Assembly: GCA_947258845.1 (NCBI GenBank) | Contig: CAMYJZ010000003.1 | Location: 1 to 58,014, forward strand | DNA from: an uncultured Ectothiorhodospiraceae bacterium | GTDB taxonomy: Bacteria > Pseudomonadota > Gammaproteobacteria > UBA9214 | DNA: 58,014 nt | Direction of reading: 5' to 3' | Shown: positions 1 through 58,014 of the stretch, piece by piece | Layout of the letters: every line of letters begins with the position of its first letter | Numbering within the stretch: the first letter of the stretch is position 1 | Notes under the pieces: model-generated | Database searches by the model: none | What the model was told of the DNA's origin: nothing | What the model saw: only the letters and a program-made list of their open reading frames with translations | Program-made: the position numbers and the translations under genes

Positions 1-129
1 GACCGGGGCCAGGGTGGCGAATTTCAGCTCATAGGTCTTTTCGGCCATGACCGGCAGGCTGACGGACAGGACGAGACAACACCCGATGCAGGTGATGATA
101 TTACGTACCCATCGCGAGTAACTGCGCAT
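1..129 (-). CDS. TRAP transporter solute-binding protein, DctP/TatP type (partial, N-terminus only)
   Basis: Only the first 43 codons are inside the window. The peptide starts with a basic stretch, has a hydrophobic core (ITCIGCCLVLSVSLPVMA) and a likely signal-peptidase site after VMA. It then begins KTYELKFATLAPV, the usual first beta strand of DctP-family periplasmic binding proteins, which capture organic acids or other solutes for a TRAP permease. The start ATG overlaps the stop of the upstream T-component gene (ATGA), which argues for translational coupling and a tatT-tatP arrangement. The substrate cannot be told from this fragment. The family call rests on a short stretch plus the neighbour. 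Confidence 0.72.
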   Translation of the reverse strand, partial: MRSYSRWVRNIITCIGCCLVLSVSLPVMAEKTYELKFATLAPV

Positions 130-1031
130 CAAAACCAGTCATCCTCCGATTTAATCAGGATGCCGGCACGCTGCCTGGCAATGCTGTTTATTAACGCCAG
201 ATCCGGGTTGAGGTTAACGGGCGACTCCAGGATGCGCGTCAGGCGTGTGTGGAAGGCGTCCCGGTCCAGGCGTTGCCTGGCCAGGTATTCGGCGTAGAGC
301 AGGTCGACCAGTAGCAGTTGTTCCCGGTTGATTTCGTGGGCCCGCCTGAAGTGCTGCTCCGATCGCTCGAAGTCGCCGCCGAACAGGGGTGAACGGCCAC
401 CGTAATAGACACCGAAGAACAGGTGGGCCCCGCCATAATAGAAGGTCTCGTCAAGTTCGAGCACGCGGCGCATCAGGATCGCGGTACTGGAGAGCTCGGC
501 GATCCCGGCAGGGTTGTCACGGTTCAGGTTGATCCAGTTGCCCAGGCAGGAGGCGGACCAGAACAGCGCAGGCACGGCCGCCTTCCCGGCACCGGCGACC
601 GCGGCCTCGAGTTCATTCTCCGGACTTGCCTCGGGATCCAGCGACACCCCGGACTGTGCCAGGGCCAGGTGGGCGTGCTCGTAGCAGCGGCGATAAAGCT
701 GTTTTGCCCGTTCCCTGTCCTCGAGCTCGACAAAGCCGTAGGCATAGCCGTAGAAGCCCTCGGCCGCATACAGTCGCAGTGTCCGGTTGCCGGGGTCCTC
801 GACGAGCATGCCTTCCAGCAGCTTGAGATTGGCCGGTATGGCGGCCCTTGCCAGGTCCAGGTCGGTTTCCCGGTTCATGGCGACAACGCTGCTGTCGAGG
901 ATGGTCTGGGTGCCGCGTACCACCATGGTGCCCATGGAGCAGGCGGACAGCAACAGCAGTGGCAGCAGTGCGCCGCAGAGGCGTTGCAGGCGGTTGTTCG
1001 CGGGGAATCGCATGCCGTTTACTGAGTTCAT
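129..1031 (-). CDS. TRAP transporter T-component lipoprotein (TatT family)
   Basis: A 300-residue protein with a lipoprotein signal (LLPLLLLSAC, Cys at about residue 31), so it is probably anchored in the outer or inner membrane facing the periplasm. The rest is helical with repeated Arg/Glu/Leu-rich segments and aromatic pairs (ERAKQLYRRCYEHA, GGDFERSEQHFRRAHEI), like the TPR-type fold of TatT. TatT was characterised in Treponema pallidum, where it partners the TRAP solute-binding protein. The next gene encodes such a binding protein and overlaps this one by four bases. An upstream in-frame start exists, but it lies inside dapE; the ATG at 1031 falls 11 bases after the dapE stop and is preferred. 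Confidence 0.78.
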   Translation of the reverse strand: MNSVNGMRFPANNRLQRLCGALLPLLLLSACSMGTMVVRGTQTILDSSVVAMNRETDLDLARAAIPANLKLLEGMLVEDPGNRTLRLYAAEGFYGYAYGFVELEDRERAKQLYRRCYEHAHLALAQSGVSLDPEASPENELEAAVAGAGKAAVPALFWSASCLGNWINLNRDNPAGIAELSSTAILMRRVLELDETFYYGGAHLFFGVYYGGRSPLFGGDFERSEQHFRRAHEINREQLLLVDLLYAEYLARQRLDRDAFHTRLTRILESPVNLNPDLALINSIARQRAGILIKSEDDWF

Positions 1032-1041
1032 TATGATTATC

Positions 1042-2184
<1,143 letters not shown>

Positions 2185-2529
2185 TCAGGGAAACAGTTGC
2201 GCATACTGATCATCTTTGAAGCCGACATAATGCCGTTTGTCGATCGCCAGCACGGGGCGCCTGATCAGGGTAGGGTGCTTCAGCATCAGGTCGAGGGCCG
2301 TGGCACGGTCGAGCCCGTCACGCTGCGTCGCCGGCAATTGCCGCCAGGTGGTGCTGCGGCGGTTGAGCAGGGCCTCCCAGCCGAGGTCTTCTACCCAGGG
2401 CATCAGCAGTTTTCTGCTGATGCCGTCGGTGCGGAAATCGTGGAACCGGTGCTCGATGTCATGGTCCGCAAGCCAGCGCCGCGCCTTCCGGACGGTGTCG
2501 CAGTTGTTGATGCCGTACAGCGTTACCAT
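2185..2529 (-). CDS. ArsC/Spx-family thioredoxin-fold protein (YffB-like)
   Basis: A 114-residue ArsC-family protein. The N-terminus MVTLYGINNCDTVRKA has the YffB-type NCDT sequence with a single Cys in the active-site loop, then a helix and the strand HRFHDFRTDGI. The C-terminal half contains LLNRRSTTWRQLP and LIRRPVLAIDKRHYVGF, typical of this family. The biochemical role of YffB-type proteins is not firmly known; glutathione-dependent reduction has been proposed. The same gene lies between dap genes in Pseudomonas. The ATG at 2529 gives the usual N-terminus; an in-frame ATG six codons upstream is possible. A hairpin-forming repeat begins 22 bases before the start. Confidence 0.85.
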   Translation of the reverse strand: MVTLYGINNCDTVRKARRWLADHDIEHRFHDFRTDGISRKLLMPWVEDLGWEALLNRRSTTWRQLPATQRDGLDRATALDLMLKHPTLIRRPVLAIDKRHYVGFKDDQYAQLFP

Positions 2530-2550
2530 GTATGGATAAACCCACATTAT

Positions 2551-2780
2551 TCACCGCAGAGGCGCGGAGGGCGCAGAGTAAAAATCTAGTTAAAGAAGCA
2601 CTGTTTAATTCGAGTATCACGTCATAGCGAGCGTAGCGAAGCAATCTCCCAACAGTTATCTCAATGGTTTGTAGATTGCTTCGTCACTTTGTTTCTCGCA
2701 ATGACGAATTAATCAGGGTTTCCTTAATCTTGCCGAGTTTTCATCAGTATTGCTCTGCGTTCTCCGCGCCTCCGCGGTGA
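2551..2780. repeat. Inverted-repeat element, copy 1 (CCGCAGAG family), with a second inverted repeat nested inside
   Basis: The left arm (2551-2578, begins TCACCGCAGAGGCGCGGAG) and the right arm (2753-2780, ends CTCCGCGGTGA) are inverted copies of 28 bases matching at about 25. The 174-base interior is AT-richer. It contains a second, unrelated inverted repeat listed separately. The element fills the gap between dapD and the ArsC-family gene: its right end is 6 bases beyond the dapD stop and its left end 22 bases before the next start. In a read-through transcript it would form a long hairpin. Three other family members are in this window. Confidence 0.85.
2620..2706. repeat. Nested inverted repeat of the CGTCATNGCGAG...AGCAATCT type
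   Basis: The left arm (2620-2649) begins CGTCATAGCGAGCGTAGCGA. The right arm (2673-2706), read on the other strand, begins CGTCATTGCGAG and ends GACGAAGCAATCT. The arms pair over most of their length; the right arm has six extra bases in the middle. Sequences of this type recur in many unrelated bacterial genomes as short dispersed repeats (recalled, not searched). It lies entirely inside the CCGCAGAG-family element, so one repeat probably inserted into the other. Confidence 0.75.
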
Positions 2781-2786
2781 GATTTC

Positions 2787-3608
2787 TTAAATATCCCGCA
2801 GCAATTCGTTGATGCCGACCTTGGAGCGGGTCTTTTCGTCCACGCGCTTGACGATGACGGCGCAGTAGAGGCTGTACTTGCCGTCCTTGGACGGCAGGTT
2901 GCCCGAGACCACGACCGAACCCGCCGGTACCCGCCCATAGAGGATCTCGTCGGTGGTGCGGTCGTAGATGCGCGTGCTCTGGCCGATATACACACCCATG
3001 GAGATTACCGAGCCTTCCTCGACAATCACGCCTTCAACCACTTCGGAGCGGGCGCCGATAAAACAATTGTCTTCGATAATGGTGGGACTGGCCTGTACCG
3101 GTTCGAGGACACCGCCGATTCCGACACCACCCGACAGGTGGACGTTCTTGCCGATCTGGGCACAGGAGCCCACCGTTGACCAGGTGTCCACCATGGTGCC
3201 GCTGTCGACGTAGGCGCCGATGTTGACATAGGAAGGCATAAGAATGGCACCCGGAGCAATGAAGGCACCCTTGCGCGCCGTGGCCGGCGGGACGACCCGC
3301 ACCCCGCCCTCGCGGAATTCGCGTGAGTTGGTGTCCGCGTACTTGGAAGGAACCTTGTCGTAGTAGTTGGTGAAGCCGCCCTTGATGAAGGCGTTGTCCT
3401 CGATGCGGAAGGACAGCAACACCGCCTTCTTGAGCCAGTCATTAACCACCCACTCGCCATCCTGCTTCTCTGCAACCCGGGCGACGCCGCGATCAAGCAG
3501 ATCGATGGCCTCCAGGGTGGCTTCCTTTACATGCGTCTCCACACTGCGCGGGGTAATGTCCGCGCGCCGTTCAAAGGCTTCCTCGATCGTGGCCTGAATG
3601 TCACTCAT
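2787..3608 (-). CDS. dapD: 2,3,4,5-tetrahydropyridine-2,6-dicarboxylate N-succinyltransferase
   Basis: A 273-residue cytoplasmic acyltransferase that uses succinyl-CoA to acylate tetrahydrodipicolinate, the committed step of the succinylase route to DAP and lysine. The N-terminal helical domain is followed by a left-handed beta-helix with hexapeptide repeats ([20 protein letters not shown], then [40 protein letters not shown]). Length is within one residue of the E. coli protein. The start is preceded by AAGGGAG. It lies 54 bases after dapC, and copy 1 of the repeat family begins 6 bases beyond its stop. Confidence 0.97.
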
Positions 3609-3662
3609 GCTGCGTTTGCTCCCTTAAGTCCAAGATTTCTGTCAGCTATTTATGATAACTGC

Positions 3663-4859
3663 CTACAGGCTGACAAGATACGATTTAATGCGCTGCGCGG
3701 CCTCTATGCAGTCTTCCAGCGGGGCGACCAGCGCCATGCGCACATGCCGGTTCCCCGGATTGATGCCGGCAGCCGTGCGTGACAGGTAACTGCCCGGCAG
3801 CACACTGACATTCTGTTGTTCCAGCAGGCCACGGGCGAATTCACAGTCATCGATGGGGGTGACCGGCCAGAGATAGAAGCCGGCCGGCGGTTGCTGCACA
3901 TCGAGGAGCGGCGCCAGGATCCCGAGCAGCGCCGAGAATTTCTCCCGGTAGAGTGCGCGGTTGGCGGCGACATGGGCCTCGTCCTCCCAGGCGCGGATGC
4001 TGGCGGCCTGGGTCGCCGGTGGCATGGCGCAGCCGTGGTAGGTGCGGTAGCGCAGGAACGCCTCGATCAGCCGGGCATCACCGGCCACGAAGCCGGAGCG
4101 CAGGCCGGGGGCATTGGAACGCTTCGAGAGACTGTGAAACACCATGCAGCGGCTGAAGTCAGTGCGACCCATGGCCGCGGCGGCCTGCAGCAGCCCGGGC
4201 GGGGCGGCGGACTCGTCCAGGTAGATTTCCGAGTAACATTCATCCGAGGCGATGGTAAAGTCATGCCGGTCGGCGAGCTGGATCAGTTTCTGCAGGGAAG
4301 CGATGTCCATGACCGCGCCGGTCGGGTTGGCGGGCGTGCAGATGTAGACCAGCTGGCAGCGCGACCAGACGGACTCGGGGATGCTGTCCAGGTCCGGCAG
4401 GTAGCCGCTGGCCGCCGTGGTGTTCATGAACACCGGTTCGGCGCCGGCCAGCAAAGCGGCCCCTTCGTAGATCTGGTAAAACGGGTTGGGCATCAGCACG
4501 AGCGGGTCCCTGGTCCGGTCCACCACGCATTGCGCGAATGCGAACAGGGCCTCGCGCGTGCCATTCACCGGGAGAATGTGACGCTCCGGATCAAGGCTGT
4601 CGCCGGGGAGCGCGAAGCGCCGGCTCAGCCAGGTCGCGATCGCGGTGCGCAGTGCAGGTATCCCGCGCGTAGCCGGGTAGTTGGACAGTCCGTGCAGGTG
4701 GGTGATGACCTCTTCCGTGATAAATCCGGGCGTGGGGTGTTTGGGTTCTCCGATGGACAGCGCGATGGGTTCCAGGTCCCCGGGTGCGGTGACACCGGCA
4801 TTCAGCCGGGCCAGGCGTTCGAACGGGTAGGGTTGCAGGCGTGACAGGTCGGGGTTCAT
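3663..4859 (-). CDS. dapC: Succinyldiaminopimelate transaminase
   Basis: A 398-residue class I/II PLP aminotransferase. The motif FHSLSKRSNAPGLRSGF carries the PLP lysine (Lys246), and CTPANPTGAVM and SDECYSEIY are the usual cofactor-binding segments. In the DAP pathway this enzyme converts N-succinyl-2-amino-6-ketopimelate to N-succinyl-DAP, between DapD and DapE. The location directly before dapD, with dapE following, supports DapC over a general aminotransferase; Pseudomonas has the same arrangement near glnD. The start is taken at MNPDLSRLQPYPFERL (4859), which matches the family; the open frame runs 26 codons further upstream without support. Confidence 0.9.
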   Translation of the reverse strand: MNPDLSRLQPYPFERLARLNAGVTAPGDLEPIALSIGEPKHPTPGFITEEVITHLHGLSNYPATRGIPALRTAIATWLSRRFALPGDSLDPERHILPVNGTREALFAFAQCVVDRTRDPLVLMPNPFYQIYEGAALLAGAEPVFMNTTAASGYLPDLDSIPESVWSRCQLVYICTPANPTGAVMDIASLQKLIQLADRHDFTIASDECYSEIYLDESAAPPGLLQAAAAMGRTDFSRCMVFHSLSKRSNAPGLRSGFVAGDARLIEAFLRYRTYHGCAMPPATQAASIRAWEDEAHVAANRALYREKFSALLGILAPLLDVQQPPAGFYLWPVTPIDDCEFARGLLEQQNVSVLPGSYLSRTAAGINPGNRHVRMALVAPLEDCIEAAQRIKSYLVSL

Positions 4860-4902
4860 GCAGGTTCGGCTTCGTGGTTGATGGTATGTTTTCGGGAGTG
4901 AT

Positions 4903-4953
4903 ATGAAACACGATGGTGGCGGGCAATATTCTGTCACTGCCTGTTTCCGTTGA
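4903..4953 (+). other. 16-codon open frame with a good Shine-Dalgarno sequence upstream of the DMT exporter
   Basis: ATG at 4903 is preceded by GGGAG (4894-4898) at proper spacing and reads MKHDGGGQYSVTACFR before a TGA. It ends 16 bases before the ATG of the exporter gene, whose own Shine-Dalgarno match is weak. It could be a short translated leader, or chance. There is no homology argument. Confidence 0.2.
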
Positions 4954-4969
4954 AATTATACGGTATGCG

Positions 4970-5857
4970 ATGAACACGGCCAAACAACCACGTCCGCTGC
5001 TTCCGGTGATCAGCCTGCTGTTCACGGCGACCCTGTGGGGGATCGTCTGGTATCCCCTGCGCCTGCTCGAGGCGCAGGGCCTGGCCGGGCTCTGGAGCGC
5101 CGCGATCAGCTATGGCGCGGCCCTGGTGGTCTGTGTCTGGGTCTTCGGGCGGGAGCGGCGGGCACTGCAGGAGAATCTCCTTTATCTCGCCCTGATGGGG
5201 CTCGCGGCCGGCTGGTGCAATGTCGCCTTCATCATGGCGGTGCTGGACGGCACCGTGGTGCGCGTGCTGCTGCTGTTTTACCTGTCCCCCTTCTGGGCGG
5301 TCTGTCTCGGCTGGTTGATGCTGGGCGAGCGCCTGGATGGCAAGTCCTTGCTGGTCTTCGTCATCGCCATCAGCGGGGCTGTGGTCATGCTCTGGGACGA
5401 GACCATCGGCATGCCCTGGCCGCGCAACGAGGCCGACTGGCTGGCGGTTTCCTCCGGGTTCGCCTTTGCACTGAGCAATGTCTATGTACGCAAGATGCAC
5501 CACGTGGGTGTCTGGCTCAAGTCGGTCAGTAGCTGGTTGGGTGTGGTGCTGGTGGCCGTTGCCTGGATAGCGTTCAGCCATGCCGGGCTGCCGGCAATCG
5601 GCAGTGGTGTATTGCTCGCGGCCATCGCCCTGGGTCTGTTCGGATTCCTGGTCATGACCGTCGCCGTCCAGTACGGCGTCTCGCACATGCCGGTGCACCG
5701 TTCGGCCGTTATCCTGCTGTTCGAACTGGTCGTCGGTGCGGTTTCCGCGCTGCTGTTGACGGACGAGGTGGTGCTTGTCCGCGAATGGGTCGGTGGCATC
5801 ATGATCGTCACGGCGGCCTACCTGGCGGCGCACATCCATGCGAGTGATACGGCCTGA
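4970..5857 (+). CDS. EamA/DMT-family membrane transporter
   Basis: A 295-residue inner-membrane protein with about ten hydrophobic helices in two EamA repeats. The first starts PVISLLFTATLWGIVWYPLR and the second near WLAVSSGFAFALSNVYVRK. The Pro/Trp-rich first helix and the conserved VLLLFYLSPFWAVCLGWLML segment are typical of drug/metabolite exporters; the substrate cannot be inferred. The ATG at 4970 (MNTAKQPRPLL) begins just before the first helix and is chosen over one 19 codons upstream. The stop overlaps the start of the VOC gene by one base (TGATG), so both are translated from one message. It is divergent from dapC. Confidence 0.88.
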   Translation: MNTAKQPRPLLPVISLLFTATLWGIVWYPLRLLEAQGLAGLWSAAISYGAALVVCVWVFGRERRALQENLLYLALMGLAAGWCNVAFIMAVLDGTVVRVLLLFYLSPFWAVCLGWLMLGERLDGKSLLVFVIAISGAVVMLWDETIGMPWPRNEADWLAVSSGFAFALSNVYVRKMHHVGVWLKSVSSWLGVVLVAVAWIAFSHAGLPAIGSGVLLAAIALGLFGFLVMTVAVQYGVSHMPVHRSAVILLFELVVGAVSALLLTDEVVLVREWVGGIMIVTAAYLAAHIHASDTA

Positions 5858-6234
5858 TGGCGGGACTCGGCATACATCACGTCAGCGTACTGGTCAGTGA
5901 CACCCGGCGTGCACTGGAATTTTATCACGGCGTCCTGGGTTTGCCTCTGGAACTCAGTCGGCCGGATACGGGTTTCCCCGGGGCCTGGCTGCGCATCGGG
6001 CAGCAGCAGCTGCACCTGCTCGAGTTGCCGGAACCGCTGGCCGCCAGCCGGGCGACCGGCCATGGCGGTCGAGACCATCATTTCGCCATGCTGGTCAACG
6101 ACCTCGACGGCCTGCGCCAGGCACTGGAGGTGCATGGCATAGCGTACACAACGAGCCGCTCGGGGCGCCGCGCCCTGTTCTGCCGTGACCCTGACGGTAA
6201 TGCGGTGGAAATCGTCGAGCAGGAAGTGACTTAG
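5857..6234 (+). CDS. VOC-fold (glyoxalase/dioxygenase superfamily) protein
   Basis: A 125-residue protein with the paired beta-alpha-beta-beta-beta layout of the vicinal oxygen chelate fold. It begins GLGIHHVSVLVSDTRRALEF with the His of strand 1, continues with a central H-F (DHHFAMLVNDLDGLRQAL) and ends DPDGNAVEIVEQE, where Glu is the usual last metal ligand. The reaction is unknown; small stand-alone VOC proteins include lyases, dioxygenases and resistance proteins. It is translationally coupled to the exporter before it. Its TAG stop shares two bases with the TAA stop of convergent glnD. Confidence 0.85.
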   Translation: MAGLGIHHVSVLVSDTRRALEFYHGVLGLPLELSRPDTGFPGAWLRIGQQQLHLLELPEPLAASRATGHGGRDHHFAMLVNDLDGLRQALEVHGIAYTTSRSGRRALFCRDPDGNAVEIVEQEVT

Positions 6235-8945
6235 TGGAACAGGGGCAGTGACTCGCCCTGCTTGTTTTCGAGGTGCTTATGCAGTGCCTTTTCCAGGCAC
6301 TCGATCTGGCCGGCATCCTCGATGGGGCGGTTATGGCGATCGGTGATATAAAACACATCCTCGGCCCGTGATCCCAGGGTGATGATCTTTGCGTTCAGCA
6401 ACCTCACCTTGCATTCCATGAAGGCCTTGCCGACCTGCGACAGCAGGCCGGGGTGGTCCGTGGTGATCAGTTCCATGATAGTGCGGCTATCCGTCTCGTC
6501 GCGCTTGAGCTCGATGTGGGTCTGAATCTGGAAATGGCGGTACTCACGCGGCGTCCTGCGTGATACGTGCCATTCATCACGTCCGCCATTCCCGATTTCC
6601 CGGAGCAGGGCGCTGCGGATCTCGTCCACGCGCAGGTCATCGCCCGCCGGCTCGCCGGAGGCCTCGAGTACGTGGAAGGTGTTCAGTACATGGCCATCAC
6701 GGGTGGTGATGATGCCGGCATCGACCACATCCAGCCCCAGCTGGTCGAGTACCGCGGTGATCAGGGTGAACAAGTCGTCCGAGGCGCGGGCATAGATGAA
6801 TATCTCCGTGCTGCCGCGTTCGGTGATCGGTTGCAGGCTGACTATACAGGCGCTGTCATCCTTATGCCCGGCGAGCAGGCGGGTATGCCAGGCGACCTGG
6901 TCGGATGTGTGGCGCTGAAAATATTCCTCATCGAGGTTCTGCCACAGTTCATCGGGTTGCTCGACCGGTGGCTCGATAGTGGTTAGCAGCCGGCGTGCCT
7001 GCTGCTGCACTTGCTGGATATGCTCGGCCCGTTCCAGCGGGTCCCGCAGGCCGCGCTGCAGCGCGCGCCGGGTACTGTAGTAGAGCTGGCTGAGCAGGGT
7101 GCCTTTCCAGTTGTTCCACAGGTCCGGATTGGTGCCCCGGATATCGCACACGGTTAGCAGGTAGAGGTAATCGAGTCGCACCGGGTCCTCGACCTGGCGT
7201 GCAAAGCGGTTGATTACGACCGGGTCGCTGATGTCCTCGCGCTGCGCCACGGAGGACATCGTCAGGTGCCTGTCCACCAGCCAGGCGACCAGGCGTGTGT
7301 CGTAGCTGCTGAGGTGATGCCTGTGGCAGAATTCACGGGCATCCTCCGCGCCCTGCGTGGAGTGATCGCCGCCGCGACCCTTGGCGATATCATGGAAGAG
7401 GCCGGCCAGGTAAAGCACTTCGGGTTTCGGAAGGGTCTTGATAATACGGCTGCACAGGGGCAGTTCATCCGCGTACTCGGGTATGGTCAGGCGGCGCATG
7501 TTGCGTACCACGAACAGGATATGCTCGTCGACCGTGTAGGCATGAAACAGGTCGTACTGCATAAGCCCGGTGATCTTCTCGAATGCCGGTATGTAGGCCG
7601 CGAGTATCCCGTACATGTTCATTTGTCTCAGCACATGCGTAACACCTCTGGGCTGCTTCAGGATTTCCATGAACAGGCTTCTGGCGCGGATGTCATCGCG
7701 AAACTCGTCGTCGATCAGGTGACAGTGTTTACGGATGGCGCGGATGGTATCGGCGCGTATGCCCTTCAACTCAGGGTTTTGCTCGAGCAGCAGGAAGATC
7801 TCCAGCAGTGCGAAGGGGTAGTTCCGGAAAACATTTGCATCAACAATCTCCAGGTAGCCGTTTCGTGCCAGGAAACGCCTGTTGATCCGCTCGCTTTCAG
7901 CGCTGCCTTCCGGGAACAGGATCTCCTCCTGGAACAGCTGCAGCAGCATCTCGTTGAGGCGGCTCAGTTCCATGACGGTCCGGTAGTACTGCTTCATGAA
8001 GGCCTCGACGCCCAGGCTGTCCTCCTGGTCACGGTAGCCGAACTGTTCGGCCAGGGTCCGCTGGTAGTCGAACAGCAGGCGGTCCTCGCTGCGTCCGGTC
8101 AGGGTGTGCAGGGCAAACCTTATTTCCCAGATGAAATTCCGGCCTTCCACCAGGGTGTGAAACTCGTCCGCGGTCAAAAACCCGTGCTTGACGAGATCCT
8201 CGAGCAGTCCAGAGCCAAAGTGCCGGTTGGTTACCCAGGCGATCATCTGGATGTCACGCAGACCGCCGGGGCTTTCCTTGACGTTGGGCTCCAGTTTATA
8301 GGCGGTGTCGTGGTATTTGTGATGGCGCCTGATTTGCTCGGCGTGTTTTTCCTTGAAATAATCAGTGCTGTTCCAGATTCTTTCGGGGGCCACGCTGGCG
8401 TGCATTTCCCGGAACAGGTCCTCGTTACCGGTCAGCAGCCGGGCCTCCATCAGATTGGTGATGACGGTGATGTCGGCAAGTGACTGCTCGATGCATTCAT
8501 TGATGGTGCGTACACTGTGCCCTACCTCAAGGCCGATATCCCAGAGAAATATGAGCAGGAATTCCAGTTGCGAATTGAACTGCTCGTCGTGTGTTTCGGG
8601 CAGCAGGATCATGAGGTCGATATCCGAGCCGGGCATCAGTTCGCCACGTCCGTAGCCGCCCACGGCGATGAAGGCAGCGCTGCCGGCGTCGGCACCCATG
8701 AATCTGTCCCAGGCGCGCATCAGTACCTGGTCGACCAGCCAGGAGCGTGCCTCTATCAGGGTCGGGGCTCCGACCCCGTCTTCAAACCTGTTTTTCAGTG
8801 TGGCCTGGCTGTGTGCAAGGAACTGTTTGAATACCGGCAGCGGGGAGTCGGTGGTGGCGAGTTCGGCATCCAGCCCCGGCGTGCCGAACCAGGCTTCATA
8901 GCGTTCCGAGATGTTCACTGCGCTGACAGGACTAGATTTCGTCAC
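6231..8945 (-). CDS. glnD: Bifunctional [protein-PII] uridylyltransferase / uridylyl-removing enzyme
   Basis: A 904-residue nitrogen sensor that uridylylates PII proteins at low glutamine and removes UMP at high glutamine. The nucleotidyltransferase motif GGYGRGELMPGSDIDLM (Gly106, Ser107, Asp108, Asp110) is intact. The HD hydrolase motif is LAGLFHDIAKGRGGDHS near the middle, and two ACT domains form the C-terminus (for example TDHPGLLSQVGKAFME). The start is GTG at 8945, overlapping the end of map by 14 bases; the map-glnD pair is conserved in gammaproteobacteria. Both catalytic sites look functional. Confidence 0.97.
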   Translation of the reverse strand: MTKSSPVSAVNISERYEAWFGTPGLDAELATTDSPLPVFKQFLAHSQATLKNRFEDGVGAPTLIEARSWLVDQVLMRAWDRFMGADAGSAAFIAVGGYGRGELMPGSDIDLMILLPETHDEQFNSQLEFLLIFLWDIGLEVGHSVRTINECIEQSLADITVITNLMEARLLTGNEDLFREMHASVAPERIWNSTDYFKEKHAEQIRRHHKYHDTAYKLEPNVKESPGGLRDIQMIAWVTNRHFGSGLLEDLVKHGFLTADEFHTLVEGRNFIWEIRFALHTLTGRSEDRLLFDYQRTLAEQFGYRDQEDSLGVEAFMKQYYRTVMELSRLNEMLLQLFQEEILFPEGSAESERINRRFLARNGYLEIVDANVFRNYPFALLEIFLLLEQNPELKGIRADTIRAIRKHCHLIDDEFRDDIRARSLFMEILKQPRGVTHVLRQMNMYGILAAYIPAFEKITGLMQYDLFHAYTVDEHILFVVRNMRRLTIPEYADELPLCSRIIKTLPKPEVLYLAGLFHDIAKGRGGDHSTQGAEDAREFCHRHHLSSYDTRLVAWLVDRHLTMSSVAQREDISDPVVINRFARQVEDPVRLDYLYLLTVCDIRGTNPDLWNNWKGTLLSQLYYSTRRALQRGLRDPLERAEHIQQVQQQARRLLTTIEPPVEQPDELWQNLDEEYFQRHTSDQVAWHTRLLAGHKDDSACIVSLQPITERGSTEIFIYARASDDLFTLITAVLDQLGLDVVDAGIITTRDGHVLNTFHVLEASGEPAGDDLRVDEIRSALLREIGNGGRDEWHVSRRTPREYRHFQIQTHIELKRDETDSRTIMELITTDHPGLLSQVGKAFMECKVRLLNAKIITLGSRAEDVFYITDRHNRPIEDAGQIECLEKALHKHLENKQGESLPLFH

Positions 8946-9699
8946 CGGGCAGGCAGGTCAGTACCTCGCGCCCGGTTTCCGTGACAAGGAGGGTGTGTTC
9001 CCACTGGGCCGACAGGCTGTGGTCCTTGGTAACTACCGTCCAGCCATCGGGCAGCAGTTTGGTGTGGCGTTTGCCGGCGTTCACCATCGGCTCGATGGTG
9101 AAGGTCATGCCGGGCTCGAGTGTCATCCCGGTACCGGGTTTCCCGTAATGCAGGACCTGGGGATCCTCATGGAATTCGCGTCCGATGCCATGCCCACAGT
9201 ACTCGCGCACAATTGAGCAGTTGTTGGCCTCGGCGTGTGACTGGATGGCGTGGCCGATATCGCCCAGTCTGACCCCGGGCTTGACCATGTCAATGCCGAT
9301 GAGCAGGCATTCATGGCTGATACGTGCCAGGCGTTTGCTGGCTACCCCGGGTTCACCGACAAAAAATATCTTGCTGGTATCGCCGTGGAATCCGTCCTTG
9401 ATCACGGTGATGTCGATGTTCACCATGTCGCCTTTCTTGAGGGTCTTGGTGGAAGGGATCCCGTGGCAGACGACATGGTTGACGGAGGTGCAGATAGATT
9501 TCGGGAAGCCGCGGTAGTTCAGTGGGGCGGGAACCGCCCGCTGTTCGTTGACAATGTAGTCATGGCAGATCCGGTCGAGCTCCCCGGTGGTGATCCCCGG
9601 CCTGACATGGGGGGCAATCATGCGCAGCACCTCGCCGGCTAGGCGGCCGGCAAGCCGCATTTTTTCTATCTCGGGTGGTGTTTTGATGGTGACAGCCAT
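8932..9699 (-). CDS. map: Type I methionine aminopeptidase
   Basis: A 255-residue cytosolic enzyme that removes the initiator Met from nascent proteins. All pita-bread-fold metal ligands are present: Asp96 and Asp107 (NIDITVIKDGFHGDTSKIF), His170 (CGHGIGREFHEDP), Glu203 (TFTIEPM) and Glu234 (QWEHTLLVT), with the substrate His79 in VCHGIPS. Numbering is one less than in the E. coli enzyme. It is divergent from rpsB across a 239-base region, as in E. coli, and precedes glnD. Confidence 0.97.
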   Translation of the reverse strand: MAVTIKTPPEIEKMRLAGRLAGEVLRMIAPHVRPGITTGELDRICHDYIVNEQRAVPAPLNYRGFPKSICTSVNHVVCHGIPSTKTLKKGDMVNIDITVIKDGFHGDTSKIFFVGEPGVASKRLARISHECLLIGIDMVKPGVRLGDIGHAIQSHAEANNCSIVREYCGHGIGREFHEDPQVLHYGKPGTGMTLEPGMTFTIEPMVNAGKRHTKLLPDGWTVVTKDHSLSAQWEHTLLVTETGREVLTCLPGDEI

Positions 9700-9751
9700 A
9701 TAACTTACTGATTCCCCGGCGCCAATTCCAGGCGCGCGCTGTGTGCTGAGA

Positions 9752-9780
9752 TTGCCGCTGGGGGGAGTGTATGGTATAAA
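9752..9780 (+). promoter_or_regulatory. Probable sigma-70 promoter of rpsB-tsf with GC-rich discriminator
   Basis: TTGCCG (9752-9757) and TATAAA (9775-9780) are separated by 17 bases and match the -35 and -10 consensus at four and five of six positions. The bases right after the -10 element, GGCGGGC, form a GC-rich discriminator as found at promoters repressed by ppGpp/DksA, including those of ribosomal genes. Transcription would begin near 9787, giving an rpsB leader of about 150 bases. Confidence 0.6.
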
Positions 9781-9833
9781 GGCGGGCTTGTTAAGCGGCC
9801 CATTCGGGGTTGCTTCGCAAAATTAAATTCACA

Positions 9834-9849
9834 CATGTGCCGGCACATG
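9834..9849. promoter_or_regulatory. Perfect 16-bp palindrome in the rpsB leader
   Basis: CATGTGCCGGCACATG is its own reverse complement and lies inside the predicted rpsB 5' leader, 90 bases before the start codon. As RNA it could also pair GGCAC (9842-9846) with GTGCC (9857-9861) in an alternative hairpin. In E. coli S2 represses its own operon through the rpsB leader; this region is in the right place for such a structure. That function is inferred. Confidence 0.4.
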
Positions 9850-9938
9850 CAGCAGGGTGCCTGGCGGCCTTTGATTACGGCTGCCGGGTTGCTGTCATGG
9901 GGTACATGGAAGCCTAACCCGAAATTGGAGAAATATTG

Positions 9939-10892
9939 ATGGCAAATGTCACCATGCGCCAGATGCTTGAGGCTGGCGTGCACTTTGGTCACCAGACCCG
10001 TTACTGGAACCCGAAGATGGCCCCCTACATCTTCGGCGAGCGCGGCAAGATTCATATCGTCAACCTCGAAAAGACCCTTCCCCTTTTCAACGATGCAATG
10101 AACTACATCAGCAGCCTGGTAGCAAACGGCGGCACGATATTGTTTGTCGGCACCAAGCGGTCTGCTCAGAATCCTGTGCGCGAACAGGCCGAGCGTTGTG
10201 GAATGCCCTATGTCAATCACCGCTGGCTGGGTGGCATGCTGACCAACTACAAGACCGTGCGTCAGTCGATCAAGCGCCTCAAGGACCTCGAAGGCATGGA
10301 GGAGGATGGTTCCATCGCCAGGCTCAGCAAGAAAGAGGGCCTGATGTTGCAGCGCGAACAGGAAAAGCTCGAGCGCAGCCTGGGCGGTATCAAGAACATG
10401 AGCGGTATTCCCGATGCCATGTTCGTGGTCGATGTCGGCCACGAGAAAATTGCGATTAGCGAGGCTATCAAGCTGGGTATTCCCGTTGTCGGTGTCGTGG
10501 ACACCAACAATTCAATCGCCGGTGTCGACTATGTGATTCCCGGAAATGATGATGCAATACGTTCCATCAAGCTCTACGTTGAGGGCGCGGCAGACGCGGT
10601 TGAGACCGGTCGTCTTAGCGTCGCGAGAATTGCCACCGGGTCGGAAGACGAATTCGTGGAGCTGGATGATGGCGGGCGCACGGCACCGAAAAAGGCGACC
10701 CGGACGACACGCAAAAAGACCACCAGCAAGGTGACGGTAAAGAAAAAGGCCGCTGCCGGCGCACCGGTCGAAGCGGCTGCAGACGAGGCCCCTGCAGAGA
10801 AGCCTGCAGAGAAGCCTGCTGATGAGCCGGCGACCGACAGCGCGATAGCGGATGCGGCGGAAACCAGCAGCGAAGACAAGGGTGAAGCATAA
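9939..10892 (+). CDS. rpsB: Small ribosomal subunit protein S2 with a long C-terminal tail
   Basis: S2 is recognised from start to about residue 235 ([59 protein letters not shown]). At 317 residues it is some 75 longer than E. coli S2. The extra part is first Lys/Thr/Arg-rich (residues 250-270) and then Ala/Glu/Pro/Asp-rich with a short EKPA repeat (residues 271-317). It is low complexity and probably disordered. The ATG at 9939 follows GGAG at proper distance; a TTG directly before it is not needed. First gene of the translation operon. Confidence 0.97.
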
Positions 10893-10895
10893 ACA

Positions 10896-10917
10896 ACCCT
10901 GCAGTGGTGTTCAGGGT
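10896..10917 (+). terminator. Hairpin between rpsB and tsf (possible attenuator or partial terminator)
   Basis: ACCCTG (10896-10901) pairs with CAGGGT (10912-10917) around a 10-base loop, directly after the rpsB stop. No T-run follows, so it is not a standard terminator; it may reduce read-through into tsf or stabilise the rpsB message. Confidence 0.35.
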
Positions 10918-10946
10918 ACCCGGATTGATTGAGAGAGGTTAGGACT

Positions 10947-11834
10947 ATGGCAATTACAGCAGCGCAAGTGAAGGAACTGCGCGAGCGGACCGGCTCCGGC
11001 ATGATGGAGTGCAAGAAGGCACTGGTCGACGCCGGTGGTGATATGGATACAGCAATTGAAACGCTGCGCAAGACGGGGTTGGCGAAGGCCGACAAAAAGG
11101 CCGGCAGGATCGCCTCCGAGGGTCTGATCGCCATCGCGATTTCGGATGACGCCAGGACGGCAGCCGTTGTCGAGGTAAACTGCGAAACCGATTTTGTCGC
11201 CAAGAAGGAGGATTTCCAGGAATTCTCGCAGGCCATTGCACAATGCGTGCTGGCGAATGATCCGGCGGACATCGACGCCCTGCTGGCCATGCCCCTGCGT
11301 GACGGCGATGACACCAGCATTGAAATCGCGCGCAAGTCGCTGATTGCCTCGATCGGTGAAAACATCAACGTGCGCCGCTTTATCCGCCGCGCGGCAACGG
11401 CAGGGATGCTGGCACAATACCGGCATGGTGTACGGATCGGTGTGCTGGTCGAAATCCAGGGCGGTAATGATGAACTGGCGCGCGACATCGCCATGCACAT
11501 CGCTGCCAGCAAGCCCCTGTTCTGCTCTGCCGATGATGTCGACCAGGATGTACTGGACAAGGAGCGCGAGATCTTCACCGCCCAGGCCGAGGCCAGCGGC
11601 AAGCCGGCCAATATCATCGAAAAGATGGTCGATGGTCGCATCAGGAAGTTTCTCGGTGAAATTACCCTGCTGGGCCAGCCCTTCGTCAAGGACCCGGACC
11701 AGACCGTCGGCAAGCTGCTCGAGGCCGCCGGGGCCAGCGTGACCGGTTTTGACCGCATGGAACTGGGCGAGGGCATCGAGAAAAAGACAGAGAATTTCGC
11801 TGATGAAGTCATGGCGCAGGTCAAGGGCGGTTGA
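10947..11834 (+). CDS. tsf: Translation elongation factor Ts
   Basis: A 295-residue guanine-nucleotide exchange factor for EF-Tu. The N-terminal UBA-like module is clear ([39 protein letters not shown]). It is followed by the EF-Tu contact motif [12 protein letters not shown] and two copies of the dimerisation-type core. The ATG at 10947 is preceded by GAGAGGTTAGG. It follows rpsB by 54 bases and ends 57 bases before a strong terminator. Confidence 0.97.
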
Positions 11835-11890
11835 TGCGGGGCCACAGCCGATATGCCAGGGATCTTCAGTGCAGCTGAGAGCAACAATCA

Positions 11891-11920
11891 ACGGGGTCGG
11901 TAGTCGACCCCGTTTTTTTT
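11891..11920 (+). terminator. Rho-independent terminator after tsf
   Basis: The 9-bp perfect stem ACGGGGTCG (11891-11899) / CGACCCCGT (11905-11913) with a five-base loop (GTAGT) is followed by an unbroken run of T. This is the clearest intrinsic terminator in the window and separates rpsB-tsf from pyrH. Confidence 0.93.
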
Positions 11921-12013
11921 GCATGGCATTGGGGGCGGAAAAGTAAGACAATGGCCCCGATTCCGCGAAGATTCATGAATATTCTATATATTGTTGACTT
12001 ATAAGGAAATATA

Positions 12014-12727
12014 GTGCGATATCAGCGTGTACTGTTGAAGCTCAGCGGCGAGGCCCTGATGGGTGCCCAGGATCACGGCATTGACCCGGAGGTGATCCAG
12101 CGCATTGCCGGCGAGGTTCACAAGGCCAGTTCGGGCGGCGTGCAGATTGGCCTGGTCATCGGCGGCGGCAATATCGTGCGCGGTGCCGGCATGGCCTCGC
12201 GCGGGATGGACCGGGTCACCGGCGACCACATGGGTATGCTGGCGACGGTGATCAATTCCCTGGCACTGCAGGACGCCCTGGAGAAGGCCGGCGCAGACTG
12301 CCGGGTGATGTCGGCCCTGAGAATAAACCAGGTGTGTGAGCCCTACATCCGCGGGCGAGCGATTCGTCACCTGGAAAAGGGGCGCGTGGTGCTTTTCGCC
12401 GCCGGTACGGGCAACCCGTTCTTTACCACGGATTCAGCTGCCAGCCTGCGCGCCATCGAGATCAATGCCGATATCATGCTCAAGGCCACCAAGGTCGATG
12501 GCATCTACTCGGCTGACCCGGTTACCAACAAGGATGCGACTCTGTATGACCGGCTGACTTTTGACGAGGCGCTAAAGCGGAAACTGGCGGTGATGGATGC
12601 CACGGCGCTGGTGCTGTGCAACGAACACAATATGCCGGTCCGGGTATTCAATATTTTCGAGCCAGGCCATCTGGGCAGGATTGTTGCAGGGGATCAAGTG
12701 GGGACCCTGGTAGAGCAGGAGAATTGA
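12014..12727 (+). CDS. pyrH: UMP kinase
   Basis: A 237-residue hexameric amino-acid-kinase-fold enzyme that makes UDP from UMP. Motifs: [12 protein letters not shown] (phosphate loop), [28 protein letters not shown], and [19 protein letters not shown]. The start is GTG at 12014, preceded by AAGGA (12003-12007); no suitable ATG is near. It is followed 3 bases later by frr, so pyrH-frr are co-transcribed, after the terminator behind tsf. Confidence 0.97.
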
Positions 12728-12730
12728 AGA

Positions 12731-13288
12731 ATGATCGAAGACATCAAAAAGGACGCCAGTGAACGCATGGACAAGAGCATCGAGGCGCTGAAGCAATCGC
12801 TGAGCAAGGTACGCACAGGTCGGGCCCACCCCAGCCTGCTCGACCACCTGAGCGTCGATTATTACGGCAGCCAGGTGCCGATATCCCAGGTGGCCAATAT
12901 TTCAGTTGAGGATGCCCGCACCCTCACGGTGACGCCCTGGGAAAAACAGATGGTGCAGGTCATCGAGAAGGCAATTATCTCCTCCGATCTGGGCCTCAAC
13001 CCGGCAACCGCCGGAACTGTGATGCGCATACCGATGCCGGCCCTCACTGAGGAAAGCCGCCGTAACCTCGCCAAGGTGGTGCGTACCGATGGGGAGACCG
13101 CGAAAGTGGCGATTCGAAATATTCGTCGTGACGCCAACAGCGACTTCAAGGCCCTGCTCAAGGAAAAGGAGATCTCCGAGGACGAGGAGCACAAGGCACA
13201 GGATGATGTCCAGCGTATCACGGACAAACACGTGGCCGATGTCGACAAGATCGTGACACAAAAAGAAGCGGAGCTGATGGAGCTGTAG
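12731..13288 (+). CDS. frr: Ribosome-recycling factor
   Basis: A 185-residue protein of exactly the usual length. It splits post-termination ribosomes together with EF-G. It has the three-helix-bundle signature ([33 protein letters not shown]), the small beta domain ([18 protein letters not shown]) and [19 protein letters not shown]. Three bases separate it from pyrH. Confidence 0.97.
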
Positions 13289-13319
13289 CCCGCAGCCACC
13301 GCTGTTAATCCCTATCGAA

Positions 13320-14069
13320 ATGACAAGTACCGAGAAATCCAGCCGCCTGCCGCAGCATATCGCCATCATCATGGATGGCAACGGCCGTTGGGCGCGGGCG
13401 CGCATGTTGCCGCGCTATGTCGGACACCGTGAGGGTGTGAAGGCAGTCAAGGCCATCGTCGAGGCCTGCCGTAACAAGGGCATCCGGGCGCTGACGCTGT
13501 TTGCCTTCAGCAGCGAGAACTGGCGGCGACCGCGCGATGAGGTCGGGCTGCTGATGGACCTGTTTATCCGCACCCTGAAAAAGGAGATCGAGGCCCTGCA
13601 CAGGAACGCTATCCGGGTGCGTTTTATCGGTGACCGTGATGCCTTCCCGGAGGGCCTGCGCGAACTTATGACTGAGGCCGAGGAAAAAACCCGTGCGAAC
13701 ACGGCAATGGACCTGGTGATTGCGGCGAACTACGGGGGGAAGTGGGATATCACCCGGGCATTGCAGGTCATTGCCCGGCGTGTTGCCGCCGGCGAGATAA
13801 AACCGGACGACATTACGCCGGATATGATTGGCGGGGAAATTGCCCTGGAGGATCTGCCCGAGCCCGACCTGTTTATCCGTACCGGCGGTGAGCAGCGCAT
13901 CAGTAATTTCCTGTTGTGGCAACTGGCCTATACGGAACTCTATTTTACCGATGTCCTGTGGCCGGCCTTCAATGAACACGCACTGGATGAGGCCTTGCAG
14001 TCCTTCGCCAGCCGGCAACGACGTTTTGGTCGCACCGGAGACCAGGTGGAGCAGTTGAAGGGTGCTTAA
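13320..14069 (+). CDS. uppS: Undecaprenyl diphosphate synthase
   Basis: A 249-residue cis-prenyltransferase that adds eight isoprene units to farnesyl diphosphate, making the lipid carrier for peptidoglycan and O-antigen. The signatures are complete: HIAIIMDGNGRWA with catalytic Asp19, FAFSSENWRRP, and DLFIRTGGEQRISNFLLWQ. In E. coli the last motif has Ser in place of the first Gly (RTSGE). Its 3' end overlaps cdsA by 8 bases. Confidence 0.97.
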   Translation: MTSTEKSSRLPQHIAIIMDGNGRWARARMLPRYVGHREGVKAVKAIVEACRNKGIRALTLFAFSSENWRRPRDEVGLLMDLFIRTLKKEIEALHRNAIRVRFIGDRDAFPEGLRELMTEAEEKTRANTAMDLVIAANYGGKWDITRALQVIARRVAAGEIKPDDITPDMIGGEIALEDLPEPDLFIRTGGEQRISNFLLWQLAYTELYFTDVLWPAFNEHALDEALQSFASRQRRFGRTGDQVEQLKGA

Positions 14070-14880
14070 GGCGCGCCTGATCTCGGCCGCGATCATGATA
14101 CCGCTCGTTGTCGGCGGCATCCTGTTGCTCCCGACAGAGGGCGTGGCGCTGATACTGGCCCTGGTCATGGGCGTCGGCTTGTGGGAATGGGCCCGCATGG
14201 TGCCGCTGCAGTCTGTCCCTTCACGACTGCTTTACCCGGCCGCGGGCCTGTTGTTGATGTGGCTTGCCTGGCTGGCGCCGTTGGCAGTATTGATCGATAT
14301 CCTGCTGGTGGCGGCCCTGCTGTGGTGGCTGGGGGCGCTGTACTGGGTCAGCCGGGCACAGATCACAACAGAGTCAGGTGCCTTGCTGCGGGTCATGAAG
14401 TCTGTGATTGGCCTGCTGGTCATGCTGCCGGCCTGGGCGGCGCTGGTGATGCTGCACGGGCGGGAACAGGAGGGTCCCCTGTTGACCCTGTTTCTGCTGG
14501 TGCTCATCTGGCTTGCCGACAGTGGCGCCTATTTCGCGGGCCGTCGCTGGGGGCGCAGCAAACTGGCACCCGTGATCAGCCCGGGCAAGACCTGGCAGGG
14601 CGTCTACGGCGGTCTTGTCGCCAGTGGGCTGTTCGCACTGCTGGCCGGGTTGCTCTACAGCCAGTCGCCCAGATGGACGGCCGGGCTGGTGCTGGTCGCG
14701 CTGCTCACGGTGATGTTCTCCGTCGTCGGCGATCTGCTGGAGAGTCTGATGAAGCGCCAGTGCGGTATCAAGGACAGCAGTCATATCATTCCCGGCCATG
14801 GCGGGATACTCGACCGTATCGACAGCCTGACGGCCGCCGCACCGGTTTTCCTGCTGGGACTCAACTGGCTGGAACTTTGA
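14062..14880 (+). CDS. cdsA: Phosphatidate cytidylyltransferase
   Basis: A 272-residue inner-membrane enzyme with seven to eight hydrophobic helices; makes CDP-diacylglycerol, the precursor of all phospholipids. The family signature at the C-terminus is intact: GDLLESLMKRQCGIKDSSH followed by IIPGHGGILDRIDS, with the metal-binding Asp residues. The start is GTG at 14062 within the end of uppS, so translation is coupled. Confidence 0.96.
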   Translation: MLKARLISAAIMIPLVVGGILLLPTEGVALILALVMGVGLWEWARMVPLQSVPSRLLYPAAGLLLMWLAWLAPLAVLIDILLVAALLWWLGALYWVSRAQITTESGALLRVMKSVIGLLVMLPAWAALVMLHGREQEGPLLTLFLLVLIWLADSGAYFAGRRWGRSKLAPVISPGKTWQGVYGGLVASGLFALLAGLLYSQSPRWTAGLVLVALLTVMFSVVGDLLESLMKRQCGIKDSSHIIPGHGGILDRIDSLTAAAPVFLLGLNWLEL

Positions 14881-14935
14881 GCCGCAGGGCTTATCCCAGG
14901 TACTACAGCGGACATGATCTCAGGTACTGACAGCG

Positions 14936-16144
14936 ATGCATGACTCACAGCCGGCAGGCATAACCGTACTGGGTGCGACCGGCTCGATCGGGGTGAATAC
15001 CCTTGATGTCGTGTCCAGGTATCCCGGTCGCTTCAATGTCATAGCGCTGACGGGCAATACCGACGTCGAGGCCCTGGCCGGACAGTGTGAACGATTCCTG
15101 CCGCGCTATGCCGTCATGGCAGACCCGGATGCGGCCGAACGGCTGGCGGCGCTATTGCGTAACACCGCCCCGGATGTGCAGGTGCTGGGTGGCCGGGACG
15201 CGCTGGTGGAGGTGGCCGGCCTGCCCGCGGTCGACTTCGTGATGGCGGCCATTGTCGGGGCGGCCGGCCTGCTGCCCTGCCTGGAAGCAGCCAGGCGCGG
15301 CAAACGCGTTTTACTGGCGAACAAGGAGGCGCTGGTGATGTCCGGTGCCTTGTTCATGCAGGCCGTGCGTGACAATGATGCCGTGCTGCTGCCAATCGAC
15401 AGCGAGCACAATGCCATCCTCCAGTGTATGCCGGATAACTATACAGCCGGCCATGCACCGCGCGGTGTCCGCAAGATCATGCTGACGGCCTCCGGTGGTC
15501 CATTCAGGACTTTGCCGGTCAGCAAACTGGCCGGTGTTACCCCGGCGCAGGCCTGCGCACACCCCAACTGGGAAATGGGGCGCAAGATATCGGTTGATTC
15601 GGCCACCATGATGAACAAGGGCCTTGAGGTCATCGAGGCCGGCTGGTTGTTTGACTTGCCCCTGGAAAAGATCAAGGTGCTCATCCATCCCCAGAGTATT
15701 CTGCACTCGATGGTGGAATACGATGACGGTTCCGTGATCGCCCAGCTGGGTAATCCTGACATGCGCATTCCCATCACCCACGCCCTGGCGTGGCCGGAGC
15801 GGATCGACTCGGGCGCAGCGCAACTGGACCTGGCAGCGGTCGGTTCCCTGCAGTTCGAAGACCCGGACAGGGCGCACTTTCCCTGCCTGGAACTGGCCTG
15901 TCATGCCTGGCGGCAGGGAGGTACTGCACCGGCCATCCTGAATGCCGCCAATGAAGTGGCCGTGCAGGCCTTTCTCGACAAGCAGATCGCCTTTACCTCG
16001 ATCCCGCGGCTGATTGAACATGCCATGGAGCGCTGCACGGTACATGACGGAACATCGCTGCAGGTGATACTGGAGGACGATGCCGCGGCACGTCGCCAGG
16101 CGAGAGATTACATCGACTCGGACCGGATGCAGGCAAGCTCATGA
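14936..16144 (+). CDS. dxr: 1-deoxy-D-xylulose 5-phosphate reductoisomerase
   Basis: A 402-residue MEP-pathway enzyme that converts DXP to methylerythritol phosphate with NADPH. Visible motifs: [16 protein letters not shown] (NADPH loop), [21 protein letters not shown] (metal site), [11 protein letters not shown] and [22 protein letters not shown]. It runs 55 bases after cdsA; an imperfect direct repeat (CAGGTACTACAGCG / CAGGTACTGACAGCG) immediately precedes the start. The stop overlaps the rseP start (ATGA). Confidence 0.97.
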
Positions 16145-17511
16145 ACGGTGTGCTGCTCTCGACAATCGCCTTCATTGTCGCGATTGGTGTCCTTGTTACG
16201 GTCCATGAATTCGGGCACTTCTGGGTGGCCAGGAGGCTCGGTGTGAAGGTCCTGCGGTTCTCGATCGGTTTCGGGAAACCCCTGTGGAGCGGCCGCTTCG
16301 GCACCGACGACACCGAGTTGGTGGTCGCGGCCATCCCGCTTGGCGGTTATGTCAAGATGCTGGATGAACGCGAGGGCGAGGTCGACGCGGCTGAACGGCA
16401 CCGGGCATTCAACCGCCAGGGCCTGTCCACCCGGATTGCGGTGGTAACGGCCGGCCCCTTGTTCAACTTCCTGTTCGCCATCGCGGCCTACTGGCTCATG
16501 TTTGTCAGCGGCGTTCCGGGACTGCGTCCGGTCATCGGCGAGTTGATCGAATCCTCTCCAGCCCAGCAGGCCGGCTTCATGCCGGGTGACGAGATCCGTC
16601 GCATCAAGGACAGGCCGACCAGCAGCTGGGAGACGGCGATCCTCGCCCTGTTGGATGCCGGACTGGACGAACAGGCCTCATTCGAGGTCGGGGTGCGGGA
16701 TCCGCAGGGCAGTGACCGGCTCGTACGGGTCAGACTGGACGGGTCCACCCGCCTGCTGGACAAGGGCGGGGTGCTGGAGAATTTCGGTATCAAGCCCTGG
16801 CGCCCGGTGTATCCCGCCACCATCGACCGGCTGCTTGCCGGCGGTTCGGGCGAGCAGGCCGGCCTGCTCGCCGGTGACCGGGTGGTGGCGGCGGACGGTG
16901 AGGTGATGAAGGACTGGAACCAGTGGGTTGACTATGTGCGGGCGCGGCCTGGCCGGACCATCGCGGTACAGGTTCAGCGCGGGGATGAGTTGCTGGACCT
17001 CGAACTGACGCCGCAGGCGGTCCAGGACAAGGGGGAAACAGTAGGCCGTATCGGCGCCTATGTGCGCCTTCCGGATGCCGATCAGCATGCTACAATGCGC
17101 GTCGTTGTCCGTTATGGACTGCTTGAGGCAGTCCCGGCCGCACTCGGAAAGACCTGGGAAATGTCGACACTGACTCTGAGGACGCTGTGGAAAATGGTCA
17201 GCGGCAAGGCCTCGGTCGAGAACCTCAGCGGGCCGATCAGTATTGCCCGTTATGCAGGCCAGTCGGCCGCCATCGGTCTGGCGGCCTTTCTGGGCTTTCT
17301 GGCCATTGTCAGTGTCAGCCTGGGTGTACTGAACCTGTTGCCGATCCCGATCCTTGATGGCGGACACCTGATGTATTACCTGATCGAGATGCTGAAGGGC
17401 AGCCCGGTGTCCGAGGCGGCCCAGATGTTCGGCCAGCGGGTTGGGATTGTCCTGTTGCTTTTGTTGATGTCACTGGCCTTTTACAACGACCTGGCAAGGT
17501 TATTTGAATAA
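16141..17511 (+). CDS. rseP: RIP site-2 zinc metalloprotease RseP
   Basis: A 456-residue inner-membrane protease of the M50 family that cleaves RseA within the membrane to release sigma-E during envelope stress. It also clears signal-peptide remnants. The zinc site is [13 protein letters not shown] (His22, Glu23, His26). The C-terminal membrane motif is [20 protein letters not shown]. Two PDZ domains lie between (about residues 125-200 and 215-295). It directly precedes bamA, which fits a role in outer-membrane assembly control. Confidence 0.96.
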
Positions 17512-17544
17512 TATCGCTTACGAGCTGTCCACACGCAAACAACA

Positions 17545-19824
17545 ATGAAAATCATCTTCCACTCCCTGTTGTTGTTCCTGCTGCTCACCGGGACGGCCTA
17601 CGCATTCGAACCGTTCGTGGTCAGTGATGTGCGGGTGGAGGGTCTGCAGCGGATCTCGGCAGGCACGGTGTTCAACTACCTGCCGGTCAAGGTCGGCGAT
17701 ACCGTCGATACCGACGGCTCGGCGGCTGCCATCAGGGCCCTGTTCAAGACCGGCTTCTTTAATGATGCCTACCTGGAACGGGACGGGAATATCCTGGTCG
17801 TGCATGTCACGGAGCGTGCCGCGATCAGCAGCATCGAGATCAAGGGCAATCGTGACCTGGAGACCGAGGAACTGCTCACCGGCCTCAAGCAGATCGGGCT
17901 GGCCGAGGGCCGGGTTTTCGACCGTTCCCTGCTCGACAAGGTCGAGCAGGAATTGCAGCGCCAGTATTTCAGCCGTGGCAAGTACGCGGTCAGACTCGAC
18001 ACCACGGTGACCCCGCTGGAACGAAACCGCGTCGGCATCCTGATCGACATCTCGGAAGGGCAGGTTGCCAGGATCAAGCAGATCAATATCGTGGGGAACA
18101 GCCGCTACCCGGATGCAGAGCTGCTCGACGACTTCACCCTCAATACGCCCACCTTCTTTTCATTCATCACCAAGAGCGACCAGTATTCCAAGCAGAAGCT
18201 GGCGGCGGACCTGGAGATATTGCGCTCATTCTACCTCGATCGCGGTTACCTGAACTTCGATATCACCTCTACCCAGGTGTCCATCACGCCTGACAAGAAG
18301 GATATCTATATCACCGTCAATATCAGCGAAGGCGAGCAGTACAGCATCAGCGAGGTCACCCTGTCCGGAGACCTGGTGGTCGAGCCGGAGGAACTTTTTC
18401 CGCTGGTCAGAATCAATCCGAAAGACGTGTTCTCGCGCAAGCGGGTCACCGAGGCGGTGGACCGCATCAGTGCCAAGCTGGGCGATCACGGCTACGCCTT
18501 TGCCAATGTCAATACGGTCCCTGAGCTTGATGACGAGAATAACGAAGTGTCACTGGCCTTCTTTATCGACCCCGGCAAGCGGGTTTATGTGCGCCGCGTG
18601 AACGTGGAAGGCAATGTATCCACGCGCGACGAGGTTCTGCGCCGCGAGATGCGCCAGATGGAGGCCGGCTGGTTCTCCGCTGAAAAGGTGGAACGTTCGC
18701 GTGCCCGCCTGCAGCGGCTGGGCTACTTCGAGGACGTCAATGTCGAGACCCCCTCGGTGCCGGGGACCACGGACCAGGTCGATGTCAACTATTCGGTCGC
18801 CGAGACCTCCTCCGGCAGCATCACCGCCGGTCTCGGTTATTCACAGTCCTCGGGTCTACTGTTCAATGCGAGTGTCTCGCAGGACAATTTCCTCGGCAGC
18901 GGCAAGCGCGTCAGCTTTGCCTTCAACAACAGTGACATCAATACCGTATACAGTTTTTCCTATACCAATCCCTATTACACCATCGACGGCATCAGTCGTG
19001 GCTTCGGTTCGTATTACCGGGAGACCGATGCAGACGAGGCCAACCTCTCCGACTACACCACCGATTCATTCGGCGCCAACGTCAGCTTCGGAATTCCGAT
19101 AACCGAGTACGAACGGATCTATCTGAACACCGAGTACGAGAATATCGAGCTCAAGCCGACCATCGCCTCGCCCTCCGAGGTGTTCGACTTTATCGACCGG
19201 CACGGTGACAGCTACGACAATATCAAGCTCACCGGCAGTTGGAGTCACGACACCCGCAACAAGGCGATCTTCGCCGATCGCGGCGGCCTCATGCGGATCG
19301 CACTGGAGACCGCCATCCCGGGTTCGGGCCTCGAGTATTACAAGCTGAACTACCGGCAACAGCAATTCGTGCCACTGACCAGGAACCTGACCCTGTCGCT
19401 GAATGGCGAGCTGGGTTACGGGGAAGGATTCGGCGACCATGAGCAGTTGCCGTTTTTCGAGAACTTCTTTGCCGGCGGCGTGCGCTCGGTGCGCGGTTTC
19501 GAGGACAATACCCTGGGACCCCTGGATTCGAACGGCAACCCCATCGGCGGCAGCTTCCGGGTGGTGGGCAATGCCGAACTCATCTTCCCGGTGCCGTTTT
19601 TCGAGGATGCCAAGTCATTCAGGTTGAGTGCGTTTTTCGATATCGGTAATGTGTTCGAGGACTTCAAGGACTTCGATGCCGACGAATTGAGGTATTCTGT
19701 CGGCCTGGCAGGCCTGTGGCTCTCACCGTTGGGTCCGCTCTCGATCAGCCTGGGTTACCCCATCAATGACGAGGCGGATGACGAGGTGCAGAACTTCCAG
19801 TTTACGATCGGGACATTTTTCTGA
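17545..19824 (+). CDS. bamA: Outer membrane protein assembly factor BamA
   Basis: A 759-residue Omp85 protein, the core of the beta-barrel insertion machine. The signal peptide (MKIIFHSLLLFLLLTGTAYA) is followed by five POTRA domains over about residues 22-420 and a 16-strand barrel. The lid-loop motif VRSVRGFEDNTLGP and the C-terminal strand FQFTIGTFF, ending in Phe, are as expected. skp follows, as in E. coli. Confidence 0.97.
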   Translation: MKIIFHSLLLFLLLTGTAYAFEPFVVSDVRVEGLQRISAGTVFNYLPVKVGDTVDTDGSAAAIRALFKTGFFNDAYLERDGNILVVHVTERAAISSIEIKGNRDLETEELLTGLKQIGLAEGRVFDRSLLDKVEQELQRQYFSRGKYAVRLDTTVTPLERNRVGILIDISEGQVARIKQINIVGNSRYPDAELLDDFTLNTPTFFSFITKSDQYSKQKLAADLEILRSFYLDRGYLNFDITSTQVSITPDKKDIYITVNISEGEQYSISEVTLSGDLVVEPEELFPLVRINPKDVFSRKRVTEAVDRISAKLGDHGYAFANVNTVPELDDENNEVSLAFFIDPGKRVYVRRVNVEGNVSTRDEVLRREMRQMEAGWFSAEKVERSRARLQRLGYFEDVNVETPSVPGTTDQVDVNYSVAETSSGSITAGLGYSQSSGLLFNASVSQDNFLGSGKRVSFAFNNSDINTVYSFSYTNPYYTIDGISRGFGSYYRETDADEANLSDYTTDSFGANVSFGIPITEYERIYLNTEYENIELKPTIASPSEVFDFIDRHGDSYDNIKLTGSWSHDTRNKAIFADRGGLMRIALETAIPGSGLEYYKLNYRQQQFVPLTRNLTLSLNGELGYGEGFGDHEQLPFFENFFAGGVRSVRGFEDNTLGPLDSNGNPIGGSFRVVGNAELIFPVPFFEDAKSFRLSAFFDIGNVFEDFKDFDADELRYSVGLAGLWLSPLGPLSISLGYPINDEADDEVQNFQFTIGTFF

Positions 19825-19853
19825 TTTTTGGTTGGCGAACGTGGAGAACTATT

Positions 19854-20366
19854 TTGAATAGATACAGACCAGCATTAATGATGGCAGGCCTGCTTGCGGT
19901 GGCGGCGGTGTATTCCGGCAGCGTACAGGCGGAAATGAAAATCGGCTTTGTCGACACGGCAAAACTGATGGAGGCCGCACCCCAGGTCAAGGCCGCGAAC
20001 AGCAAGATCGAGGCCGAGTTCGGCCCGCGGGAGAAGGAACTGGTGGCGCTGCAGCGCGAGATACAGAACCTGGAGGACCGCCTGTCCCGGGATGGCACGG
20101 TCATGAGCGAGTCGGAACGCTCCAAGCTGGAGCGGCAGATTCTCGGCAAGCGACGTGATCTGAAGCGTGCCCAGGAGGAATTCCGTGACGATCTCAATAT
20201 CAGGCGCAACGAGGTGCTCACCAAGCTGCAGAAGGATATGTATGATGCCGTCGTGACCTTTGCCAAGGAACAGAACTTTGATCTGATCCTGAGCCAGGGC
20301 GTCGTCTATTCGAGCGACCGGATTGATATTACCGACAATATTGCGGCGAAGCTCAAGGGCAATTGA
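19854..20366 (+). CDS. skp: Periplasmic chaperone Skp/OmpH
   Basis: A 170-residue precursor. The signal peptide ends near SGSVQA, and the mature part begins EMKIGFVDTAKLMEAAPQ, the OmpH-family start. A long charged coiled coil (about residues 55-125) forms the tentacles that hold unfolded outer-membrane proteins, and the end returns to the trimer body (FDLILSQGVVYSSDRIDIT). The start is TTG at 19854, preceded by GGAGA. It lies 29 bases after bamA. Confidence 0.93.
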   Translation: MNRYRPALMMAGLLAVAAVYSGSVQAEMKIGFVDTAKLMEAAPQVKAANSKIEAEFGPREKELVALQREIQNLEDRLSRDGTVMSESERSKLERQILGKRRDLKRAQEEFRDDLNIRRNEVLTKLQKDMYDAVVTFAKEQNFDLILSQGVVYSSDRIDITDNIAAKLKGN

Positions 20367-20395
20367 CCCCGCGGCCGCGATAGGGAAGCACCCGC

Positions 20396-21418
20396 ATGGG
20401 GCTGACACTCGGTGAACTGGCAGACCGCATTGGCGGTGAGCTGCAGGGTGATCCGGGCTGTGTGATCACTGGCGTGGCCACCCTGCAGCACGCCGGCCCA
20501 GGCAGCATCAGCTTTCTTGCCAATACCAGCTACAGGAAATACCTGCCGCAGACCGCGGCTTCGGCGGTCATAACCCGACCGGAGTTTGCCGCGGAGTGCC
20601 CCACGGCGACGATCGTCAGCACCAACCCCTATGTCGCCTATGCCAGGGCGGCCGCGCTGATCGTGCCGCCGGCGCCGCTTCGCCAGGGGAGGGACCCGAG
20701 TGCCAGTATTGGCAAGGACTGCTGCATCGATGCCTCCGCCTGGATCGGTCCGAACTGCATCATCGGGGACAATGTGCATATCGGGGCCGGCACCCAGCTG
20801 GCCGGCGGCTGTTTTATCGGCCGCGACAGCCGGGTCGGTAACGGGGGGTATCTCCACGCCAATGTCGTCATCTGCGACGGCGTGCGCATCGGCGAGCGGG
20901 TCATCATCCACCCCGGTGCCGTGATTGGCAGTGATGGTTTTGGTCTGGCGAACGAGAATGGCCAGTGGCTCAAGGTGCCGCAGCTCGGTGGCGTGCGCAT
21001 CGGCAACGATGTCGAGATCGGCGCCAATACCAGTATCGATCGCGGCGCCCTGGATGATACCGTGCTCGAGGACGGGGTCAAACTCGACAACCAGATCCAG
21101 GTTGCGCATAACGTGCATATCGGTGCCCATACAGCGATTGCCGGTTGCGTGGGCATCTCCGGCAGCGCCAGGATCGGGCGACATTGCATGATCGGCGGGG
21201 GTGCCGGGATCGTCGGTCACCTGGAAATCGGCGATCACGTGACAGTGACCGGCATGACCATGGTGACCAGGTCCATTACCGGTCCGGGGGTATATTCATC
21301 CGGCGTCCCGGCACAGGAGAATTCCGAGTGGAACAGGAACTATGCGCGTTTCAGAAAACTGGATCAGCTGGCGCGGCGGCTGCAGGCGCTTGAACGCAGG
21401 CTGGGCGCAAAGGACTGA
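20396..21418 (+). CDS. lpxD: UDP-3-O-(3-hydroxyacyl)glucosamine N-acyltransferase
   Basis: A 340-residue lipid A enzyme, third acylation/deacetylation step. The N-terminal uridine-binding domain ([32 protein letters not shown]) is followed by a left-handed beta helix of hexapeptide repeats. The catalytic His lies in [16 protein letters not shown], and [14 protein letters not shown] is the nucleotide region. It belongs to the lpxD-fabZ-lpxA-lpxB block. Confidence 0.97.
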
Positions 21419-21462
21419 ATCCGGGTTATTGAACAACAGCTGACTGGACACCACCATGACTT

Positions 21463-21903
21463 ATGGACATTAACCAGATATTGCAGCATCTGCCACACCG
21501 TTATCCGTTCCTGCTGATTGACCGGGTGACGGAGTTCAATCCGGGCGAATCGCTAACCGGTATCAAGAACGTCACCTATAACGAGCCCTACTTCCAGGGC
21601 CATTTTCCGCAGCGCCCGGTCATGCCCGGTGTGCTCATTCTCGAGGCCATGGCACAGGCGACCGGCCTGCTGGCCTTCCGGACGCTCGAGCAGTCGGCCG
21701 TACGGGATACCCTCTATTTCCTGGTCGGCATGGACAAGGTGCGTTTCAAGCAACCCGTGGAACCGGGTGACCAGCTGGTGCTGAACGCCAAGCTGATGAA
21801 GACCAAACGCGGTATCTGGGTATTCGACTGTAACGCCAGGGTCGATGGCAAGCTGGTTGCCTCGGCAGAGATCATGTGCACCGAGAGGGACATCAACTCT
21901 TGA
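21463..21903 (+). CDS. fabZ: 3-hydroxyacyl-[ACP] dehydratase FabZ
   Basis: A 146-residue hot-dog-fold enzyme of fatty acid elongation. The active site is [20 protein letters not shown], with the catalytic His and Glu 14 residues apart. [14 protein letters not shown] at the start is family-typical. It competes with LpxA for 3-hydroxyacyl-ACP, and the two genes overlap by 4 bases here. Confidence 0.97.
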
Positions 21904-22670
21904 TCGACCCGCGCGCGGTCATCGACCCTTCAGCCCGGCTGGCGGACGATGTCAGCGTCGGGGCATTCACCATCATCGGTCCTGATGTCGACATCGGTGC
22001 CGGCACCTGGATCGGTCCCCATGCCGTGATCAATGGTCCGACCCGCATCGGCAGGGACAACAGGATTTACCAGTTCGCCTCGGTCGGCGAGGCGCCCCAG
22101 GACAAGAAATACGCCGGCGAGGCGACCCGGCTCGAGATCGGTGACCGTAACCTGATACGCGAATTTGTCACCATCAACCGTGGCACGGTGCAGGATGCCG
22201 GCGTCACGCGTATCGGTGACGACAACTGGATCATGGCCTACGTGCATATCGCCCATGACTGCCGGGTCGGCAACCAGGTTATCTTCTCCAATAATGCCTC
22301 GCTTGCCGGCCACGTCCGGGTCGATGACTATGCGATTCTCGGCGGCTTCACCCTGGTACACCAGTTTTGCGCCATCGGTGCGCATGCATTCTGTGCCTTT
22401 GGGAGCGGTATCAAGAAGGATGTGCCGCCCTTCGTCATTGTCGATGGCAGCCCGGCGCGTCCCCGAGGCCTGAATGCCGAGGGCCTGAAACGCCGCGGCT
22501 TCACGGACCGGGCCCAGCAGGCACTGCGCCAGGCCTACAAGACCCTGTACCGGTCGAACCTTTCGCTGCAGGAGGCACTCGTCGAGCTGCAGGGAATGGC
22601 GCAGGAGCAGGAGGAGGTGGCGCAGCTGGTGTCTTTTATCGAGCAGCAGACACGGGGCATTGTCCGCTGA
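21900..22670 (+). CDS. lpxA: UDP-N-acetylglucosamine O-acyltransferase
   Basis: A 256-residue first enzyme of lipid A synthesis. It is a hexapeptide beta-helix trimer with the catalytic His in [18 protein letters not shown]. The start is inferred as TTG at 21900 ([14 protein letters not shown]), which lines up with E. coli LpxA and has GAGAGGGA at proper spacing inside the end of fabZ. A GTG at 21876 would add eight residues and is less likely. It overlaps the fabZ stop (TTGA). Confidence 0.96.
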
Positions 22671-22768
22671 TGGATAGCGCTGCCTGGTCTGTTTCCCCGG
22701 ACCCGCAACGCCCGCCCGTGGCCCTGTCCGTGCCCCGGTTCGGCTAGGCAGCCGGTCGCCGTCTCGCA

Positions 22769-23929
22769 ATGGGCAACAATATCCATCCACTCCACGTTGG
22801 CATTGTTGCCGGGGAGGCCTCCGGTGACCTGCTGGGCGCGGGCCTGATCGAGGCGCTACACGAGCAGTTCCCGGATGCCCTGTTTGAGGGCGTCGGCGGG
22901 CCGCGGATGCAAGAGGCAGGGTGTTTCAGTCTCTACCCCATGGAACGACTGTCGGTGATGGGGATTGCCGAGGTCGTCCGGCACCTGCCCGGGCTGATAT
23001 CGATGCGCCGTGAGCTTGGCACACATTTTCTGAATAACCCCCCGGACATCTTCATCGGTGTCGATGCGCCCGATTTCAACCTCGCCCTGGAGCGCAGGCT
23101 CAAGCGCCGCGGGATCAGGACCTTGCACTATGTCAGTCCTTCTGTGTGGGCATGGCGCCAGTACCGGGTGCGCAAGATCGCCCGCAGCATCGACTGCATG
23201 TTGACCCTGTTCCCGTTTGAGGAACGCTTCTACCGCGAGCACAGGCTCCCGGTCCGTTGTGTTGGCCACCCGCTCGCGGACCTGCTGGCAGACGATATCG
23301 ATCAGGCGCAGGCCCGGCAGCACCTGGGGCTGGCAGATGACGGAGTGCTGGTCGCCCTGTTGCCCGGAAGCCGTGCCGATGAGGTCAAGCGCCTCGCAGG
23401 TCCGTTTATCGGTGCGGCGGCCTGGTGTCGGGAGCGCAGGCCGGACCTGGAATTTGTAGTACCCCTGGCGAACCATCGCTGTCGGGAACTGTTCGAGGAA
23501 GAACTCTCCAGGGCCCGCACGGCCATTCCCGTGACCCTGATAGAGGGCAGGTCACTTGAGGCGATGGCCGCTGCCGATGTCGCGCTGCTGGCCTCCGGAA
23601 CCGCGGCGCTCGAATGCATGCTGCTCAAGCGGCCGATGGTGGTGGCCTACCGCCTGTCATCCCTGACCTACCGGATCGCGAAACGGCTGATGAAGACGCC
23701 GTACTACTCGCTGCCCAATCTGCTGGCGGGACAAGCGGTGGTGAGGGAGGTGATCCAGGACGAGGTGAACGCCGGGAATCTCGGTCGCGAGTTAATGAGC
23801 TTGCTCGACAACCCCGGACATTCCGCCGAGATTCGTGAAACATTCTCGAAAATACACGACGATTTGCGTCGTGATGCAAACCGTGGCGCGGCACAGGCTG
23901 TACTTTCCCTGGTGGGCCAGCATGGATGA
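22769..23929 (+). CDS. lpxB: Lipid A disaccharide synthase
   Basis: A 386-residue GT19 glycosyltransferase that joins UDP-2,3-diacylglucosamine and lipid X. The N-terminus [20 protein letters not shown] is diagnostic; [16 protein letters not shown] and [13 protein letters not shown] are the sugar and nucleotide regions. No Shine-Dalgarno sequence is evident before the ATG. The preceding 98 bases hold only a 25-codon open frame that I do not call. The stop lies inside rnhB. Confidence 0.96.
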
Positions 23930-24512
23930 GCTGTTCGATCGTGCTCACGGGCGGGTGGCCGGTGTCGATGAGGCCGGTCGCGGGCCGCTGGCGGGTCCGG
24001 TGATCGCGGCTGCGGTTATTCTTGATCCGGAACACCCCGTTGCCGGCCTGCGCGATTCCAAAAAACTGACGGAAACACGCCGTGCTGCCCTGTTCGATGA
24101 AATCACCGGGAACGCCCTGGCCTGGGCCGTGGGACGTGCCGAGGTCGAGGAGATCGACAGCATCAACATACTTCAGGCAACGCTGCTGGCCATGCGCCGC
24201 GCCGTCGAACAGCTGGTACCCGAGGCCGACGCAGTCCTGGTGGACGGCAACCAGTGTCCGCAACTGGCCTGCCCGGTGCAAGCGATCATCAAGGGTGACG
24301 ACAAGGTTGCGGCAATCAGCGCGGCCTCGATTATCGCCAAGGTATCGCGTGATCGCGAGATGCTGGAACTGGACAGCCTGTACCCGGGTTATGGCCTGGC
24401 CCGGCACAAGGGCTACCCCAGCAGGATGCATCTGGAGGCGTTGCAGAATCTGGGCGTGACGCCGATTCATCGGCGTTCCTATGCGCCGGTCAGGCGATTA
24501 CTGGAGGGTTGA
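23922..24512 (+). CDS. rnhB: Ribonuclease HII
   Basis: A 196-residue enzyme that nicks RNA-DNA hybrids and misincorporated ribonucleotides. The active site has [14 protein letters not shown] (Asp, Glu) and VDGNQCPQL (Asp), with [11 protein letters not shown] and [12 protein letters not shown]. The start at 23922 ([14 protein letters not shown]) overlaps the end of lpxB by 8 bases; the open frame extends further upstream inside lpxB without support. It is the last gene of the lpx run and converges on the GGDEF gene. Confidence 0.96.
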
Positions 24513-24538
24513 AACCGGGATTTGTCAGCAGGGGAGTG

Positions 24539-25708
24539 TCAGGCACAGGCCTGGACCCGGGCCGGCTCCGGCTGGTCGCCGCAGGTGGTGGACCGGTTAC
24601 GACCCGACATCTTGCTTTTATAAAGTGCGGTATCGGCCTTGTCCATGAGCGTCCCCGGGTGGCCGACGTTTTCGGGATAGCTGGCAATGCCGATACTGAC
24701 ACTGGCCGGAAGCCGGAAACCATCGATATTCAACGGGCGGGTTTCAATCAGTTCCATGATGCGTCCCGCGACCAGTTCCGCTCCCCTGGTATCGGTATGC
24801 GGCATGAGTATCACAAACTCATCACCGCCATAACGCGCGAGGATATCGGCCTCCCTGATCCCTTCCTTCATCAGGCGTGCAGCATGCCTGATCAGGGCAC
24901 TGCCGGTGTTATGTCCGTACTGGTCATTCACCGCCTTGAGCCTGTCGAGGTCGATCATGAGTATACTCAATGGGTATGAGTAACGTGCCGCACCTGCGAT
25001 TTCCTTTTCGAGGATTTCATTGAAGGCGCGCATGTTCGATATCCCGGTAAGGTCATCTGTCTGTGACAGCTCGGTGATCCTCTTCTTGGCATTGAGGATA
25101 TCCGATGCCAGAATGGACGTGACATAGGCCACCAGTAACAGTGGCGAAAACCTGGCCATGATGAAGGTGAATGTCTGGCCGGTAAAGATGTCCGTGGAGT
25201 GATGCTGGTAACCCATGAGCAGATAGCAGCAGGCAATCAGGCCAACCTCGAGTATGGTCATGATCTTGCCCAGCGTGATGGCGCAGGCAATGATCGCTAT
25301 CAGATACAGGTTCTGCAGCGGGCTTTCGATGCCACCGGTCTGCATTACCGCCAGGGTGATGAATGTAATCATTGCCCAGGTCTCGATTGCCAGTTTCCAC
25401 GGGGTGTCCTTTATAGGTGCACCGATGTAGCGCAACAGCAGCACGAATACGCCATACGTGCTCATGACCGCGATCAGGGTATCGGGTGCGTCGATGGTGC
25501 GGGTGGGAATGAAGAAATACACCATGACGATGATGAGCATGAGCCATTGCAGTTCCGCCATGCTCCGGGAGAAGCTCTTGAGTTCATTGTCCTTGCAGAG
25601 TTCGGAGCAATGCAGCATTTTGGCCGGATTTTTGATTGGCATCGGTCTGATTACAGAGACAGGGGACATACCTGTATCGGCCGCTTGCCGCCTCACTTTA
25701 ACCGCCAC
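24539..25708 (-). CDS. Membrane-bound diguanylate cyclase (GGDEF domain)
   Basis: A 389-residue protein with six predicted membrane helices between residues 53 and 202, then a GGDEF domain that would make cyclic di-GMP. The catalytic motif ARYGGDEFVILMP is intact (GGDEF at 294-298). RxxD (Arg285-Asp288), five residues before it, is a complete product-inhibition I-site. DDLTGISNMRAFNE and IDLDRLKAVNDQYGH are typical. No EAL domain or known sensor domain is seen; the membrane part may sense a signal. The start is uncertain: GTG at 25708 follows TGAGG, but ATGs at 25669 and 25642 are also possible. Confidence 0.9.
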   Translation of the reverse strand: MAVKVRRQAADTGMSPVSVIRPMPIKNPAKMLHCSELCKDNELKSFSRSMAELQWLMLIIVMVYFFIPTRTIDAPDTLIAVMSTYGVFVLLLRYIGAPIKDTPWKLAIETWAMITFITLAVMQTGGIESPLQNLYLIAIIACAITLGKIMTILEVGLIACCYLLMGYQHHSTDIFTGQTFTFIMARFSPLLLVAYVTSILASDILNAKKRITELSQTDDLTGISNMRAFNEILEKEIAGAARYSYPLSILMIDLDRLKAVNDQYGHNTGSALIRHAARLMKEGIREADILARYGGDEFVILMPHTDTRGAELVAGRIMELIETRPLNIDGFRLPASVSIGIASYPENVGHPGTLMDKADTALYKSKMSGRNRSTTCGDQPEPARVQACA

Positions 25709-25781
25709 CAGGAAACCTCAGTGGCTGGAACCGGCCGTGGGACATGCGCTGGACTCCCGGCCAGGACCTGCAATGATCACG

Positions 25782-25850
25782 GTAAATAATATTATAAATA
25801 ACATAACGATATATAATATTTATAAAAAATTAATTAATTACTTTAAGGGC
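25782..25850. promoter_or_regulatory. AT-rich island between the GGDEF gene and dnaE, with -10-like sites
   Basis: About 70 bases are nearly free of G and C, in strong contrast to both flanks. They contain TATAAT at 25812-25817 and several similar hexamers on both strands, but no convincing -35. It probably serves divergent promoters (UP-element-like DNA) or binds an AT-specific protein. The function is inferred only from composition and position. Confidence 0.4.
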
Positions 25851-25886
25851 TTGAATAGCGACCGCTAAAGCACCACACTTTTTCCC

Positions 25887-28800
25887 ATGCAACCCGGCTT
25901 CGTTCATCTCCACGTCCACACCGAGTATTCACTGGTGAACGGTACCGTGCGCGTGCCACGACTGGCCCGGTCAGTGGCGGGCATGGGAATGCCGGCAGTG
26001 GCGGTAACCGACCAGAGCAACCTGTTTTCCATGGTCAAGTTCTACCGGGCCGCCATGGCGGCCGGTATCAAACCCGTGGTGGGCGTGGACCTGTGGGTGG
26101 CGGACGGCCCCGGAACGGGGCAGCCGACGCGCGTGGTCCTGCTGTGCAAACAGCATGAGGGTTACCTGAACCTGACAGAACTGGTTTCGCGCAGCTACAC
26201 CGAGGGCCAGCACCGCGGGCACCCGGTACTCGAGAAGTCCTGGCTGGATGGTCATAGTGACGGGCTGATTGCCCTGTCTGCCGGGCGTGCGGGCGATATC
26301 GGCCAGGCCCTGCTGGCGAACAAGCCCGACCGGGCGCATCGCTTGCTGGATGGCTGGCGCGCCCTGTTTCCAGACAGCTTCTATCTGGAATTGCAGCGTA
26401 CCGGCCGCCCGGGAGAAGAGGACTATCTGCACCGTGCAGTGGCCCTGGCCGCCGAGACCGGTGTGCCGGTGGTCGCGACCAATGATGTGCACTTCATAGC
26501 ATCCACCGATTACGGTGCCCATGAGGCACGTGTCTGCATCAACGAGGGGCGCACACTGAATGACCCGCGCCGCTCGCGTGAATTCACCGACCAGCAGTAC
26601 CTGCGCACGCCGGAAGAGATGCAGGAACTGTTCAGCGATATCCCCGAGGCGCTCGTGAACAGCGTGGAGATCGCGCGGCGCTGCAACCTGGAACTGGATC
26701 TCGGTCGCAATTTCCTGCCTGATTTTCCCGTGCCCGGGGGACTGACCATCGATGACTACTTCCGCCGCCTGGCCAGGGAAGGGCTGGAACAGCGCCTGGG
26801 GGAGATCGTCACCGCGGAGACACCCGACCCGGATGCCCTCAAGCAGGAATACCTGCAACGCCTCGAGTCCGAGATCGATGTCATTGTCGAGATGGGCTTC
26901 CCGGGTTATTTCCTGATCGTGTCCGACTTCATCAGGTGGGCCAAGGACAACGGCGTCCCGGTCGGCCCAGGGCGCGGCTCGGGTGCCGGTTCCCTGGTGG
27001 CCTATGCCTTGCTGATTACCGATCTTGACCCGATCAGGTATGACCTGCTGTTCGAGCGTTTTCTGAATCCCGAACGCGTGTCCATGCCGGATTTCGATGT
27101 CGACTTCTGCATGGACGGTCGCGACCGGGTCATCGATTATGTAGCGGAACGCTACGGCCGTGACCGGGTCTCGCAGATCATCACCTACGGTTCCATGGCG
27201 GCCAAGGCCGTGGTGCGTGATGTTGGCCGCGTCCTCGGTCATCCCTACGGTTTTGTCGACCGGATTGCCAAGCTGATCCCCTTCGAAATCGGCATTACCC
27301 TGGACAAGGCGCTGGACCAGGAGGCCGCGCTGCAGGAGCTCTATGATGGCGACGAGGACGTCAGGGCGGTGATTGACCTGGCGAGGTCGCTGGAAGGCCT
27401 GGCGCGTAACGCGGGCAAGCATGCCGGCGGCGTGGTGATCGCTCCCTCGCGGCTGACCGACTTCACTCCCCTGTACTGTGAGCAGGGCAGCGACGCGGTG
27501 GTCAGCCAGTTCGACAAGGATGACGTGGAGGCCGTGGGGCTGGTCAAGTTCGACTTTCTCGGCCTGCGCACCCTGACGATCATCGACCGCGCGCTGAAGA
27601 CCATCAATGCGGCACGCGCCGCAAGCGCTGAGCCGCCAGTGGAGATCAGCCGCATCCCGCTGGGCGACCAGGCCAGCTTCGATCTGCTCAAGGCCTGCGC
27701 CACGACCGCGATCTTCCAGCTCGAATCCTCCGGTATGAAAGACCTGATCCGGCGTCTGCAGCCGGATAGTTTCGAGGACATCGTGGCGCTGGTGGCGCTG
27801 TTCCGTCCAGGGCCCCTGCAGTCCGGCATGGTGGATGATTTCATCAAGCGCAAGCACGGTGCAATGGTCAGTTATCCGCACCCTGACCTGGAGCCCATAC
27901 TCAAGCCGACCTACGGGATTATTCTCTACCAGGAACAGGTGATGCAGATCGCCCAGGTGCTTGCCGGCTACTCGCTGGGCGGGGCCGACCTGCTGCGGCG
28001 CGCCATGGGCAAGAAAAAACCCGAGGAGATGGCCAAGCAGCGTGCCATCTTTCTCAAGGGCGCCCTGGCACGGGGCGTCGATGAAAAGGTCGCCACCCAT
28101 ATCTTCGATCTCATGGAGAAATTCGCCGGCTACGGTTTCAACAAGAGCCATTCCGCCGCCTATGCCCTGATCTCCTACCAGACGGCCTGGCTGAAGGCCC
28201 ATTACCCGGCCGCGTTCATGGCCGCCGTGCTGTCGGCGGACATGGACAACACCGACAAGATTGTCCTGCTGGTCGCCGAGTGCCGGGACATGAAACTGAA
28301 AGTCGTGCCCCCGGACGTGAATACCTCCGATTACCATTTCACCGCACAGTCCGACGACACCATCGTTTACGGGCTGGGCGCGATCAAGGGCGTGGGGCAG
28401 GCAGCGATTGAGGTCATGCTGGACGAGCGCCGTGAACGGGGTGATTTTGCCGATCTCTACAACCTGTGCCAGCGGGTCAACCCGCGCAAGATCAACCGCC
28501 GCGTGATGGAGGCCCTGATCCGGGCCGGTGCGCTGGACCCCATGGGTGACAGCCGCGCCACGCAGATGGCCAATCTGCCGCAGGCCCTGAAACTGGCCGA
28601 ACAGACCACCCGCAACCAGGACACGGGCCAGGACGACCTGTTTGGTGAGGCCGCCGAGGTGAGCTGTGCGCCGCACGACAGGCAGGTGCTGCCGGAATGG
28701 GATGATGAACACAAACTGCTGGGCGAGAAGGAAACCCTGGGTCTGTATCTGACCGGCCATCCGATCACGCGCTACCAGGCGGAACTGGGCCGGATCACCA

Positions 28801-29387
28801 GCGGCAGGCTGGCGGCGCTGGCAGCCTCCGGGGCCGACGCCCCGGGCATGACGACGGTGCGTGGTGACGGGAGTGAACGCTCCGTGATCATCGCCGGACT
28901 GGTAATGTCCATGCGCACCCGGCGGACCCAGCGCGGCAGCAAGATCGCCTTCCTGACACTGGATGATGACAGTGCCCGTATGGAGGTGCGCGTGTTTTCC
29001 GAGGTCTTTGACAGACACCAGGCGCTGATCGGCAAGGACAAGGTCCTGGTCATCAAGGGTACGCTGGGCGTGGATGACTATTCGGGCGGCAACCAGGTTA
29101 CCGCCCAGGAAATCCTTGATATCAATCAGGCGCGCGAGATCCATGCGCGGCGGCTGGTGGTCGGAGTCGATGCAGGGCAGGCGGGTAACGGTTTCATGCA
29201 TACACTCGCGGATATCCTCAAACCGTTCCGGGAAGGCCAGTGCCGGGTCTGCATCGATTATCTCGGCGGCGGTGCCGAGGCGCGTCTTGCGCTGGGGGAT
29301 GAGTGGACAGTGCATCCCACCGATGAGCTGCTGCACCGCCTGCAGGAACTGGCCGGCAACGAGCGCGTGCTGGTCGAATACAGCTGA
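25887..29387 (+). CDS. dnaE: DNA polymerase III subunit alpha
   Basis: The 1166-residue replicative polymerase of the DnaE1 type. The PHP domain begins FVHLHVHTEYSLVNG. The polymerase palm carries SMPDFDVDFCMDGRD with the catalytic Asp402 and Asp404. GPGRGSGAGSLVAYAL and GFNKSHSAAYALISY are fingers/HhH-region motifs. An OB-fold follows near residue 1000 (VIIAGLVMSMRTRRTQRG). Length equals the E. coli protein within a few residues. No Shine-Dalgarno sequence is visible before the ATG; the leader is pyrimidine-rich and follows the AT-rich island. Confidence 0.98.
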   Translation: MQPGFVHLHVHTEYSLVNGTVRVPRLARSVAGMGMPAVAVTDQSNLFSMVKFYRAAMAAGIKPVVGVDLWVADGPGTGQPTRVVLLCKQHEGYLNLTELVSRSYTEGQHRGHPVLEKSWLDGHSDGLIALSAGRAGDIGQALLANKPDRAHRLLDGWRALFPDSFYLELQRTGRPGEEDYLHRAVALAAETGVPVVATNDVHFIASTDYGAHEARVCINEGRTLNDPRRSREFTDQQYLRTPEEMQELFSDIPEALVNSVEIARRCNLELDLGRNFLPDFPVPGGLTIDDYFRRLAREGLEQRLGEIVTAETPDPDALKQEYLQRLESEIDVIVEMGFPGYFLIVSDFIRWAKDNGVPVGPGRGSGAGSLVAYALLITDLDPIRYDLLFERFLNPERVSMPDFDVDFCMDGRDRVIDYVAERYGRDRVSQIITYGSMAAKAVVRDVGRVLGHPYGFVDRIAKLIPFEIGITLDKALDQEAALQELYDGDEDVRAVIDLARSLEGLARNAGKHAGGVVIAPSRLTDFTPLYCEQGSDAVVSQFDKDDVEAVGLVKFDFLGLRTLTIIDRALKTINAARAASAEPPVEISRIPLGDQASFDLLKACATTAIFQLESSGMKDLIRRLQPDSFEDIVALVALFRPGPLQSGMVDDFIKRKHGAMVSYPHPDLEPILKPTYGIILYQEQVMQIAQVLAGYSLGGADLLRRAMGKKKPEEMAKQRAIFLKGALARGVDEKVATHIFDLMEKFAGYGFNKSHSAAYALISYQTAWLKAHYPAAFMAAVLSADMDNTDKIVLLVAECRDMKLKVVPPDVNTSDYHFTAQSDDTIVYGLGAIKGVGQAAIEVMLDERRERGDFADLYNLCQRVNPRKINRRVMEALIRAGALDPMGDSRATQMANLPQALKLAEQTTRNQDTGQDDLFGEAAEVSCAPHDRQVLPEWDDEHKLLGEKETLGLYLTGHPITRYQAELGRITSGRLAALAASGADAPGMTTVRGDGSERSVIIAGLVMSMRTRRTQRGSKIAFLTLDDDSARMEVRVFSEVFDRHQALIGKDKVLVIKGTLGVDDYSGGNQVTAQEILDINQAREIHARRLVVGVDAGQAGNGFMHTLADILKPFREGQCRVCIDYLGGGAEARLALGDEWTVHPTDELLHRLQELAGNERVLVEYS

Positions 29388-29449
29388 CTTGTTTCAATAC
29401 GGTGTAGACGGTACCTTTGTCGACAGGATGTTAACGGCTGGGAAATGAC

Positions 29450-30409
29450 ATGAATCTGAATTTTCTCGAGTTCGAGCAACCCATTGCCGAACTGGAAGCA
29501 AAGATCGATGAGTTGACCTATATCGGCGATGACGCGGATGTCAACATCAATGACGAGGTCGCCAAGCTCAAGGCAAAAAGCAAGACGCTGACAGAGTCGA
29601 TCTTTTCCGGCCTGACGCCCTGGCAGATCTCCCAGCTGGCGCGCCATCCCCAGCGTCCCTACACCATGGACTACCTCATCCGGGTATTCACCGATTTCCA
29701 GGAGTTGCACGGTGACCGCTGTTTTGCCGATGACCACGCCATTATCGGTGGTGTCGCCCGCCTGGAGGGTACCCCGGTGATGGTTATCGGCCAGCAAAAA
29801 GGGCGTGACACCAAGGAGAAACTGCAGCGCAATTTCGGCATGCCGCGTCCCGAGGGTTACCGCAAGGCGCTGCGCCTGATGCACATGGCGGAGCGCTTCA
29901 AGCTGCCGATCCTGACATTTATCGATACCCCGGGCGCCTATCCCGGTATCGGCGCCGAGGAGCGTGGCCAGAGCGAGGCCATCGCCAGGAATCTGTATGT
30001 GATGTCAGGGTTGAGAACACCGATTATCTGCACGGTCATCGGTGAAGGCGGGTCTGGTGGCGCACTGGCCATCGGTGTCGGTGACCGGTCACTGATGCTT
30101 CAGTACAGCACCTATTCGGTGATTTCCCCGGAGGGTTGTGCCTCCATTCTCTGGAAAAGTGCCGAAAAGGCAGAGGAAGCCGCCGAGGCGCTGGGGATTA
30201 CCTCGGCCCGTCTGCTGGAACTTGGCCTGGTAGACCGCATTATCAAGGAACCGCTGGGCGGTGCCCACCGTGATGTGGATGCCATTGCAGAAAATATCAG
30301 GCAGGCACTGATCGACGAGCTGGGCAAGCTGACGACGGCTTCCATCGATGAGCTGCTGGAAAGCCGCTACCAGCGCCTGATGGCCTATGGTGAGTTCACC
30401 GAACGCTGA
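29450..30409 (+). CDS. accA: Acetyl-CoA carboxylase carboxyltransferase subunit alpha
   Basis: A 319-residue protein, the usual length. With AccD it moves the carboxyl group from biotin to acetyl-CoA, the first step of fatty acid synthesis. The N-terminal helix ([20 protein letters not shown]), [12 protein letters not shown] and the oxyanion/CoA region [16 protein letters not shown] are diagnostic. The start is preceded by GGGAAA. The dnaE-accA order is conserved. Confidence 0.97.
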
Positions 30410-30455
30410 TCTTTACCCGCCTGTAGACCGATAGTCAGCGGTCGACCCCTAGCCC

Positions 30456-31796
30456 ATGCCGTTTTCACCCGCCCACCTCCAGCAGCAACTGCTCGACTGT
30501 CCTGGTAGCGCGACATGCTGGGTTGCCTACAGTGGCGGTGTGGATTCCCATGTACTGCTGCACGCCCTGGTTTCAGTCAGGACGTCACTCGGCTGCCAAA
30601 TCGGCGCCGTGCATGTCAATCACGGTCTGCATGAGGATGCCGCTGAATGGGAAGGGCACTGCCGGGAGGTCTGCAAGGGCCTGGCGGTGCCGTTTGTCTC
30701 CCTGCGGGTCGATGCCCGCCATGCTGCCGGGGAAAGCCCCGAGGCAGCAGCGCGCGCAGCACGTTATGCCGCCCTGCAGGACTGGCTGGATCCGGGGGAC
30801 TGCCTGTTGACGGCGCAGCACCAGGATGACCAGGCCGAGACCCTGCTGCTGCAGTTATTGCGCGGTAGCGGGGTCAAGGGCCTGGCCGCGATGCCGACAG
30901 TGGCCGATTTCGGTGCCGGTCAGCTGCGGCGCCCCCTGCTGGACTGCGCGCGCCAGGCCCTGCTGGCCTATGCCCGGGAAAAAGACCTCGACTGGATCGA
31001 CGACCCGAGCAACCAGGACACCGGCCTGGATCGTAATTTCCTGCGTCATCACATTGTCCCGGAACTGCGTGAGCGCTGGCCGGCGCTGTCCGCCACCCTG
31101 GCGCGGAGTGCGCGGCATTGTGCGGAGGCAGCCAGGGCGCTGACGCAGCTGGCGGAGCAGGACCTTGCTGCCGTGGCCGGGGAGACACCGCGGGGGCTGC
31201 GGGTCTCCGGGCTGCAGCGGCTTTCCATGGAGCGTCGCCGCAATGCCCTGCGGCACTGGTGCATGGGCCAGTGCGGCTCAATCCCCTCGACTGCCGTTAT
31301 TGAACGGATGCTCACGGATGTGCTGGCGAGTCGTGTCGACGCCGAGCCCTGCGTCCGCTGGGGTGACCATGAATTGCGGCGTTACCGTGACCAGGTCTAT
31401 CTGCTCGGGCAACGGCCGGAAGCCCTGCCCGCCGGGGTGCTCGACTGGAAACTGACCCGGCCACTGGTATTGCCGGGGGACGGCGGCACCCTGAGTGTGA
31501 CCATGGAGCCCGGGGGCGGTATTCGTGCCGCGGCCGTTACCGGCAATCTGCTGCAAGTCGGCTTTCGCCACGGCGGCGAGCGCTGCCGCCCGGGCGGACG
31601 CCGGCACCACCATGCACTCAAGAAGCTGTTTCAGGAACACGGGGTGCCACCCTGGGAACGGCCGCGTATTCCGCTGATCTTTATTGACAATGAACTGGCC
31701 GCGGTCGCGGGGCTGTGGGTCTGTGAACCCTTCTGTGCCGGGTCGGGTGAGACGGGGCTGGCGATTCACTGGGACAGAACGCCTGCGCAAGCCTGA
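30456..31796 (+). CDS. tilS: tRNA(Ile)-lysidine synthase
   Basis: A 446-residue N-type ATP pyrophosphatase that converts C34 of the CAU-anticodon tRNA-Ile to lysidine. The PP-loop is AYSGGVDSHVLLHAL (residues 24-38); TAQHQDDQAETLLLQLLRGS is the second family motif. The C-terminal domain has GERCRPGGRRHHHALKKLFQ. It sits between accA and pyrG, as in many gammaproteobacteria. Confidence 0.96.
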   Translation: MPFSPAHLQQQLLDCPGSATCWVAYSGGVDSHVLLHALVSVRTSLGCQIGAVHVNHGLHEDAAEWEGHCREVCKGLAVPFVSLRVDARHAAGESPEAAARAARYAALQDWLDPGDCLLTAQHQDDQAETLLLQLLRGSGVKGLAAMPTVADFGAGQLRRPLLDCARQALLAYAREKDLDWIDDPSNQDTGLDRNFLRHHIVPELRERWPALSATLARSARHCAEAARALTQLAEQDLAAVAGETPRGLRVSGLQRLSMERRRNALRHWCMGQCGSIPSTAVIERMLTDVLASRVDAEPCVRWGDHELRRYRDQVYLLGQRPEALPAGVLDWKLTRPLVLPGDGGTLSVTMEPGGGIRAAAVTGNLLQVGFRHGGERCRPGGRRHHHALKKLFQEHGVPPWERPRIPLIFIDNELAAVAGLWVCEPFCAGSGETGLAIHWDRTPAQA

Positions 31797-31805
31797 AATA
31801 ATTGA

Positions 31806-33551
<1,746 letters not shown>

Positions 33552-33599
33552 GGCCCGGCCCGGCACCCCCGGAACGGATCAAACCTGGAATCAAGCCCA

Positions 33600-34439
33600 A
33601 TGGAACTCTGTGGATTCAATGCCGGTATTGACCAGCCGTTCTTTCTGATCGCCGGTCCCTGCGTTATCGAGAGCGAGGCGCTTGCCATCGACACCGCAGG
33701 ACAGCTGAAGGATATTACTGCGGCGCTCGGCGTGCCGTTCATCTACAAGTCCTCCTATGACAAGGCCAACCGCTCCTCCTACATGAGCTTCCGTGGTCCC
33801 GGCGTCGAGGAGGGCCTGCGGATCCTGCAGCAGGTCAGGGAGCAGGTCGGCGTGCCGGTGCTGACGGATGTGCATGAGGACTCGCCGCTCGACGAGGTCG
33901 CGGCGGTTGTCGACGTGCTGCAGACGCCGGCCTTTCTGTGCCGGCAGACGAATTTCATCCAGAATGTCGCGCGCCAGGGCAAGCCGGTGAATATCAAGAA
34001 GGGCCAGTTCCTGTCGCCCTGGGATATGAAGAACGTGGCCGACAAGGCGCTGGCGACCGGTAACAACCGGATCATGGTGTGCGAGCGCGGCGCATCCTTC
34101 GGTTACAACAACCTGGTCTCCGACATGCGTTCGCTTGCGGTCATGCGTAACTGCGGTGTGCCGGTGGTCTTCGACGCGACTCACTCGGTCCAGTTGCCGG
34201 GGGGGCAGGGCGATCGCTCCGGCGGTCAGCGCGAGTTCGTGCCGGTGCTGGCGCGGGCGGCCGTTGCCAGCGGGGTAGCCGGCCTGTTCATGGAGACCCA
34301 CCCCGATCCGGACCAGGCCCTGAGTGACGGACCCAATGCCTGGCCCCTGCAGCGCATGCGCGAATTGCTGGAGACCCTGCAGGCCATCGACGCGGCGGTC
34401 AAGGCGCGACCCTTCCCGGAGACCGATTTGATGGCGTAG
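33600..34439 (+). CDS. kdsA: 3-deoxy-8-phosphooctulonate synthase
   Basis: A 279-residue TIM-barrel enzyme that condenses arabinose 5-phosphate and PEP to KDO-8-phosphate for the LPS inner core. It has [19 protein letters not shown], the substrate loop [20 protein letters not shown], and [34 protein letters not shown] is near the end. It lies between pyrG and eno, as in Pseudomonas, and complements the lpx genes upstream. Confidence 0.97.
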
Positions 34440-34521
34440 CCGGGCAGCGTTCGCAACGGCCCGGTCGAGGCTGATAAGTATTCGAGATAAAAACCTTAAT
34501 TTATTGAATAATGGAGTTTAA

Positions 34522-35811
<1,290 letters not shown>

Positions 35812-35864
35812 TGATGTCATGGACGGACGCTTTGGGTTGAGACCTGCCTGTACCCGGCCCTGCC

Positions 35865-36134
35865 ATGAAGAACCTGATTATTGTCCTGCTGATATTGCTG
35901 GGTTTCCTGCTATACCGTCTGTGGCTGGGTGAGGGTGGCCTGCTGGATGTCTGGGAAATGCACCGGGAGGTCGAGGAGCAGCGCCAGGAGAACGTCCGTC
36001 TGCGCGAACGCAACGCGGCGCTGAATGCCGAGGTGCTCGATCTGAAGCAGGGTCTCCAGGCCATCGAAGAGCGTGCCCGGGAGGACCTGGGTATGGTCAA
36101 GGAAGGCGAGACCTTCTACCAGGTCGTCGAATGA
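35865..36134 (+). CDS. ftsB: Cell division protein FtsB
   Basis: An 89-residue single-pass inner-membrane protein of the FtsQLB divisome complex. It has a short cytoplasmic start, one helix (NLIIVLLILLGFLLYRLW) and then a coiled coil from about residue 30 (EMHREVEEQRQENVRLRERN). The C-terminal ERAREDLGMVKEGETFYQ is family-typical. It lies between eno and ispD, as in E. coli. Confidence 0.94.
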   Translation: MKNLIIVLLILLGFLLYRLWLGEGGLLDVWEMHREVEEQRQENVRLRERNAALNAEVLDLKQGLQAIEERAREDLGMVKEGETFYQVVE

Positions 36135-36164
36135 GCCTGGCCACACACACCCGGGTCACCGGCG

Positions 36165-36896
36165 GTGCCTGACAAGCGGCTTGCTGACCTGGCCAGCCCG
36201 CGCTACTGGGGCGTGGTACCGGCTGCCGGCAGCGGCAGCCGTATGGGCAGCGACATCCCCAAGCAGTACCTGCCCCTGGCCGGGCGCAGCGTCATCGAAC
36301 ACACCCTGGATACCCTGTTCGCCTGTACCCGCCTGGCCGGGGTGGTGCTGGCGGTGTCGGCGGATGACAGCCGCTGGGCGGAAATCCGTCCCCGTTATGC
36401 CGACAGCATGCTGCAGTGCGTAACCGGTGGGGCTGAACGCGGCCACTCTGTGCTTATGGCGCTACGTCACCTGGCAGGCCACGCCGATCCCGCTGACTGG
36501 GTGCTGGTGCACGATGCCGCGCGCCCCTGTGTGCGTCTTGCCGATATAGAGACGCTGATCGCGGCCCTGCAGAAAGAGGCCGACGGTGGCTTGCTGGGGG
36601 TGCCGGTCTCCGACACAATGAAGCGGGTGGACCGTGACGGCCGGATCAGCGCCACCGTCGAGCGCGAGGCGCTGTGGCACGCGCAGACACCGCAGATGTT
36701 TCGCCTTGGCCCGTTGCTGGCGGCTTTGGAGCAGGCACTGGAAGAGGGCGTCGCGGTCACCGACGAGGCCTCGGCCATGGAACGCGCGGGTTACCGGCCG
36801 CGCATGATCGAGGGACACGCCGATAATATCAAGATCACCGTACCGGCCCACCTGGCGCTGGCCGAGTTCTACCTGCAGGAGCGCAGTCGCACATGA
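36165..36896 (+). CDS. ispD: 2-C-methyl-D-erythritol 4-phosphate cytidylyltransferase
   Basis: A 243-residue MEP-pathway enzyme that makes CDP-methylerythritol. The nucleotide-binding start [20 protein letters not shown] contains the catalytic Arg and Lys; [12 protein letters not shown] and [12 protein letters not shown] follow. The start is taken as GTG at 36165; the Shine-Dalgarno match is weak. Overlaps ispF by four bases. Confidence 0.95.
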
Positions 36897-37363
36897 GGAT
36901 CGGACAGGGCATCGATGCACACGCATTCCGGCCGGGTGGCAGGCTGGTGCTGGGCGGTGTGCAGATACCGCACGAGCTGGGCCTGGAGGCGCATTCGGAC
37001 GGTGATGTGGTCCTGCATGCCTTGTGTGACGCCCTGCTGGGTGCCGCGGCTCTCGGTGATATCGGGCGCCACTTCCCGCCGGACGATCCGGCCTACGCGG
37101 GCATCGACAGCCGGATACTGCTGCGCAAGGTGGTCGAACTGGTCGGTCGGGAGAGTCTGCAGATCGGTAATGCCGATATCACCGTGGTGGCACAGGCGCC
37201 GCGGCTCGCTCCCTACATCGATGCGATGCGCGCGCACATCGCCGATGACCTGCAGCTGGATAGTTCACGCATCAATATCAAGGCGACCACCACCGAGCAC
37301 ATGGGCTTTACCGGACGCGGCGAGGGCATTGCCGCCTTTGCGGTCATACTGCTCGAAGGGTGA
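36893..37363 (+). CDS. ispF: 2-C-methyl-D-erythritol 2,4-cyclodiphosphate synthase
   Basis: A 156-residue trimeric zinc enzyme of the MEP pathway. Metal ligands are in GQGIDAHAF (Asp8, His10) and [37 protein letters not shown] is the conserved C-terminal part. The gene starts within the ispD stop (ATGA) and its TGA overlaps the truD start (GTGA), so three genes are coupled. Confidence 0.97.
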
Positions 37364-38424
37364 GTTCAGTCGCTGCACAGTCCCCGGACCGTTCCCTGGA
37401 GACGGCCATTCTCGCCCTGCCCACCGCCTGGGGAGAGCCTCCCGCCAGCGGTCGCCGGCGCGTCAGCCCGGAGGATTTCCAGGTCACGGAGATACCGCTG
37501 CTGGAGCCCGCCGGCGAGGGCGAGCATGTATGGCTGTATATTCGCAAGCGCGAGGAAAATACCGACCAGGTCGCCCGGCAGCTGGCGCGCTGTGCCGGTG
37601 TGCGTGCCCGCGATGTCAGCTATGCCGGTCTCAAGGACCGTAATGCCGTAACCGGGCAATGGTTCTCGGTGCACCTGCCCGGCAGGCAGGAACCGGACTG
37701 GGGTATGCTGGAAACCGATCGGGTCACCCTGCTGCGGCATGCGCGTCACAATCGCAAGCTGCGCCGCGGTGCACTCCGGGGCAATGCCTTCCGCATCGTG
37801 CTGAGGGATGTCAGCGGTGACACCTGCGAGCTGCAGCGCCGGCTGGAAACCGTGGCCCGTTGCGGAGTGCCGAACTATTTCGGGGAGCAGCGATTCGGAC
37901 GTGCCGGCAGCAACCTGCGCACGGCCGACCGGTTGTTCGGGCAGCCGGCCCTGCGCCTGTCCCGGCATCAGCGCGGGCTGGTGCTGTCCGCGGCCCGCGC
38001 CTACCTCTTCAACCAGGTGTTGGCTCACCGGGTCCGTGATAGCAGCTGGAACCGGGTGATGCCCGGCGATGCCCTGCAACTGGCTGGCAGTCACAGCTTC
38101 TTTATTGCCACCGCCAACGATGCGGAGCTGCAGGCGCGTGCCGCGGCAATGGACCTGCACCCGACGGGCCCCCTGTGGGGCAGGGGTGACAGCCCGGTGA
38201 GTGATGCGTGCAGGCAGCTGGAGGTGCAGTGCCTGGCATCCTGCGGGTCATGGCAGCAGGGCCTGGCCGCGGCGGGTCTCAGGCAGGAACGCCGCGCCCT
38301 GCGTCTTGTGGTCGGGGACCTGCAGTGGTCGGGGCCGACACCGGACAGCCTGCTGCTGGAATTCAGCTTGCCGGCGGGCTGTTATGCAACCAGCGTGTTG
38401 CGCGAGCTGGTTGCAGGGGAATGA
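37360..38424 (+). CDS. truD: tRNA pseudouridine(13) synthase
   Basis: A 354-residue enzyme that makes pseudouridine 13 in tRNA-Glu. The catalytic Asp is in [33 protein letters not shown] is the second family motif, and the insertion (TRUD) domain lies in the middle. GTG start inside the ispF stop. It ends 9 bases before the convergent Smr gene. Confidence 0.96.
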
Positions 38425-38433
38425 GCACGCAGG

Positions 38434-38979
38434 TCAGCGGCGGCTGCGCAGCAGGACATGCACTGCGCCGGTGCCGCCATGCTCCGGTCGGGTTGAACTG
38501 AAGGCCAGTACGTCCGGATGCTGGCGCAGCCAGCTGTTCAGGCTGTTCTTGAGCACCGGGGCCTGTTCCCGGGAACCGTAGCCCTTGCCGTGGATGATGC
38601 GCACACAGCGGATGTTATGGTCACGCGAGCGGGAGATAAAACGAATGATCTCCTGTTGCGCAATCGCGAGCGTCATGCCGTGCATGTCGAGTTCGGCCCC
38701 TACCGGGAGCTGGCCGCGACGCAGGCGCTGCAACAGGCGCAGCTGCAGACCGGGGCGCGCAAAGTAGAGCGTATCGGAGGCACTGACCGGTTCGCCCCGG
38801 GACCCGTCGGAAAACCCCGGGTCGCCGAGCTGCCCGCTGTCGTTCCGGTCCGTGCGTGGCCGTGGCGCGGGCGGCCGCCTGTGCGGTGCTGCGGTGTCAC
38901 TGCCCAGCTTTCTGACCGGGCCGATACTGCGGCGGAACAGGTCGATGTCTTCCCTGGAAGGCTTCTTGGTTGTGGACAT
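38434..38979 (-). CDS. Smr-domain protein (endonuclease-like, SmrA/YdaL type)
   Basis: A 181-residue protein with a basic, Pro/Arg-rich N-terminal half and a C-terminal Smr domain of about 80 residues. The two domain motifs are present: LDMHGMTLAIAQ (Asp98-x-His100) and IIHGKGYGS (His130). Small Smr proteins in enterobacteria have nicking endonuclease activity in vitro, and related domains cut mRNA at stalled or collided ribosomes. The target here is unknown. Confidence 0.88.
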   Translation of the reverse strand: MSTTKKPSREDIDLFRRSIGPVRKLGSDTAAPHRRPPAPRPRTDRNDSGQLGDPGFSDGSRGEPVSASDTLYFARPGLQLRLLQRLRRGQLPVGAELDMHGMTLAIAQQEIIRFISRSRDHNIRCVRIIHGKGYGSREQAPVLKNSLNSWLRQHPDVLAFSSTRPEHGGTGAVHVLLRSRR

Positions 38980-39059
38980 GCTGGATGCGGGTTCAGGTTT
39001 TCAACTGTTGAACGGAACGTTCCGACACCGTAGCAGATCCCTGCCGGCATGCAAGCCGC

Positions 39060-39065
39060 TATAAT
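39060..39065 (+). promoter_or_regulatory. Probable -10 element upstream of surE
   Basis: A perfect TATAAT lies 70 bases before the surE start in the gap after the divergent Smr gene. No good -35 hexamer is found at 16-18 bases, so strength is uncertain. Confidence 0.35.
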
Positions 39066-39134
39066 CGCCGCTTTGTGTTCCACGCCGGCTTTATATTACG
39101 ATGCAGTCAGTCCACGCGAGGCGGTTTTTCAGCA

Positions 39135-39881
39135 ATGCATATCCTTATCAGCAACGATGACGGCTACCAGTCGGCCGGTATCCGTATCCTGGCCGACACC
39201 CTGAGCGAGATCGCCACCATCACCGTGGTGGCCCCTGACCGTGACCGGAGTGGCGCCAGCAATTCACTGACGCTGGACAGCCCGATACGTGCACGCCAGG
39301 CAGAAAACGGTTACACCTATGTGGACGGCACGCCGACCGATTGCGTGCACCTGGCCATTACCGGCTTGCTGGACGAGGAGCCGGACATGGTAGTTGCGGG
39401 TATCAATGCGGGTGCCAACCTGGGTGACGACGTGCTTTATTCGGGTACAGTCGCCGCCGCCATGGAAGGGCGGTTCCTCGGCCTCCCGGCCATCGCCGTC
39501 TCGCTGGTCTCGGAACGCCCCACGCATTTCGAAACCGCTGCCCGCGTTACCCTGGACCTGGTGCGGCGTCTGCTGTCCAACACCTTGCCAGCTGATACAA
39601 TTCTCAACTTGAACGTGCCGGACCTGCCGCTGGAGGAACTCGCCGGTATGCAGGCGACCCGGCTCGGGCACCGGCACAAGTCCGAGGCGGTGGTGCGGAT
39701 GCAAGACCCCCGGGGTCGTCCCGTCTACTGGGTGGGGCCCGCCGGTTCCGAACAGGATGCCGGTCCGGGCACGGACTTTCATGCGGTTCGGACCGGTCAT
39801 GTCTCGGTGACACCGCTGGATGTCGACCTGACACGCTACAAGGCACTGGAAGAGGTGAGTAGCTGGCTTGCAGACGGTTAG
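39135..39881 (+). CDS. surE: 5'/3'-nucleotidase SurE
   Basis: A 248-residue stationary-phase phosphatase acting on nucleoside monophosphates. The metal site is [16 protein letters not shown] (Asp8, Asp9), with [35 protein letters not shown] and a downstream His/Tyr region. The start at 39135 matches the family N-terminus; the frame is open 20 codons further upstream. It leads the surE-pcm-yqaA-nlpD-rpoS group. Confidence 0.96.
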
Positions 39882-40000
39882 ACACAATCACCTTGCCGGT
39901 ATCAGGCAGTTATTCAAGCGGGAAGTAGGTTTTCCTGTAGTCTGGACACCCGCATAATGAAGAGCGCCCTGAATTGAATTCGATAAAACAAGGCATCGGG

Positions 40001-40630
40001 ATGACGTCCCAGCGAACACGTGATCGGCTGGTGACGCGCCTGCACGATGAGGGTATTCGCAACCAGGATGTCCTCGATGCGATAAGAAACACTCCCCGGC
40101 ATCTGTTTGTGGACGAGGCACTGGCCAGCCGGGCCTACGAGGACACGGCCCTTCCGATCGGCTACAACCAGACCATTTCCCAGCCCTACATCGTGGCCGC
40201 CATGACGGAACTGCTGATCGCGGATTCTCCCGGCAAGGTCCTGGAGGTCGGTACCGGTTCCGGCTACCAGGCCGCGGTCCTGTCAGGCCTGGTGGACAAG
40301 ATCTACACCGTTGAACGGATCGAGCCCCTGCTGACCCTGGCGCGCCAGCGGTTCCGGCAGCTCGGCCTGAGGAATATCCGCGCGGCCCACAGCGATGGCA
40401 CGGTCGGGTGGCCGGACTTTGCACCCTATGATGCCATTATCGTGACCGCCGGATCCGAGAACATTCCCGATGCCTTGTTGCACCAACTGGCCCCGAACGG
40501 GCGCCTGATCATCCCGCTTGGCCGGCGTGACCGGCAACGGCTGACCATGATCACCTCAAGGGATGATGTGTTCGAGCAGGAGGAGCTGGACCCGGTAACC
40601 TTCGTGCCCTTGTTGAAGGGCCAGGCCTGA
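40001..40630 (+). CDS. pcm: Protein-L-isoaspartate O-methyltransferase
   Basis: A 209-residue SAM-dependent repair enzyme for isoaspartyl damage. It has [19 protein letters not shown], the SAM motif [15 protein letters not shown], and [15 protein letters not shown]. The ATG at 40001 ([14 protein letters not shown]) lines up with E. coli Pcm; an in-frame TTG at 39974 is the alternative. Its stop overlaps the yqaA-type start (TGATG). Confidence 0.95.
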
Positions 40631-41208
40631 TGCCGCTTTTCGTATCGCTTTACGATCGCTGCATGGCCCTGGCGCGGCATAGGTATGCCGCTCGCTACCT
40701 TGCCGGCCTGAGCTTCGCGGAATCGTCCTTCTTCCCGGTTCCGCCGGATATCATGCTGGCGCCCATGAGCATGGCCCGGCCGGATCGCGCCATGGTCTAC
40801 GCACTCCTGACCACGCTGGCCTCGGTGCTGGGCGGCCTGTTCGGATACCTGCTGGGTTATTTTGCCTTCGACCTCATCGAACCCTGGGTGCGCAAGGCAG
40901 CTTACTGGGACGACTATATGCATGTCCGCAGCTGGTTCGACACCTGGGGCTTCTGGGCCATTCTCGTCGCGGGCTTCTCGCCAATACCCTACAAGGTCTT
41001 CACCATCGCGGCAGGTACGCTTTTCATGAATATACCGCTGTTCGTCGCGGGGTCGGTGATCGGCCGGGGCGGGCGTTTCTTTCTGGTTGCAGGCTTGCTT
41101 GCCTGGGGCGGGCCAAGGATGGAGCAGGCGCTGCGTACCTATGTTGAACGCATCGGCTGGTTTCTGGTCATAGCAGCTGTGATTGCCTACCTGTATCTTC
41201 GTGGCTGA
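40630..41208 (+). CDS. YqaA-family inner-membrane protein (VTT/DedA-like)
   Basis: A 192-residue membrane protein with four to five hydrophobic segments. The motif FAESSFFPVPPDIMLAPMSM near the N-terminus and AGFSPIPYKVFTIAAG in the middle are hallmarks of the YqaA branch of SNARE-associated/VTT proteins. DedA relatives support undecaprenyl-phosphate and lipid recycling and membrane homeostasis; the exact role of YqaA is unknown. It is coupled to pcm and, by one base, to nlpD, and often occupies this place in gammaproteobacteria. Confidence 0.9.
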   Translation: MPLFVSLYDRCMALARHRYAARYLAGLSFAESSFFPVPPDIMLAPMSMARPDRAMVYALLTTLASVLGGLFGYLLGYFAFDLIEPWVRKAAYWDDYMHVRSWFDTWGFWAILVAGFSPIPYKVFTIAAGTLFMNIPLFVAGSVIGRGGRFFLVAGLLAWGGPRMEQALRTYVERIGWFLVIAAVIAYLYLRG

Positions 41209-42011
41209 TGTCTGTGGTGCAGCGTTTGTTCTCTTTTGGTCTGCTGTGCTTGTCGATCGCGGCTTGCAGTTCGCAGCCCATCAACGCGCCGGTTGGAACA
41301 CGCGGGACACAGGGAACTGAAAAACCGGCCCCGGTAACAAGGCAGCCTGCCAGATCGGCACGGGGCCATTACACTGTACGGCGCGGCGACACCCTGTACT
41401 CAATCGCCTGGCAACACGGGCTGAGTTACCGCGAACTTGCCTCGCTGAACGGTATTGCTTACCCCTATACCATCTTTGCCGGTCAGCAGCTGCGCGTGCG
41501 TCCGGGCCCCCTGGTGGTGCCGCCATCCAAACCTGCGGTAGCAAAACCCGGGCCGGTTGCAAGGCCCTCGCCGACACCGGTGCCGACGCCGCAGCCGGCA
41601 CCGCCTGCACAAGCCACAGAACAGCCGTTGCCAGCGGTTGTCAGCAACTGGATCTGGCCGGCACAGGGCAAGGTGTTGCGCGGGTTTCAGCCGGACTCCC
41701 CCGGCAAAAAGGGCGTCGATATCGGTGGTCGGCACGGGCAGTCGGTCATGGCCGCGGCAGACGGCAAGGTAGTCTATAGCGGGAGTGGACTTGTCGGGTA
41801 TGGTCGCCTTATCATCATCAAGCACAGTGACAGTTTGCTGAGTGCCTACGGTCATAACAGCAAATTACTCGTCAAGGAAGGTGAACGGGTCAAGGCGGGA
41901 CAGCTTATTGCCAGGATGGGCAGTAGCGGAACCGTTGGTACCCGCCTGTACTTCGAGATACGCAAGGATGGCAAGCCGGTTAATCCCTTGCGCTTTCTCC
42001 CGAAGGGCTGA
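41208..42011 (+). CDS. nlpD: LysM/M23 lipoprotein NlpD, likely amidase activator
   Basis: A 267-residue lipoprotein (LLCLSIAAC, Cys20). One LysM domain (GHYTVRRGDTLYSIAWQHGL, about residues 50-95) binds peptidoglycan. A Pro/Ala-rich linker follows, then an M23 LytM domain. Zinc ligands of active M23 enzymes are missing: GKKGVDIGG lacks the first His, and LYFEIRKDG has Tyr where the HxH motif has His. E. coli NlpD is degenerate in the same way and activates the amidase AmiC at the septum, so the same role is likely. It precedes rpoS, whose main promoter lies inside nlpD in E. coli. Confidence 0.93.
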   Translation: MSVVQRLFSFGLLCLSIAACSSQPINAPVGTRGTQGTEKPAPVTRQPARSARGHYTVRRGDTLYSIAWQHGLSYRELASLNGIAYPYTIFAGQQLRVRPGPLVVPPSKPAVAKPGPVARPSPTPVPTPQPAPPAQATEQPLPAVVSNWIWPAQGKVLRGFQPDSPGKKGVDIGGRHGQSVMAAADGKVVYSGSGLVGYGRLIIIKHSDSLLSAYGHNSKLLVKEGERVKAGQLIARMGSSGTVGTRLYFEIRKDGKPVNPLRFLPKG

Positions 42012-42089
42012 CAGACATCCCCTTGTCTGGTGCGTGTGTCATGGCCGGTTCAACCGGGCACCGGGTCAGATACACCGGCGGAGTGGGTA

Positions 42090-43046
42090 GTGGCTAAACG
42101 ACGCAAGGATTCTGGCGGAAAGGACCAGCCTTCTACCCGGGGAGGTGAGTCCGCGGGTGCCGATGCCAGTCCAGACAAGAAGCCCGGCCACGGCAAGGGC
42201 TTCCCGTCACCCGCAGATCACGACCCGACGCGACTCTATCTCAGCGAGATCGGCGCCTCTCCGCTGTTGACGGCGGAAGAAGAGGTGTTCTACTCGCGCA
42301 AGGCCCAGCGGGGCGATGAAAGCGCGCGTCAGCGCATGATCGAGAGTAACCTGAGGCTGGTCGTCAAGATCGCCCGGCGTTACATGAACCGCGGCCTGGC
42401 CTTCCTCGATCTCATCGAGGAAGGCAACCTGGGGCTAATACGGGCGGTGGAGAAATTCGACCCCGAGAGGGGATTTCGTTTTTCGACCTATGCGACCTGG
42501 TGGATCCGGCAGACCATAGAGCGTGCCATCATGAACCAGACGCGCACCATTCGTCTGCCCATCCATGTGGTCAAGGAGATCAATGTCTACCTGAGGGTGG
42601 CGCGCAAGCTGACGCAGGAGCTTGACCACGAACCGAGTGCAGATGAGATTGCCAGCCTGCTGGACAAGCCGCTCGAGGAGGTGCAGCGCATGCTGGGGCT
42701 GAACGAACGTACGGCATCGACCGACACCAGTATCATGAATGAGCCCGGCAAAACCCTGCTGGACACCCTGGTTGACGACAGCTCGCCGGATCCGACCGAG
42801 GCCCTGCAGGAAGATGATATACACGAAAACCTGGAGGAATGGCTGGGGCAGTTGAATGACAAGCAGCGCGAGGTGGTGGAACGCCGCTTCGGCCTGCACG
42901 GTTATTCGGTTTCCACCCTGGAGGAGGTCGGGCGCGAAATCGGGGTTACCCGTGAGCGGGTTCGCCAGATCCAGATGGATGCCCTGAAACGGCTGAAAAG
43001 GATACTCGAGAGCGAGGGTTTCTCGGTCGATGCCCTGCTGAAATAG
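42090..43046 (+). CDS. rpoS: RNA polymerase sigma factor RpoS
   Basis: A 318-residue stationary-phase and general-stress sigma-70-family factor. Region 1.2 is [20 protein letters not shown]; region 2 has [20 protein letters not shown] and [18 protein letters not shown]; region 3 has [20 protein letters not shown]; region 4 has [20 protein letters not shown]. The GTG at 42090 ([10 protein letters not shown]) follows GGAGTGGG and is preferred; the frame is open 20 codons upstream. The nlpD-rpoS linkage identifies it as RpoS rather than RpoD or RpoH. Confidence 0.96.
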
Positions 43047-43058
43047 CCGGCCAGCGGT

Positions 43059-43427
43059 CTACGCCATCAACAGGGCTGCCACGACCCGGCGTTCTTCCGA
43101 CATCAGGATGTTGAAGGTGCGGCATGCCGCTGCCGTGTCCATGGCCTCCACCCCGATGCCCTGTGTCAGGAACCCGGCCGTGTAGTCAGGGGGCGGGAAG
43201 CGTGCTGTGGTGCCGGTGCCGAGGACGATGATCTCGGGCTCGAGGCCGGCCAGCCGGGTCATATGGTGTTCCTCGAGGCCGGCAAAGCTGTCCGGCAACC
43301 AGTCGAGAATGATCCTGTCCGGTGTCACAATCACGCTGGAGACGATGACCTGTTCGTTGACCGTGATCTGGCCACGGGCATAGGCAGTGATGCTGTTGCC
43401 TGCGAAGCTGTCCTGGGCGAAACGCAT
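43059..43427 (-). CDS. Mth938-like domain protein (DUF498 family)
   Basis: A 122-residue protein. SITAYARGQITVNEQVIVSS and the central PEIIVLGTGTTARFPP are typical of the Mth938/NDUFAF3 family, whose members are small and of unknown enzymatic function; a eukaryotic relative helps assemble respiratory complex I. The ATG at 43427 gives the normal family length; the frame stays open further upstream but has no family resemblance. It converges on rpoS and diverges from alaC. Confidence 0.85.
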   Translation of the reverse strand: MRFAQDSFAGNSITAYARGQITVNEQVIVSSVIVTPDRIILDWLPDSFAGLEEHHMTRLAGLEPEIIVLGTGTTARFPPPDYTAGFLTQGIGVEAMDTAAACRTFNILMSEERRVVAALLMA

Positions 43428-43608
43428 GCCTGTTACGATACTGGGCCCGCTGTTAGTGAACAAGCCGTTTTGATGGCCGCCATAATGCGGGATGCAGGCG
43501 CTGCCGGGCGTGCAGACCCCTTGTTTCCCATGACGCTTTTCAGTAACGTTAGCGCTCTCGGCGTGTTGCCGGAACAGCTTCAAAATCAAAAGACTACAGG
43601 TTGCCCCC

Positions 43609-44814
43609 TTGATCGAGGAATTCTCCCGGATAAAACGTCTGCCACCGTATGTCTTCAACATTGTCAATGAGTTGAAGGCGACAGCGCGTGCGCGCGGCGA
43701 CGATATCATTGATTTCGGCATGGGAAATCCCGACCAGCCCACGCCTCCGCATATCGTGGACAAGCTGGTCGAAGCGGCACAGCGCGGCGATACCCACCGC
43801 TATTCGCTTTCCAGGGGCATCCCGCGACTGCGCAAGGCGATCTGTGACTGGTACGGTCGGCGCTACGATGTCGATCTCGACTATGAGCGCCATGCCATTG
43901 TCACCATCGGTTCCAAGGAAGGGCTGGCACACCTGGCGCTGGCCACCATGGGTCCGGGTGATGCCGTGCTGGTGCCGAACCCGGCCTATCCCATCCATCC
44001 CTATGGCTTTGCCATCGCCGGGGCGGACATCCGCCATGTGCCATTGCGCCCGGGCGTCGATTTCTTTGCCGAACTGGAGAAGGCCATCAAGGACTCCTGG
44101 CCACGACCCAAGATGCTGATCCTCAACTTTCCCGGCAACCCGACCACCCAGTGTGTCGACCTGGAGTTCTTCGAGAAGGTGGTCGACATCGCGCGGGAAA
44201 ACGAGATCTGGGTGGTGCAGGACCTGGCCTATGCCGACCTGGTGTACGACGGCTACAAGGCCCCCTCCATCCTGCAGGTGGATGGCGCCATGGATGTCGC
44301 GGTCGAGTTCTTCTCGCTGTCCAAGAGCTATAACATGCCGGGCTGGCGGGTCGGCTTCATGTGCGGCAACGAGACCCTGGTGGCGGCACTGTCACGCATC
44401 AAGTCCTACCTGGACTACGGTATGTTCACGCCCATCCAGGTCGCGGCGATCACTGCGCTGGACGGTCCGCAGGACTGCGTCCGCGAGATCGCTGAAAATT
44501 ACCGAGGCCGTCGCAATGTCCTGTGCGAGGGTCTGAATTCCATAGGCTGGCCCGTGGAGAAACCCCGGGCGACCATGTTCGTGTGGGCGCCGATTCCGGA
44601 GCCGTACCGGGAAATGGGCTCGCTCGAGTTTTCCAAGAAGCTGCTGGTGGAGGCCAGGGTGGCCGTGTCGCCGGGGATTGGCTTCGGTTCGTACGGTGAT
44701 GATCACGTGCGATTCAGTCTTATCGAGAACAAACACCGCACCCGTCAGGCCATTCGCGGGATCCGCGATATGTTCCGCAAGGACCTCGGCCTGGCGCACG
44801 CCTCAGGAGGGTAG
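43609..44814 (+). CDS. alaC: Alanine transaminase AlaC-type aminotransferase
   Basis: A 401-residue class I PLP aminotransferase. [38 protein letters not shown] and [20 protein letters not shown] (with the PLP Lys) mark the AlaC/YfdZ branch, which makes alanine from pyruvate and glutamate. The start is TTG at 43609, as the frame begins with the conserved N-terminus there. It stands five bases before hom, a frequent arrangement in proteobacteria. Confidence 0.9.
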
Positions 44815-44819
44815 ATCAG

Positions 44820-46136
44820 TTGAATCCGGTAAATGTTGGCCTGCTGGGTCTGGGCACTGTGGGCGGGGGTACCTTTAACGTGCTCAACCGCAATGCCGAG
44901 GAAATTGTGCGTCGTGCCGGGCGCGGGATTCGAATTACCCAGGCTGCGGCACGCGCCTATGATCCGGCGGCGCTGCCCGGGATCGAGTCGATTGCCGTCT
45001 CAGATGATGCCTTTGCCGTGGTGGACAGCCCGGATATCGACATCATTATCGAACTGATCGGCGGTTACGAGCCGGCGCGTGAACTGGTGCTCAGGGCCAT
45101 CGCTAACGGCAAGCATGTGGTCACGGCCAACAAGGCACTGATCGCCCTGCACGGCAACGAGATCTTCGCGGCGGCCCAGGAGAAGGGTGTCATGGTGGCC
45201 TTCGAGGCCGCGGTCGCCGGCGGCATCCCGATCATCAAGGCGCTGCGCGAGGGCCTGGCGGCAAACAAGATCGAGTGGCTGACCGGGATCATCAACGGCA
45301 CCGGCAACTTCATCCTGACCGAGATGCGCGACAAGGGCCGCGATTTCGTCGACGTGCTCAAAGAGGCCCAGCATCTGGGTTATGCCGAGGCCGATCCGAG
45401 CTTTGATATCGAGGGTATCGATGCGGCCCACAAGCTGACCATTCTGGCCTCGATCGCTTTCGGTATCCCGCTGCAGTTCGACAAGGTCTACACCGAGGGC
45501 ATCAGTCATATCACCCGCGAGGATGTCGGCTATGCCGCCGAGTTCGGCTACCGCATCAAGCACCTCGGTTTCACCCGGCGTACTGCCAGGGGTATCGAGT
45601 TGCGGGTGCATCCCACGCTGATACCCGAGCGCCGCCTGATCGCCAACGTCGATGGTGTGATGAACGCGGTGCTGGTGAAGGGTGATGCCGTGGGGCCGAC
45701 GCTGTATTACGGTGCGGGTGCGGGATCGGAACCAACGGCATCCGCCGTGGTGGCCGACGTGATCGACGTGGTGCGCACCCTGACGGCCGACCCCGGAAAC
45801 CGCGTGCCGCACCTGGCGTTCCAGCCGCATGCCCTGTCAGATGTACCGATCCTGTCCATGGATGAGGTGGTGACCGCGTACTACCTGCGCCTGCTGGCAA
45901 CCGACAAGCCCGGCGTGCTATCGGAGGTGACCAGCATCCTGGGTCGGCTCGCCATCAGTATCGAGGCGATTCTCCAGAAGGAGCCATCGGCCGGGGTAGC
46001 CGAGGTGCCGATTATCATCCTGACCCATTCCGTCCAGGAACGGCAGATGAATGATGCCATCCGGCAGATCGAGGCCCTGGACAGCATTCATGGTGCGGTC
46101 ACCCGTATCCGCCTGGAACACCTCGACTGCGACTGA
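44820..46136 (+). CDS. hom: Homoserine dehydrogenase
   Basis: A 438-residue monofunctional enzyme that reduces aspartate semialdehyde to homoserine for Thr and Met. The NAD(P) domain starts NVGLLGLGTVGGGTFNVL, then HVVTANKALIALHG and GIINGTGNFILTEM. The catalytic part has YAEADPSFDIEGIDAAHKL. A C-terminal ACT domain (LLATDKPGVLSEVTSILGRL) suggests feedback control by threonine. The TTG start is preceded by a perfect AGGAGGG (44806-44812). Confidence 0.97.
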   Translation: MNPVNVGLLGLGTVGGGTFNVLNRNAEEIVRRAGRGIRITQAAARAYDPAALPGIESIAVSDDAFAVVDSPDIDIIIELIGGYEPARELVLRAIANGKHVVTANKALIALHGNEIFAAAQEKGVMVAFEAAVAGGIPIIKALREGLAANKIEWLTGIINGTGNFILTEMRDKGRDFVDVLKEAQHLGYAEADPSFDIEGIDAAHKLTILASIAFGIPLQFDKVYTEGISHITREDVGYAAEFGYRIKHLGFTRRTARGIELRVHPTLIPERRLIANVDGVMNAVLVKGDAVGPTLYYGAGAGSEPTASAVVADVIDVVRTLTADPGNRVPHLAFQPHALSDVPILSMDEVVTAYYLRLLATDKPGVLSEVTSILGRLAISIEAILQKEPSAGVAEVPIIILTHSVQERQMNDAIRQIEALDSIHGAVTRIRLEHLDCD

Positions 46137-46183
46137 TTACTCTTTCTTTATCTTACGCGCTGCAGGTCAGCGAGGAATAACGC

Positions 46184-47329
46184 ATGCCTACCGGATCCCG
46201 TTACACAGGATTGATCGAACACTACCGTGACCGCCTGCCGGTCTCTGCCGGCACCCGGATAATCAGCCTGGGTGAGGGCAATACACCGCTGGTGCGGCTG
46301 GAAAACATCCCGCGCGAAATTGGCAAGGATGTGGAACTGTATGTGAAGTATGAGGGCCTCAACCCGACCGGTTCCTTCAAGGACCGCGGTATGACCATGG
46401 CGGTGACCCGGGCGGTTGAAGAGGGTAGCCGTGCCGTGTTGTGTGCCTCCACGGGCAACACGTCGGCGGCCGCCGCGGCCTACGCCGCACGGGCCGGCAT
46501 TACCGCCTTCGTCATCATACCCGAGGGCAAGATCGCCCTTGGCAAGCTGGCGCAGGCCATGATCCACGGTGCCGTGGTGTTGCAGATCCAGGGCAATTTC
46601 GATGACGGCATGCGACTGGTCAAGGAGGTTGCCACCGAGGCGCCGGTCACCATTGTCAATTCCATCAACCCCTACCGTCTGCAGGGCCAGAAGACCGCCG
46701 CCTTCGAGATCGTCGACGAACTCGGGCGTGCGCCGGACTACCACTGCCTGCCGGTGGGCAACGCCGGCAATATCACGGCCCACTGGATCGGCTATTGTGA
46801 ATATGCCCATCACGGTGACGGCGAGGTCACGACTGCGTGTGCCTATTGCGAAGGCTCATCCTGTGCCTACGGCGGGCGGGGCGTGACCGACACCCGCCCG
46901 GTCATGGTCGGCTACCAGGCCGCCGGTTCGGCCCCGTTCATGCGCGGCGCCATGGTGGATCACCCGGAAACGGTTGCCACGGCCATCCGCATCGGCCACC
47001 CGCAGTCCTGGGACATGGCCTGGAAGGTCCGGGAGGAGTCCGGCGGCTGGTTCGATGAGTGTACCGACGAGGAGATACTGGCGGCGCAGAAGCTGCTGAC
47101 CTCAAGCGAGGGAATCTTCTGTGAACCGGCCTCGGCGACCTCAATCGCGGGTGCCCTGCGCGATATCAAGGCCGGCAGGATCCCGGAAGGCAGCACCGTG
47201 GTTTGCACCCTGACCGGTCACGGTCTCAAGGACCCGGACACGGCCATCAAGCAGTGCGAGGGCGCCATGCGAACCGTCGACGCCGAACTCGGTGCCGTCA
47301 AGGACGCCATCCTGAAACACCTGGGGTGA
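46184..47329 (+). CDS. thrC: Threonine synthase
   Basis: A 381-residue PLP enzyme that converts phosphohomoserine to threonine. The PLP Lys66 is in [15 protein letters not shown], and the phosphate-binding loop in [15 protein letters not shown]. The protein is of the shorter type found next to hom, unlike the longer E. coli enzyme. GAGGAA precedes the ATG. The gene for homoserine kinase is not in the window. Confidence 0.96.
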
Positions 47330-47391
47330 CTTTAGTCGCTGCTTCATCGCCGAGACGCCGGGGTCGCAATTTCGAAAAAACAAAAAAATTA

Positions 47392-47539
47392 TTCACCGCA
47401 GAGACGCAAAGGACGCAGAGAAAAGAAATAATTATTTCGAAAACATCGAATATTATTACCCTGCATATGCACGACATGCTTTGTCAACCAAATACTTTAT
47501 TTAAGTTTTTCTCTGCGTCCTTTGCGCCTCTGCGGTGAA
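47392..47539. repeat. Inverted-repeat element, copy 2 (CCGCAGAG family)
   Basis: The arms 47392-47424 (begins TTCACCGCAGAGACGCAAAG) and 47507-47539 are inverted copies over 33 bases with a single mismatch, the best-preserved pair in the window. The 82-base interior is AT-rich and has no open frame of note. It lies 62 bases after the thrC stop and 69 bases before the RpfE-like start. The stem could stop or slow transcription in either direction. Confidence 0.9.
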
Positions 47540-47608
47540 ACAGGTTTTCCCTGTTCGCAATTCAGCGTGCCATTGACCAAATCTGTGTGATTTTAGCGAT
47601 CAACTATT

Positions 47609-48655
47609 TTGTCTGACTCGGTGAACAAGCTGGTGCTGGTGGTGCCGGGTCTGTGCGGTCCGGCCGGTGCAGACCCGTTTACCGGTCTTCCCGATGGCCC
47701 CCCGCAGGCGCTAGAGAAACTCCTGGCGCGCGCCCGGGTGAAATCCGGCCTGGCCCGGGATCTGGATGCCTGCGTGGGTGATTTCTTCGGGCTGTCCGCC
47801 GGGGCGGCGGGTACGCTGCCGGTGGCGCCACTGACCTGGCTGGCCGATACCGGCACTCCGGGCGCGGGCTATCTCATGCGTATCGATCCGGTGCATCTGC
47901 GCGCGGACCAGTCCAGCCTGCGCCTGTATGACAGCCATGCCTTCTCCATCGAGCCCGGCGAGGCGCAGGAACTGGCAGCGGCCTTCAACGACCTGTACCG
48001 GGACCGCGGCTGGCAACTGGAGGCAGTGATGCCGACGCGCTGGTATCTCGCGCTTGCCGATCCTCCCGTGCTGGAGACCCGCTCACCGGCGGATTGCGCC
48101 GGACGGGATATCAATGAGTTGTTGCCGGGCGGCGCAGACCGCCGTGAATGGCATGCCCTGCTGAACGAGGTCCAGATGCTGTTTCACGCTCACCCGGTCA
48201 ACACGGCGCGCGAGCGGCGCGGCGAGCCGGCCATCAACAGCATCTGGCCGTGGGGCGGGGGTGTGCTGCCCGCCGAAGTCGAGACATCGCTCGCGAGTGT
48301 GATTGCCGACCAGCCCCTGGTGATGGGACTGGCGCAACTGGCCGGTATTCCCCGGCGTGACCTGCCGGCGGAGGCGGTCGAGCTGGCAGCTGAGCTTGGT
48401 GACGGTACCCATCTCGTTGTCATCGATGCCCTGGCCACAGCTGCCCATTATGCCGATGCCGAGGCCTGGGCCGCGGGACTGCTGCAGCTCGAGACCGCCT
48501 GGTTCAGGCCCCTGCTGGAGATGGTCGGCGCCGGTCGCGTCGGGCAACTCGATCTCTGTCCTGTCAACGGCAGGTGCTACCGCGTCAGCCGCCGCCTGCT
48601 GCGGCGCTTCTGGGTTCGCCCGCGCCGTCTCGCGCAGCGTTGTCTCAATGGCTAG
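47609..48655 (+). CDS. RpfE-like protein (alkaline-phosphatase-superfamily/phosphoglycerate-mutase-like, COG4255 type)
   Basis: A 348-residue protein with NKLVLVVPGLCGPAG at the start and NSIWPWGGGVLPAE in the middle. This is the conserved family that accompanies recJ in many gamma- and betaproteobacteria and is called RpfE in Xanthomonas, where recJ, prfB and lysS are also near the rpf genes. It resembles cofactor-independent phosphoglycerate mutase-like proteins but lacks an obvious full metal site; the function is unknown. The start is uncertain: TTG at 47609 or GTG at 47621, neither with a clear Shine-Dalgarno. It overlaps recJ by 8 bases. Confidence 0.75.
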   Translation: MSDSVNKLVLVVPGLCGPAGADPFTGLPDGPPQALEKLLARARVKSGLARDLDACVGDFFGLSAGAAGTLPVAPLTWLADTGTPGAGYLMRIDPVHLRADQSSLRLYDSHAFSIEPGEAQELAAAFNDLYRDRGWQLEAVMPTRWYLALADPPVLETRSPADCAGRDINELLPGGADRREWHALLNEVQMLFHAHPVNTARERRGEPAINSIWPWGGGVLPAEVETSLASVIADQPLVMGLAQLAGIPRRDLPAEAVELAAELGDGTHLVVIDALATAAHYADAEAWAAGLLQLETAWFRPLLEMVGAGRVGQLDLCPVNGRCYRVSRRLLRRFWVRPRRLAQRCLNG

Positions 48656-50369
48656 GCAGATCGTGCGGCGCGAGTCCGGCGGTGCAGCGGTCGACTGGCC
48701 GGAAACCGTGCCGCCCCTGCTGCGGCGCGTGTATGCAGCGCGTGCTGTCGAATCCGCCAATGAGCTGGATTATGCACTGGCGAACCTCGAACAACCGGGG
48801 CTGCTCGGGGGGCTCGATGCGGCCATTGACCTGCTGGAGGAGGCCCTGCGCAAGCAACAGCGCATTGTCGTGATCGGTGACTTCGACGCCGACGGGGCGA
48901 CCAGCACGGCGCTGTGTTTGCGCGCCTTGCGCGCCATGGGGGCCCGGGATCTGCACTACCTGGTGCCGAATCGCTTCGAATTCGGCTACGGCCTGACCCC
49001 CGAGATCGTGGCCGTGGCTGCCGGGCTGCACCCGGACCTGATCGTGACCGTGGACAACGGCATCTCCAGTATCGCCGGTGTCGAGGCCGCCAGGCAACAG
49101 GGGATCCGCGTACTGATCACCGATCACCACCTGCCGGGGAGCGTGCTGCCACCGGCGGATGCCATCGTCAATCCGAACAGTCCGGGCGATGAATTCCCCA
49201 GCAAGAACCTGGCCGGTGTCGGTGTCGCCTTCTACGTCATGCTGGCGCTGCGGACCCGTCTGCGCCAGCGTGGCTGGTTCGGGCAGCAGGGAATCCAGGA
49301 ACCCAATCTCGGCCGCCTGCTGGACCTGGTGGCGCTGGGGACCGTGGCGGATGTGGTGCCGCTGGATCGCAACAACCGCATCCTGGTGCAACACGGTATC
49401 CAGCGTATCCGCTCCGGGCAGTGTGTCCCGGGTATCCGCGCCCTGCTGGCGGTGGGCCGGCGCGATGCCGCGCGCACCGTTTCCACCGACCTCGCGTTTG
49501 CCGTCGGCCCGCGCCTCAATGCCGCCGGGCGCCTGGAGGACATGTCGCTGGGGATCGAATGCCTGCTGACCGACAGCGAGGCAGGCGCCCGTGAAATGGC
49601 GACCCGGCTGGATGCCCTCAACCGCGACCGCAAGGAAATCGAGTCCGACATGCAAACCCGTGCCCTGCAGTCTATCCAGGAACTGCACCTGGATGTGCAG
49701 GGGCTGCCGACCGGTCTGTGCCTGTTCGATCCCGGCTGGCACCAGGGCGTGATCGGGATCCTGGCGGCACGCATCAAGGAGCAGTTCCATCGACCGGTGA
49801 TCGCGTTTGCGCGGGTCGGTGACGGTGAATTGAAGGGCTCGGCACGCTCGATTCCGGGATTTCATGTCCGCGATGCCCTCGATGCCGTGGCCGCGCATCA
49901 CCCGGAACTCATCACCCGCTTCGGCGGCCATGCCATGGCGGCCGGGCTGACGCTGGACGAGGCGCACTACCCGGCCTTTGCCGCGGCCTTCGATACCGAG
50001 GCATCACGCCTGCTGTCCGGGGCAGACCTGAACCACACCATCCACAGCGATGGTGAACTGCAGTCGGAGGAATTCTCCCTGGAGACCGCGCAAGTCCTGC
50101 GCGAGGCCGGACCCTGGGGGCAGGGTTTTCCTGCACCGGTGTTTGACGGTCGCTTCAGGCTGATCAGTCAGCGGGTAGTGGGTGAGCGTCACCTGAAACT
50201 GGTGCTGGCACCGCTCGACGGGGGAGGGCAGATCGACGCCATCGCCTTCAACACCGGCGCCCTGCCGGGATCATGCCGGGAGGTTATGGCGGCTTATCAA
50301 CTCGATGTCAATGAATACCGCGGCATGTTGAGTGCCCAGCTGGTGGTGGAGTACATCGAGGCCGTTTGA
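48648..50369 (+). CDS. recJ: Single-stranded-DNA-specific exonuclease RecJ
   Basis: A 573-residue 5'-3' exonuclease for recombination and mismatch repair. DHH phosphoesterase motifs: VVIGDFDADGATSTAL (Asp78, Asp80, Asp82), VTVDNGISS, and RVLITDHHLPG (Asp159-His160-His161); FAVGPRLNAAGRLEDM is motif IV, and RFGGHAMAAGLTL marks the DHHA1 domain. The ATG at 48648 lies in the last codons of the RpfE-like gene, showing coupling; the open frame continues far upstream in the wrong context. Confidence 0.96.
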   Translation: MARQIVRRESGGAAVDWPETVPPLLRRVYAARAVESANELDYALANLEQPGLLGGLDAAIDLLEEALRKQQRIVVIGDFDADGATSTALCLRALRAMGARDLHYLVPNRFEFGYGLTPEIVAVAAGLHPDLIVTVDNGISSIAGVEAARQQGIRVLITDHHLPGSVLPPADAIVNPNSPGDEFPSKNLAGVGVAFYVMLALRTRLRQRGWFGQQGIQEPNLGRLLDLVALGTVADVVPLDRNNRILVQHGIQRIRSGQCVPGIRALLAVGRRDAARTVSTDLAFAVGPRLNAAGRLEDMSLGIECLLTDSEAGAREMATRLDALNRDRKEIESDMQTRALQSIQELHLDVQGLPTGLCLFDPGWHQGVIGILAARIKEQFHRPVIAFARVGDGELKGSARSIPGFHVRDALDAVAAHHPELITRFGGHAMAAGLTLDEAHYPAFAAAFDTEASRLLSGADLNHTIHSDGELQSEEFSLETAQVLREAGPWGQGFPAPVFDGRFRLISQRVVGERHLKLVLAPLDGGGQIDAIAFNTGALPGSCREVMAAYQLDVNEYRGMLSAQLVVEYIEAV

Positions 50370-50437
50370 AGGGGATATTCGCGTTCACGCCAGGGGTCGG
50401 CGGGTTGGCCGCAGTAGTTTCCGAGGGCCATCAGGGG

Positions 50438-50443
50438 TATGAT
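50438..50443 (+). promoter_or_regulatory. Possible -10 element upstream of prfB
   Basis: TATGAT lies 39 bases before the prfB ATG. The -35 region is poor, so this is only a candidate for a promoter that would separate prfB-lysS from recJ. Confidence 0.25.
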
Positions 50444-50481
50444 GTCGCGCTGCAAATTCTTCTGCCTTACAGTGAGTTAAC

Positions 50482-51580
50482 ATGCCAGATCTGAATCCCA
50501 TACGGACATTGATCAAAGACCTCGACGGGCGTGCCGCTGCCCTCAGGGGGTATCTTTGACCTCGATACCAAGAGTGAGCGTCTGACCGAGGTCGTTCGCG
50601 AACTGGAAGATCCCGCCATCTGGGACAACCCGGAACGCGCCCAGGAACTGGGGCGTGAGCGGGCGCGCCTGGAAGAGGTCGTGCTGACGCTGGGCACCAT
50701 GGCGCAGTCCCTGCAGGACGCCGCGGAGCTGCTGGAGATCGCGGCTGAGGAGGATGATGTGGCCAGCGTGGAGGAGATCGCGGCCGATGTCGCCAGACTG
50801 GAGGCTGAGATTGCACAGCTGGAGTTCCGCCGCATGTTCTCCGGGGAGATGGATGAGGCCAATGCCTTCCTCGATATCCAGTCCGGTTCCGGTGGCACCG
50901 AGGCCCAGGACTGGGCCGAGATGCTGCTGCGCATGTTCCTGCGCTGGGGCGAGCGCCACGGCTTCAAGGCCGAGCTGATCGAGGTGTCTGCGGGTGAAGT
51001 GGCCGGTATCAAGAGCGCCACGGTCAGGTTCGAGGGTGACTATGCCTTCGGCTGGCTGCGCACCGAGACCGGTGTCCACCGGCTGGTGAGGAAATCGCCG
51101 TTCGATTCCGGCAACCGCCGTCACACCTCGTTTGCCGCGGTGTTCGTATCGCCGGAGATCGCGGATGATTTCGAAATCGACATCAATCCGGCAGATCTGC
51201 GCATCGACGTCTACCGCGCCAGTGGTGCGGGCGGCCAGCACGTCAACCGCACGGAGTCGGCGGTGCGCATCACCCATGCCCCCAGCGGTATCGTGGTGCA
51301 GTGCCAGAACGACCGTTCCCAGCACAAGAACAAGGCCACCGCGATGAAGCAGCTCAAGTCCAAGCTCTATGAGCTGGAGATGCAGAAGCGCAGCGTGGAC
51401 CAGCAGGCCCTGGAGGAGACCAAGTCGGACATCGGCTGGGGCAGCCAGATCCGCTCCTACGTGCTGGACCAGTCACGTATCAAGGACCTGCGTACGGGTG
51501 TCGAGGTGGGCAATACCCAGGCGGTGCTTGACGGTGACCTCGACCAGTTCATCGAGGCCAGCCTGAAGAGCGGCCTGTAG
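50482..51580 (+). CDS. prfB: Peptide chain release factor 2, with programmed +1 frameshift
   Basis: RF2 reads UGA and UAA stops. Translation starts at ATG 50482 ([14 protein letters not shown]), runs 25 codons to an in-frame TGA at 50557-50559, and continues in the +1 frame from GAC at 50558 to 51580. The product is 365 residues, exactly the E. coli length. The frameshift cassette is complete (listed separately). The recognition tripeptide is in [15 protein letters not shown] (SPF), and the catalytic GGQ in [18 protein letters not shown]. It is followed by lysS, as in E. coli. Confidence 0.98.
50545..50560 (+). promoter_or_regulatory. RF2 autoregulatory frameshift site
   Basis: The internal Shine-Dalgarno AGGGGG (50545-50550) is three bases before the slippery CTT (50554-50556), which is followed by TGA and C (CTTTGAC). 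This is the canonical layout. When RF2 is scarce, ribosomes pause at UGA and shift +1, making more RF2. Confidence 0.97.
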
Positions 51581-51603
51581 CATGCAGTTGATCCGTGAAG
51601 ATC

Positions 51604-51782
51604 AACCGCAAAGACGCAAGGCGCGCAAAGAAATCATTAACAATAAACTCACCGCCGAGTCGCAGAGGGCGCTGAGAATAAAGACAATATATATCAGTAC
51701 TCTATTGTTTTCCTCTGCGTCCTCCGTGTCTCTGCGGTAATATTTTTTGTTTGCTTTGCGTACCTTGCGCCTTTGCGGTGAA
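51604..51782. repeat. Inverted-repeat element, copy 3 outer pair (CCGCAAAG variant)
   Basis: The outer arms 51604-51630 (begins AACCGCAAAGACGCAAGG) and 51754-51782 (ends CCTTTGCGGTGAA) are inverted copies with about four mismatches in 27. They are A-rich variants of the family. They enclose a second pair, listed separately. The element starts 24 bases after the prfB stop and ends 36 bases before the lysS start. Confidence 0.8.
51649..51740. repeat. Inverted-repeat element, copy 3 inner pair (CCGCAGAG variant)
   Basis: The inner arms 51649-51676 (begins TCACCGCCGAGTCGCAGAGG) and 51713-51740 (ends TGTCTCTGCGGTAA) pair at about 21 of 28 positions. They sit wholly inside the CCGCAAAG-type pair. 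The arrangement left-outer, left-inner, right-inner, right-outer suggests one family member inserted in another of a different subfamily. Confidence 0.78.
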
Positions 51783-51818
51783 CGCATATATATGTAGAGT
51801 CGGGAAAACAGACAGACC

Positions 51819-53306
51819 ATGACAGACCAGGACGAACATGCCCTTATAGCCCAGCGACGCGCCAAGCTGAATGCCCTGCGCGAGGCCGGCAATGCCTTCC
51901 CCAATGATTTTCGCCGTGATGCCATTGCCGGTGAGCTGCATGCCGAATACGATGACAGGGACAACGAGGCCCTGGAGGCCAGCCCGATCCGCGTCAAGGT
52001 GGCCGGGCGACTCATGGCCAAGCGTGTGATGGGCAAGGCCAGCTTTGCCCAGCTACAGGACATGTCCGGGCGTATCCAGCTGTTCCTGCAGCGCGATTCC
52101 CTGGCGGAAGGCGTCTACAAGGATTTCAAGACCTGGGACATCGGTGATATCGTCGGTGCCGAAGGGGTGCTGTTCAAGACCAGGACCGGCGAGTTGTCGG
52201 TGCGCACCGAGACGGTCCGGTTGCTGACCAAGTCGCTACGGCCCCTGCCGGAGAAGTTTCACGGCCTGGCTGACCAGGAGACCCGCTACCGGCAGCGCTA
52301 CGTGGACCTCATCATGAACGAGGTCTCGCGCAACACCTTCCGGATGCGCAGTCGCATCGTGCAGTACATTCGTCGCTACCTGAATGAACGTGACTACCTC
52401 GAGGTGGAGACCCCGATGATGCAGGCCATTCCGGGTGGTGCCACGGCGCGGCCGTTTTCCACCTACCACCACGCCCTGGACATGGACCTGTTCCTGCGCA
52501 TCGCCCCGGAGCTGTACCTCAAGCGCCTGGTGGTCGGCGGCTATGAACGGGTCTACGAGATCAACCGCAATTTCCGTAACGAGGGCCTGTCGACGCGCCA
52601 CAACCCCGAGTTCACCATGCTGGAGTTCTACCAGGCCTATGCCGATTACAATGACCTGATGGACCTCACCGAGGACCTGCTGGTCAGCATGGCAGCGGAC
52701 CTGCTGGGCACCACCACGATCGAGTGCCAGGGGGAGCAGTACGATTTCGGCCGGCCGTTCCGGCGCATGACCGTGCGTGATTCCATCCTGCATTTCAATC
52801 CGGACATCGCGGCAGCCGACATCGACGACCTCGACAGGGCGCACGGGCTTGCCGGACGGCTCGGCATTCCGCTGAAGGACAGCTTCGGCCTGGGCAAGGT
52901 GCAGATCGAGATCTTCGAGAAGACCGTGGAAGGCCGGCTGACCGACCCCACCTTTATTACCGCCTATCCGACCGAGGTGTCGCCGCTGGCACGACGCAGT
53001 GACGCGGACCCGTTTGTCACCGACCGCTTCGAGTTTTTCGTCGGCGGGCGCGAGATCGCCAACGGGTTTTCCGAGCTCAACGATGCCGAGGACCAGGCAG
53101 AGCGCTTCCGGATGCAGGTGGCGGAGAAGGAGGCCGGCGACATGGAGGCCATGCACTTCGACGCCGACTATATCCGCGCCCTGGAGCACGGGATGCCGCC
53201 GACGGCGGGCGAGGGCATCGGCATCGACCGGCTGGTAATGCTGTTTACCGATTCGCCCTCGATCCGGGATGTGCTGCTGTTTCCGCACCTGCGCCCGGAG
53301 GCGTAG
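51819..53306 (+). CDS. lysS: Lysyl-tRNA synthetase (class II)
   Basis: A 495-residue class II synthetase. The N-terminal OB-fold anticodon domain ([20 protein letters not shown]) is followed by the catalytic domain. Motif 2 is [20 protein letters not shown] and motif 3 [20 protein letters not shown]. It lies downstream of prfB, separated by copy 3 of the repeat family, and converges on mltD. Confidence 0.98.
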
Positions 53307-53335
53307 GTTCCGGTATCCGCTATTCCTTGCGACGA

Positions 53336-53357
53336 TGCCGGTTGAAAAAAACCGGCA
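53336..53357. terminator. Hairpin between convergent lysS and mltD
   Basis: TGCCGGTT (53336-53343) pairs with AACCGGCA (53350-53357) around a loop of GAAAAA. No T-run follows on either strand, so intrinsic termination is uncertain, but it lies between two convergent stops, where a bidirectional terminator is expected. Confidence 0.4.
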
Positions 53358-53386
53358 GAGGCGCCTGTAAATCGGCCTTTGCGGCC

Positions 53387-54949
53387 TCAGGTGCCCTGTG
53401 CGCCGCCGACGAAGAGCTGGAGGCGCTGACCGGGTTGCAGGTATTTTCCTTTCGGGAGGGTGTTCCAGGCCCTGAGCTCGCCGATGCTGACCCTGAATCT
53501 TCTCGATATCAGGAACAGCGAGTCGCCCTTGCGCACGGTGTAGCTGAACGGGCGGGGCACCGCGTCATCCTGGTGGATGACGAGTACCTGCCCGGGCCTG
53601 AGATAGGCATCGGGGTCCAGGTCATTCCACAGGGCCAGATTGCGCACGCTGACCCCATTGCGCCGCGCAATCGTCCAGAGTGAGTCTCCCTTGCGGACAC
53701 GATGGCGGGTCTCATCCGCAATCCTGTCGCTTTCCAAAGCCGTGTCCGGCGCTGGACGGCTGACCGGTTTCCGTGCCGCCACCGGTACCAGCAGGTGGCG
53801 GCCGGCGCGGATGGTGTTGCTGTGCAGGCTGTTGCTGGCGCGCAGGACCGGGACCGTGGTGTCGTAACGGCGGGCGATATGGCCGAGTGTGTCACCAGGC
53901 TGGATCTTGTGACGCACCCATTTCATGCGCTCCGAGGCCGGTAGCGTCGCCAGGTTCTGCTCGAAGACGGCTATCTTCTCCTGCGGGAGGGCCAGTTGGT
54001 GGGGTCCTTCCGGGTGGGTGGCCCAGCGTTGAAACCCGGGATTCAGCTGCTGCAGCTCCCCAATCTCCATGCCCGCGAGTTCGGCGGCGACCTCGAGATT
54101 GATCTGGCCCGGTAGTTCGATGAGCGTGAAGCGGGGTTCCTGGTCGAGCGGGATCAGCTGCACCCCGTAGTCCTCCGGCGCCGCGACAATGCTGCTGATG
54201 GCCAGTAGCCTGGGTATGTAGGACGTGGTCTCGCGCGGGAGTTTGAGGGACCAGAAATCGACAGGTTTGCCGGCCTGGTGGTTTTTCCTGATGGCCTTGC
54301 GGACTGTCTTGCCACCGGCGTTGTAAGCGGCCAGTGCCAGTAACCAGTCACCTCTGAACTCCTGGTGCAGTTGGTCCAGGTGGTCCAGTGCGGCCCGGGT
54401 GGAGGCCACCACGTCACGGCGGCCGTCATACCACCAGTCCTGTTTCAGGCCGTAGTGCCTTCCCGTGCGCGGAATGAATTGCCAGAGCCCGGCCGCCTGT
54501 TCCGAGGAACGGGCCTTTGGATTGAAGCTGCTCTCGACAAACGGCAGCAGGGCGATTTCGGTGGGGAAGCCGCGCTTGTCCACTTCATAGTAGATGTAGG
54601 CCAGGTAGGGCTCGCCACGCTCGAATGAGCGCTCGATGTCGCGGGTGTTAGCAGCATAACGGCGGATATGGCGTTCCACCGACGCCCTGTCCTTGTCGGG
54701 CAGTCTGAAACCGCTGCGGATCCGGTCCCAGGTATCGATCGGGGCTGCCACTACAGGCTGCCGGGCCGGTTCATCCTGTGGCAATTCCGGAGAGTCGACC
54801 GATGGGGCACCCCCGGCCGACTGATCTGCCCCGCTGCTGACATCGGGCGGCGCCGGGATCTCCGGACGGGACCTGGCGCTGTCCAGTGATGCGCAACCCG
54901 TCATCAGCAGGATGATGAGGCACGGCCAAATAGAATGGCGAATACTCAT
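53387..54949 (-). CDS. mltD: Membrane-bound lytic murein transglycosylase D
   Basis: A 520-residue lipoprotein (LIILLMTGC, Cys19) that cleaves peptidoglycan glycan strands. The SLT domain starts about residue 120; the catalytic Glu139 is in LPFVESSFNPKARSSEQAAG, followed by GLWQFIPRTGRHYGL. Three LysM domains form the C-terminal third (IQPGDTLGHIARRYD, VRKGDSLWTIARRNG, VRKGDSLFLISRRFR). E. coli MltD also has a SLT domain plus LysM repeats. It diverges from the yafS-like gene. Confidence 0.95.
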   Translation of the reverse strand: MSIRHSIWPCLIILLMTGCASLDSARSRPEIPAPPDVSSGADQSAGGAPSVDSPELPQDEPARQPVVAAPIDTWDRIRSGFRLPDKDRASVERHIRRYAANTRDIERSFERGEPYLAYIYYEVDKRGFPTEIALLPFVESSFNPKARSSEQAAGLWQFIPRTGRHYGLKQDWWYDGRRDVVASTRAALDHLDQLHQEFRGDWLLALAAYNAGGKTVRKAIRKNHQAGKPVDFWSLKLPRETTSYIPRLLAISSIVAAPEDYGVQLIPLDQEPRFTLIELPGQINLEVAAELAGMEIGELQQLNPGFQRWATHPEGPHQLALPQEKIAVFEQNLATLPASERMKWVRHKIQPGDTLGHIARRYDTTVPVLRASNSLHSNTIRAGRHLLVPVAARKPVSRPAPDTALESDRIADETRHRVRKGDSLWTIARRNGVSVRNLALWNDLDPDAYLRPGQVLVIHQDDAVPRPFSYTVRKGDSLFLISRRFRVSIGELRAWNTLPKGKYLQPGQRLQLFVGGAQGT

Positions 54950-55083
54950 TGATCAAGTATGAACATTCGGGTCGATCCTTGTAAGTGCAAGACTGTGAAG
55001 CAGTTCACTGTCAGGGCAGAACGGAATCCATTCAGCCCAGCGGTATGCTGACAGGCCCTCCGGTCAAGGTCAATATCCGCGAG

Positions 55084-55129
55084 GACGGCCGCTATCAGGG
55101 CGGCATCCGGCCGTCGGATGGGGTATGAT
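55084..55129 (+). promoter_or_regulatory. Inverted repeat and -10 element upstream of the methyltransferase gene
   Basis: GACGGCCG (55084-55091) and CGGCCGTC (55108-55115) form a perfect 8-bp inverted repeat, 16 bases apart, just before TATGAT (55124-55129). The right arm overlaps the space between -35 and -10. The ATG at 55139 is only nine bases beyond the -10, so a transcript from here would be leaderless or almost so. It could be an operator; no regulator is evident. Confidence 0.4.
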
Positions 55130-55138
55130 TTTGCGGTA

Positions 55139-55903
55139 ATGAATACGGCTTCGTCAGTATCCCAGCGCGCCTTGTCCCTGCGCCGGTGGTATCGGCGCCC
55201 CCTGGGGCGTCTGCTGGTCGACGTCGAGTTATCCGCTCTGGCGGATCAGCTCCCCAATATCTTCGGCTACCATCTGTTGGTGGTCGACCCCCCCTGGGAT
55301 GACTGTACCCTGAGCGCCAGCCGGATCCCGCACCACGTGGTGCAACGCACCCAATCTGATCCGCTGACAGACGCGGGATTGATCGGGGACAGCGAGTCAT
55401 GGCCGGTGATGACCGATACCGTGGATGCCATTATCCTGCCTCATACCCTCGAGATGACCCCGGACCCGCATCAGGTCCTGCGCGAGGCCGACCGCAGTCT
55501 GATCCCCGATGGTCACCTGGTGATACTGGGTTTCAATCCGCGCAGTTTCTGGGGGGTGCGACGGGTTCTGTCACGCCGCTCGCGGGGAATGCCCTGGGCA
55601 GCCAGGTTCCACAGTATGCACCGTATCAAGGACTGGCTCAGCCTGCTGGGATTCGACACCCTGGAGAGTCGTTTCCTGTTCCATCGACTGCCCGTGCAGA
55701 ACACACGCCTGCTGGAGAAGCTCCAGTTTCTCGAGCCCCGCACAGCGCACGGCAGGATGCTGCTGGCCGGATCCTACATCCTGGTCGCCAGGAAACGCAC
55801 CGTGATCATGACGGCAATCAAGGCCGGGCACGCCGCCTCGCGGCAGCTGTTCCCGGTAGGCATCCCGAGTTCCAGCCAGAGGAATCTGCGGCGTGCCGGC
55901 TGA
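55139..55903 (+). CDS. Class I SAM-dependent methyltransferase (YafS-like)
   Basis: A 254-residue protein. The N-terminus [20 protein letters not shown] is the signature of the family encoded beside rnhA (YafS in E. coli). A Rossmann-type core has [20 protein letters not shown] and [18 protein letters not shown]; the glycine-rich SAM loop is weak ([12 protein letters not shown]). The substrate is unknown. The ATG at 55139 is preferred to one seven codons upstream. The 3' end overlaps rnhA by 11 bases. Confidence 0.85.
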
Positions 55904-56348
55904 AACGGAGATCTACACCGATGGTGCCTGCCGCGGCAATCCGGGTCCGGGTGGCTGGGGTGCGGTGCTGCGTTACCAGGGCCATGAGAAGACCCTCTAT
56001 GGGGCCGAGGCGATGACCACCAACAACCGCATGGAGCTCATGGCCGCGATCCGGGCGCTGGAAAGCCTGAAGCGTCAGTGCCGGGTGCGGCTGACGACGG
56101 ATTCGCAGTACGTGCAGAAAGGGATTACCGAATGGCTGCCCAACTGGAAGAAACGCGGCTGGAAGACCGCCGCCAGGAAACCGGTGAAAAACGCCGATCT
56201 GTGGCAGCGCCTGGATGCGGCCATCACGGGGCATGAGATCATGTGGGAGTGGGTGCGGGGCCACAGCGGGCACCCGGAAAACGAACAGGCGGATGCACTG
56301 GCCAACCAGGCCATCGACGAACTAATGATGATGACCGAAAGTGAATGA
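55893..56348 (+). CDS. rnhA: Ribonuclease HI
   Basis: A 151-residue enzyme that degrades the RNA of RNA-DNA hybrids. The catalytic residues have E. coli numbering: Asp10 ([16 protein letters not shown]), Glu48 ([12 protein letters not shown]), Asp70 ([12 protein letters not shown]), and a final Asp in [15 protein letters not shown] start at 55893, inside the methyltransferase gene. It is followed directly by repeat copy 4, then dnaQ. Confidence 0.97.
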
Positions 56349-56371
56349 TTTACCGCAAAGACGCAAAGAAG
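56349..56371 (+). repeat. Solitary half-arm of the CCGCAAAG variant
   Basis: TTTACCGCAAAGACGCAAAG and a few further bases match the outer arm of copy 3, starting at the base after the rnhA stop. No inverted partner is present on the other side of copy 4, so it looks like the remnant of an outer element that lost its right end. Confidence 0.6.
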
Positions 56372-56390
56372 TAAAAGAAGTAAATAATTA

Positions 56391-56528
56391 TCACCGCAGA
56401 GACGCCGAGGACGCGGAGAACAACATTCTTAGAAATAAACCATACCCTGATATGTCGATTGCATAGGCATGAATTTGTTTTATTCTTTGGCATTCTTTCG
56501 CTCGGCGTTCTCTGCGCCTCTGCGGTGA
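56391..56528. repeat. Inverted-repeat element, copy 4 (CCGCAGAG family)
   Basis: The arms 56391-56418 (begins TCACCGCAGAGACGCCGAGG) and 56501-56528 (ends GCCTCTGCGGTGA) pair at about 24 of 28 positions around an 82-base AT-rich interior. It lies between rnhA and dnaQ and ends 27 bases before the dnaQ start. Confidence 0.87.
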
Positions 56529-56555
56529 ATCTTTTGGGTTAAATCTGGAACTACT

Positions 56556-57269
56556 ATGCGACAGATCGTGCTGGATACGGAAACCACCGGGCTGGAGCCC
56601 TCCGACGGGCACCGGATTATCGAAATCGGCTGTGTCGAGCTGGTGAACCGGCGCATTACCGGCAACACCTATCACCAGTATATCCAGCCGGATCGCGAAA
56701 TCGATGCCGGCGCCATGGAGGTGCATGGCATCACTCACGAGTTCCTGGAAGACAAGCCCCGTTTCTGCGACATTGCAGACGAATTTATCGAGTTTATTCG
56801 CGGGGCCGAGCTGATCATCCACAACGCCCCGTTTGATGTCGGATTCATCAATCATGAATTCACCCTGCTGGGGAACGGCACAGGCAGCGTAGCGGACCAT
56901 TGCAGCATCGTGGATACACTGGCGATGGCGCGCCGTCAGCACCCCGGGCAACGCAATAACCTGGATGCGCTCTGCCGGCGCTACGAAATAGACAACTCAC
57001 AGCGCGAGCTGCACGGTGCCCTGCTCGATGCCGAGATCCTGGCCGATGTCTACCTGACCATGACCGGCGGGCAGGCCAGCCTGTCACTGGACAGTCGCAG
57101 CGACCCGCACGGCGGGCAGGGCCAGGCCATACGGCGCCTCCCGGCGGACCGTACGCCACTGCGGGTCATTGCCGCCAGCGAGAATGAGCAGCGCGCCCAC
57201 CTGGCCCGCCTGGAGGCCATCGAGAAGGCCTGTGCGGGCCCCAGTGTCTGGCGCCAGCTAGACGAGTAG
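56556..57269 (+). CDS. dnaQ: DNA polymerase III epsilon subunit (proofreading exonuclease)
   Basis: A 237-residue DEDDh exonuclease. Exo I is VLDTETTGLEP (Asp7, Glu9), Exo II HNAPFDVGFINHEF, Exo III RELHGALLDAEILADVYL (His, Asp). The C-terminal part binds the alpha subunit encoded by dnaE upstream in the window. The rnhA-dnaQ pair is divergent in E. coli but here co-directional, with repeat copy 4 between. Confidence 0.96.
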   Translation: MRQIVLDTETTGLEPSDGHRIIEIGCVELVNRRITGNTYHQYIQPDREIDAGAMEVHGITHEFLEDKPRFCDIADEFIEFIRGAELIIHNAPFDVGFINHEFTLLGNGTGSVADHCSIVDTLAMARRQHPGQRNNLDALCRRYEIDNSQRELHGALLDAEILADVYLTMTGGQASLSLDSRSDPHGGQGQAIRRLPADRTPLRVIAASENEQRAHLARLEAIEKACAGPSVWRQLDE

Positions 57270-57399
57270 CCAGGCAGCCAGGCAGGCGGCTCAGAACGCA
57301 GCCGGTGATGGGGATCCGGAAGGTATCGGCATTGATTCACAAGTGGGTAAGGATGCTCGCGGCATAACCCGGCAGGATCACCGGTGATCACTTGAGGTG

Positions 57400-57870
57400 G
57401 TCGAAGAAGGATCAGCGCGACCCCGGCGGCAGAAGACGTCGTAGGCACAGGGGTCGGTCGGCTCGACCATCGCCGCGTCACCCAGGTCGTCCATCTTGTC
57501 GGGATCCAGACGCGGCTTGCGCTGGCTCTTCTTCATGCAATAGCCGAAGAACTTCAGGTAGGCCGGGCCCGTCATCATGCCCGGGAAGGGGGACAGGTGC
57601 AGGAAGTTGTGGAAGCTGACCAGGCCCTCCTGCCGGACCATGAGGGTGGTAATGTCGCCGCAGGGCGAGAAGGCGCGGCCGGCGTTGGCGGCGACCACCA
57701 CATTGATTCAGCCCAAGCCGATAAAGCGCTTGTCATCCTTGCCGACCGCGAGGATGACCGCACACATGACCAGTGCCGTGCTGAGATTGTCCAGGATCGG
57801 TGACAGGAAAAAAGGCCGGCCAGATCAGCGCGGCGTGCTTGGAAAAATTCACCGGATACACTATTCTACT
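57400..57870 (-). pseudogene. nhaD: Decayed fragment of a Na+/H+ antiporter of the NhaD type
   Basis: Reading down the minus strand, segments of NhaD appear in order but broken. First is KHAALIWPAFF, then after a frame change at a run of six A (57808-57813) LSPILDNLSTALVMCAVILA. A TGA at 57708-57710 follows where the family has Cys (GLG-stop-INVVVAANAG), then RAFSPCGDITTLMV. The sequence then jumps to VSFHNFLHLSPFPGMMTG, skipping roughly 65 residues of the usual protein, and ends degenerate near CAYDVFCRRGRADP. At least one frameshift, one stop and one deletion make a working protein impossible. The 57270-57399 stretch before it holds nothing I recognise. Confidence 0.82.
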
Positions 57871-57940
57871 CACGATCCATTGTGATGAACCAGTATTGCG
57901 CTGGTATCGAAAAACAACGGTAAACCCGGACACCTGCCAA

Positions 57941-58014
57941 GTGAAACATATAATCAGTCTTGCCGCTTTTCTGTATATCCTGTGGTTCGGGCTTTCGGGG
58001 CATAGCGAGCCGCT
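57941..58014 (+). CDS. Na+/H+ antiporter subunit E, MrpE/MnhE-like (partial, N-terminus only)
   Basis: From GTG 57941 the frame reads MKHIISLAAFLYILWFGLSG and then HSEP to the window end. This is the first helix of MrpE/MnhE proteins, which commonly start MKHxISLxxxLxxLWLLLSG and are followed by a short (H)xEPL. MrpE is a small membrane subunit of the multi-subunit Mrp antiporter. Only 24 codons are visible, the Shine-Dalgarno match is weak, and downstream mrp genes are outside the window. Confidence 0.6.
   Translation, partial: MKHIISLAAFLYILWFGLSGHSEP

Follow-up and report, generated by a model that had tools for sequence, protein, structure and literature searches.

Copy 3, a layered hairpin repeat that probably belongs to a REPIN-like family partnered with the GxxExxY nuclease

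We analysed a stretch of 58,014 nucleotides, here referred to as the window, which is contig C3 in the source assembly (2.35 Mb in 160 contigs) of the genome G000. The window contains four copies of an inverted repeat, and in the third of them one pair of facing arms is enclosed by another pair of a different type. Copy 3 probably belongs, as one of its layered forms, to a family of REPIN-like hairpin repeats of the chromosome that has the nuclease GxxExxY as partner. Within this family, neighbouring arms alternate in type and about half of the alignable loops are inverted between orthologous sites, and both are new observations.

Structure of copy 3 and of its relatives in the genome

Copy 3 is composed of four arms in mirror symmetry at 51605-51779, the outer pair belonging to type A (CGCAAAG) and the inner pair to type G (CGCRGAG), in the positions and the symmetric order that the first-pass annotation had described. 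The left outer arm (51605..51630, + strand, ACCGCAAAGACGCAAGGCGCGCAAAG) is of type A with three CGCAARG-like iterations, and is followed by an A+T-rich left spacer of 20 nt (51631..51650) and by the left inner arm of type G (51651..51676, + strand, ACCGCCGAGTCGCAGAGGGCGCTGAG). The central loop (51677..51712) is 36 nt long, which is short for the family, as the inner loops of four-arm copies measure 80-190 nt in 25 of 28 cases. On the right side are the inner arm of type G (51713..51738, − strand), a spacer of 15 nt (51739..51753) that can be aligned to the sister species having only the outer pair (G001), and the outer arm of type A (51754..51779, − strand). The open frame upstream (50531..51580, + strand) is presumably prfB-like, a name suggested by its place before lysS, and the one downstream (51819..53306, + strand), which we take to be lysS-like, anchors the orthologous gap. 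The remaining copies are a two-arm G-G form with a 174-nt loop (copy 1, 2553..2778), a two-arm form of mixed type with GAG-AAAG-GAG on both sides (copy 2, 47395..47536), and a form with three arms in the order A, G, loop, G (copy 4, 56352..56526). By eye, all four copies are situated between the main frames. With up to three mismatches, the arm motif has 14 matches in the window, while shuffled sequences gave a mean of 2.29 and at most 7. Only one match to Rfam at the gathering threshold was obtained over the whole window, a t44 RNA at 9812-9918.

The sequence from 51595 to 51795 folds into a single long hairpin of -83.8 kcal/mol (z -9.1), and none of 200 shuffles was as good. Such a long, stable hairpin could be an RNA-level element, a terminator or an mRNA stabiliser selected on the transcript, and copies 3 and 4 do begin 25 and 4 nt past the ends of the upstream frames. 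However, the transitions that distinguish facing arms are symmetric (60 versus 56), without any bias to G-U on one strand, and the loops flip and get replaced, so that we regard this explanation as highly improbable.

In the whole genome G000, the arm pattern has 261 matches at two or fewer mismatches, compared with 4 for the same pattern read backwards. An arm is about 26 nt long; it starts with TTC-ACCGC and continues with a word repeated three times, which is CGCAAAG in type A and CGCRGAG in type G, and an A-rich flank is found on both outer sides of the arms. The architecture was read in 75 stretches and the window, picked among the listed arm places, which are a part of the 261 sites. In this sample, the commonest clusters are two-arm G-G (n=14) and four-arm G A A G (n=10), followed by A G G A (n=3), two-arm A-A (n=3) and two-arm mixed-mixed (n=2); three-arm, five-arm and interleaved forms and both nesting orders are also present. 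Outer-only and inner-only elements, for which the first-pass annotation had suggested looking, are both represented here by the A-A and G-G clusters. Its contrary case, in which every copy has four arms, does not describe this genome, given 14 G-G, 3 A-A and 2 mixed-mixed clusters of two arms.

The layers are mostly concentric, and both arms of a layer are of the same type in 44 of 53 layers. Moreover, an arm is more similar to its partner in the layer (0.858) than to arms of its type in other copies (0.839; reached in 4 of 5000 shuffles). As for the loops, those of 34 copies out of 56 could be aligned with none of the rest, nine of the 34 being stacks of at least four arms, and there is one loose alignment group of 17 copies, within which many arm architectures occur.

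A second repeat, about 50-100 nt long by eye and with sequence resembling CGACTGCAGG-ATGCAGGAGGTAGAG, lies inside arms after ACCGCA in L036, L039, L043, L059, L075, L101, L231 and L271, and has the appearance of a separate mobile element with the arms as its target. Several contigs start within about 150 nt of arms (L056:1-26, L061:121-146, L091:48-73 and L102:41-66). The repeat family probably breaks the G000 assembly, and copies bearing a gene may be hidden by these breaks.

Alternating arm types and changes at orthologous gaps

We counted as neighbours those arms on the same strand whose starts are no more than 75 nt apart, excluding arms with more than three mismatches and arms of mixed type (six adjacent pairs in G000 involve a mixed arm). 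As a result, neighbouring arms in G000 are of different type in 55 pairs and of the same type in 2. Under random pairing, 20000 shuffles gave 28.7 on average and at most 45, and none reached 55. The corresponding ratios are 17:2 in G001, 26:0 in G002 and 19:0 in G003, although these genomes share orthologous copies and the counts are hence not independent; the stretches from G001-G003 were also chosen for holding arms, and sites stripped of all arms are undercounted there. The multiplication of one master copy does not explain the alternation, because most loops cannot be aligned with each other and the loose group of 17 is varied in architecture. The simplest explanation would be survivorship, with slippage or recombination removing neighbours that are identical.

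Left halves in the order G then A were also found in Chloroflexi and Anaerolineae assemblies (L236, L237 and L244), where arms occur in tandem as well; the scan took this order only and gives no measure of alternation in these assemblies. In Anaerolineae (L237:3774-3959, L244:1960-2097 and 5464-5667), these arms form tandem arrays that mostly alternate and contain CACAGAG as a third word.

The gap between the prfB-like and lysS-like genes gives the history of copy 3 itself. All four arms are present in G000 and in the sister species G002, and G001 has only the outer pair with a 28-nt loop, while the element is absent in a third sister species, G004, and in the remaining readable genomes of the host family. 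In flank identity to G000 at this gap, G002 is the nearest, then G001 and then G004. The inner layer was probably gained on the line leading to G000 and G002, and a precise loss of the inner layer in G001 is a possible alternative. The two subfamilies named by the first-pass annotation are borne out by the two arm types, by the two-arm copies of each and by the stepwise states at this gap; two subfamilies and a stepwise change are supported.

One explanation of these states takes up the central insertion put forward by the first-pass annotation: a G-type transposon-like repeat would have entered an older A-type repeat at its midpoint, with an ordinary terminal-inverted-repeat transposase moving both. 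Copy 3 fits it in several respects: the outer pair stands by itself in G001, its right spacer can be aligned, the order of flank identities favours a gain in the G000 and G002 line, and two-arm copies of both types exist. It fits the family as a whole much less well. The stretches read from G000-G004 contain 50 two-arm and 28 four-arm copies. Adding up both spacers of a four-arm copy gives 20-57 nt in 26 of the 28, but the loop of a two-arm copy has a median near 90 nt and is shorter than 60 nt in only 2 of 50, one of them being the counterpart of copy 3 in G001. Without its inner pair, a four-arm copy would mostly have a loop of 20-57 nt, rare among two-arm copies, and insertion into an ordinary copy is therefore unsupported as the general origin. 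We also looked for the duplicated target around the inner element that the first-pass annotation had anticipated. None was found over 28 inner junctions, where the longest direct repeat averaged 1.89 against a null of 2.20 (440 of 500 shuffles at least as high), and copy 3 has nothing beyond a 4-nt match in A+T-rich sequence; 77 outer junctions were likewise indistinguishable from shuffled partners. In addition, the 55:2 alternation would require each type to enter only the other. Insertion by such a transposase is in our judgement unlikely, with the gap of copy 3 as the place where the idea holds best.

Other gaps changed as well. At copy 4, G002 resembles G000, G004 has G-G only with a loop that cannot be aligned, and in G001 there is an A arm together with what looks by eye like a diverged CTTTGCG end. 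The loop of copy 2 is inverted relative to G001 and G002 and has the same orientation as in G004. Among 56 comparisons of a loop with that of a relative, several of which share the same own copy, 14 are inverted, 13 are in the same orientation, 18 are not alignable and 11 have no comparable loop; at a best score of at least 60, the numbers are 8 inverted and 9 same. Such flips, in 14 of the 27 alignable comparisons, together with extra arms on one side, interleaved G A loop G A forms and a G A segment that is doubled in L177 by eye, speak for growth driven by the host, in which stacks arise and flip through replication slippage, template switching and recombination between arms, without any dedicated enzyme, and GxxExxY is a passenger. 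But host-driven growth leaves unexplained both the dispersal to many places and the way in which arms vary with the GxxExxY protein between families and between phyla, and as the only process we hold it to be improbable. Layering and dispersal may have different causes, so the explanations are not mutually exclusive. The alternation, both nesting orders and the three-arm, five-arm and interleaved forms point to a rule-bound process that works layer by layer. The growth option of the first-pass annotation comes nearer to this process, although simple tandem growth does not fit.

GxxExxY genes and the arms around them

The candidate partner is a protein of the PD-(D/E)XK class, named GxxExxY by NCBIfam (TIGR04256) and PDDEXK_3 by Pfam (PF13366). 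In G001 and G004, PF13366 is located between genes that we take to be ribF and ileS, inside the arms of this very repeat family (L266 and L271). L266 (G001) and L265 (G004) are 97-100% identical over 3.3 kb and filed under two species, and probably represent a single contig assigned to two bins. The other, separate case is L271, where the right side has an inner A and an outer G arm and the left arm is interrupted by a further repeat. Six of the 12 arm-bearing genomes have GxxExxY; it was not found in G000, G002, G003, G184, G132 and G428. In G000, contig C5 ends inside ribF, where sisters carry GxxExxY adjacent, and since the contig stops there the absence may be an assembly gap; the assemblies of G002 and G003 are 64% complete. 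G184, which belongs to another family, has 90 exact arm matches in a genome of 1.8 Mb and no match to PF13366. After ribF, G009 and G011 retain one right-facing arm, and a fainter trace is visible by eye in G005; no such remnant is seen in G007 or G014. The short copies were considered as internal deletions of the gene-bearing form, and this was rejected: no relics of GxxExxY were found in the short copies that were read, the sole match being the known gene in L182. Neither excision nor fresh insertion of repeat units was seen.

We further looked at GxxExxY beyond the genus. In a draw of 398 genomes from the phylum of the window, PF13366 is present in 63, and 70 loci were read from this draw, leaving out partial matches and some weaker full-length ones. 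A locus was positive when facing repeats within 220 nt of the match scored above 26, the 99th percentile of 348 control windows drawn from the loci of the first batch. By this measure, 57 of the 70 loci are bracketed by inverted arms (26/30 in the first batch and 31/40 in the second). The sample is uneven, with one family (f50) supplying 56 of the 70 loci, 46 of them positive; outside this family 11 of 14 are positive. The arm-bearing genomes gave 9 positive loci out of 10, two of the ten being near-identical, and in an independent collection of viral contigs all three loci are bracketed (scores 47, 52 and 42, the control maximum being 29). GxxExxY loci at or under the threshold number 14 of 79.

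By eye, the bracketing repeats are mostly iterated 8-10-mers of differing words, which in distant lineages include CGCAGAG, CGCAAAG, CACGAAG and CACAGATGAA; the two words counted genome-wide are also present away from the gene. Arm similarity follows protein identity over 65 loci, omitting L266 as a near-copy of L265 (r 0.53, 0 of 2000 permutations). Pairs of GxxExxY genes in the same genome have dissimilar arms in 14 of 17 cases, and G243 has three kinds of arms; set aside in this count are the similar pairs (G004; L272/L274 in G426) and L361/L328 in G057, whose low score is by eye an orientation artefact. A count of cognate copies was not discriminating: the CACGAAG word has matches in 24 of 49 genomes, and in many of these the gene itself is flanked by a different word. 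There is also a weak link in the phylum draw, taken as the same 398 genomes, where PF13366 is found in 10 of 32 genomes with an exact arm match and in 53 of 366 others. The link between GxxExxY and the arms is correlative, and the covariation of arms and protein is also expected under plain co-inheritance.

The protein has a signature D-ExK-QxxxY, with D in 79/79, E in 78/79, K in 78/79, Q in 79/79 and Y in 78/79 sequences, which in our view resembles that of RecB/Cas4-type nucleases. Searches against PADLOC and PHROGs gave marginal matches only, including a marginal Cas4 profile, and searches of the PDB by sequence returned nothing in one case and a single match at E 0.15 in the other. The structure model, built from three sequences, is poor (pLDDT 52). 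With one protein as query, eight plasmid records were found, all predicted to be non-mobilizable. We found no publication on GxxExxY with inverted repeats, or on the arm words, in the open-licence literature.

The other enzyme to be weighed is a RAYT or another IS200/IS605 transposase, which would make the repeats an ordinary REPIN or MITE. There are 15 matches to PF01797 in G001-G004, and in G002 two RAYT-like genes (L280 and L299) adjoin arms of the family or sit between them. Yet PF01797 is absent from G000 and from G310. Thirteen of the 15 loci were read: 10 have no family arm within 700 nt and one has only a two-mismatch match inside the gene, while the repeats that face each other at L281, L289 and L296 differ in sequence from the family. 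Even at L280 and L299, other repeats are seen by eye between the gene and the arms, and these genes look like later insertions into loops. With no PF01797 in G000 and 11 of 13 loci in the genus lacking flanking arms, we set RAYT aside as the partner and think mobilisation by such a transposase very unlikely. The two RAYT-like genes of G002 (L280:1108-2112 and L299:1352-end), inside or beside family loops, carry by eye repeats of their own, and REP elements may use the hairpins as landing sites.

Comparison with known repeats and a proposed mechanism

REPINs are REP doublets that form hairpins and have RAYT as partner (PMC3116915 and PMC8049555). The present family has much in common with them: conserved ends in inverted orientation that flank a variable loop, a high copy number (the 261 arm sites) with higher-order clusters and few on plasmids, and a partner gene on the chromosome that is enclosed by such repeats. 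Membership fails on the partner, which here is a PD-(D/E)XK nuclease instead of an HUH tyrosine transposase. Furthermore, an arm is a threefold iterated 8-10-mer, non-palindromic by eye, and two arm types stack concentrically and alternate here, with loops that flip. In a REPIN, each end is a REP that has a GTAG or CGTC tag and a small palindrome.

Three other kinds of repeat can be compared. In bacterial interspersed mosaic elements (BIMEs), Y and Z motifs alternate. The REPs of these elements alternate in orientation, unlike the present arms, in which type alternates on each side of one hairpin; what the two have in common is that both are composite intergenic repeats with regular alternation (PMC2817692). 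The RU elements, enterobacterial MITE-like units, are similarly short, non-autonomous inverted-repeat units between genes (PMC2759123), but the present family shows neither a target duplication nor an internal-deletion relation to a gene-bearing form. It differs in the same way from a MITE of a terminal-inverted-repeat transposon, as neither a target site duplication at the junctions nor, in the short copies read, internal sequence common to an autonomous copy was seen.

For the preferred partnership with GxxExxY, we suggest the following mechanism. GxxExxY, a small PD-(D/E)XK nuclease, would recognise its own variety of arm and nick or cut hairpins there, and repair would copy two-arm units to new places. 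The dispersed units would then be the non-autonomous partners of GxxExxY, as REPINs are for RAYTs. Facing arms could recombine or allow template switching, and in this way layers could be gained, lost and exchanged and loops flipped. Where two arms of one type lie side by side, slippage or recombination would soon eliminate them, leaving only alternating stacks to persist. Under this mechanism, copy 3 would have begun as an A-type unit, and on the branch to G000 and G002 a G-type layer would have filled or replaced its centre.

More tentatively, and at somewhat less than even chances, GxxExxY with its iterated inverted arms may be an HUH-independent counterpart of the REPIN/RAYT system across phyla, in which each nuclease lineage has its own word and its own population of hairpins, and stacks of two words alternate as identical neighbours destroy each other. 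The repeats would in this way be tied to a named, apparently uncharacterised nuclease family, giving it a testable function, and this would explain why lineages differ in arm sequence. The alternation rule and the flipping of loops would be two countable signatures of the life of long hairpins in bacterial chromosomes.
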